Source: an uncultured Chloroflexota bacterium (GTDB lineage Bacteria > Chloroflexota > Anaerolineae > Aggregatilineales > Phototrophicaceae). From it: a stretch of DNA of 37,723 bases. The stretch lies in the NCBI GenBank assembly GCA_903864435.1, contig CAIPFY010000102.1:1-37723 (forward strand), written 5' to 3'. A program made the position numbers and the translations under genes. The stretch's first letter is position 1. Every line of letters begins with the position of its first letter. This document shows, in pieces, positions 1 through 37,723 of the stretch. The notes under the pieces are model-generated. The model was not told the DNA's origin. It did not search any database and worked only from the letters and a program-made list of their open reading frames with translations.

Positions 1-1
1 C

Positions 2-1450
2 TATCACGATCAGAATCAGACCGGGCAATTGATGATTCGCGCCACCGATGATGTGGAAAAGGTGCGCTTGTTCATCGCGCAAGGGCTGGTACTGGCGGCG
101 CAGGCGTTTATTCTGCTGACGGTGACACTGACTATTCTGGTGGCGACCAACTGGCAACTGACGCTGGTGGTGCTGCCCACGCTGCCGATTGCGCTGGTGC
201 TGTTCGTGGTATTCGGCATGGTGAGCCAACCGCTGTTCGTGCAGGTGCAGATGCGCTTGTCGGCGTTGAACACCGTGTTGCAAGAAACGCTGGCGGGTAT
301 GAAGGTGGTGAAGGCTTTCGTCCGCGAGAAGCATGAGCAGGCGCGGTTTGATACAGCGGCAGATGACCTGCTGGAACAAAGCCTGCGGGTGAGCCGTACC
401 TTTGCCTTCCTGTTCCCGCTGGTGTTTCTGATCGCCCAGCTGGGGCAGGCGGGGATTCTGTATTTTGGTGGGCGTGACATCGTTCAGGGTTCTTTGCAAC
501 TGGGCGAATACCAGAAGTTCAGCCTGTATCTGCTGTATGTGTTTTTCCCGCTGGCACAGTTGGGGTTCATCATTTCTTTGATGGCACAGGCCGGGGCTTC
601 TTCCACGCGCATTTTTGAAATCCTAGATGCCAAGAATGATGTGGCGGATAAGCCGGATGCGCCGGTTCTGCCCGCGATTCAGGGGCATGTCACGTTCAAG
701 GATGTGACCTTCCGTTATTTTGGCGGCGCGGATGCCGTGTTGAAGAATGTGAGTTTTGATGCTCAACCCGGTCAGACGATTGCGCTACTGGGGATGACCG
801 GCAGCGGCAAGACCACGATTATCAACCTGATTCCGCGCTTCTATGATGTGAGCGAAGGAGCCGTGCTGATTGACGGTTATGATGTGCGCGATGTGACGAT
901 GGACAGCCTGCGCAGCCAGATTGGTATTGTGCTGCAAGAAACGAACCTGTTCAGCGGCACGATCCGTGACAACATCGCGTTCGGGCGGCCAGAAGCCACG
1001 ATGGACGAGGTGATGGATGCGGCGAAAGCGGCAGCAGCGCATGACTTCATCCAGACCTTCCCTGACGGATACGATACGCCAGTGGGAGAGCGCGGCACCA
1101 CACTTTCGGGTGGTCAGAAGCAGCGTATTGCGATTGCGCGTGCGCTCCTGTTAAACCCGCGCCTGTTGATTTTGGATGACTCGACCAGCAGCGTAGATTT
1201 GATGACCGAGTATCGCATCCAGAAGGCGCTGGATAACTTGATGCGGGGGCGTACCAGTTTCGTGATCGCCCAGCGTATCAGCACCGTGTTGAATGCCGAT
1301 CAAATCCTTGTGCTGGATAAGGGTCAGGTTGTGGCGCGTGGCAAGCACGAAGAATTGATGGAGCAAAGCCCCATCTACGCTGAAATCTATCATTCGCAAC
1401 TTGTTGGTGATGCTGAGGTCACGCAGACCGAAGCGGAACCGCTGTCGTAG
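2..1450 (+). CDS. ABC exporter subunit A (transmembrane + NBD), 5' partial, degenerate ATPase half
   Basis: The reading frame is open to the left edge, so the N-terminus lies outside the window; 482 residues are visible. The first part holds hydrophobic helices of a type IV (MsbA/LmrA-like) exporter, followed by a nucleotide-binding domain. Walker A is GMTGSGKTT (visible residues about 264-272), the signature is a normal LSGGQ, and Walker B reads LLILDDSTSSVD. The usual catalytic Glu after Walker B is Asp (about residue 393) and the switch-loop His is Gln (VIAQRIST, about residue 424). These are the changes known in the degenerate half of heterodimeric exporters such as LmrCD, BmrCD and TM287/288. 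The next gene begins 20 bases downstream and carries the complementary change, so the two most likely form one exporter in the cytoplasmic membrane. The substrate (drug, lipid or peptide) cannot be read from the sequence. Confidence 0.9.
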   Translation, partial: YHDQNQTGQLMIRATDDVEKVRLFIAQGLVLAAQAFILLTVTLTILVATNWQLTLVVLPTLPIALVLFVVFGMVSQPLFVQVQMRLSALNTVLQETLAGMKVVKAFVREKHEQARFDTAADDLLEQSLRVSRTFAFLFPLVFLIAQLGQAGILYFGGRDIVQGSLQLGEYQKFSLYLLYVFFPLAQLGFIISLMAQAGASSTRIFEILDAKNDVADKPDAPVLPAIQGHVTFKDVTFRYFGGADAVLKNVSFDAQPGQTIALLGMTGSGKTTIINLIPRFYDVSEGAVLIDGYDVRDVTMDSLRSQIGIVLQETNLFSGTIRDNIAFGRPEATMDEVMDAAKAAAAHDFIQTFPDGYDTPVGERGTTLSGGQKQRIAIARALLLNPRLLILDDSTSSVDLMTEYRIQKALDNLMRGRTSFVIAQRISTVLNADQILVLDKGQVVARGKHEELMEQSPIYAEIYHSQLVGDAEVTQTEAEPLS

Positions 1451-1469
1451 GGGAGGCATTGTAATCGCC

Positions 1470-3458
1470 ATGATGGGTGGACTTGACGGCGGACGCCGTT
1501 TGATGGAACAGGATGCAATTAAGCCTAAGAGCGTGCGAGCAACGCTGGCACGGTTCTGGGTGTACTTTCGCGCACACTGGTTGGCACTTATCACCGTGAT
1601 GGTGCTGATGGTGGTGGTGACATGGGCGCAGGTTGTTACCCCGGAATTGATCGGTCAGTCGGTGGACTGCTATCTGTTTCAGGAGAATCCGTTTGCGCAG
1701 ATGGCTGCTGCTGCCGGACAACCGGCCCCTGAAATGCAGGCACGCAACTGCTGGTTTGACACACGCGACTTTAGCACGATGACCGATCAGGAAGTGCAAG
1801 ACGCGAAGGTCGGCGGCTTACTGGGGCTGGTGGGGACGCTGACGCTGCTGTTTGTGGTCGGGTCGGCGTTACGCGGGTTGATGTTCTATACAATGAACTG
1901 GGCGGGGCAGAACGCTCTACGCGATATTCGTAAGGATGTGTTCAACCATGTGAACCGGCTTTCGATGGGCTATTTCGCCGAAAATGAGGCTGGTAATGTG
2001 ATGAGCCGCTTCACCAGCGACTCGGAAACAATCCAGCAGGCGATGGGCTTCGCACTGGTGAACGTCCTCAGTGGCGCATTGCTGATTGTGTGGGTGATGG
2101 TGAAGATGCTACAGGCGAACGTGCCGTATGCTCTGCTGAGTCTGGCAGTGGTGCCGTTCATGCTGCTGGCAACCAATTACTTCTCCGCACAGGCGCGTAA
2201 AGCGTTCCGCAAGAGCCGTCAGGAAATGGGCAGCGTGAACGCCAATTTGCAAGAGAGCATCGCCGGTGTGCGTGAAGTGCAGGCGTTCAATCGTGAAGAA
2301 GAAAACATTGACCAGTTCCGGCGCACCAATGCCGCTAACCGCGATGCCAACGTGAGCGCATCGGCTTTTACGAGTGCGCTGAATCCGGTTCTGGAAGCGT
2401 TGGGGTATGTGGCGCTAGGGGTGGTGGTGGTGGTGGGCGGCATTTCGGTGCTGCGGAACGAGCCGCTGCTGGGTACGACGGTAATTTCGTTGGGAACGGT
2501 ATTCGCGTTCCTCGGTTATGTGCAGAACTTCAACCAGCCCATTCAGCAGATCGCGGTGCTGTGGACGAATATCCAGAGCGCGATTGCCGGCGGCGAGCGC
2601 ATCTTCAACCTGCTGGATGCAAAGATAGATATTTTCGACAAGCCGGGTGCGATTGAGATGCCTGCCATTACCGGCAAGGTGGTGCTGGATAATGTGACCG
2701 CCGAATATAAACCGGGCGAACCGGTACTGAAGGGCGTGAATCTCACGGCGGAACCCGGTCAGACGATTGCGATTGTGGGGCCGACGGGCGCAGGTAAGAC
2801 AACGATCATTAATCTGCTACCGCGTTTCTATGATGTGACGGGCGGCCGGGTTTTGATTGATGGTCATGATGTGCGCGATGTGACGCTGGCGAGTCTGCGC
2901 AGTCAGATCGGGATCGTGCTACAAGATACGTTCCTGTTCTCGGATACGGTCACGAACAATATTCGCTACGGCAAGCTGAACGCGACGGATGAGGAAGTCA
3001 TCGCGGCAGCCAAGCTGGTTTCGGCGGATTCATTCATCGAACGCCTGCCGCAAGGGTACGATACGGTGCTGGGCGAACGTGGCGCGGGTTTGAGTCAAGG
3101 GCAGCGGCAGTTGATTGCGATTGCGCGGGTGGCGCTGATGAGTCCCCAAATCCTGATTCTGGATGAGGCGACTTCCAGCGTGGATACCCGTACCGAACGC
3201 CTGATTCAGAAAGCGTTCGAGAAGATTCTGGAAGGGCGCACGAGTTTCGTGATCGCGCACCGTTTAAGCACCATTCGCAATGCTAGTCAGGTGTTGGTGC
3301 TGAAGGCGGGCGAGGTTGTGGAGCGCGGGACGCACCAAACGCTGCTGGAACAGAAGGGCGCATACTACGATCTGTATATGAGCCAGTTCCGGCGGGAAGA
3401 AGAAGCTCCGGCTGTGAACGGGAGCAGCGCACCTTCGCTCCAACCGAGCGCGGGATAA
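1470..3458 (+). CDS. ABC exporter subunit B (transmembrane + NBD)
   Basis: This is a 662-residue half-transporter with six predicted helices followed by an NBD. Walker A is GPTGAGKTT, Walker B is LILDEATSSVD with the catalytic Glu present, and the switch His is present (VIAHRLST). The signature is LSQGQ (residues 541-545) instead of LSGGQ, which pairs with the degenerate Walker B of the upstream subunit. I chose the ATG at 1470, which follows a GGGAGG site at 1451-1456 with a rather long spacer; a second ATG at 1473 or one at 1503 are alternatives. The first extracytoplasmic loop is long (about residues 62-108) and contains Cys67 and Cys94, which could form a disulfide. It is co-transcribed with the upstream subunit and followed by a clear terminator. 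The substrate is unknown. Confidence 0.93.
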   Translation: MMGGLDGGRRLMEQDAIKPKSVRATLARFWVYFRAHWLALITVMVLMVVVTWAQVVTPELIGQSVDCYLFQENPFAQMAAAAGQPAPEMQARNCWFDTRDFSTMTDQEVQDAKVGGLLGLVGTLTLLFVVGSALRGLMFYTMNWAGQNALRDIRKDVFNHVNRLSMGYFAENEAGNVMSRFTSDSETIQQAMGFALVNVLSGALLIVWVMVKMLQANVPYALLSLAVVPFMLLATNYFSAQARKAFRKSRQEMGSVNANLQESIAGVREVQAFNREEENIDQFRRTNAANRDANVSASAFTSALNPVLEALGYVALGVVVVVGGISVLRNEPLLGTTVISLGTVFAFLGYVQNFNQPIQQIAVLWTNIQSAIAGGERIFNLLDAKIDIFDKPGAIEMPAITGKVVLDNVTAEYKPGEPVLKGVNLTAEPGQTIAIVGPTGAGKTTIINLLPRFYDVTGGRVLIDGHDVRDVTLASLRSQIGIVLQDTFLFSDTVTNNIRYGKLNATDEEVIAAAKLVSADSFIERLPQGYDTVLGERGAGLSQGQRQLIAIARVALMSPQILILDEATSSVDTRTERLIQKAFEKILEGRTSFVIAHRLSTIRNASQVLVLKAGEVVERGTHQTLLEQKGAYYDLYMSQFRREEEAPAVNGSSAPSLQPSAG

Positions 3459-3480
3459 ACGGTTCTGGGTACGGCTGAAC

Positions 3481-3524
3481 ACAAACGCCCATTTCCTGAG
3501 TAAGGAAGTGGGCGTTTGTTGTTT
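3481..3524 (+). terminator. Rho-independent terminator after the ABC exporter pair
   Basis: A 16-base arm at 3481-3496 pairs with 3504-3519 (one T-G wobble) around a 7-base loop, followed by a T-rich run. It sits 22 bases after the stop codon of the second exporter gene. Confidence 0.85.
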
Positions 3525-3571
3525 AGTCCATCTGATTTGCGAACCCTGCACAATCCCGTTAGCATTTTGGG

Positions 3572-3584
3572 GATTGATTCAATC
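3572..3584. promoter_or_regulatory. Short dyad upstream of the MFS gene
   Basis: GATTGA-T-TCAATC is a perfect 6+1+6 inverted repeat 43 bases before the MFS start codon. It could be an operator, but no convincing promoter boxes accompany it and a chance match is possible. Confidence 0.25.
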
Positions 3585-3627
3585 GAAATTACAGAACTTC
3601 CATTCAAAGAACTGAAGAAACCGGATA

Positions 3628-4830
3628 ATGTCAAATTTAGAGCAACCTTCGCTGCCCGTGTCGTCTGTTCGCCTGCGCTATCAACTGGCGGTGTTCACGC
3701 TGCTACGGACGGTGTTCAATACTTCGTTTCGCATGATCTATCCGTTCTTGCCAGCGATTTCGCGGGGGCTGGGCGTGGGCGTGGAAACGCTGACGCTAGG
3801 GATTACGTTGCGTTCGGCGCTAGGGCTGTTCAGTCCCATCATCGGTTCGGTTGCGGATTTGCGCGGGCGGCGTTTTGCCATGCTCGCCGCGACTTCTCTT
3901 TTTACAGTCTCAATGTTGATGGTGTTTGTTTGGCCGACCTATATCGCCCTGATTGTAGCGATGGTGCTGACAGGGGCGACAAAGACCATTTTTGAACCGG
4001 CGATGTATGCTTATGTGGGTGATCGAGTGGATTACCGTCAGCGCGGTCTGGTGGTGGGATTGCTGGAGTTTGGCTGGTCAGGCGCGTTTCTGGTGGGTAT
4101 TCCCTTTTCAGGCTGGTTGATGGCGCGTGCTGGTTGGAGCGCCCCGTTCCCGTTTCTGGCGCTGATGGGCGCGGGACTGCTGATGATTCTGTGGCGTGTG
4201 CTGCCGCATGATCGCCCCCATCCGACAAAACGATCTTCGCTGCGGGCGGGATTGAGTACGGTGCTGCACAGTCGGGCTGCGCTGGCGGGGTTGGCGATTG
4301 GCTTGCTGACCAGTTTGAGCAATGAAGTGGTGAACATCATTTACGGCGTGTGGATGGATAAGGCTTTTGCGCTGGAAGTGGCTTCGTTAGGCGCGGCCTC
4401 GGCGGTGATCGGCGTTTCGGAACTGCTAGGCGAAGGGTTGGTGGCGGCGCTGTCGGATCGGCTAGGCAAGAAACGCTCATTGGGCGTGGGGCTGGTGTTA
4501 TACCTGCTGGCGTGTCTGGCGCTGCCTGCGTTGGGCGGCACGCTGGAAGGGGCACTGGTGGGGCTGTTTCTGTTCTACCTGACGTTCGAGTTCGTGATCG
4601 TCTGTACGATTCCCCTGATGACTGAACTTGCGCCTAAAGCACGGGCGACGCTGCTGGCGGCGAACGGCGCAGGGCATTCGCTGGGGCGTATGTTAGGGTC
4701 GCTCATCGGGCCGGCGCTGTTTGTGTCCGGCTTGTGGACGAATGCGTTGGTGGCGGTGGTGCTGAATCTGGTGGCACTGGTGCTGCTGTGGGCGTTCATC
4801 CATGAGGATGCGCCCCACAAGGCCGGCTAA
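3628..4830 (+). CDS. MFS transporter
   Basis: The 400-residue protein has the length and repeated hydrophobic profile of a 12-helix major facilitator. The motif-A loop between helices 2 and 3 reads GSVADLRGRRFAML, and a related copy, AALSDRLGKKRSLG, lies between helices 8 and 9, as expected for the two six-helix halves. It is probably a proton-coupled efflux or uptake permease in the cytoplasmic membrane; the substrate is not evident. The ATG at 3628 follows a purine-rich but weak ribosome site. It stands alone after a terminator. Its TAA stop (4828-4830) overlaps the stop codon of the convergent acyl-CoA synthetase, so no terminator separates the two. Confidence 0.88.
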   Translation: MSNLEQPSLPVSSVRLRYQLAVFTLLRTVFNTSFRMIYPFLPAISRGLGVGVETLTLGITLRSALGLFSPIIGSVADLRGRRFAMLAATSLFTVSMLMVFVWPTYIALIVAMVLTGATKTIFEPAMYAYVGDRVDYRQRGLVVGLLEFGWSGAFLVGIPFSGWLMARAGWSAPFPFLALMGAGLLMILWRVLPHDRPHPTKRSSLRAGLSTVLHSRAALAGLAIGLLTSLSNEVVNIIYGVWMDKAFALEVASLGAASAVIGVSELLGEGLVAALSDRLGKKRSLGVGLVLYLLACLALPALGGTLEGALVGLFLFYLTFEFVIVCTIPLMTELAPKARATLLAANGAGHSLGRMLGSLIGPALFVSGLWTNALVAVVLNLVALVLLWAFIHEDAPHKAG

Positions 4831-6764
4831 CCGTTGGATTTGCGGGGCAGCGCGGACAGCGCGGCGATATTGCCGATGCCTGACGTGTCCCCGATGGGTT
4901 GTTCCAGATAGTGTTGCTTAATCAGGCGGCGGACGGTTTTGCCCGTGCGGGTGCGCGGGAGTTCGGCGACCAGATGCACCCGCCCCGGCTCATACGGTTT
5001 GCCGAGTGCTTCGACGATGTGACCGCGCAGGGTGTCCGGCGCGAGTGCTGCGCCCCGGCGCAGCACAACGAAGGCGATGATTTCTTCGCCTTTGAGCGCG
5101 TGCGGAATGCCGATGACGGCGGACTCGCGCACGGCGGAGTGCTGGTTGAGGATGTCCTCGATTTCGCCGGGGCCGGTGCGCCGTCCGGCCACTTTCAGCA
5201 CATCATCCGCCCGCCCCCGATGAAACCAGAAACCATCCTCGTCCACTTCCACGCGATCACCATGCCACCAGAAATGTTCTCCGAATGGAAAATAGGTTTC
5301 GAGATAGCGGGTGTCATCCTCGCGCCAGAAGCCGCGTGTCTGAGCCGGTTGCGGCAGGCTGAAGGCCAGATTGCCCTCGTTTCCCGGCGGCAGGGGGCGG
5401 CCTTCGTCATCCACGATGAATGCGCCGATGGCGGGTGTTTGCCCCAAACAGGTCGGTTTCTGCGGTTGCGTGAAGGTGGAACTGACGATCTCGGCGAACA
5501 ATTCGGTGCCGCCGCTGACATTGATGATGGGGATTTGTCCGTCGCGCCAGCCGAAGTACCAGTTCCATGTGTCGGTATCAATCGGTTCGCCGGTGTGCGA
5601 GAGCAGGCGTAGGGAACGCAAATCGGTCTGCTGCGGCGCATCCGGCACGGTGGCTTTGAGGGTGCGGAGGGCGGTGGCGGGTGCGCCAAAGACGGTGATG
5701 TGATGGTCTTCGATCAGCCGGAACAGGCGCTTTTCGTCGGGATAGGTGGGCGATCCTTCGTACAGCAGCGCCGCCGCCCCGCCGGAGAAAGCACGTAACA
5801 GCGGCGCTTGCCCCATCATCCAGCCGAAATCTGTGATCTGGTAGATGACATCGCCGGGGTGCAGATCGTAGACGAGGATGCCAAACTCGGCGGATTTGAC
5901 GGCTACACCACCATGCACCTGCACGATGCCTTTGGGCTTGCCGCTGGTTCCAGACGAATAGCTCACCATGCAGATTTCTTCGGTGTCGGTGTGGACGGTC
6001 TCGAAATGGTCAGGGCGGGCGCTGATGATCTGTGACCAGTGGTGATCTCTGCCCGGTTTCCAGCCTGTTTCGCCGCCCGTGCGTTCGATCATGACGACGG
6101 ATTGCACGGAAGGGACGGCTGCGAGGGCGCGGTCGAGCGTGGCTTTCAATGGTACTGCTTTGCCGCCGCGATAGAAGCCATCGGCGGTGATGACCATTTT
6201 CGCTTCGACATCGTTCAGGCGGAGGGCGAGTGCCTCTCCGCCGAAACCGGAAAACAGCGGAACGACAATCGCCCCCAGTTTATACGCGCCAAACAGGGCG
6301 ATGACTGTTTCGGGGATGAGGGGCATGAACAAGCCCATCCGGTCTCCGCGCTGGAGGCCGAGTGCGTGCAGGGCGTGGGCAGCGTGGTTGGCCTGCGTGT
6401 GCAGTTCGGCATAGGTGAAGCGCCGTCGTGAACCGTCCTCGCCTTCCCAGAGCAGGGCGGGGCGGTCAGCGGTTTGCGGGTTTTGCGCCCATTTGTCCAG
6501 CACGTTATGGACGATGTTGATGTGACCGCCATTGAACCAGCGCGGGAAAGGCAGCCCCCGCGAGAGGTCAACGACCTGCGTGTAAGGCTGGTAGAACTGG
6601 ATGTCGGTAAAGCGGACGAAGGCATCCCAGAACCATGCGGTATCGTGCGATTTTGCCAGCAGCGCCTCGTAAGAGGCCAAACCGTGCTGCGCCATGAAGC
6701 GCCCGATAGCGCTGTGGCGAACGATGGTGGGGTCGGGTTGCCAGACGATGGGCGCAGCGGTCAT
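4827..6764 (-). CDS. AMP-forming acyl-CoA synthetase (acetyl/propionyl-CoA synthetase-like)
   Basis: A 645-residue ANL-superfamily ligase that would activate a short carboxylic acid to its CoA ester through an acyl-AMP. The N-terminal part resembles the acetyl-CoA synthetase N-domain. The P-loop-like motif is SYSSGTSGKPKG (about residues 265-276), followed by a GGTELF adenine-site motif, the hinge region GRADDVLKVAGRRTGPGEIE near residue 515, and the C-terminal PRTRTGKTVRR with the catalytic, acetylation-prone Lys near residue 610. The end (GDTSGIGN) also recalls Acs-type enzymes. Acetate, propionate or another short acid is plausible; the exact substrate is not certain. It lies 3 bases downstream of the S9 peptidase gene, with its AGGA ribosome site inside that gene (6774-6777), so translation is probably coupled. 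Confidence 0.88.
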   Translation of the reverse strand: MTAAPIVWQPDPTIVRHSAIGRFMAQHGLASYEALLAKSHDTAWFWDAFVRFTDIQFYQPYTQVVDLSRGLPFPRWFNGGHINIVHNVLDKWAQNPQTADRPALLWEGEDGSRRRFTYAELHTQANHAAHALHALGLQRGDRMGLFMPLIPETVIALFGAYKLGAIVVPLFSGFGGEALALRLNDVEAKMVITADGFYRGGKAVPLKATLDRALAAVPSVQSVVMIERTGGETGWKPGRDHHWSQIISARPDHFETVHTDTEEICMVSYSSGTSGKPKGIVQVHGGVAVKSAEFGILVYDLHPGDVIYQITDFGWMMGQAPLLRAFSGGAAALLYEGSPTYPDEKRLFRLIEDHHITVFGAPATALRTLKATVPDAPQQTDLRSLRLLSHTGEPIDTDTWNWYFGWRDGQIPIINVSGGTELFAEIVSSTFTQPQKPTCLGQTPAIGAFIVDDEGRPLPPGNEGNLAFSLPQPAQTRGFWREDDTRYLETYFPFGEHFWWHGDRVEVDEDGFWFHRGRADDVLKVAGRRTGPGEIEDILNQHSAVRESAVIGIPHALKGEEIIAFVVLRRGAALAPDTLRGHIVEALGKPYEPGRVHLVAELPRTRTGKTVRRLIKQHYLEQPIGDTSGIGNIAALSALPRKSNG

Positions 6765-6767
6765 GGG

Positions 6768-8618
6768 TTATTGTCCTGAAAATGCGTCGCTAAAAAATTC
6801 GGACAGGTGGGTGTAGAGGGTTTTTAGATTTTGGGAACGGCCTATTCCATGTCCCTCGTCATCGAAGGTCAACATTTGAAATTCGATGCCCGACTGGTCG
6901 AGCGCGGTTTTAACCGCCCGCACATTGTCGGGGGTGACGTTGGGGTCTTGTAGCCCCTGCACGATGAGCAAACGGCCTTTGATGTTGGAGACAAAGTTGA
7001 TCGGGGATCGCTGGTGGTATTTTTCAGGAATCTGGTCGGGTGTGCCGCCCATCATTTCCTCGCTGTAGGGGCGCAGGTCGGGACGGGTGGTGTGGTAATC
7101 CACGACCAGATCAGTCATGCCGCAAATTGGCGCGGCAGCGGCGAGGATGTCAGGCGAGAAGCGGGTGATGGCGCACCATGACGAGTAGCCGCCGTAGGAT
7201 GTGCCGGTGATGCCGACTTTGCCTTTTTCAGCGATTCCAGCGGCGATGAGGGCTTCAATTCCGGTATGGATGTCGTCCTGTTCGCGTCCGCCCCAGCCAT
7301 CTTCTTTGATCGCTTCGGTAAAGGTGCGGCTGAAGCCGGTGCTGCCGCGATAATTCGGATCAAAGATGTTGAACCCTTGCGAGACGAAAAACTGGATTTC
7401 CTGATCGAATTTATCCTCGTGGTGCCATGTGGGGCCGCCGTGTACGTAGACAATCGTACCCCGTGCGGGGGCGGCGGCGCGGTACAGCCAGCCCTGAATG
7501 TCGAGGCCATCCACCGATTTCCAGCGGAAATCTTCGGCCTGTGCGAGATCGGACGCTCCGATGCGGGAACGTTCGTGGACGCGGGTGAGACTTTGGAAGG
7601 ACTCCGGCTTGAAGTTGAGGAGCGAGAAGCGCACCACATCGGTGATCTGACGGGAGGCATAGTACAGGCCGACCCACGCTTCGCCTTCGACGGGCGCAAG
7701 TGGACGCAGATTCCCGCTGATCGCCGGAAAGCGGGTTTCTTCGCCCGTGTCGGGATTCAGCAGGCTGGCATGAACACCGGCTTCGCGGACTTCGTGCAGC
7801 ACGGCTAAGGTGCTGCCGTGTGGGACAAACGCATGTTCAAAATTGCGCTCTGGATCGTCAATGAGCCAGCGTGTGGAACGGGACGGCAGGTCGTAGATGC
7901 CGATTTTGTAGTGGGTATCGGTTTCGGCGCGGAGGAGGATACGCTGCCCATCCGGGAACCATTGTGCCAGCACTTTTTTGTCCGCGCCGAGATTGACGAT
8001 TTCATGGTCATCTTCACCATCAATCCCCACCAGCCAGAGTTGTAAGCCGGAGGGATGCAGGTCTTTGCGGTGGTAGAGGATGTGTGTTCCGGTGGGATTC
8101 AGGCGCGGGACGATGTAGCCGCCTTTTTGCGGGCGGGCGAGGACGGTGCGCTGATCGGTGGCGAGGTCGTGGCGGTAGATGAGCGTGGGTTCGATTTCGT
8201 CCCCGGTGTCGGGGTCAATGTTTGCGCCGTAGATCAGCCATTTGCCATTCGGGTGTAATTGCCCGCCGCGAATGAAGTAGTTCGGGTTCGGCTCGGTGAG
8301 GGGATGCAGGACGCAGGGCTGGGCGAGGTTGATCTGGAAAAGCTGGTCGCGTTCATTCCCGCCGATGTCCTGCGCCACGATCAGGGATTCGCTGTCCGGC
8401 GTCCACGCGATGAAGTAGCTATTTTCTGCGGTGTCGGTCAACTGGATCGGTGGCAAAGCGCCATCCGTGCGTACCGCATACACATCAGTGGTCAGAGCAA
8501 TTCCAGACCACATCCACGCCACCCATTTCCCATCCGGCGAGACTGATCCGCCGAACAAGCGAGGCAAGGTGAGCAGGGCATCCAGAAATTGGTCAGGAGG
8601 GAGGCGGGTATCGGTCAT
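6768..8618 (-). CDS. S9 family prolyl oligopeptidase / acylaminoacyl-peptidase-like
   Basis: This 616-residue protein has an N-terminal beta-propeller-like half (repeated PDG/PNG-containing strands such as SPDGKWVAW, TPDSESL and HPNGKWLIY) and a C-terminal alpha/beta-hydrolase. The nucleophile motif is GTSYGGYSSW (Ser474), with Asp558 in LQDPNVTP and His590 in DEGHGIGR completing the triad. No signal peptide is visible, so it is probably a cytoplasmic peptidase acting on short peptides. An AGAGGA ribosome site at 8625-8630 supports the ATG at 8618. It is the first gene of a two-gene unit with the acyl-CoA synthetase. TATACT or TACAAT on the minus strand around 8677-8687 could be its -10 box, but the -35 is poor. 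Confidence 0.9.
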   Translation of the reverse strand: MTDTRLPPDQFLDALLTLPRLFGGSVSPDGKWVAWMWSGIALTTDVYAVRTDGALPPIQLTDTAENSYFIAWTPDSESLIVAQDIGGNERDQLFQINLAQPCVLHPLTEPNPNYFIRGGQLHPNGKWLIYGANIDPDTGDEIEPTLIYRHDLATDQRTVLARPQKGGYIVPRLNPTGTHILYHRKDLHPSGLQLWLVGIDGEDDHEIVNLGADKKVLAQWFPDGQRILLRAETDTHYKIGIYDLPSRSTRWLIDDPERNFEHAFVPHGSTLAVLHEVREAGVHASLLNPDTGEETRFPAISGNLRPLAPVEGEAWVGLYYASRQITDVVRFSLLNFKPESFQSLTRVHERSRIGASDLAQAEDFRWKSVDGLDIQGWLYRAAAPARGTIVYVHGGPTWHHEDKFDQEIQFFVSQGFNIFDPNYRGSTGFSRTFTEAIKEDGWGGREQDDIHTGIEALIAAGIAEKGKVGITGTSYGGYSSWCAITRFSPDILAAAAPICGMTDLVVDYHTTRPDLRPYSEEMMGGTPDQIPEKYHQRSPINFVSNIKGRLLIVQGLQDPNVTPDNVRAVKTALDQSGIEFQMLTFDDEGHGIGRSQNLKTLYTHLSEFFSDAFSGQ

Positions 8619-8727
8619 GGATAGTCCTCTAATTCGTTAAGGCGGATACAGGCGGCGCTGTGATGACTATTGATTGATTGTAGTATAGAAAGACGAGAGA
8701 ATGCTTGAGCAAGGTGTGTTCGGAAAT

Positions 8728-8816
8728 GGGGCAATAGTTCAAAGCTCTCACCCGCTGCCCCTTTCAAGAGTGGATTTTTTATCGGGAAAGGGGATGGGGA
8801 TGAGGGTTATTGCCCC
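8728..8816. repeat. Long imperfect inverted repeat (REP/MITE-like)
   Basis: The ends are a perfect 9-base inverted repeat, GGGGCAATA (8728-8736) and TATTGCCCC (8808-8816). Inside, the C-rich arm 8745-8765 pairs imperfectly with the G-rich arm 8786-8806, leaving a 20-base loop. The CCCTCACCCC / GGGGATGAGG style is typical of small dispersed palindromic elements in bacterial genomes. It lies between the S9 peptidase start and the EamA stop and could also work as a stem-loop for the EamA transcript. No transposase is present. Confidence 0.5.
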
Positions 8817-8841
8817 TAAATCTGAATGCACCTGTTGGCGG

Positions 8842-9762
8842 TCATTCACTCGATTTGGGGAAGGACGGGGTGCGCCGTAATTTGCCGATGGGATAGATGG
8901 AGAGCAGCACGCCGATGACGATGAAAAACCCACCCCAGAGCAGGCTGCTGGTGATTTCCTGATTGAGCAGCAGCACGCTCAACACGCCGCCGACTAGCGG
9001 TTGCGCGAAGAAAAACAGCGAGGCGATGGAAGCGTCTACAAGGGCGAACGAGCGATTCCATAGCCACATCGCGCCGGCGGTAGAGACGATGCCCAAGTAC
9101 AGGATGCCGAGTATCACGCCGCCGTCAATTGTGCCGATGGGACGCGATTGCAGTTCGAGCAGGGCGGCGGGGATGGTGAGGAATAAGCCGCCAACGAAGG
9201 CGAAGATGGTGACGACCAGCGTATCCATGCGGGCGCTGACTTTGCGGACGAGTACCGAGTATAAGCCCCACGTCACGGCGGCTACTGTCAGCGCCATATC
9301 GCCGAAGAAGGTGGCAGAGCCGAAATCCGCCTTGCTAGGGTCAATGATGACGATTACGCCGATGCTGGCGAGAATAACCGCCGCAATACGCTGGAGCGTG
9401 AGTTTTTCGCGCAGGATGAGGGCGGCGAAGATGAGGATGAAGGCGGGGGACGCGCTGGTGACGAGCGATCCGTTGACTGCTGTGGAGCGATCTGTGCCGA
9501 CGAATTGCGCGCCGACGCTGATGCCGAAGCCGACGAAGCCGACAACGAGCAAGGTGGCGATTTCGCGGTGGGTGGGGAAGCGCAGCGAGTCACGCTTCCA
9601 CCAGACGATCACGCCGAGCGAGAGTAGGCCGAGCAGCAGGCGAATGGTGAGCAAGGTGAAGGGCGGGATAATCTTCAGCACGACATCGGAGACAACGTAC
9701 ATGCCGCCCCAGATGGCGGCTGCCGTAAGTCCGTAGATGGCTCCGCGTAAGGTGGTGGACAT
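8842..9762 (-). CDS. EamA/DMT-family transporter
   Basis: The 306-residue protein is hydrophobic throughout and has the two tandem five-helix EamA repeats of drug/metabolite transporters (first repeat to about residue 140, the second beginning near FFGDMALTVAAVTWGLYSVL). Features such as AAAIWGGMYVVSDVV at the start and a conserved Glu-Lys segment (LREKLTLQRIAAVILASIGV) fit the family. Exporters of amino acids or metabolites are common in it, but the substrate here is unknown. I prefer the ATG at 9762 because AAGGAA (9772-9777) then has a 9-base spacer; the in-frame ATG at 9771 would leave no spacer. It probably forms its own unit downstream of rocD. Confidence 0.88.
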   Translation of the reverse strand: MSTTLRGAIYGLTAAAIWGGMYVVSDVVLKIIPPFTLLTIRLLLGLLSLGVIVWWKRDSLRFPTHREIATLLVVGFVGFGISVGAQFVGTDRSTAVNGSLVTSASPAFILIFAALILREKLTLQRIAAVILASIGVIVIIDPSKADFGSATFFGDMALTVAAVTWGLYSVLVRKVSARMDTLVVTIFAFVGGLFLTIPAALLELQSRPIGTIDGGVILGILYLGIVSTAGAMWLWNRSFALVDASIASLFFFAQPLVGGVLSVLLLNQEITSSLLWGGFFIVIGVLLSIYPIGKLRRTPSFPKSSE

Positions 9763-9873
9763 CAGGTGCATTTCCTTCGAGTGGAATACAGCGCGAAACA
9801 GCGCCCCGATCAGCCGCGAGCGTGGGCATACTCTAGCACAGGAAAGGCGTGCTTAGCAGGGCATGTATGGCGA

Positions 9874-11076
9874 TCAATTGTTGACTAGCACTTTTTCGAT
9901 GCGCTCCAAAGCCCAGTCAATATCGTCGCGCTGGATGACCAGCGGCGGGGCGAAGCGGATGACGTGATCGTGCGTCTCTTTGCACAACAGCCCTTCGGCT
10001 TTGAGCTTTTCCGCGAAGCGGCGTGCACCGCCCGCCTGCGGTTGGAGTTCGACCCCGATCATCAGGCCACGCCCGCGCACCTCGCGGATATGCTCGCTTT
10101 CGATGCGCTGGAGGCGGCCTTTGAGATACTCACCCTGTTCGTGGGCGTTGGCGATCAGTCCTTCGTCTACCAGCACTTTGAGCGACTCGCGGGCAACGGC
10201 TGCTGCCAGCGGGTTGCCGCCGAAAGTGGAGCCGTGATCGCCGGGGCGGAATACGCTGAGGATGTCCTGGCGGGCGAGGACGGCGGAGACGGGATAGAAG
10301 CCGCCAGAGAGGGCTTTGCCAATGGTAACGACATCGGCCTGTACAGATTCCCAGTCGTTGGCAAAGAGTTTGCCCGTGCGTCCCAGCCCGGTCTGAATTT
10401 CGTCCGCGATCAGCAGGATGTTGTGGCGGGTGCAAATATCCCGAATCTGGCGTAAATACCCGTCCGGTGGGATGATGACCCCCGCTTCGCCCTGAATCGG
10501 TTCGTAGCAAAACGCGACGGTGCTGGGGGTGATGGCTTGTTCCAGTGCTTCGGCGCTGCCATAGGGAATGCCGACGAAACCGGGGGTGAAGGGGCCAAAA
10601 CCGTCTTTGTACTGCGCCTCGCTGGAAAAGCTGATGATGGTCGTGGTGCGCCCGTGAAAATTGCCCTGACAGGTGATGATCTCGGCCTGATTCTCCGGTA
10701 CGCCTTTGACTTTGTAGCCCCTTTTGCGGGCGGCTTTGATGGCGGTTTCGACGGCCTCCGCGCCGGTGTTCATGGGTAGCATCATGTCGAAGCCGCTGAG
10801 CTGGCACAACTCCTGCGCCAGCAGCGGAAGCTGGTCGTTGCGGAATGCGCGGGATGTGAGGGGCAGACGGGCGGCCTGATCGGTCAGTGCTTTCAGGATG
10901 CGCGGGTGAACGTGACCCTGATTCACAGCGGAATAGGCGCTGAGGAAGTCGAGGTAACGGTTGCCATCCACATCCCAAACCCAGATGCCCTGTCCGCGTT
11001 CCAGCACGACATCAAGCGGTTTATAGTTTCGCGCATTGTACTGATCTTCGAGCGCGATGTAGTCCTGTGTATTCAT
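9874..11076 (-). CDS. rocD: Ornithine aminotransferase (ornithine-oxo-acid transaminase)
   Basis: A 400-residue class III PLP aminotransferase. It should convert ornithine plus 2-oxoglutarate into glutamate-5-semialdehyde and glutamate in the cytoplasm, linking arginine/ornithine breakdown to proline and glutamate. The PLP lysine is Lys254 in [16 protein letters not shown], and the cofactor-binding Asp225 lies in [28 protein letters not shown] and [15 protein letters not shown] are typical of OAT. Its length matches RocD (about 400). Acetylornithine aminotransferase is the closest alternative, but the start ([20 protein letters not shown]) is strongly OAT-like. No other rocA, rocF or arg gene lies nearby. 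A minus-strand TATACT (11113-11118) could be a -10 element. Confidence 0.93.
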
Positions 11077-11159
11077 AGCGTGGCCTATCCGAAAGTTATC
11101 ATGATGCTATTTAGTATAGTCGAGACGGGCTTATGGCGCTGCGAGGGCGGATGTGCCGG

Positions 11160-11189
11160 TTGAGGATCGGCGGGCGGGCATGTTACAAT
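11160..11189 (+). promoter_or_regulatory. Sigma-70-type promoter for the ABC-2 exporter operon
   Basis: TTGAGG at 11160-11165 and TACAAT at 11184-11189 are separated by 18 bases and lie 35 bases upstream of the first gene. The spacing and the good -10 support it; it was not tested. Confidence 0.5.
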
Positions 11190-11223
11190 CGGCGTTGATC
11201 CGAACAAATGAACGAGCATAGGT

Positions 11224-12219
11224 ATGAGCGCATCAAAGTCGGCTGTAGTCATTCAGAATTTGCGTAAGACGTATCAGGTTCACGAACGGGAAGCGGGGTT
11301 GGGCGCTGCGCTGCGCAGCCTCGTCTCGCGCAAGTCCCGCGATGTGAAGGCGGTGGACTCGATTTCGTTTTCGGTGGACATGGGCGAGATGGTCGGGTTT
11401 CTGGGGCCGAACGGCGCGGGCAAGACCACGACACTCAAGATGCTTTCGGGGCTGCTGTACCCTACATCCGGCGAGGCACGGGTGCTGGGTTATGTGCCGT
11501 CGCGCCGTGAACGGGCGTTCCTGAGCCAGATGACACTGGTCATGGGGCAACGTAATCAACTGGTGTGGGATATTCCGGCGATTGACTCGTTTGAACTGAA
11601 CCGCGAGGTCTACCGCGTCCCTGTTGCACAGTACAAGCAGACGCTGGATGAACTGGTGGAGCTGCTCGATCTGGGCAAACTGCTGACTAAGCCGGTTCGC
11701 AACCTGTCGCTAGGCGAACGGATGAAGTGCGAAATCGCGGGGGCGTTACTGCACCGTCCGCGTGTGCTGTTCCTCGATGAGCCGACGATTGGACTCGATG
11801 TGACCATGCAGCGGCGCATCCGGTTGTTCGTGGCGGAGTACAACCGGCGCTATGGCGCGACGGTGCTGCTCACCAGCCACTATATGGCGGATGTGGAGGC
11901 GCTGTGCAAGCGGGTGGTGGTTATTCACCACGGTTCGATCTTGTTTGATGGTGATTTGACGGCGCTGGTGGAACGTTTCTCGCCGCACAAGACTATCCAT
12001 GTGAAGCTGGCAGACGAGAATCAGGATTTCGGCGCGTATGGTGAGGTGATTTCACGCGAGGAAGGTCAAGTGGTGCTGCGCGTGCCGAAAGCCGATACGG
12101 CGCGTGTGACCGGGCAATTGCTGGCGAACATGGAAATTCACGATTTGACGGTGGAAGACACGCCGATTGATGAAGTGATCGAGCAGGTGTTCGCGCAACC
12201 GAAGGAAGGCCGCGCATGA
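11224..12219 (+). CDS. ABC-2 type exporter, ATP-binding subunit
   Basis: A 331-residue NatA/YxlF-like ATPase. Walker A is GPNGAGKTTTLK, the signature is LSLGERMKCEIAGALLHRP, Walker B is VLFLDEPTIGLDV, and the switch His is in LLTSHYMADVEAL. The Q-loop region GQRNQLVWDIPAIDSFEL is characteristic of the ABC-2 subgroup that pairs with two distinct permeases (the group that includes the cyanobacterial viologen exporter). The C-terminal 80 residues form the accessory domain usual in this group. It energises export through the next two genes; its stop overlaps the next start by ATGA, indicating translational coupling. The ribosome site is weak (AGG at 11220-11222). Confidence 0.92.
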   Translation: MSASKSAVVIQNLRKTYQVHEREAGLGAALRSLVSRKSRDVKAVDSISFSVDMGEMVGFLGPNGAGKTTTLKMLSGLLYPTSGEARVLGYVPSRRERAFLSQMTLVMGQRNQLVWDIPAIDSFELNREVYRVPVAQYKQTLDELVELLDLGKLLTKPVRNLSLGERMKCEIAGALLHRPRVLFLDEPTIGLDVTMQRRIRLFVAEYNRRYGATVLLTSHYMADVEALCKRVVVIHHGSILFDGDLTALVERFSPHKTIHVKLADENQDFGAYGEVISREEGQVVLRVPKADTARVTGQLLANMEIHDLTVEDTPIDEVIEQVFAQPKEGRA

Positions 12220-13022
12220 TCGGCCTGTGGGCGCGGTACTACAGGGCGCAAATCAAGCTGTCATTGGCGGTTCAGTTCCAGTACCGGGTGGCGATGGCGA
12301 TCTGGATGCTGGATATTGTGCTGTCGCCGATGATCTATCTGGTGGTGTGGACGACGGTGGCGCAGTCCAGCGGCGGCACCGTGAATGGGTTCACACCCTC
12401 GGATTTCGCCGCGTACTACACGGTGCTGATGATCGTGCAGCATATCACGCAAATCTGGCATATGTGGGAGTATGAATACCTGATCCGCGAAGGTGGCATG
12501 GCACAGCGGTTACTGCGCCCTCTGCATCCGATCAACGAGGATATTTCGCAGAATATCTCGTACAAGATACTGATGCTGATGGTGTTGATTCCGGCGGTGC
12601 TGCTGTTCGTCCTGCTGTTCCGTCCGGCGTTCCATACGCCGCTGTGGTCGGCGCTGGCGTTTATTCCGGCGGTGCTGTTGGGCGCGGCACTGGCGTTCGT
12701 CATCGGTTGGACGCTGGCGATGGCGGCGTTCTGGACAACGCGCATTGTTGCGATCAACTCGTTGTATTTCACGGCGATGCTGTTTTTCGCGGGTTATCTC
12801 GCGCCACTTGATCTTCTGCCGCGCTTCATGCAGATGATCGCGGGGGTGCTACCGTTCCGCTGGATGATGTCGTTCCCTGTGGAACTGGCGCTGGGGCGGG
12901 TAGCGCCGGAGGCGGTGCTGGGCGGGTTTGCGGCGCAGGCGTTGTGGATTGTGTTCGGTGTTCTGGTGCTGCGGCGCGTGTGGAAGGCCGCTGTGCGCCG
13001 TTTCTCCTCGGTGGGGGGCTAA
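12216..13022 (+). CDS. ABC-2 type exporter, permease subunit 1
   Basis: The 268-residue protein has about six membrane helices and the layout of the ABC-2 permease group usually encoded directly after this type of ATPase. YLIREGGMAQRLLRPLHP is a characteristic cytoplasmic segment (coupling region between helices 2 and 3). It overlaps the ATPase gene by four bases and abuts the second permease with no gap. The two permeases probably form a heterodimer in the membrane. The substrate is not known; members of this family are linked to drug or viologen export. Confidence 0.87.
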   Translation: MIGLWARYYRAQIKLSLAVQFQYRVAMAIWMLDIVLSPMIYLVVWTTVAQSSGGTVNGFTPSDFAAYYTVLMIVQHITQIWHMWEYEYLIREGGMAQRLLRPLHPINEDISQNISYKILMLMVLIPAVLLFVLLFRPAFHTPLWSALAFIPAVLLGAALAFVIGWTLAMAAFWTTRIVAINSLYFTAMLFFAGYLAPLDLLPRFMQMIAGVLPFRWMMSFPVELALGRVAPEAVLGGFAAQALWIVFGVLVLRRVWKAAVRRFSSVGG

Positions 13023-13808
13023 ATGCGCTATTTCAAACTCATCCGGTTGTATTTCCGCATCGGCGTATTGAATGAACTGGAATATCGGGCAAATTTTTTC
13101 GTGCAGATATTCCAAACTGTGCTGGGGCTGCTGACCGCACTGGGCGGGCTGGCGGTGATCTTTGAACATACTGGCGATCTGGGAGGCTGGCGTTCGGATG
13201 AATTGCTGGCGCTGGTGGGCGTGTATTTCCTTGTGGGCGGGCTGATCGGCTTCGTTATTCAGCCGAGTATGCAGCGGTTGATGATGGATGTGCGGACGGG
13301 AACTCTGGATTTCATGCTGACTAAGCCGGAGGATGCTCAGTTCATTGCCAGCATCCGGCAGGTGGAGATGTGGAAACTGGTGGATATCGCACTGGGCGTT
13401 GGCCTGCTGGTGGTGGCGCTGGCTCGGTTGGGGCGGGTGATGGATGTGGCGCAGGTGTTGGGGTTCGGCGTGGCGCTGCTGGCGGGCGCTGCGATTGTGT
13501 ATAGCTTCTGGTTGATGCTGGCGACGCTGGTATTCTGGTTCGTGCGTGTGGACAATATTCTGGTGATCTTCCAGACGATGTACGAAGCGGGACGCTGGCC
13601 GGTGACGATTTATCCGGGCTGGATGCAGGTCATGCTGACGTTTCTGGTTCCGGTGGCGTTCGCGGTGACTGTGCCTTCGCAGGCGGTGGTGGGGCGGCTG
13701 ACGCTGCAAACCCTGCTGGGGGCGCTGGGCGTGGCGGCGCTGATGTTGTTCGTGTCGCGCCGTTTCTGGCGGATCGGGATTCGCCACTATTCGGGCGCTT
13801 CGGCTTAA
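13023..13808 (+). CDS. ABC-2 type exporter, permease subunit 2
   Basis: A 261-residue membrane protein with six predicted helices. MMDVRTGTLDFMLTKPEDAQF matches, in position and style, the cytoplasmic RxGxLDxxLxKP segment of the partner permease. The ATG follows the TAA of permease 1 directly (stop 13020-13022, start 13023), so translation is probably coupled. The conserved order ATPase, permease 1, permease 2 supports one three-protein exporter. Confidence 0.87.
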   Translation: MRYFKLIRLYFRIGVLNELEYRANFFVQIFQTVLGLLTALGGLAVIFEHTGDLGGWRSDELLALVGVYFLVGGLIGFVIQPSMQRLMMDVRTGTLDFMLTKPEDAQFIASIRQVEMWKLVDIALGVGLLVVALARLGRVMDVAQVLGFGVALLAGAAIVYSFWLMLATLVFWFVRVDNILVIFQTMYEAGRWPVTIYPGWMQVMLTFLVPVAFAVTVPSQAVVGRLTLQTLLGALGVAALMLFVSRRFWRIGIRHYSGASA

Positions 13809-13844
13809 TTTTTGAGACCAATAACCCTTACAGGACGGTGCAGC

Positions 13845-14582
13845 ATGATCGCAGGATGGGCGGACTCGGCGCAGCGCGGGTGGTTGCTGGCGCTGGTGGT
13901 GGTATGGGCGGTGCTGCTGTTCGGCAGCATGATCGTCGGGCGATGGAATGAGGATGAGTCCAACCGTAGCCCGCTGTGGACGCGGATTGCATCGTCGGTG
14001 GTGCTGGTGGTAGCCGCATGGTCAGGCGTGGCGTTCGTGCGCGAGGGCGATTCGGCTCGTTATGCGCTGTTCATCGCGCTCGGCATGACGATGGGGCTGA
14101 TCGGTGATTTGTTCATGGCGAAGTTGATTCCGATGGAGAATCACGTCCTCGGTGGGATGGGCGCATTCGGGGTGGGACATGTCTTTTACATCACGGCCTT
14201 CTTGATGCTGGCGGATAGCCGGGGCTGGGCTGCGCCGCAGATACGCTGGTCGGCGCTGGTGGTGTGGCTGCTGATCGGGCTGGTGCTGTGGTATCTGGTG
14301 GTGTTCCGGCCTGCGGACGAACGGAGTGTGCTGCATATCGCCGCGCTACCGTATGCGCTGCTGCTGGCGGCTACTACCGGCTTCGCTACCGGGTTGGCGA
14401 TTCAGGCAACGGCCTTCTTCCCGCTGGTGGGTGCGGCGCTGTTCCTGTTGAGCGACTTGCTGCTGGCGGCGGGATTGTTCAATGGGCTGCACTTCAAAGG
14501 GATTGGTGATGTGATCTGGGCGACCTACGGGTTGGCGCAAATGCTCATCGTCTACTCACTTGGCGTAGCATTAAGCGGGTAA
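13845..14582 (+). CDS. YhhN/TMEM86 family membrane protein (lysoplasmalogenase-like)
   Basis: The 245-residue, roughly eight-helix protein carries the two hallmark acidic motifs of the YhhN/TMEM86 family: GLIGDLFMA in the first half and LFLLSDLLLAAGLF in the second. Human TMEM86B and some bacterial members cleave the vinyl-ether bond of lysoplasmalogens, and the two Asp residues are thought to form the active site. The bacterial role here is inferred. The ATG at 13845 is preceded by AGGA (13832-13835); an in-frame TTG at 13812 is less likely. It starts 36 bases after the ABC-2 permease and is probably in the same transcript, which hints at a membrane-lipid link for the exporter. Confidence 0.75.
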   Translation: MIAGWADSAQRGWLLALVVVWAVLLFGSMIVGRWNEDESNRSPLWTRIASSVVLVVAAWSGVAFVREGDSARYALFIALGMTMGLIGDLFMAKLIPMENHVLGGMGAFGVGHVFYITAFLMLADSRGWAAPQIRWSALVVWLLIGLVLWYLVVFRPADERSVLHIAALPYALLLAATTGFATGLAIQATAFFPLVGAALFLLSDLLLAAGLFNGLHFKGIGDVIWATYGLAQMLIVYSLGVALSG

Positions 14583-14638
14583 GAATGGCGCGGGTGTCTC
14601 ACTCTGATAAGCGTATCGCATAGTCACAAGGTTAGGAC

Positions 14639-15724
14639 ATGAAGATTCTGGGTTTGCACCACATCACGCTGGTTTGCGCGAATGCCCAACGCACAGTGGA
14701 TTTCTATGTGCGGGTACTGGGGCAGCGCCTCGTCAAGCAGACGGTCAATTTTGATGACCCCGGTAGCTATCATTTGTATTTCGGGGATGCGACAGGTAAG
14801 CCGGGGACGGCGATTACGTTCTTCGAGTGGCCGGGGGCGCGGCGCGGTGCGTTCGGGGTGGGGGGGACGCATCATTTCGCGCTGCGCGTGCGGGACACCG
14901 ATGGGCTGCTGAAATGGAAGCGGCGGCTGATTGATCTGGGCGTGCCTGTAGACGGCCCGTTTGACCGTCACTATTTTACGTCTATCTATTTCAACGACCC
15001 GGATGGCAGCATCCTCGAAATTGCTACCGAAGGGCCGGGATGGACGAGGGACGAGGTGGCGAATCGGCTGGGGATGGAATACCGCGAACCGCCCGCGCAG
15101 ATGGTGATTAACAACCGGGATGAGATGCGCATTCGGGCGGAGATGTGGTCGGAACCTGTGCCGACGATCACGGCAGACATGGCGCTGATGGAAGGGATGC
15201 ACCATATCACGGCGATTGGTTCCGATATTGAGCGCACGAACGCTTTTTTCGGCGATTTGCTCGGCATGCGGCGCGTGAAGATGACCTCGAACTTCGATGA
15301 TCCGAACTCGGCGCACTGGTACTGGGGCGTGGATGACGGTCGCCCCGGCACGCTCATCACCTATTTTGAGCGCGATCCTGCACGGACGCGCCGCGCACAG
15401 ATGGGCGCAGGCCAGACGCATCATTTCGCGTTGGCGGTGGCCGACGAGGATGAGCAGTCAGAATGGCGGGCACGAATCAGCAAGGCGGGGCTGCGCGTAT
15501 CCCCGATTATGGATCGGGTGTATTTCCGCAGCATTTACACCAATGACCCTGACGGGCATATCGTGGAACTGGCAACGGTGGGGCCGGGTTTTCTGGCAGA
15601 TGAGGATGCGAAAACACTGGGTAGCCAACTCAAGCTGCCGCCGTGGTTGGAATCGCAACGCGAGGCGATTGAGGGCGTGCTGGTTCCGCTGGCGGTTCCT
15701 GAATGGAGGGCGGCGAGTGAATAA
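14639..15724 (+). CDS. mhqE: Ring-cleaving dioxygenase, double VOC (glyoxalase) domain
   Basis: This 361-residue protein has two tandem vicinal-oxygen-chelate modules. The first starts LGLHHITLVCANAQRTVDFY, with HHFALRV and ILEIATEGPG; the second repeats this as MHHITAIGSDIERTNAFF, HHFALAV and IVELATVGPG. Each module thus keeps the His-His-Glu metal-binding pattern. Length and architecture match the MhqA/MhqE/MhqO group, which in Bacillus protects against hydroquinones and catechols. The downstream gene overlaps it by 8 bases and encodes the MhqD-type hydrolase, the same pairing as Bacillus mhqED. No MhqR-like regulator is visible nearby. The exact aromatic substrate and metal (Fe2+ or Mn2+) are inferred. 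Confidence 0.8.
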   Translation: MKILGLHHITLVCANAQRTVDFYVRVLGQRLVKQTVNFDDPGSYHLYFGDATGKPGTAITFFEWPGARRGAFGVGGTHHFALRVRDTDGLLKWKRRLIDLGVPVDGPFDRHYFTSIYFNDPDGSILEIATEGPGWTRDEVANRLGMEYREPPAQMVINNRDEMRIRAEMWSEPVPTITADMALMEGMHHITAIGSDIERTNAFFGDLLGMRRVKMTSNFDDPNSAHWYWGVDDGRPGTLITYFERDPARTRRAQMGAGQTHHFALAVADEDEQSEWRARISKAGLRVSPIMDRVYFRSIYTNDPDGHIVELATVGPGFLADEDAKTLGSQLKLPPWLESQREAIEGVLVPLAVPEWRAASE

Positions 15725-16361
15725 CGCGCACGATCCCCATGCGGACGGGGCGCTGTTGACGGCGGGCGCGCCGCTGGAAACGGCTAAAGCGGTGATGGTG
15801 ATGGCGCACGGGCGGGGCGCATCGGCACAGAGCATTCTGGAACTGGCGGATGCGTTCGGGCAGCCATCGTTTGCGTATATCGCGCCACAGGCCAACGGGC
15901 TTACGTGGTATCCGAACAGCTTTCTTTATCCGTTAGAAGCGAATGAGCCGTATCTGTCGTCGGCGCTCAAGCGGTTGGATGCGGTGGTGGAATGGGTGCG
16001 TGGACAGGGCTTTGGCACAGAACATATCATGTTGCTCGGTTTCTCGCAGGGGGCGTGCTTATCGCTGGAATACGCGGCGCGTCATGTGCGGCGCTACGGC
16101 GGCGTGGTTGGGCTGAGTGGCGGGCTGATCGGCCCTGAAGGAACGCCGCGAGACTATGCTGGAACGCTGGCAGGAACGCCTGTGTTTTTGGGATGTAGCG
16201 ATACCGATTTCCATATCCCGAAAGGGCGGGTGCTGGAGAGCGCCTCGGTATTCGGGAGGATGGGGGCGGCAGTGACGACGCGCCTGTACCCGAATATGGG
16301 GCATGGTATCAACGCAGATGAGGTGGCGTTTGTGCAGGGGGTGATGGCGGCGATATTGTAA
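15717..16361 (+). CDS. mhqD: Carboxylesterase/phospholipase-family alpha/beta hydrolase (MhqD-like)
   Basis: A 214-residue alpha/beta hydrolase with the nucleophile elbow GFSQGACLSLEY, an acid in CSDTDFHIP and the catalytic His in YPNMGHGI, matching the carboxylesterase/phospholipase (Abhydrolase_2) family. The start is a GTG at 15717, chosen because GGAGGG at 15705-15710 sits 6 bases before it and similarity begins just after. It overlaps the dioxygenase stop by 8 bases, so the two are probably translated together. In Bacillus, MhqD accompanies the ring-cleaving dioxygenase in quinone resistance; a hydrolytic step after ring cleavage is a reasonable inference. Confidence 0.8.
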   Translation: MNNAHDPHADGALLTAGAPLETAKAVMVMAHGRGASAQSILELADAFGQPSFAYIAPQANGLTWYPNSFLYPLEANEPYLSSALKRLDAVVEWVRGQGFGTEHIMLLGFSQGACLSLEYAARHVRRYGGVVGLSGGLIGPEGTPRDYAGTLAGTPVFLGCSDTDFHIPKGRVLESASVFGRMGAAVTTRLYPNMGHGINADEVAFVQGVMAAIL

Positions 16362-16411
16362 GCCGGAACGCTATCTGGCCGTGGCGGGTGTTCTGTTAGG
16401 CTTATGCAAAT

Positions 16412-16473
16412 AAACTCCCCTACCCTGTTACGTAGCTGCAATGGTATTCGTAATGAGGTATACAGGGGAGTTT
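16412..16473 (+). promoter_or_regulatory. Inverted repeat that can mask the protease ribosome site
   Basis: AAACTCCCCT at 16412-16421 is an exact reverse complement of AGGGGAGTTT at 16464-16473. The right arm contains the GGGGAG Shine-Dalgarno sequence of the protease gene (ATG at 16478). The loop is 42 bases. If the transcript starts upstream of 16412, the fold would block translation initiation. Confidence 0.45.
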
Positions 16474-16477
16474 TGTT

Positions 16478-17344
16478 ATGGCTAAAAAATTTTCGATTAT
16501 CGTTCTTGTGGTGCTGATGCTGACGCTGTTCGGCAGCGCACAGGCGATCACATGGGGCGCACTGGATGGGACTGCTCATCCTTATGTGGTGGGAATCCTC
16601 TTTCAACGCCCTGACGGATTGTATAGCTGCACGGGAACGCTGTTGACCCCTTATGTGGTCATCACTGCCGGTCACTGCACGGAAGAAGTCGGGCAGGTGA
16701 ACTTGGCGACGTGGGTGCGGAACGCGCCTGATCTGGATGCGGTGTACGCCGCTGAACGTCCTGCTTATCCGGTTGGTGCAGCGGGGCGGACGCAGTATTT
16801 GAACGCGAAGTGGACAATCGGGCAGGCTGTTCCGCATCCGCAGTATGACGATTATAACCAGTTCCCGTACACCTATGATGTCGGCGTCATTTTGCTACAG
16901 ACTCCGATTGTTCTGAGCGAATACGGTCAGATGCCAACCCTGCGCCAGTTCGATTTCCTCGATAAGCAGCGCGGCAGCAATAATGGCGACCGCGTGTTCA
17001 CTTCGGTGGGGTATGGGCGGCAGGAGATCGTGCCGGTGTCTTCGGAAGCCCTGCGGAACGACTGGGTGCGGATGGTGGCTACCTCGTCACTCATCAACAC
17101 CCGCAGCGCCAACACGGGCGGCGTGAGCTTTATGTATAGCGAGAATCCGGGCGGCGGGAATGGCACGGGAGGCACTTGCTTTGGTGACTCCGGTGGCCCG
17201 CAGTTCTATAAGAACACGCGCACGCTGGCTTCGGTCACATCGTTCGGCATCACGGCGCAGTGCAACGGCAACGGCTACAGCTACCGTACCGATATTGCCG
17301 AAACGCAAGGTTTTGTCATGCCTTACCTGACGTGGCATCCGTAA
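16478..17344 (+). CDS. Secreted trypsin-like serine protease (S1 family)
   Basis: The 288-residue protein begins with a Sec signal peptide (Lys-Lys, then a hydrophobic core, ending GSAQA at residue 23). The chymotrypsin-type triad is complete: His66 in TAGHC, Asp134 in YTYDVGVILL, and Ser238 in CFGDSGGP. Cys51-Cys67 is the classic disulfide flanking the His, and Cys234-Cys262 the one near the Ser. After predicted cleavage the mature chain would start ITWG, in the position of the IVGG N-terminus of active trypsin, with no propeptide. Asp237, just before Ser238, is the residue that normally binds that N-terminus. It is a single-gene unit with a strong GGGGAG ribosome site and its own terminator. 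Confidence 0.9.
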   Translation: MAKKFSIIVLVVLMLTLFGSAQAITWGALDGTAHPYVVGILFQRPDGLYSCTGTLLTPYVVITAGHCTEEVGQVNLATWVRNAPDLDAVYAAERPAYPVGAAGRTQYLNAKWTIGQAVPHPQYDDYNQFPYTYDVGVILLQTPIVLSEYGQMPTLRQFDFLDKQRGSNNGDRVFTSVGYGRQEIVPVSSEALRNDWVRMVATSSLINTRSANTGGVSFMYSENPGGGNGTGGTCFGDSGGPQFYKNTRTLASVTSFGITAQCNGNGYSYRTDIAETQGFVMPYLTWHP

Positions 17345-17378
17345 TTCAGTATCCTTACTGATTTGCTGAATGAAAGAG

Positions 17379-17412
17379 CGCCTTCCTGCTTTTATAGCAG
17401 GGAGGCGTTTTT
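17379..17412 (+). terminator. Rho-independent terminator after the secreted protease
   Basis: Arms 17379-17390 and 17396-17407 form a 12-base stem with one wobble and a 5-base loop (TTTAT), followed directly by five T residues. Confidence 0.9.
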
Positions 17413-17475
17413 GTATGGAGCGGTGGGGTTCAAAACAGATGATTGAGTTCATGCTGTTCGCATGGCGTTTGATAC

Positions 17476-17505
17476 TGTTAGGTGAAGGTTGATTGCTTCT
17501 ACAAT
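17476..17505 (+). promoter_or_regulatory. Possible promoter of fhs
   Basis: TACAAT at 17500-17505 is a good -10 box 37 bases before the ATG. The matching -35 position (17476-17481, TGTTAG) is poor, so only the -10 has real support. The rest of the 17413-17542 interval shows nothing else. Confidence 0.35.
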
Positions 17506-17542
17506 GACACTCAATAGGTTTTTGAAACAAGGATAGTTCAAC

Positions 17543-19258
17543 ATGTGTGCTGCAAAAGTTGTTCCTTCGGATATTGAAATTGCTCAGAGCGCCCATCTGC
17601 TGCCGATACAGCGGGTTGCAGAACAGCTGGGACTTGACCCGGAGACTGATTTGGAGATGTACGGCAAGTACATGGCGAAGATTAATCTGGATGTGCTTGA
17701 CCGCTTGAAAGACCGTCCGAATGCGAAATATGTGGATGTGACGGCGATGACCCCGACCCCGTTGGGCGAAGGCAAGTCCACGACGCTGGTAGGACTGGGG
17801 CAGGCGATGAAGCATATCGGCAAGCGGGGTGTCATCACCATTCGGCAGCCTTCGCAGGGGCCGACTTTCGGGATTAAGGGTGGGGCGGCGGGTGGCGGCT
17901 ACAGCCAAGTGGTGCCGATGGAGAATTTCAACCTGCACCTGACGGGCGATATTCATGCGATTTCCGCCGCGCATAACCTGATCGCCGCCATGATTGACAA
18001 CCATTTGCATCACGGCAACGCGCTCAACCTCGACCCGCACCGGATTGTGTGGCGGCGAGTGCTGGATTTGAATGATCGTGCTTTGCGGAATGTGGTTATT
18101 GGGCTGGGCGATAAAGAGGACGGCGTTCCGCGTCAAACCGGCTTTGATATCACGGTTGCTTCTGAGATTATGGCGATTCTGGCGCTGACGACCTCGATGG
18201 AGGATTTGCGGGCGCGGTTGGGACGGATGGTGCTGGCGTATGACAAAGATAAGAAGCCAGTGACCGCCGAGGATTTGAAGGCGGCAGGGGCGGCGGCGGT
18301 GTTGCTGCGTGATGCAATCAAGCCCACGCTGATGCAAACGCTGGAAAATACGCCTGCGATCGTTCACTGCGGCCCGTTTGCGAATATCGCGCACGGGAAC
18401 TCGTCGGTTCTGGGCGATATGATTGCGGTGAAATGTGCGGATTATGTGTTCACCGAGTCCGGCTTTGGCGCGGACATCGGCGCGGAGAAGTTCTTCGACA
18501 TCAAGTGCCGGGCTTCGGGGCTGCGCCCGAATGCGGCGGTGCTGGTGGTGACGATCCGGGCGCTGAAGGCGCATACAGGCAAATACAAGATCACCCCCGG
18601 CAAGCCACTGGATGCCGGATTGACCAGCGAGAACGTGGCAGATGTGGAAGTGGGCGCGAGCAATATGGTGCGCCATCTGGAGAATATGCGGAAGTTTGGC
18701 GTGAATCCGGTGGTGGCGATCAATGTGTTCAGCACCGATACGGAACCGGAAATTCAGGCGATCCGCGAGATTGCAACGGCAGCCGGGGCGGTGGGCGTGG
18801 CGGTGGCGCGGCACTGGGCAGATGGTGGTGCGGGGGCGGCGGAATTGGCAGAGATGGTGGTGCAGGCTTGCGATCAGCCGAATGATTTCCGCTTCCTGTA
18901 TCCGGTAGACTGGCCGATCAAGCGCAAGATTGAGACGATTGCAACGGAGATTTACCGCGCTGATGGCGTGGATTATACGCCGGAAGCCGAGAAGCAGATC
19001 GAAATGTTCGAGAAGAATGGCTTCGGCGGTGTGCCGATTTGCATGGCGAAAACGCATTTGAGCTTCACCGCTGACCCGACGTTGAAGGGTGCGCCAACCG
19101 GCTTCCGGTTGCCGATTCGAGAGGTGCGGGCTTCGGTGGGGGCGGGGTTCATCTACCCGCTGTGCGGTGAGATGCGGACGATGCCCGGGTTACCCAAGAG
19201 TCCGGCGGCAGAACGAGTTGATCTGGATGATGAGGGGAATGTGCTGGGGCTGTTCTAA
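17543..19258 (+). CDS. fhs: Formate-tetrahydrofolate ligase
   Basis: A 571-residue enzyme that makes 10-formyl-THF from formate, THF and ATP, feeding one-carbon metabolism (purine and formyl-Met synthesis, or the methyl branch of the Wood-Ljungdahl route). The P-loop motif is TPTPLGEGKSTT (residues 70-81). Other hallmark stretches are GIKGGAAGGGYSQVVPME, LTGDIHAISAAHNL and PFANIAHGNSS. Its length is close to the usual 555-560, with a slightly longer N-terminus. AAGGA at 17529-17533 supports the ATG at 17543. It stands alone: no folD or other THF gene lies in the window, so the direction of flux cannot be judged. A terminator follows directly. Confidence 0.97.
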   Translation: MCAAKVVPSDIEIAQSAHLLPIQRVAEQLGLDPETDLEMYGKYMAKINLDVLDRLKDRPNAKYVDVTAMTPTPLGEGKSTTLVGLGQAMKHIGKRGVITIRQPSQGPTFGIKGGAAGGGYSQVVPMENFNLHLTGDIHAISAAHNLIAAMIDNHLHHGNALNLDPHRIVWRRVLDLNDRALRNVVIGLGDKEDGVPRQTGFDITVASEIMAILALTTSMEDLRARLGRMVLAYDKDKKPVTAEDLKAAGAAAVLLRDAIKPTLMQTLENTPAIVHCGPFANIAHGNSSVLGDMIAVKCADYVFTESGFGADIGAEKFFDIKCRASGLRPNAAVLVVTIRALKAHTGKYKITPGKPLDAGLTSENVADVEVGASNMVRHLENMRKFGVNPVVAINVFSTDTEPEIQAIREIATAAGAVGVAVARHWADGGAGAAELAEMVVQACDQPNDFRFLYPVDWPIKRKIETIATEIYRADGVDYTPEAEKQIEMFEKNGFGGVPICMAKTHLSFTADPTLKGAPTGFRLPIREVRASVGAGFIYPLCGEMRTMPGLPKSPAAERVDLDDEGNVLGLF

Positions 19259-19272
19259 ACCTAGCTGATGAA

Positions 19273-19306
19273 CAAAAAACGGGAACTTCGAGTTCCCGTT
19301 TTTTTG
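19273..19306. terminator. Bidirectional terminator between fhs and the kinase gene
   Basis: ACGGGAACT (19279-19287) pairs with AGTTCCCGT (19291-19299) over a 3-base loop. The stem is preceded by a run of A and followed by a run of T, so it can end both the fhs transcript (plus) and the converging histidine kinase transcript (minus). Confidence 0.9.
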
Positions 19307-19321
19307 TTTCGGTGGGTAAGA

Positions 19322-20419
19322 TTACGTCACCAGCGGTAGTTTGACGGTGACGGTGGTGTGCGAGTTTGGCACACTGTCAATGCGCACGGTTCCGTTGTAA
19401 ATCTGGGTGAGATGATGGGCGATGGTCATGCCCAAGCCCAACCCCTGCTGCTCATAGAAGGCACGCTGGAACTGCATATATGCGCCGATGTTCTGGATTT
19501 CAGTTTCGCTCATGCCGCGCCCGTGATCGGTAATGGTGAGCTGTGCCATATTATCGGCTTTGGTCAGTTTGACTTCGACTTTTGTGCCCGCTTTGGAGAA
19601 CTTGAACGCATTTTGCACCAGTTCTTCGGTGATGGCTTTTAGGTTGTCGCCGAGGATGCGGGCGCTCATCTCTTGCACTTCGAGAACGAGGTCTTCGGCC
19701 CGGTTGGCCTCTTTTGCTTTGGCGGTTGCCGCATTTTTGATCTCGGCGGCAGCCTGACAGCGATGGGTGCTGCGCCACCGTTCGATGCGCGGTTGATCGT
19801 TGATGGCGAGATTAACCTGTGCGAACATGAGGTATTTTTCGATCAGGTGATGCAGGCGTTCACTTGAATCGTGTATCTGGCGAATCATGGATTGGATTTC
19901 GGCATCCGGCATGCCTTCCGTTCCCATCATCAGGAGTTCGGTGTAACCCAGAATGCCGGTGAGGGGCGTGCGCAGTTCATGGGGGAGGGCGCGGGTGATA
20001 TTGTCGCGCAGGGTGTCAATCTGGGCGGCGAGGGGTTCGGTGATGTCGGATTGACGCTCGAAACGGGCTTCGACGGCAGCCAGCAGTTCGGATGTGGTAA
20101 AGGGCTTGATGAGATAATCATCCGCGCCCAGTTCCATGCCTTTGCGCATATCCTGACGTTCGGCTTTGGCGGTCAGGAAGATGAAGGGAGTGCTGGCAAG
20201 GTCGGGATTGCTGCGAATCCGCGAGAGTACATCATAGCCATCGAGTTCGGGCATCATGATGTCGCAAATGACCAAGTTCGGCACATATTCGCTGGCGGTA
20301 TTCACCCCAACAGCTCCGTTGTGCGCACCACGAACATCAAACCCTTCAAGCTCGAGTGTTTCGAGGATGTTTTCCAGAATTGTTGGTTCGTCTTCTACCA
20401 CTAGAATCTTACGGTTCAT
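19322..20419 (-). CDS. Receiver-histidine kinase hybrid (REC first, then HisKA-HATPase)
   Basis: The 365-residue soluble protein has an N-terminal receiver domain (acidic Glu9/Asp10, phospho-acceptor Asp53 in VICDIMMPELDGYD, Lys105 in YLIKPF). A histidine kinase core follows: His147 in ALPHELRTPLTGILGY, N box EELVQNAFKFS (Asn270), G1 box DHGRGMSE and G2 box GLGLGMTIAHHL. There is no membrane segment or sensor domain, so it probably acts in the cytoplasm, receiving phosphate from another kinase or modulating a phosphorelay. I chose the ATG at 20419, preceded by GGAG (20431-20434); an upstream ATG at 20446 would add nine residues before the receiver fold. No partner response regulator is encoded next to it. 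Confidence 0.9.
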   Translation of the reverse strand: MNRKILVVEDEPTILENILETLELEGFDVRGAHNGAVGVNTASEYVPNLVICDIMMPELDGYDVLSRIRSNPDLASTPFIFLTAKAERQDMRKGMELGADDYLIKPFTTSELLAAVEARFERQSDITEPLAAQIDTLRDNITRALPHELRTPLTGILGYTELLMMGTEGMPDAEIQSMIRQIHDSSERLHHLIEKYLMFAQVNLAINDQPRIERWRSTHRCQAAAEIKNAATAKAKEANRAEDLVLEVQEMSARILGDNLKAITEELVQNAFKFSKAGTKVEVKLTKADNMAQLTITDHGRGMSETEIQNIGAYMQFQRAFYEQQGLGLGMTIAHHLTQIYNGTVRIDSVPNSHTTVTVKLPLVT

Positions 20420-20472
20420 GGTGTTCGATACTCCAAACGCCAGCATCTCATTAAATCACTGGCTCTAGTATT

Positions 20473-20487
20473 GATTGTAGAACAATC
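20473..20487. promoter_or_regulatory. Operator-like dyad upstream of the receiver-kinase gene
   Basis: GATTGT-AGA-ACAATC is a perfect 6+3+6 inverted repeat 54 bases before the kinase start. On the minus strand it overlaps a possible -10 box, TACAAT, which would suit a regulator site. The site is inferred from symmetry only. Confidence 0.35.
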
Positions 20488-20597
20488 TGAAGAAATTAAG
20501 CATAAAGAACACATTTGCAACACGGGTCGTGCTGGCAAAAACATTAACCCAATAGATCAGTAGGTTCTTTCTCTATGGTGAGTCGTGCAAGGTGTTC

Positions 20598-20603
20598 TAT
20601 AAT
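20598..20603 (+). promoter_or_regulatory. -10 box of the GH2 gene
   Basis: A perfect TATAAT lies 47 bases upstream of the GH2 start. The -35 region is not close to consensus, which suggests activator dependence or a weak promoter. Confidence 0.45.
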
Positions 20604-20650
20604 TCATCCAATCGTTAAAAATCACCTGTCGTCAGCAAAGGGCTAACTTC

Positions 20651-22849
20651 TTGAGAACCGTCATCGCATTTAATGATCGCTGGTTGTATCGCGCTGAGGA
20701 TGTTTCTTTGTCCATACCGGACGACCAGTTTCTATCCGTCAACCTTCCACATACCAATATAGAACTACCATACCACAACTTCGACAATTCTGAATATCAA
20801 TTCATCTCAACCTATCGCAAACGTTTTCAACTACCGGAACCCCGTAAGGGACGCCGGGTATTTTTGGACTTTGCAGGTGCGATGATGGCCTGTGAAGTGT
20901 TCGTGAACGGGCGAAAAGTGGGCGAGAATGAGGGTGGATTTACCCCGTTTTCGTTCGATATTACGGATATGCTCAAGGATAACGCGGAAAATGTGGTTCA
21001 GGTACGGTTAGATTCGACAGAACGCCCGGATATTCCTCCGTATGGTTTTGTAGTGGACTATCTGACTTTCGGCGGGATTTACCGCGAGGTGAATCTGCGT
21101 TATGTGGAACCATGCCATATTGAGCGCGTGTTTGTTCGTTCGCAGCAGGTGTTGACTGAACCGCGTCTGGAAGCGGATGTGTTTGTGGTCAATCAGGGCG
21201 GCGTGCCGGATGCGCTGTCGGTCAGGGCGGTTCTGCTTGATCGCAGCGGGGCGCAGCTTGCCCGCGCAGAAGGTTCTGTGCTGGTGCAAGCGGGTGAAAC
21301 CAAAACGGTGACAGTGGATTTTGGTCGTTTGCCGGCAGCGCAATTGTGGTCGCTGAAGAATCCGGTTTTGTACCATGTTCAATTTACCCTGATGAACAGC
21401 GCGGGTGAATTGGATGCTGAGGGGACGCGGTTTGGATTCCGCGAGGCGGAATTCCGCAAAGACGGCGGTTTCTATCTGAATGGCGAACGGGTGAAACTGC
21501 GCGGATTGAACCGGCACCAGACCTATGCTTATATTGGCGCGGCGGCTCCGGCGCGGCTTCAGCGCAAAGATGCGGAAGTTGTGAAATATGAACTGGGCTG
21601 TAACATTGTGCGCACTTCGCATTATCCCCAGTCTACTCATTTTCTGGATCGGTGTGATGAAATCGGCCTGCTGGTATTCGAGGAGATTCCGGGCTGGCAG
21701 CATATTGGCGACACGGATTGGCAGGGTATCAGCTTGCGCGATGTGCAGGTGATGATTGAGCGCGATTGTAATCATCCCGCCATCATCATGTGGGGCGTGC
21801 GAATCAACGAGTCACAGGATAACGAGGCGTTCTACCGCGCCACGAACGCGCTGGCGCATCAACTCGATCCTAGCCGTCCGACGGGCGGCGTGCGCTATTT
21901 CCAGAACAGTCAGTTCCTCGAAGATGTGTTCACCTTCAACGACTTCTCTAATTCGGTGCAGGAGCCGCAAAATATTCCGCATCTTGTGACCGAGTTTAAC
22001 GGACACATGTATCCCACGAAGACATGGGATCAGGAAGAACGCTTGATTGAACACGCGCTCCGCCATGCCCGCATTCAAGATAAGCAGATGGGGATGGCGA
22101 ATGTGGTGGGCGCGATTGGTTGGTGCGCTTTCGACTACAACACCCACCGCGAATTTGGTTCCGGGGATCGCATTTGTTATCACGGCGTAATGGATATGTT
22201 CCGGTTGCCGAAGTACGCCGCGTATTTCTACGAGAGCCAGATTGACCCCGAAGATAAGATCGTGCTGCGGGCGGCTACGGTCTGGTCTATGGGAGATCGC
22301 AGCGGCGGCGGAAATGACCCGCTGGTGATTTTCTCGAATTGCGAGGAAGTCGAACTCTATATCGGGGATAACCTGTTCGGGCGTTTCAAGCCGGATCGCG
22401 TTCAGTTCCCGAACCTGAAGTATGCCCCGTTCCAGATCGCGGGTATCCAGTTGTGGATGACGTGGGGGCAGAAGGTGACAGATTTGCGGGTGGTGGGCTT
22501 CATCAATGGCGCGGCGGTGGCGGAACAGCGCATTTCGGCGCATGGCATTCCGCATGCGCTGGTGCTGGAACCGGATGATGTGGAGCTTCAGGCCGACGGC
22601 GCGGATATGACGCGGTTGGTGTTCCGAATTGTGGATTGCTACGGGAATCGGCTGCCGTATGCCATTCAGCCCGTGCAGTTTGAGATTGATGGCCCGGCTG
22701 ATCTGGTCGGAGAAAACCCGTTTGCGCTGGTGGGCGGACAGGCGGCGATGTACGTGCGGGCGCAGAGCGAACCCGGCGCGGTGACGATTCGGGCGACGAC
22801 AGCGCGGCTTGATCCGGTTTCGGTGACGATTCACACCATCAAAACATGA
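20651..22849 (+). CDS. Glycoside hydrolase family 2 protein (beta-galactosidase/beta-glucuronidase-like)
   Basis: The 732-residue protein has the GH2 order: a jelly-roll sugar-binding domain (about 1-165), an immunoglobulin-like domain (about 166-265), a TIM barrel (about 266-560) and extra beta domains at the C-terminus. The barrel contains RTSHYPQSTHFLDRCDEIGL and FEEIPGW. The acid/base is Glu387 in WGVRINES and the likely nucleophile is Glu448 in LVTEFNG. No signal peptide is present, so it should cleave imported oligosaccharides in the cytoplasm. The start is a TTG at 20651 with AAGGG at 20638-20642, 8 bases upstream; the protein then begins like other GH2 enzymes (TVIAFNDRW). The exact glycosidic linkage is unknown. 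It precedes the glycerol operon by 78 bases. Confidence 0.9.
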   Translation: MRTVIAFNDRWLYRAEDVSLSIPDDQFLSVNLPHTNIELPYHNFDNSEYQFISTYRKRFQLPEPRKGRRVFLDFAGAMMACEVFVNGRKVGENEGGFTPFSFDITDMLKDNAENVVQVRLDSTERPDIPPYGFVVDYLTFGGIYREVNLRYVEPCHIERVFVRSQQVLTEPRLEADVFVVNQGGVPDALSVRAVLLDRSGAQLARAEGSVLVQAGETKTVTVDFGRLPAAQLWSLKNPVLYHVQFTLMNSAGELDAEGTRFGFREAEFRKDGGFYLNGERVKLRGLNRHQTYAYIGAAAPARLQRKDAEVVKYELGCNIVRTSHYPQSTHFLDRCDEIGLLVFEEIPGWQHIGDTDWQGISLRDVQVMIERDCNHPAIIMWGVRINESQDNEAFYRATNALAHQLDPSRPTGGVRYFQNSQFLEDVFTFNDFSNSVQEPQNIPHLVTEFNGHMYPTKTWDQEERLIEHALRHARIQDKQMGMANVVGAIGWCAFDYNTHREFGSGDRICYHGVMDMFRLPKYAAYFYESQIDPEDKIVLRAATVWSMGDRSGGGNDPLVIFSNCEEVELYIGDNLFGRFKPDRVQFPNLKYAPFQIAGIQLWMTWGQKVTDLRVVGFINGAAVAEQRISAHGIPHALVLEPDDVELQADGADMTRLVFRIVDCYGNRLPYAIQPVQFEIDGPADLVGENPFALVGGQAAMYVRAQSEPGAVTIRATTARLDPVSVTIHTIKT

Positions 22850-22858
22850 CCGATTTCC

Positions 22859-22890
22859 CGCTGGAGACTGATTCCGATCGGTTTCCAGCG
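22859..22890. promoter_or_regulatory. Dyad overlapping the glpK promoter region
   Basis: CGCTGGA (22859-22865) and TCCAGCG (22884-22890) are exact inverted repeats, with a small palindrome CCGATCGG between them. The dyad lies between the GH2 stop and the glpK -10 box and covers the -35 position. It could be an operator, or a weak transcript end for GH2 (there is no T run). Confidence 0.35.
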
Positions 22891-22892
22891 AC

Positions 22893-22898
22893 TATAAT
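22893..22898 (+). promoter_or_regulatory. -10 box of the glpK operon
   Basis: A perfect TATAAT sits 29 bases upstream of the glpK ATG. The -35 position falls inside the neighbouring dyad and is not consensus. Confidence 0.45.
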
Positions 22899-22927
22899 GA
22901 AAGATAGAAAGGTCTCAGGGGAACCTT

Positions 22928-24424
22928 ATGTCTCGATATATCCTTGCACTCGATCAAGGCACTACTTCTTGCCGTGCGATTCTGTTTAATCGGCAAGGGC
23001 ACATCGTCGGCGTTGCACAGCAGGAATTTCCGCAGATTTACCCGAAACCGGGATGGGTAGAACATGACCCGGAGGCTATCTGGAGCGCACAGATTGCAGT
23101 GGCGCGTTCGGTGCTGGCGGCGAATCAGGTCAGCGCCGGGGACATTGACTCGATTGGCATTACCAACCAGCGGGAAACCACTATGGTTTGGGATCGGGAC
23201 ACTGGCAAGCCGTTGATGAATGCGATTGTGTGGCAAGACCGGCGCACCGCTGGCCTGTGTGACACGCTGAAGCGCGAAGGTTTTGACCGGGTGATCCGCG
23301 AGAAAACGGGGCTGGTGACGGATGCCTATTTTTCGGGGACGAAAGTGGCATGGATACTGGATAATGTCCCCGGCGCACGGGCGCTGGCAGAGGCTGGCAA
23401 ATTGGCGTTCGGCACGGTGGACAGCTTCCTGATCTGGCGGCTGACCGGCGGACGGTTGCATATCACGGATGTGAGCAATGCCAGCCGGACGCTGTTGTAT
23501 GACATTCACGAAGGTGCGTGGTCAGAGCCGATTTTGCAGCGGTTGAACATCCCCGCCTCGATGCTGCCGCAGGTGGTTCCGAGCAGCAGCGTGTATGGCG
23601 AGACGGTGGCGGAGTGGTTCGGCGTGCCGATCCGGTTGGCGGGTATCGCTGGCGATCAGCAGGCGGCGACCTTCGGGCAAGCCTGTTATCAGCCGGGGAT
23701 GGCGAAGAACACGTATGGAACGGGTTGTTTCATGCTGATGAACACCGGCAGCGCAGCCCGCGAGTCTGCTCATCAGATGCTATCTACTATCGGCTGGCGC
23801 GTAGGCGATGAACCGGTGCAGTACATGCTAGAAGGTAGCGTGTTCATCGGCGGGGCGGTGGTGCAATGGCTGCGCGATGAGATGAAGATGATCGGCAGCG
23901 CGGCGGAAACTGAGGAAATTGCCCTGAGCCTGAAGGATAACGGCGGCGTGTATGTTGTGCCGGCATTCGTGGGGTTGGCTGCGCCGTACTGGGATTCGTA
24001 TGCGCGTGGGACGATTGTCGGGCTGACACGCGGTAGCGGACGCGCTCAGATCGTGCGGGCATCTCTTGAAGCGATTGCCTATCAGACGCGGGATGTGCTT
24101 CAGTCTATGCAGGCGGATTCGGGATTAGAACTGCAAGCCCTGCGTGTGGATGGCGGCGCGGTGCAGAATAATTTCCTCATGCAGTTTCAGGCGGATATTT
24201 TAGGGGTTCCGGTGGAACGCCCGGCGGTGACGGAGACGACGGCGCTGGGCGCGGCGTATCTGGCGGGGCTGGCGACGGGCTTCTGGTCGTCACAGGCGGA
24301 AATCGAGGCGCAGTGGGTGTTAGAGAAGCGGTTCGAGCCGCAGATGTCCCGTGATGAGCGAGACTCGTTGTACGCGGGTTGGCAGCGGGCAGTGGCACGG
24401 TCGAGGGAATGGGAACAGGCATGA
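22928..24424 (+). CDS. glpK: Glycerol kinase
   Basis: A 498-residue FGGY-family kinase that phosphorylates glycerol to sn-glycerol 3-phosphate with [19 protein letters not shown] (near the N-terminus) is the phosphate-1 motif. [42 protein letters not shown] and [20 protein letters not shown] are classic GlpK segments, and the length matches (E. coli GlpK about 500). AGGGGA at 22917-22922 gives a good ribosome site. It is the first gene of glpK - pfkB-like - glpD, overlapping the next gene by ATGA. No glpF or other glycerol facilitator is in the window, so glycerol may enter by diffusion or a distant gene. Confidence 0.97.
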
Positions 24425-25332
24425 ACCGGCCACTCCTTGTGGCGGGGCTGACCAATCTGGAAACCACGCTGCAAATTGACTCGTTCCCACTGGGCTACAG
24501 CCCGGTTCATTACCCGTTTTTTGGCGTGCAGAGTGCCGTTTCGGGCGTGGGCTACAACGTGGCAAAGGCGCTGACCGTGCTGGGACAAGCGGTGCGGTTT
24601 GCATCGTTGATCGGGCAAGATGCGGTAAACGGCGTGGTACTGGCGGCCTTGAAGGATAGCGGGATAACGTCGGAGTATGTGCTGAACACGCTTGCACAAA
24701 CCCCGCAGTCGGTGATTTTGTATGACCGGAATGGCAACCGGCAGGTGCATGTTGATCTGAAGGACATTCAGACGCAGGCGTATCCGCAGACGGCGTTTGA
24801 GCAGGCGTTGGCGGGGTGCGGGCTGGCTGTGTTGTGTAATGTGAATTTCACACGCGCTTTTCTGCCGTTGGCGCGGCGCATGGCGATTCCGATAGCGACG
24901 GATGTTCATGCGATTTCGTCTCTGGATGATCCGTATAATGCCGACTATATGGCGGCGGCATCCATTTTGTTCATGAGCCACGAAATGCTTCCCTGTTCGC
25001 CTGAAGAATGGGTTCGGGAGGTGATGCACCGTTATGGCACGGAAATTGTGGTCGTGGGGTTAGGGGCAGAGGGGGCGCTGCTGGCGGTCAAACGAGATGA
25101 TTTTGTGGGGCGTATCCCCGCTGTGCGCCCGCGTGTGGTTGTGAACACCATTGGCGCGGGCGACGCTTTATTTTCAGCTTTTGTCCATACTTATGTGCGG
25201 ACAACTGATCCGTATCTGGCAATCCGCAAGGCTGTGGTGTTCGCAGGGTATAAGATTGGTGCGAAGGGCGCAGCCGAAGGGTTTTTGCGAGATACGGAAT
25301 TAGATGATCTAGCGGCCGGTATGACCGCATGA
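24421..25332 (+). CDS. PfkB (ribokinase) family carbohydrate kinase
   Basis: The 303-residue protein has the ribokinase-fold signatures: an N-terminal [10 protein letters not shown] start, a glycine segment [14 protein letters not shown] in place of the usual GGxxxN motif, and [17 protein letters not shown] at the C-terminus, with the catalytic base Asp in GAGD. It would transfer phosphate from ATP to a hydroxymethyl group of a sugar or related compound; the substrate is not evident. The ATG at 24421 overlaps the glpK stop by four bases and glpD follows 20 bases later, so it is firmly inside the glycerol operon. This suggests a substrate whose breakdown also yields glycerol or triose phosphate; that is inference. 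Confidence 0.85.
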
Positions 25333-25352
25333 ATTTGTGAAGGAGATTGAAC

Positions 25353-27062
25353 ATGTCAAGACGTGAAGTATGGGAGTCTCTGCGGCAAAACCCGGATGTT
25401 TCAGTGTTGATCGTCGGCGCGGGCATTAACGGGATTGGTACGTTCCGTGATCTGGCGCTGCAAGGTGTGGATGTGCTGCTGGTGGATAAAGGCGATTTTT
25501 CCAGCGGGGCGAGCGCGGCATCCTCTCACATGCTGCACGGCGGCATTCGCTACCTCGAAAATGGTGAGTTCCGGCTGGTGCGGGAGGCGCTGACCGAACG
25601 CAACCGGCTGATTCAAAATGCGGCGCACTATGCCCGCCCGCTGCCCACGACGATCCCGATTTTTAGCTGGGTTTCGGGATTCTTGAATGCGCCGCTGAAG
25701 TTCCTGAACCTGCGCGATAAGCCTTCGGAACGCGGCGCGGCGGTCATCAAGATCGGGTTGATTTTCTACGATTGGTTCACACGCGGTCAGCAAACACTGC
25801 CGGTACATCAGTTCTTCTCCAAAGCCGAGTCGTTGAAACTGCGCCCGGCTATGAACCCGGATATTGTCTGCACAGCCACCTACTATGATGGCGCGTTACC
25901 GCAACCGGAACGCCTGAGCGTGGAACTGATTCTGGATGGTGAGGCGGATTACAGCGGCGCACGGGCGCTGAACTATGTGGCGCTTCAGGGTGCGTCTGGC
26001 GATGGGGTTATCTTGCGTGATGAAGTGACGGGCGAGACGATCACCGTGAAGCCGAAGGTGCTGGTGAACGCGGCTGGCCCCTGGATTGATGTGGCGAATC
26101 AGGCGATGGGGCGAAAAACGCACTTCATCGGCGGCACGAAGGGGTCGCATCTGGTGGTAGATCATCCTGATCTGTACAAGGCGGCTGCCGACAGCGAAAT
26201 CTTCTTCGAGAATAAGGATGGTCGTATCTGCCTGATTTTCCCGCTGCTGGATAAGGTGATTCTGGGGACGACAGACATCCGTGTGGATGATCCCGAAAAG
26301 GTGGAATGCACCGAGGATGAGGTGGACTACATGCTGAATCTCGTGCGGCATGTGTTCCCGGACATTCACATTGATCGTTCGCACATCGTTTTTCGCTTCT
26401 GCGGCGTGCGGCCTTTGCCTTCGAGCGATGCCTCGCGCACAGGGGCGATCAGCCGCGATCATAGCATTCGCGTGATCGAGCCGGGGTCGGGGCTATCGTT
26501 TCCCGTGTTGTCGCTGGTGGGCGGGAAGTGGACGACCTATCGCGCATTTGCCGAGCAAACGGCGGATGCGGTGCTGTCGCGGCTGAACCGTACCCGCAAG
26601 GCGGATACGAAGTCGGTGGGAATCGGCGGCGGCAAGGGCTTCCCGAAAGAATCGGCGGCGCAAAAGGCGTGGGTGACGGAGACGGCTTCTAAAACGGGCG
26701 TGGCTGCTGCCCGTGTGGAAACGCTGTTCCGGCGCTACGGCACAGGCGCGGCGGTGGTGGCGGCATTCTGCGCGAAGGAAGCAGATGCGCCATTGCGTTC
26801 AAACCCGGATTACAGCCGTCGTGAGGTCGCCTATCTTGTCCATCAGGAGAAGATTGTGCATCTTGAGGATTTGGTTCTGCGGCGCTCGCTGCTGGGGATG
26901 CTGGGCTTCGTCACAGGCGATTTGCTGCAAGAGACTGCGGCAATCCTCGGTGCTGAACTGGGCTGGTCGGCAGAGCGCGTGCAATCCGAAGTGACGGATT
27001 GCGCGAATTTGCTGCACAAGCGGCACGGCGTTCCGGCGGAGCGCCTCGCCATCCGTTCGTAA
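25353..27062 (+). CDS. glpD: Aerobic glycerol-3-phosphate dehydrogenase (FAD)
   Basis: A 569-residue flavoprotein that oxidises glycerol 3-phosphate to dihydroxyacetone phosphate and passes electrons to quinones at the membrane. The dinucleotide fold is VLIVGAGINGIGTFRDLA (GAGINGIG at residues 22-29), followed by DFSSGASAASSHMLHGGIRYLE, the GlpD/GlpA family signature. GTKGSHLVV and GTTDIRVDDP are further family segments. The C-terminal GlpD domain (about 430-569) is present. The ATG at 25353 has AAGGAG at 25340-25345; an in-frame TTG at 25347 is too close to it. It is the last gene of the glycerol operon, followed by a strong hairpin. Confidence 0.96.
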   Translation: MSRREVWESLRQNPDVSVLIVGAGINGIGTFRDLALQGVDVLLVDKGDFSSGASAASSHMLHGGIRYLENGEFRLVREALTERNRLIQNAAHYARPLPTTIPIFSWVSGFLNAPLKFLNLRDKPSERGAAVIKIGLIFYDWFTRGQQTLPVHQFFSKAESLKLRPAMNPDIVCTATYYDGALPQPERLSVELILDGEADYSGARALNYVALQGASGDGVILRDEVTGETITVKPKVLVNAAGPWIDVANQAMGRKTHFIGGTKGSHLVVDHPDLYKAAADSEIFFENKDGRICLIFPLLDKVILGTTDIRVDDPEKVECTEDEVDYMLNLVRHVFPDIHIDRSHIVFRFCGVRPLPSSDASRTGAISRDHSIRVIEPGSGLSFPVLSLVGGKWTTYRAFAEQTADAVLSRLNRTRKADTKSVGIGGGKGFPKESAAQKAWVTETASKTGVAAARVETLFRRYGTGAAVVAAFCAKEADAPLRSNPDYSRREVAYLVHQEKIVHLEDLVLRRSLLGMLGFVTGDLLQETAAILGAELGWSAERVQSEVTDCANLLHKRHGVPAERLAIRS

Positions 27063-27077
27063 ACGTTGGCACGTTCG

Positions 27078-27108
27078 CAGGGGGTGGCCGGCCTTCGGTC
27101 ATCCCCTG
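27078..27108 (+). terminator. Strong hairpin after glpD
   Basis: CAGGGGGTGGCC (27078-27089) pairs with GGTCATCCCCTG (27097-27108), including two G-T wobbles, with a 7-base loop, 15 bases after the glpD stop. There is no T run, so it may protect the mRNA 3' end rather than terminate on its own. Confidence 0.55.
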
Positions 27109-27177
27109 TGATGTGTACGGGCGTTGATTTTTGCTGGATGTACGTCCCTTCCATTTGTGCAAAATGATCGAGACGGG

Positions 27178-27206
27178 TTGACAGGTATCGCAATCCTGTC
27201 TATCCT
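27178..27206 (+). promoter_or_regulatory. Sigma-70-type promoter of the LacI regulator / sugar importer unit
   Basis: A consensus TTGACA at 27178-27183 is followed after 17 bases by TATCCT at 27201-27206 (4 of 6). Transcription would start near 27213, inside the first operator palindrome and at the left arm of a terminator-like hairpin. Confidence 0.6.
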
Positions 27207-27207
27207 A

Positions 27208-27225
27208 TAGTTAAGGGCTTAACTA
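27208..27225. promoter_or_regulatory. LacI-family operator O1
   Basis: TAGTTAAG-GG-CTTAACTA is a perfect 8+2+8 palindrome immediately after the -10 box. Position and symmetry are those of a LacI-type repressor site; the adjacent regulator gene is the likely binder. Confidence 0.65.
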
Positions 27226-27254
27226 CAGGTGTTTTTTTGACAAGCCCTTTTTTT
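27213..27254 (+). terminator. Terminator-like hairpin overlapping O1
   Basis: AAGGGCTT (27213-27220) pairs with AAGCCCTT (27242-27249) across a 21-base loop, and a run of seven T ends at 27254. It may be the real end of the glpD transcript or, because the predicted start site is at 27213, an attenuator in the regulator leader. Confidence 0.55.
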
Positions 27255-27264
27255 GGGTGGTGAG

Positions 27265-27280
27265 AGTTAACCGCTTAACT
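27265..27280. promoter_or_regulatory. LacI-family operator O2
   Basis: AGTTAA-CCGC-TTAACT repeats the O1 half-site (AGTTAA) 56 bases away, centre to centre, and 29 bases before the regulator ATG. Two copies of one half-site design make chance unlikely and suggest looping or a roadblock. Confidence 0.6.
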
Positions 27281-27309
27281 ATTGACTGTTTTTCACGTAC
27301 AGGTTATTG

Positions 27310-28356
27310 ATGCCAACCTTACAGGATGTGGCACATCGTGCAGGTGTTTCCACTGCAACAGTGTCCAAAGTCCTCTCCAACACACCCTATTTCACCGACC
27401 AGACCCGCGCCAAAGTGATGCAGGCGGTGGAAGAACTGGGCTACGTTCCTCATCTGGCAGCGCGTGCTTTGTCGAAGGGGAAAACGCGCATTATCGCCGT
27501 TGTATTCCCTTACCTGTACGACACACTTTTCAGTGATCCGTTGGTGCTGCGGATACTGGAAGGGATTGAGAGCGAGACCAGCCGGCAAGGGTATAACATC
27601 CTGTTGAGTACCCCTCGTTTGAATGCACGCGGCCCCGATTCGCATTACAAGCAGCTCATTCAAAGCGGCTACATTGACGGCGTGATCGCGCTGGATAACG
27701 TACCGTTCGCTTCCGTGCTGGACCCGGTACGCAAACGGGGTATTCCTGCCGTAGCAATTGGCTATTACGGGACTGATTTTCGGGTGGTTAGCGATGATGT
27801 CTCTGGCGGATTTCAGCTGATGACTCATGTGCTGGGATTAGGCCATCGGCGCGTGGGCATTATCACCGTCCCGTTCAACATTCATTATTCCATTCAGCAC
27901 CGCATTGCCGGTTTACGGGCAGGCGCTGAAGCAGTCGGTGTGGATTTCGATGCATTCCCGCAAGTGGACGGTGATTTTTCCACCGATAGCGGGGAAGCGG
28001 GTGCGGCGAAACTGCTGGATGCGCATCCAGATTTGACCGCGATTATCAGTTTGAATGATCGTATGGCAATGGGGGCGATACTGGCCGTTCGTAATCGTGG
28101 ACGCGAAGTGCCGCGTGATGTCACCATCGTGGGGTACGACGATATTCCGATTGCCGCCACGATTTCGCCTCCGCTGACCACGATTGACCAACAGGCGCCC
28201 GAACTGGGACGTTCCGCGATGCGGATGCTTCTGGATGTTTTTGGTAATCATTCCCCTGAGTTGGTGAAAATGCCCACTCGTCTCATAGTTAGGCAGTCTT
28301 CGGCAGCGCCCGCTCGCTGGCGGGAGGAGGTGGCGACCCATCACGATTCAAGGTGA
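27310..28356 (+). CDS. LacI-family transcriptional regulator
   Basis: The 348-residue regulator has an N-terminal helix-turn-helix (TLQDVAHRAGVSTATVSKVL, residues 3-22), a hinge (HLAARALSKGKT) and a periplasmic-binding-protein-like effector domain (from IIAVVFPYLYD), ending with the usual TTIDQQAPELGRSAMRML segment. It should repress carbohydrate genes and release DNA when a sugar binds. The ATG at 27310 is preferred over the TTG at 27307, with AGG at 27301-27303. Two matching palindromes upstream suggest autoregulation. The sugar ABC importer begins 52 bases downstream, with no terminator between, so it is the likely target. Confidence 0.93.
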   Translation: MPTLQDVAHRAGVSTATVSKVLSNTPYFTDQTRAKVMQAVEELGYVPHLAARALSKGKTRIIAVVFPYLYDTLFSDPLVLRILEGIESETSRQGYNILLSTPRLNARGPDSHYKQLIQSGYIDGVIALDNVPFASVLDPVRKRGIPAVAIGYYGTDFRVVSDDVSGGFQLMTHVLGLGHRRVGIITVPFNIHYSIQHRIAGLRAGAEAVGVDFDAFPQVDGDFSTDSGEAGAAKLLDAHPDLTAIISLNDRMAMGAILAVRNRGREVPRDVTIVGYDDIPIAATISPPLTTIDQQAPELGRSAMRMLLDVFGNHSPELVKMPTRLIVRQSSAAPARWREEVATHHDSR

Positions 28357-28408
28357 GTCCGTTGCGGTTTGTAATATTTTACCAAGTGATAGTCTGAGGA
28401 GTGTTGAA

Positions 28409-29731
28409 ATGTCTAAGCGTAGTATGTTGGTTGTATTGCTGGCTGTTTTCTTGTTGTCGCTTTCTGTTCCCCTTATTTCTAACGCGCAAGAGGATGTAGC
28501 TCTGCGTTGGCGTACCCGTCCCGACAATCAGGCTGAAATTGACCTGTATCAGTCGATCAGCGATTCGGTTGATGCGGGATGGGATGGGGTGTCGTTGGCC
28601 TATGAACCGGGCGGCACGGAAGGTGGCGGCTATTCGGCTACGCTTCTGACGGAAGTGGCGGCTGGTACGGCTCCTGATGTGTTCTGGATTCCGGGCACCG
28701 ACATCGCCACCTTTGCTTCGGCAGGCGCGATTCTGAATCTGTCCGATCTGGCTACTGCCGCAAGTTTCGATATGAGCGTGTTCTATCCGCAGCAGGTTGC
28801 TCAGTTGACCTTCAACCCGGAAACCAAGACCAACGAAGGCGCACTGTGGGGCATGCCGCGTGATGCTTCGGCGATGGTTCTCTACTACAACGCCGATCTG
28901 TTTGATGAAGCAGGTGTGGATTATCCTGAGAAGCAGATGGCTGATGGTAAGTGGGACTGGGAAGGCTTCAAGGCCACCGTGGAAGCCATTTCCGGCCTTT
29001 CGACTGCCGATAATCAGGTTTACGGTTTCGGTATGAATAGCTGGTGGGCGAACTGGTTGCTGTGGATTAACGCCGCCTACGACAGTGGCTACAACAACTA
29101 TTTCACCGCTGACCAGTCCGCCTGTGGATTGAATGGCACGCCGACCACCGAAGCGATGTCGTTCATGCAGGAACTGTATGTGAACAACTGGGCCGTTCCG
29201 TTTGGTCAGGACAGCGAGCCGCCGTTTGTGTCTGGTAATGTGGGTATGTTCATGAATGGTCGTTGGGCGACCCCGAACAATATCAAGAGCCTCGGCTTCA
29301 ACTGGAATGCGGCTGAAGTTCCTGCTGCACCGAATGGTGCGCGTAGCAACTGGCTGTTCTGGGGCGCGTATGTGGTGAATGCCAATACCGCACACCCGCA
29401 GGAAGCCTTTGATCTCCTGTCCCGTTTGACCAGTGTGGAAGTGCAGTCGCAGGTGACGGCGCTGGGCGCGAATATCCCCAGCCGCGCAGGTGAAGATGCG
29501 GTGAACGCTTTCCTCGGCAGCCTGACCGATGTCAAGCCTGATCTGAATAATCAGGCGTTCGTCAATGGGCTGGCTTATGCGGTTGCCGAAGCGCCGCTGT
29601 GGACTGCGAACTTTGGCGATATTGACAGCGTGGTCAATGCTGAAGTGGGTAAGGTGATGAGCGGCGATGCGACGCCCGAAGACTTTACCGCAACGGTTTG
29701 TGACGCAATGGCTCCCTTCTTCCAGAAGTAA
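28409..29731 (+). CDS. Sugar ABC transporter substrate-binding protein
   Basis: A 440-residue extracellular solute-binding protein (family 1). The signal peptide runs to about Ala26 (hydrophobic core LVVLLAVFLLSLSV, then SNA), followed by QEDVAL. There is no lipobox Cys, so it looks freely secreted or periplasmic rather than a lipoprotein. The mature part has the binding-protein pattern: GTAPDVFWIPGTDIATFA, ALWGMPRDASAMVLYYNADLF and GNVGMFMNGRW. It would deliver an oligosaccharide or sugar derivative to the permeases encoded next. GAGGAG at 28396-28401 is a strong ribosome site. A stem-loop after the gene could keep its expression above that of the permeases. The ligand is unknown. Confidence 0.93.
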   Translation: MSKRSMLVVLLAVFLLSLSVPLISNAQEDVALRWRTRPDNQAEIDLYQSISDSVDAGWDGVSLAYEPGGTEGGGYSATLLTEVAAGTAPDVFWIPGTDIATFASAGAILNLSDLATAASFDMSVFYPQQVAQLTFNPETKTNEGALWGMPRDASAMVLYYNADLFDEAGVDYPEKQMADGKWDWEGFKATVEAISGLSTADNQVYGFGMNSWWANWLLWINAAYDSGYNNYFTADQSACGLNGTPTTEAMSFMQELYVNNWAVPFGQDSEPPFVSGNVGMFMNGRWATPNNIKSLGFNWNAAEVPAAPNGARSNWLFWGAYVVNANTAHPQEAFDLLSRLTSVEVQSQVTALGANIPSRAGEDAVNAFLGSLTDVKPDLNNQAFVNGLAYAVAEAPLWTANFGDIDSVVNAEVGKVMSGDATPEDFTATVCDAMAPFFQK

Positions 29732-29749
29732 GGCGAGTTCGTCTTCAAA

Positions 29750-29774
29750 GGGGAGCCAGCAAGTCTGGCTCTCC
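29750..29774 (+). promoter_or_regulatory. Intercistronic stem-loop between binding protein and permease genes
   Basis: GGGGAGCCAG (29750-29759) pairs with CTGGCTCTCC (29765-29774) with one wobble and a 5-base loop. The T run after it is weak (TGCTTTTA). Such loops after binding-protein genes commonly stabilise the upstream mRNA or cause partial termination. Confidence 0.55.
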
Positions 29775-29828
29775 TGCTTTTAGCGGAGTACAGTCCCTTG
29801 TGCTTCGATTAGTGAGCGGAGGTCTGCA

Positions 29829-31520
29829 ATGGCTGTAACGTCTCGGTCAATGGGTGCGTCACAACCGGAGTCTGGAAAGGCTCTGCCGGCTTTATACGTG
29901 ATTATGGTTTGGCAGGTGCTGGTTGGGGGCGGGTGTTTGTATGTTGCCAGCCAGATTCTGCAAATAGAGCGTATTTTTAATCTTGGAAATTTTGTCCAGA
30001 TATTCCTCGCAGGGGTGTTTACACTGATTGCTGCTGCGAGTTTCTTTTCGGCCTATCGCCTCTATCAAATCAATGGGACAGGGCGCTTGCTGGCGATGGG
30101 GATTGATTTTACGGGCATGGTACTGGCACTGCTGTACCTCGGTCACATCACTGGATTGTATCTGGGATTGGACACGCTGGCTGATGGGTTGTATCGCAGC
30201 CTGAGCTGGTTGTGGGGTATCGCGCTGGGGTACATGGTTTTATGGTTGAGTTGGCGTTTCCCAGAGGGTAATCTCATTCGGAAGTATGGAGGCTATGCCG
30301 GTCTTGGGGTGATGGCGGCCTGTGTGGTCATCATCTTGTTGACCTCCGGCTTGCTATTGAACGGCATTAGCGCACTGGTGACAAATATCCTGCGGGTAGA
30401 TTCGATCATTGTGATCGTTGTCGCCGTGATCTTTGGCATGGCATCGGCCTATCTGCTGCGTAAGGGCGATGTGTTTGGCGAAACCACCTCTCAGCGCGAC
30501 ACATGGCAGGGGTGGCTGTTTTTGATGCCCAATTTTGTGAGCTTTGTGCTGTTCTTTGCCGGCCCCTTGCTGCTGTCGTTCTATTTGAGTTTTACGGATT
30601 ACAACCCTGCGCAACAGAATCCTGCGCAATTCGTTGGGCTTTCCAATTACACTCAAATGTTGAGCTTGAGCATTGGGACGCTGCAAAATTCGGAACAACG
30701 TGGCGCAGAGGTTATCGCTGAAGGACATGCGGAACTGACCCGTTTCACGATTGGCGACAGTACGATTGTCATCGGTGCGCGTGATACGCTGTTCTGGTAC
30801 AGCCTATTCAACACATTCAACTACTGTTTGTTTTTGCTGGTGTTCAGCATTCCACCCGCGTTGGGATTGGCGATGCTGTTGAATTCAAAAATGCCGGGTA
30901 TGAAGTTCTTCCGGGCAGTCTTTTTTATCCCTTCCATCGCGGCTGTGGTGGGTGTGGCCTTGATCTGGCAGTGGTTGTATGACCCGACCATCGGGTATAT
31001 CAACTATGCCATTCTGCAAGTGGTCAACTTCATCAATGGTCTGTTTGGAAGCCAGATTGCCGACCCTGCGGTTAAGTGGCTGACCGATGAGCGCATCCTG
31101 ATGCTCTCGGTCGTCATTATGGCGGCATGGCAGGTTATCGGCTTCAACTCCGTGATTTTCCTAGCCGGTTTGCAAGGGGTACCCCGTGAACTGGTTGAAG
31201 CGGCTACTGTGGATGGCGCTAACCGTTGGACACGCTTCCGTAAGATCATCCTGCCGCTGCTTGGGCCGACCACGTTTTTTGTGACCATTACCACGTTGAT
31301 CGCAGGGCTTCAGGCTTTTGCCGAACCGTTTTCGTTGATCGGCGAGAATAATCCATCAACGGCAAAGCTGACGAGTGTGTACTATTTGTATAATCTCGGG
31401 TTCAGCAATTTTCGGATGGGATATGCGTCGGCGGTGGCGTGGGTGGTGTTCATCGCCATTTTTATCGTGACAATCCTGCAATTTCGCTTTTCGTCCAGCA
31501 ATCGCGCTTACAGTGATTAG
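29829..31520 (+). CDS. Sugar ABC transporter permease, MalF-like, with extra N-terminal membrane domain
   Basis: The 563-residue protein has a normal MalF-type permease core from about residue 225 (WQGWLFLMPNFVSFVLFFAGP) to the end. The EAA motif is EAATVDGANRWTRFRKIILP (residues 458-477), which couples to the ATPase. Before it lie about 215 residues with roughly six more hydrophobic helices (about 24-44, 55-77, 87-112, 122-141, 155-180, 190-211) that ordinary sugar permeases lack. An extended loop (about 283-318) precedes the helix that starts near residue 320. The ATG at 29829 follows GGAGG (29818-29822). With the next gene it forms the membrane channel. The function of the N-terminal block is unknown. 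Confidence 0.88.
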   Translation: MAVTSRSMGASQPESGKALPALYVIMVWQVLVGGGCLYVASQILQIERIFNLGNFVQIFLAGVFTLIAAASFFSAYRLYQINGTGRLLAMGIDFTGMVLALLYLGHITGLYLGLDTLADGLYRSLSWLWGIALGYMVLWLSWRFPEGNLIRKYGGYAGLGVMAACVVIILLTSGLLLNGISALVTNILRVDSIIVIVVAVIFGMASAYLLRKGDVFGETTSQRDTWQGWLFLMPNFVSFVLFFAGPLLLSFYLSFTDYNPAQQNPAQFVGLSNYTQMLSLSIGTLQNSEQRGAEVIAEGHAELTRFTIGDSTIVIGARDTLFWYSLFNTFNYCLFLLVFSIPPALGLAMLLNSKMPGMKFFRAVFFIPSIAAVVGVALIWQWLYDPTIGYINYAILQVVNFINGLFGSQIADPAVKWLTDERILMLSVVIMAAWQVIGFNSVIFLAGLQGVPRELVEAATVDGANRWTRFRKIILPLLGPTTFFVTITTLIAGLQAFAEPFSLIGENNPSTAKLTSVYYLYNLGFSNFRMGYASAVAWVVFIAIFIVTILQFRFSSSNRAYSD

Positions 31521-31532
31521 GGAGGTTTGCAC

Positions 31533-32804
31533 ATGGCAGCCAATGCCCAAACTGCGGCTCGCGCCCGAACCGCTGCACAGCTCGATCGGTTGTTGAAGAT
31601 TCGGACGTGGGTGATCCGAATCCTTGTTTACTTTTTGCTGTCCTTTGTTGCGTTTTTGATGTTGTTTCCCTTTCTGTACATGTTCTTTACGTCGTTGAAG
31701 AATACGCAAGATGTATTTCATGCGCCGCCTCGTCTGATGCCTTATAGCGCAACAACGATGTCCATTAATGGCGAAGATGTGATGGTTTACAACTTTGTTC
31801 TTGAGGGTCAAGAACACAAAATGGTTGTTGACCAAGAGACAGGTAATGTTCCATTCGGGTTCTTCACAACGGCTGAGGAGATAAATGCTGCCGATCCACA
31901 ATCCACAGCGAATGTGCGTCAGGTCAAGCTGGCTGATGTGGTGGATACTGGACGCGAGGAAACGGTGGGTGGCGAGAGCTTCCCGGTTTACAGTGTAAGC
32001 GTAGATGGTCAGTCACAAGATTTGTTGATGGCTTATCGGCGCGGATTGAAGCGTTTTGTGGATGTGAATGATCCCAGCGTGGAAGTGTTTGCCGTCGAAC
32101 GCACCGCGCCTGTAGATGAGTATGTGGACCCGCAATTTGGCAACTACAATTCGGTGCTGCAACTCAAGAACCTTGATCGCGCCCTTATCAACACCTCGGT
32201 TGTGACGCTTCTGGTCACTGTGGGGCAGGTAACGACTTCACTGTTGGGCGGGTATGCGTTTTCTCGAATTCAGTTCCGGGGACGTGATAAGTTGTTCCTT
32301 GTCTATCTAGGAACAATCATGATCCCGTTTGTGGTGCTTATCATCCCGTTGTACCAATTGATGGTTATTATCGGCTGGCAGGGGAAAATCGCCGCGCTGG
32401 TCTTGCCTTGGATTTTTACTGCCTACGGTACATTTCTGATGCGGCAGTTTTTTATCACCATTCCGAAGGAGCTAGAAGAAGCCGCACTTCTGGATGGGTT
32501 GGGGCGGTTCGGGATTTTGTGGCGCATCTTTGTGCCTTTGAGTGGCCCCGCGATTGCGACACAGGCCATCATCACGTTTCTATATGCGTGGAACAGCTTT
32601 TTGTGGCCGCTGGTCATTATCGGTGATGCCAATACGGTCAATCATGTGGTGACGCTTTCTTTGCGACAGCTTAAGACGGCGGCTGCTGCCGAACCGAATC
32701 TCGTCCTGACGGGTGCAGCAGTGGCGATTTTGCCGCCGCTGGTCTTGTTCCTGCTGGCACAGCGGTATTTTGTGGAGGGGATTGCCAACACGGGCTTGAA
32801 ATAG
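31533..32804 (+). CDS. Sugar ABC transporter permease, MalG-like, with extracytoplasmic insert
   Basis: The 423-residue protein is about 140 residues longer than typical MalG-type permeases. Helix 1 (about 28-52) is followed by the usual FFTSLKN and PPRLMP; then about 130 residues (71-200) are inserted before the normal NYNSVLQLKNLDRALINTSVV segment. The insert is hydrophilic and strand-rich and lies on the outer side of the membrane by family topology. It shows two similar pieces (around 79-109 and 146-177). The EAA loop is EEAALLDGLGRFGILWRIFV. GGGAGG at 31520-31525 supports the ATG at 31533; the gene starts 12 bases after the MalF-like gene. A terminator follows and no ATPase gene is present. 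Confidence 0.9.
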   Translation: MAANAQTAARARTAAQLDRLLKIRTWVIRILVYFLLSFVAFLMLFPFLYMFFTSLKNTQDVFHAPPRLMPYSATTMSINGEDVMVYNFVLEGQEHKMVVDQETGNVPFGFFTTAEEINAADPQSTANVRQVKLADVVDTGREETVGGESFPVYSVSVDGQSQDLLMAYRRGLKRFVDVNDPSVEVFAVERTAPVDEYVDPQFGNYNSVLQLKNLDRALINTSVVTLLVTVGQVTTSLLGGYAFSRIQFRGRDKLFLVYLGTIMIPFVVLIIPLYQLMVIIGWQGKIAALVLPWIFTAYGTFLMRQFFITIPKELEEAALLDGLGRFGILWRIFVPLSGPAIATQAIITFLYAWNSFLWPLVIIGDANTVNHVVTLSLRQLKTAAAAEPNLVLTGAAVAILPPLVLFLLAQRYFVEGIANTGLK

Positions 32805-32828
32805 GTCGTCGGGTGTTTGGGTGTTCTA

Positions 32829-32855
32829 GGGCGAGTCATTGCACTCGCCCTTTTT
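32829..32855 (+). terminator. Rho-independent terminator of the sugar importer operon
   Basis: GGGCGAGT (32829-32836) pairs with ACTCGCCC (32843-32850) around a 6-base loop, followed by TTTTT. Confidence 0.92.
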
Positions 32856-32907
32856 GTTTTTCGTTAGGATATTCGTCATGTTTGGCTACAGGCACTTCGC
32901 ACGGCCT

Positions 32908-32913
32908 TATAAT
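32908..32913 (+). promoter_or_regulatory. -10 box of the SUMF1-domain lipoprotein gene
   Basis: A perfect TATAAT lies 31 bases before the ATG, with GCTACA (3 of 6) at the -35 position, 17 bases upstream. Confidence 0.5.
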
Positions 32914-32944
32914 AGATTATTGCTGTGCTGAACAGGTGGTCAGG

Positions 32945-33751
32945 ATGATAAGAGTTTTTGTGCTGGTTGCGCTGGTTGTATTGAGTGGGTGCGCTCTTGG
33001 TGAAACCGCCGGGAACAGCGCCCCATCTGGTTTTCCGGGGAATCCGGTTGTCCGCAACCGCGATTGGACGCCTTCGCTTAAGGAGTTTAGCGGCGTCTCA
33101 ATGGTATTTGTGCCAGTGGGGTGCTTCAGAATGGGGAGCGAAATTGGCGATCCTGACGAAAGTCCGGTGAGTGTTTCTTGTATCGAGCAGCCTTTCTGGA
33201 TAGATCGAACAGAAGTGACCAACGCGCAATTTTTGCAGTTTAACGGCGTGGCGGAACAGCCGTCCGCGTGGTCGGATTTAAATCGCCCGCGTGTGAATGT
33301 GCGCTGGACGGAGGCGCGTGACTTCTGTAAAGCGCGTGATGCGCGATTGCCAACAGAGTTGGAGTGGGAATGGGCGGCACGAGGCCCCGATAGCCGCGAG
33401 TATCCTTGGGGGGATACGTGGCAACCGGACGCGCTGGTGCAGCCGGAAAATGCGAACGCGCAGACTGCGCCGGTGGGTAGCCGACCCGGTGGTGCATCGT
33501 GGGTAGGGGCGCTGGATATGGCGGGGAATGTGTGGGAATGGACAAGTACCCTTTACGATGGATTTATTTATCCGTATTTTCATGATGACGGACGCGAGAC
33601 CCCGAATAATGTGACCTCTCAGCGCGTCATCCGGGGCGGATCGTGGTACGACATTACCGATCCGTTTTATGCACGGGCTGCGAACCGGGGACGGATGGGT
33701 GCGGACATGCAGAATTTCAACGTGGGGTTGCGCTGTGCCCGCGATTTCTAG
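32945..33751 (+). CDS. SUMF1/FGE-sulfatase-domain lipoprotein
   Basis: This 268-residue protein starts with a lipoprotein signal (VFVLVALVVLSGCAL; Cys16 is the lipidated residue). The rest is one SUMF1-type domain: MVFVPVGCFRMGSE, FWIDRTEVTNAQFLQF, RLPTELEWEWAARGPDSREY, DMAGNVWEWTS and RVIRGGSWYD near the end. In formylglycine-generating enzymes the C-terminal segment carries two copper-binding Cys; here that segment (residues 240-268) has only one Cys, near the very end (GLRCARDF), so the enzyme activity is unlikely and a binding or structural role is more plausible. AGGTGG at 32934-32939 supports the ATG at 32945. tyrS follows, with its promoter just after this stop. Confidence 0.85.
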   Translation: MIRVFVLVALVVLSGCALGETAGNSAPSGFPGNPVVRNRDWTPSLKEFSGVSMVFVPVGCFRMGSEIGDPDESPVSVSCIEQPFWIDRTEVTNAQFLQFNGVAEQPSAWSDLNRPRVNVRWTEARDFCKARDARLPTELEWEWAARGPDSREYPWGDTWQPDALVQPENANAQTAPVGSRPGGASWVGALDMAGNVWEWTSTLYDGFIYPYFHDDGRETPNNVTSQRVIRGGSWYDITDPFYARAANRGRMGADMQNFNVGLRCARDF

Positions 33752-33759
33752 GCGGATTA

Positions 33760-33768
33760 TGCTATACT
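33760..33768 (+). promoter_or_regulatory. Extended -10 promoter of tyrS
   Basis: TGC-TATACT is an extended -10 element (TGn plus 5 of 6) directly after the stop of the upstream gene. The -35 is poor, as is usual for this promoter type. The leader is only about 35 bases, too short for a T-box. Confidence 0.55.
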
Positions 33769-33810
33769 CGCCAGACGATAACCGTCGGACAACCTTTTAG
33801 GAATACTCTC

Positions 33811-35049
33811 ATGCCCACGATTGATGAACAAGTTGATCTCCTGATGTCGGGTGCCGAATATGGCGATCCGCAGACGAAGGAAGCGATGCGCCGTGAACTG
33901 CGCGAGCGTTTGATCGAAGCGGAAAAGGCGGGACGGCCTTTGCGCGTGTATTGCGGCTACGATCCGCGCACGGCTGATTTGCATCTCGGTCATACCATCA
34001 CCATGCGTAAGTTGCGCCAGTTTCAGGAACTCGGTCATGATGTGACGTTCTTGATTGGCAGTTTCACCAGTTTGATTGGCGATCCTTCCGATAAGGATAA
34101 GGCACGCGATCAACTGACGCGGGAACAGGTGGAAGTGAATGCCCGTACCTACTCGAATCAGGCGTTCAAGATTCTCGACCCGAATTTAACCCGCGTGCGG
34201 TTCAATGATGAATGGCTGTCCACGCTGGATTTTGCTGACATCATCCGGTTGGCGAGCAACTTCACGGTGCAGCAGTTCCTTGTGCGCGAGAACTTCAAGA
34301 AGCGGCTGGATGCGGGCGAGCCGATTTACTTGCACGAATTGTTCTACGGCTTGATGCAAGGCTACGACGCGGTGGCGCAGGAAACCGATGTGCAAATCGG
34401 TGGGCAGGATCAGTTGTTCAACATCCTTGTTGCGGGGCGTAAGCTGCAAGAAGGGTTAGGGCAGCGTCCGCAGGTGGCGATCATCATGGGCGAAAGCCTG
34501 CCCGGTACCGATGGCGAAATCAAAATGAGCAAGAGCCTCGGCAACCACATCCCGATTCTGGCGGAACCTTGGGATATGTTCGGGAAGGTGATGAGCGTGC
34601 CGGATAAGGCCATGCCTATCTACCACAAGCTGATTCTGGGGTGGTCGCCTACTGAGGTGGTTCAGTTGGAGAAGGAACTGGCTTCTGGCACGCTGCATCC
34701 GAACGAAGTGAAGATGAATCTGGCACGGAAAATCGTCACGATTTTCCATAGCGCAGAGGCCGCTGATGGCGCACAGAAGCGGTGGGACGAGGTTTTCCGC
34801 AGTCATGGGGGTATCCCGGAAGATATTCCCGAAGAAGTGCTGGCGGAGGCCGAAAAAGTGGTGGATATTTTGCGGCGGCTGAACATGGTCGGCAGCGGCG
34901 GCGAGGCCAAGCGCCTGATGCAGCAGAACGGCGTGCGCTTGAACGAGCATCCGGTGACGGACGCGCAGGCCAGTGTGACACTGGATATGCTCCCAGCGGT
35001 GTTACAAGTGGGCAAGCGCAAGTTTGTGCGGTTGGTGGCGAAAGCCTAG
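33811..35049 (+). CDS. tyrS: Tyrosyl-tRNA synthetase
   Basis: A 412-residue class I synthetase that charges tRNA-Tyr. The HIGH-type motif is HLGH (residues 58-61 in YDPRTADLHLGHT) and the KMSKS motif is intact (residues 238-242). GQDQLFNILVAGRKLQ binds tyrosine and the 2' end of ATP in this family. A C-terminal S4 RNA-binding domain (about 350-412) is present. The length and HLGH pattern place it in the bacterial type with a long N-terminal extension before the HIGH motif. The ATG at 33811 has TAGGAA about 8 bases upstream; the frame is open further upstream, but that part overlaps the previous gene. A strong terminator follows. Confidence 0.96.
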   Translation: MPTIDEQVDLLMSGAEYGDPQTKEAMRRELRERLIEAEKAGRPLRVYCGYDPRTADLHLGHTITMRKLRQFQELGHDVTFLIGSFTSLIGDPSDKDKARDQLTREQVEVNARTYSNQAFKILDPNLTRVRFNDEWLSTLDFADIIRLASNFTVQQFLVRENFKKRLDAGEPIYLHELFYGLMQGYDAVAQETDVQIGGQDQLFNILVAGRKLQEGLGQRPQVAIIMGESLPGTDGEIKMSKSLGNHIPILAEPWDMFGKVMSVPDKAMPIYHKLILGWSPTEVVQLEKELASGTLHPNEVKMNLARKIVTIFHSAEAADGAQKRWDEVFRSHGGIPEDIPEEVLAEAEKVVDILRRLNMVGSGGEAKRLMQQNGVRLNEHPVTDAQASVTLDMLPAVLQVGKRKFVRLVAKA

Positions 35050-35074
35050 CGTAACCGCAGGTGATGCGATGAGG

Positions 35075-35115
35075 CAGGTTCGCTTTTCAAACCGGAAAAG
35101 CGAACCTGTTTTTTT
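35075..35115 (+). terminator. Rho-independent terminator of tyrS
   Basis: A perfect 14-base stem (35075-35088 with 35095-35108) and 6-base loop are followed by seven T. The T run overlaps the stop codon of the convergent TauE/SafE gene. Confidence 0.95.
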
Positions 35116-35869
35116 AGCGACCGGGGGGCGTGTAAAACAGCAAGAACATCCCCATGATGCACAGCAGAACGAGCATAAAACGCTCGAAGATGACCGGATT
35201 AATCCACTTTACGAATTTGCGCCCCAACCACACCCCGACAGGAATAATGGGCAGCGCCCACAAGATGCTGAGGATGTCATTTGTGGTCAGCACACCGGTG
35301 ATAAACACCCCCGGCAGCTTGAGCGCATTCACAATGGCAAAAAAGAGCGTGGTTGTGCCGATGAATACCAGCGGCGTGACTCCCTGTAGCAGCATGTAGG
35401 CGGTGAAGGGCGGCGCTCCGACATTCGCCAGCGCCGACCCGAAGCCGGATGTCCAGCCTGCCAGATAAGCATGCCAGTCGCGGTGCTGGTACTGGACGGT
35501 GTTCAAATGGTCATTGATGAGCTTGAAGATGACGACGGCCAGCGTGAAGGCGCCGAGGATGCGCCGAAACAACATGTCTTGATCTTTGAGCGCACCGAGT
35601 AGGATGCTGCCCATAATCACGCCGAGTACACCCATCGGCAGCATGAGCTTGACGATCTTGATGTCCCATGTTTTCCAATAGCTGCGGAGCGCGAAAATAT
35701 CCGCGAAGATTAGTAGGGGCAGCACGATGCCGGTGGCCTGTGGCGCGGGCATGATGAGGCTGAGCAACGGCGTGAGCATGGCAACGGGTACTGGTCCGCC
35801 GAAGCCGCCTTTGGAAAGGCCGATCATCAGACTGGCGAGAATGACAATGACAATATAAGTTGGCGCCAT
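35114..35869 (-). CDS. TauE/SafE family sulfite/sulfonate exporter-like permease
   Basis: The 251-residue protein has about eight membrane helices in two similar halves. MIGLSKGGFGGPVPVAMLTP near the N-terminus and WTSGFGSALANVGAPPFTAY in the second half are the paired family signatures. Members move small anions such as sulfite, sulfoacetate or organic acids; the substrate here is not known. I chose the only ATG at the N-terminus (35869); a GTG at 35914 is in frame but would add a proline-rich tail and overlaps the previous gene's terminator. The ribosome site is weak. It lies between the convergent tyrS and a minus-strand terminator, so it has its own transcript. Confidence 0.85.
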   Translation of the reverse strand: MAPTYIVIVILASLMIGLSKGGFGGPVPVAMLTPLLSLIMPAPQATGIVLPLLIFADIFALRSYWKTWDIKIVKLMLPMGVLGVIMGSILLGALKDQDMLFRRILGAFTLAVVIFKLINDHLNTVQYQHRDWHAYLAGWTSGFGSALANVGAPPFTAYMLLQGVTPLVFIGTTTLFFAIVNALKLPGVFITGVLTTNDILSILWALPIIPVGVWLGRKFVKWINPVIFERFMLVLLCIMGMFLLFYTPPGR

Positions 35870-35913
35870 CAGTTTATCATTTCGGGGTAGGGCAGGGGGG
35901 ACTGCCGGAAGCA

Positions 35914-35940
35914 CATAAAACAGCCCGCCGAAGCGGGCTT
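35914..35940 (-). terminator. Terminator of the cyclic-nucleotide-binding-domain gene
   Basis: On the minus strand AGCCCGC-TTCG-GCGGGCT (35922-35939) forms a 7-base stem with a stable tetraloop followed by GTTTTAT. It ends the transcript of the gene at 35973-36461. Confidence 0.8.
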
Positions 35941-35972
35941 GTGTGATTCAAATGACCGTCGCGGTGTCGCAC

Positions 35973-36461
35973 TTATTCTGAGCGCGGCGCCCATGTGAGT
36001 TGTTCGCGCACCTGTAGGTCGGTGTGGCGAATCTTCATGGCGAGATCGGCTGCGAGGTTGCGCATTAAGCGATACCCAAGTTGCGGGTAGGTGTCGCAGA
36101 GCAGCATGAGCTTGTCGCGGGGGATGCTGATGAGGCGGGTGTCCTGCTTACTACAATGGGCACCTGCCGAACGCAGCCCTTCATCTACCAGCGAGACTTC
36201 GCCAAACGATTGACCCCGGCGCAGGGTGGCAATCGCAAAAGGTTTGCCGCCGTCTTTTTTGCCTAGCAGCGCCGGATTGACCATGATTTCAACTTCGCCA
36301 TTGGCGATGACATATAACTCGGTTCCGGGCGTGTTTTCTTCAAAGACGACATCGCCCTCGCTATATGCTTTTTCGCTGCAAATAGAAGCGACCAATTCCA
36401 ACTGGGTGTTGGTTAGCTCGTAGAAAATATCAGCCTGCTTGAGGAGGGTGATAAAAGACAT
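35973..36461 (-). CDS. Stand-alone cyclic-nucleotide-binding-domain protein
   Basis: The 162-residue protein is essentially one cNMP-binding fold: LTNTQLELVASICSEKAYSEG, GTELYVIANGEVEIMVN and the phosphate-binding cassette FGEVSLVDEGLRSAG (Glu88, Arg97). An extra loop with GKKDGGKP sits before the cassette. After a C-terminal helix (RLMRNLAADLAMKIR) there is no DNA-binding domain, so it is not a classical CRP/FNR regulator; it may bind a partner protein. The ATG at 36461 has AGGAG (36468-36472) 6 bases away; a much longer in-frame extension upstream overlaps rtcB and is not credible. It is transcribed divergently from the rtcB-like gene. Confidence 0.87.
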   Translation of the reverse strand: MSFITLLKQADIFYELTNTQLELVASICSEKAYSEGDVVFEENTPGTELYVIANGEVEIMVNPALLGKKDGGKPFAIATLRRGQSFGEVSLVDEGLRSAGAHCSKQDTRLISIPRDKLMLLCDTYPQLGYRLMRNLAADLAMKIRHTDLQVREQLTWAPRSE

Positions 36462-36509
36462 TTGCGACTCCTGCTCCCTGACCCCATAGGGGGATGATAA
36501 GCTACGTTC

Positions 36510-36538
36510 ATTGTAACAGAGAAATCCATTGCTTAAAA
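36510..36538 (-). promoter_or_regulatory. Possible promoter of the cNMP-binding protein gene
   Basis: On the minus strand TACAAT (36515-36510) lies 17 bases from TTTTAA (36538-36533). The -10 is good, the -35 weak. Confidence 0.4.
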
Positions 36539-36566
36539 GGAAGCCACTCCCCGAATGATTCCGGTC

Positions 36567-36595
36567 TTGAATTATCCTTTGTGACCCCTTATGAT
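36567..36595 (+). promoter_or_regulatory. Sigma-70-type promoter of the rtcB-like gene
   Basis: TTGAAT (36567-36572) and TATGAT (36590-36595) are 17 bases apart and 30 bases upstream of the ATG. It runs divergently from the promoter of the neighbouring gene. Confidence 0.6.
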
Positions 36596-36625
36596 CTTTT
36601 GTAATCGAGTATATTGAGATGAAAC

Positions 36626-37723
36626 ATGAACCTGTACGATGAAGACCTGCGTTCAGCGCCGTTGGAATACCGGGTGTGGGGCGCAGACCAGATTGACCAA
36701 GAGTCTCGCAACCAGATGGATGCGGCGATGCGCTTGCCCATTTCGGTTGCCGGGGCATTGATGCCGGACGCTCATGTGGGCTACGGGTTGCCCATCGGTG
36801 GGGTGCTGGCGGTTGAGGGCGCGGTTATTCCGTATGCGGTGGGCGTGGATATTGCCTGCCGGGTGCGGTTGTCCGTCTTTGCGGTTTCGCCGATTCTGAT
36901 TAAGCAGAAGCCCGCGCAGTTCAAAAATGCGCTGCGCGAGAATACGCGGTTTGGCGCAGGAAAAACATGGGGCGGATCGCAGCGAGCCGCCCATCCTGTG
37001 CTGGACGATGCGGCATGGACTACGAATAAGTTCTTGCGGTCACTTCATGATCTGGCGGCTAACCAACTGGGAACCAGCGGTTCCGGGAATCATTTCGTGG
37101 ATTGGGGCGGGCTGCATCTGGAACAGGCCGATGCGGAGTTAGGGCTGGAAGCGGGTGATTATCTGGCGCTGCTTTCGCACAGCGGTTCGCGGGGGGTGGG
37201 CTTTCGGATTGCGAACCATTATTCGGAAGCGGCGATGAAGCTACATCCGAATCTGGATAAGAGCGTTCGCCATCTGGCATGGTTGCCGCTGGAATGGCAA
37301 GAGGGGCATGACTACTGGTTGGCGATGGAATTGGCGGGGCGGTTTGCGGCGGCGAACCATGCGGTCATTCATCAACGGGTGGCGAAGGCGGTGGGCTTGA
37401 AAGTGGCTGCGGTGATTGAGAACCATCACAATTTTGCATGGAAAGAACGCCTGCAATTCCCTGCGGGGTTCGCGGATGCTGACCGCGAGGTGATTGTTCA
37501 CCGTAAGGGGGCGACTCCGGCGGGGGCGGGTGTTCTGGGTGTCATTCCCGGTTCGATGGCTGATCCGGGTTTTGTAGTACGTGGCATCGGGAATGCGGCG
37601 GCATTGAATTCGGCTGCACACGGGGCAGGCCGCGCCATGAGTCGCAGCGCGGCGACGAAATCTATCACGAAGTCTGAGCGCGACCGCTATTTGAAGGCGC
37701 GTGGTGTGACTTTGCTGGGAGGC
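36626..37723 (+). CDS. rtcB: RtcB-family RNA ligase, 3' partial
   Basis: Reading from the ATG at 36626 gives 366 codons, open to the window end. RtcB joins RNA 2',3'-cyclic-phosphate (or 3'-phosphate) ends to 5'-OH ends using GTP and Mn2+. The metal-site residues are visible: Asp75 and Cys78 in VGVDIACRVR, His156 in SGSGNHF, His185 in LLSHSGSRG and His267/His268 in ENHHNF. PDAHVGYGLPIGGV and VHRKGATPAG are also conserved. The histidine that is guanylylated in known RtcB enzymes corresponds to His332 in AAHGAGRAMSR. VDIACRV in place of VDIGCGM marks a bacterial side branch of the family. No RtcA or RtcR is seen. GAGATGA upstream is a modest ribosome site. Confidence 0.92.
   Translation, partial: MNLYDEDLRSAPLEYRVWGADQIDQESRNQMDAAMRLPISVAGALMPDAHVGYGLPIGGVLAVEGAVIPYAVGVDIACRVRLSVFAVSPILIKQKPAQFKNALRENTRFGAGKTWGGSQRAAHPVLDDAAWTTNKFLRSLHDLAANQLGTSGSGNHFVDWGGLHLEQADAELGLEAGDYLALLSHSGSRGVGFRIANHYSEAAMKLHPNLDKSVRHLAWLPLEWQEGHDYWLAMELAGRFAAANHAVIHQRVAKAVGLKVAAVIENHHNFAWKERLQFPAGFADADREVIVHRKGATPAGAGVLGVIPGSMADPGFVVRGIGNAAALNSAAHGAGRAMSRSAATKSITKSERDRYLKARGVTLLGG

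Follow-up and report, generated by a model that had tools for sequence, protein, structure and literature searches.

A predicted beta domain with two module copies in the TM1-TM2 loop of a MalG-like permease from an uncultured Chloroflexota bacterium

Introduction

What could a hydrophilic insert of about 130 residues do in a MalG-like permease, at a place where such proteins have, as a rule, a short loop? This question is raised by a transporter locus of an uncultured Chloroflexota bacterium. The window, that is, the whole stretch of DNA that was analysed (37,723 nucleotides), encodes a substrate-binding protein (SBP) followed by two permeases, named here A (MalF-like) and B (MalG-like). A sequence-only reading had described the insert in permease B, proposed that it contains a duplicated beta module and lies outside the cell, and likened it to the P2 domain of MalF, placed on the other subunit. 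MalF P2 is the textbook permease ectodomain working with a binding protein, and it has an Ig-like fold and is not known to contain tandem modules. The features of the locus are collected in Table 1.

Table 1. Features of the transporter locus and of permease B (window coordinates).
Feature	Position	Strand	Remark
GH2 beta-galactosidase-like glycosidase	20651..22849	+	Below NCBIfam cut-offs; 5euv, a solved beta-galactosidase, matched at 600 bits
Glycerol kinase GlpK	22928..24424	+	Over curated equivalog cut-off
PfkB-type sugar kinase	24379..25332	+	Weak matches below NCBIfam cut-offs
Glycerol-3-phosphate dehydrogenase-like (GlpD)	25347..27062	+	Below NCBIfam cut-offs
LacI-family regulator	27307..28356	+	
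Substrate-binding protein	28409..29731	+	Signal peptide without lipobox cysteine
Permease A, MalF-like	29829..31520	+	563 aa, long extra N-terminal part
Permease A, core TM1-TM2 loop	30648..30815	+	56 residues as counted
Permease B, MalG-like CUT1 permease	31533..32804	+	423 aa; domain, structure and sequence matches
PPRLMP, entry hinge of insert	31725..31742	+	P65, P66 and P70 invariant (68 sequences)
Insert, residues 70-201	31740..32135	+	Between TM1 and TM2, inferred extracytoplasmic
Module 1, residues 75-122	31755..31898	+	Module profile E 1.3e-8; own sequence in profile
Module 2, residues 136-184	31938..32084	+	Module profile E 1.1e-16; own sequence in profile
NY, residues 204-205, insert end	32142..32147	+	N204 invariant (68 sequences)
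EAA motif EEAALLDG, residues 315-322	32475..32498	+	Cytoplasmic coupling helix

Identity of the permease and location of the insert

By its domain, its EAA motif, its MalG/SugB fold, and an operon shared with an SBP and a MalF-like partner, permease B is a MalG-like permease of a CUT1 importer. The Pfam model BPD_transp_1 matched residues 246-416 only (62.2 bits, cut-off 26.4), the NCBIfam model UgpE residues 214-419 only, and five solved chains (two SugB, AlgM2, and two MalG) were aligned only from residue 198-223 on. The membrane part of the permease B model was superimposable on 8hps_B (VIA Z 16.6, 243 aligned residues, rmsd 4.0) and on 2r6g_G (Z 15.7, 251 aligned residues, rmsd 4.5), with the insert left over in both; Z values up to 13 for helical bundles can reflect a common arrangement, and here the sequence agrees with the fold match. 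The insert, with the limits first read for it, is real and extra to the permease domain. Taken alone, it had no Pfam match up to E 1, and no Pfam or NCBIfam model matched its module. The length of the region was 125-145 residues in all of the 75 sequences measured (the window and 74 loci; a further six loci escaped the parser at first and were included afterwards).

The insert is acidic and hydrophilic (9 K/R versus 23 D/E) and residues 1-27 of the permease are basic (5 K/R versus 1 D/E). In the AlphaFold2 model, three further membrane helices run between the insert and the EAA motif at residue 315, the motif which, in the part of PMC3150292 that concerns its role, binds the NBD. These two opposite charges, and where the EAA motif stands in the chain, place the insert most likely on the outer side of the membrane, in line with the earlier proposal.

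Duplication within the insert

In a single-sequence alignment the two pieces of the insert scored 40, a value reached by 3 of 2000 shuffles, and among 68 homologues the same test gave a shuffle p ≤ 0.01 in 34 while the other 34 failed it. This modest result by itself would leave room for a chance resemblance or a gene-calling artefact. Comparison of profiles gave a much clearer answer: module 1 (residues 72-120) and module 2 (residues 136-200) were aligned with a probability of 97.4, an E value of 1e-11, and a score of 50.9, and none of 100 column shuffles of module 2 reached the real score (maximum 16.7). For control stretches of permease B overlapping neither module, the highest scores were 13.8 (with module 1) and 9.9 (with module 2), and one sharing a few residues with module 1 scored 21.9 with it. 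This profile test, together with the existence of homologues carrying the insert and a confident predicted fold, refutes chance or artefact, to which we give practically no credit. The insert holds two homologous copies of a module of about 45 residues, so that the internal repeat was borne out and the two pieces turned out to be alike. In alignments inspected by eye, the repeat unit is longer than first noted, and the pattern G-x-F-x-D-P-x-x-P closes each module.

Predicted fold and conserved residues

AlphaFold2 modelling of the full chain with 68 sequences gave a mean pLDDT of 85 and a pTM of 0.70; for residues 71-200 the block means were 96-98. The insert modelled alone (mean pLDDT 96.2, pTM 0.84) was mainly beta, with one strand of 18 residues, and the duplicated module is accordingly predicted to be a beta structure in both contexts, as had been suggested.

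Foldseek comparison of the insert model with the PDB gave no match at E ≤ 0.001, a result which does not show a new fold. Matches of the double Tudor type were found with a best E of 0.36, and they were also at the top in VIA-align, where 7dm4, 4uc4, and 2qqr had Z of 5.4, 4.8, and 4.0; no Z reached 8, and values under 8 may mean only a common arrangement. Sequence identity in these alignments was 7-15%. The YdhK protein was also among the VIA-align matches listed. Double Tudor domains consist of two SH3-like units, and the likeness to their hybrid or interdigitated forms, a weak one, weakly suggests that the predicted insert is made of two SH3-like units sharing strands. Double Tudor proteins are chromatin readers, unlike an insert in a transporter.

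Among the columns conserved at 70% or more, most were Gly, Pro, or likely core residues; the charged ones were R67, D177, R190, and E196, and the aromatic ones were Y86, F175, and Y205 only. These data bear on the idea that the insert binds a sugar or a cell-surface glycan, and so samples or concentrates the substrate. A site probably outside the cell, on a predicted sugar importer, would be suitable for such binding, and a GH2 glycosidase gene is present in the same stretch; we consider it improbable, however, taking into account how few aromatic columns are conserved and that no carbohydrate-binding module was prominent among the fold matches listed, this last being weak evidence.

Distribution and copy number

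A scan of a genome collection confirmed 134 candidates, of which the best 80 were kept. All of these 80 carried the insert, under a ranking by likeness to the window that favours insert carriers (each matched almost all of a 200-residue query containing the insert). Judging by record titles, they belong mostly to Anaerolineae and actinobacteria. One contig of 87,354 bases, JAHHHY010000007.1 (L069), is titled Pleurocapsa minor, a cyanobacterium; it holds an operon of the Anaerolineae type and its name looks wrong. Two significant module matches were found in 80 of these best 80 relatives, from which the module profile itself was built.

As a single sequence, the insert had a match in 22 of 61 genomes (the window's own and those of relatives), and as an alignment in 48 of the same 61, in 33 of 400 Chloroflexota genomes, and in 8 of the 296 genomes from the phylum to which an Acidimicrobiia locus belongs, that locus's own genome included; the alignment counts comprise single-module and partial matches. 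The module profile, run over 5132 ORFs from 178 loci with a domain E < 0.01, detected 123 ORFs with two modules and 26 with one; it was derived from two-module permeases, and many of the 178 loci overlap. Among the single-module ORFs were permeases from Chloroflexota and actinobacteria that belong to another lineage, and a permease of a Rhizobium plasmid (L161). A tblastn search of plasmids matched 154 records, mostly of Rhizobium; 3 of the 154 cover at least 80% of the query. Two plasmid matches were read, that of L161 and one in a Pannonibacter plasmid permease (L162), which has one similar piece below the module cut.

Thirteen further stretches were also analysed; an ORF passing the filter was present in 8 and modules in 7 of these 8. 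Three tandem matches were observed in L213 (7.2, 32.8, and 21.6 bits) and three also in each of L210, L211, and L212, where the middle match is weaker (3.4, 10.0, and 2.5 bits, respectively). L214 has two significant modules and a third by eye, and L217 and L221 have one. L174 was rejected as a multi-copy array; its last module alone was significant. Across permeases of at least three phyla, the module occurs once, twice, and apparently three times.

From the membrane core, with the insert left out, a tree of 93 rows was built by a quick method (37 of the 81 window-and-scan rows plus all other rows), with SH-aLRT as the only support, no inference of the root, and the labels of L162, L139, L171, L174, and L026 set by eye; it has weak deep forks and many long branches. 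A group of 50 rows (SH-aLRT 98) joined 48 two-module and 2 one-module permeases, a second (SH-aLRT 96) 18 one-module rows and L174, and a third (SH-aLRT 99) L161 and L162. Since the two-module permeases fall in one group, the ectodomain follows a transporter lineage, which is expected of a partner-specific contact. The two one-module rows nested in the two-module group, L172 and L173, suggest the loss of one copy. In the pairs L172/L176 and L173/L175, the match to the insert profile covers its positions 1-35 and 92-141, as if an in-frame deletion had fused half of each module.

In the window's own genome the module was found in one permease only: at the cut used, it was present in none of 22 other MalG-like cores (among L022-L045), whose loops are of tens of residues by eye. 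The exception is L026 (G000:C271:3786-4838), which bears a different insert of 351 residues at the same place. The statement that the MalG loop is normally short therefore holds as a rule and fails as a universal one. The L026 insert was considered as a longer array of the same module and rejected as such; it looks repeat-like by eye, with 2 of 200 shuffles reaching its score, and the module profile gave no match in it. Beyond the window's genome, this insert had a match in 1 of 248 genomes of the class.

Gene neighbourhood

Among the best 80 of the 134 loci, a relative of permease A was directly upstream of permease B in 74, and a relative of the window's SBP (44-67% identical) stood at most 6 kb upstream in 68. 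An ORF of the LacI family was found anywhere in the locus in 51 of these 80, and relatives of other genes of the window were less frequent: GH2 in 12, FGGY kinase in 13 (close, with 72-77% identity, in only 4 of the 13), PfkB in 4, and GlpD in 5. Several contigs end early, and contig ends explain some of the misses. The part of permease A ahead of its core, hydrophobic by eye, measured 218-278 residues in 66 of 74 stop-to-stop ORFs; outside the permease domain, this protein had one sub-threshold Pfam match of the GtrA type (E 0.0074).

The genes for GH2, GlpK, PfkB, and GlpD precede the transporter genes in the window. All four have relatives in L059, L063, and L064; in L055 three of them do, PfkB being absent, and in L066, at the start of a contig, PfkB and GlpD do. 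It is possible that the region 20651-27062 is a utilisation locus of the galactosylglycerol type, and galactosylglycerol or another glycerol-linked galactoside would be a reasonable guess as the candidate substrate; nothing on galactosylglycerol uptake in Anaerolineae was among the matches listed from an open-licence library of papers. Inspection by eye of the ORFs flanking the transporter genes (27307-33751) showed no ATPase gene, and a shared MalK/MsmX-like ATPase encoded elsewhere is therefore likely.

The SBPs of 68 insert-bearing systems had a lipobox in 37 cases and none in 28 (25 by script and L055, L058, and L069 read from the output), and 3 were cut at a contig end. In the window's genome, a lipobox was present in 1 of the 27 SBP_bac_8 ORFs read out of 29 matches, the window's own included, and these loci (L179-L206) contrast with the 37 lipobox SBPs among the relatives of this system. 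A role of the insert as a general substitute for the lipid anchor was rejected: insert-bearing systems use SBPs with and without a lipobox, and a single permease of the window's genome has the module.

Divergence and putative role of the insert

The anatomy described above is solid, and it is on the function that the readings differ. Over 61 loci, the mean pairwise distance was 0.65 in the insert; in the core it was 0.32, in the SBP 0.39, and in permease A 0.43, which makes the insert about twice as divergent as the membrane core. Partial distance correlations of the insert, given without a significance test, were 0.16 (SBP), 0.29 (permease A), and 0.13 (its own core).

This twofold divergence, and a copy number going from one to apparently three, are what would be observed in a passive spacer or a wall-facing decoration under weak constraint, kept by descent. 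The steady length of the insert, its invariant hinges, its confident predicted fold, and the presence of two modules throughout the best 80 loci, in a search that favours such loci, speak against a spacer, to which we assign a low probability.

The main rival to docking of the SBP is a brace for assembly or gating, in which the insert would pack against permease A, on its enlarged outer loop, to steady the A-B heterodimer without binding the SBP. The TM1-TM2 loop of permease A, at the equivalent place, has 51-83 residues in 69 of 74 aligned sequences (the window included) and 17 in the other 5, and it is with permease A that the partial correlation of the insert is highest. The short loop of 17 residues occurs, however, in the two-module systems L081, L087, L090, L108, and L124, with which an obligate pairing of the insert and a long permease A loop was discarded, and the brace seems to us unlikely.

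Docking or holding of the partner SBP by the insert is the explanation that we favour, by a little over an even chance. The TM1-TM2 loop of the MalG-like CUT1 subunit, most likely extracytoplasmic, carries a two-copy array of the small module, and both copies would fold together into a single rigid beta domain, which may be a pair of interdigitated SH3/Tudor-like barrels. Next to the channel mouth, where the PPRLxP and NY hinges would support it, this domain would contact one lobe of the partner SBP, which may in this manner be held or oriented during the cycle, a P2-like job performed by the other subunit with a different fold. Docking is favoured because the company of one type of SBP and permease A is steady and because the same loop meets the SBP in DppB and, as reported, MalE in MalG P1; it is weakened by the divergence of the insert, its low correlation with the SBP, the structural look of most conserved columns, and the 22 MalG-like paralogs free of the module.

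More tentatively, and with less probability than docking itself, an array of one to three or more modules might tune how the channel reaches and holds its SBP, as an expandable docking tower opposite MalF P2. The series of one, two, and apparently three copies offers a natural test of whether ectodomains set SBP affinity and transport rate. The module is in addition a domain family without a Pfam or NCBIfam match, of use in annotating permeases of Chloroflexota and other bacteria.

Comparison with known systems

The insert was not described in any title or abstract opening among the matches listed from an open-licence library of papers, and the module, its duplication, and its varying copy number appear to be undescribed within the literature and the Pfam and NCBIfam models searched. 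A MalG ectodomain as such is not new, because one from Thermotogales has been in print since 2008: in the portion of PMC2246101 that deals with MalG1 and MalG2, a hydrophilic region of about 500 residues lies between TM1 and TM2, and its role is given there as unknown. These proteins resemble permease B in having a large hydrophilic TM1-TM2 region on the MalG subunit; their insert is of about 500 residues versus 132, and the two are likened by that description, not by sequence.

Like the insert, which is most likely on the outer side, MalF P2 (about 180 residues, PMC2246101) is an extracytoplasmic domain built into the corresponding core loop of a permease subunit of CUT1 type; it differs in being on MalF and not on the MalG/UgpE-like subunit. 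The proposed likeness to P2 on the other subunit stands for the position and is not supported beyond it: no P2-like fold and no MalF row appeared among the matches listed for the insert model (50 of Foldseek and 34 of VIA). Contact of MalE with both MalF P2 and MalG P1 was reported in a study listed among the references of PMC3150292.

The scoop motif of DppB is also a TM1-TM2 extracytoplasmic element of a type I importer, and it does engage its SBP: as stated in the part of PMC12136057 devoted to it, the motif occupies the DppA cleft, and when it is removed about a quarter of the ATPase activity is left. It is unlike the insert in having about 30 residues and two short helices, and in belonging to a peptide importer (PMC12136057). 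The closest relatives are the single-module MalG-like permeases of Chloroflexota, Actinomycetota, and rhizobial plasmids, which have the same module in the same loop as permease B, in one copy versus two, and most of them are in separate lineages of the core tree.
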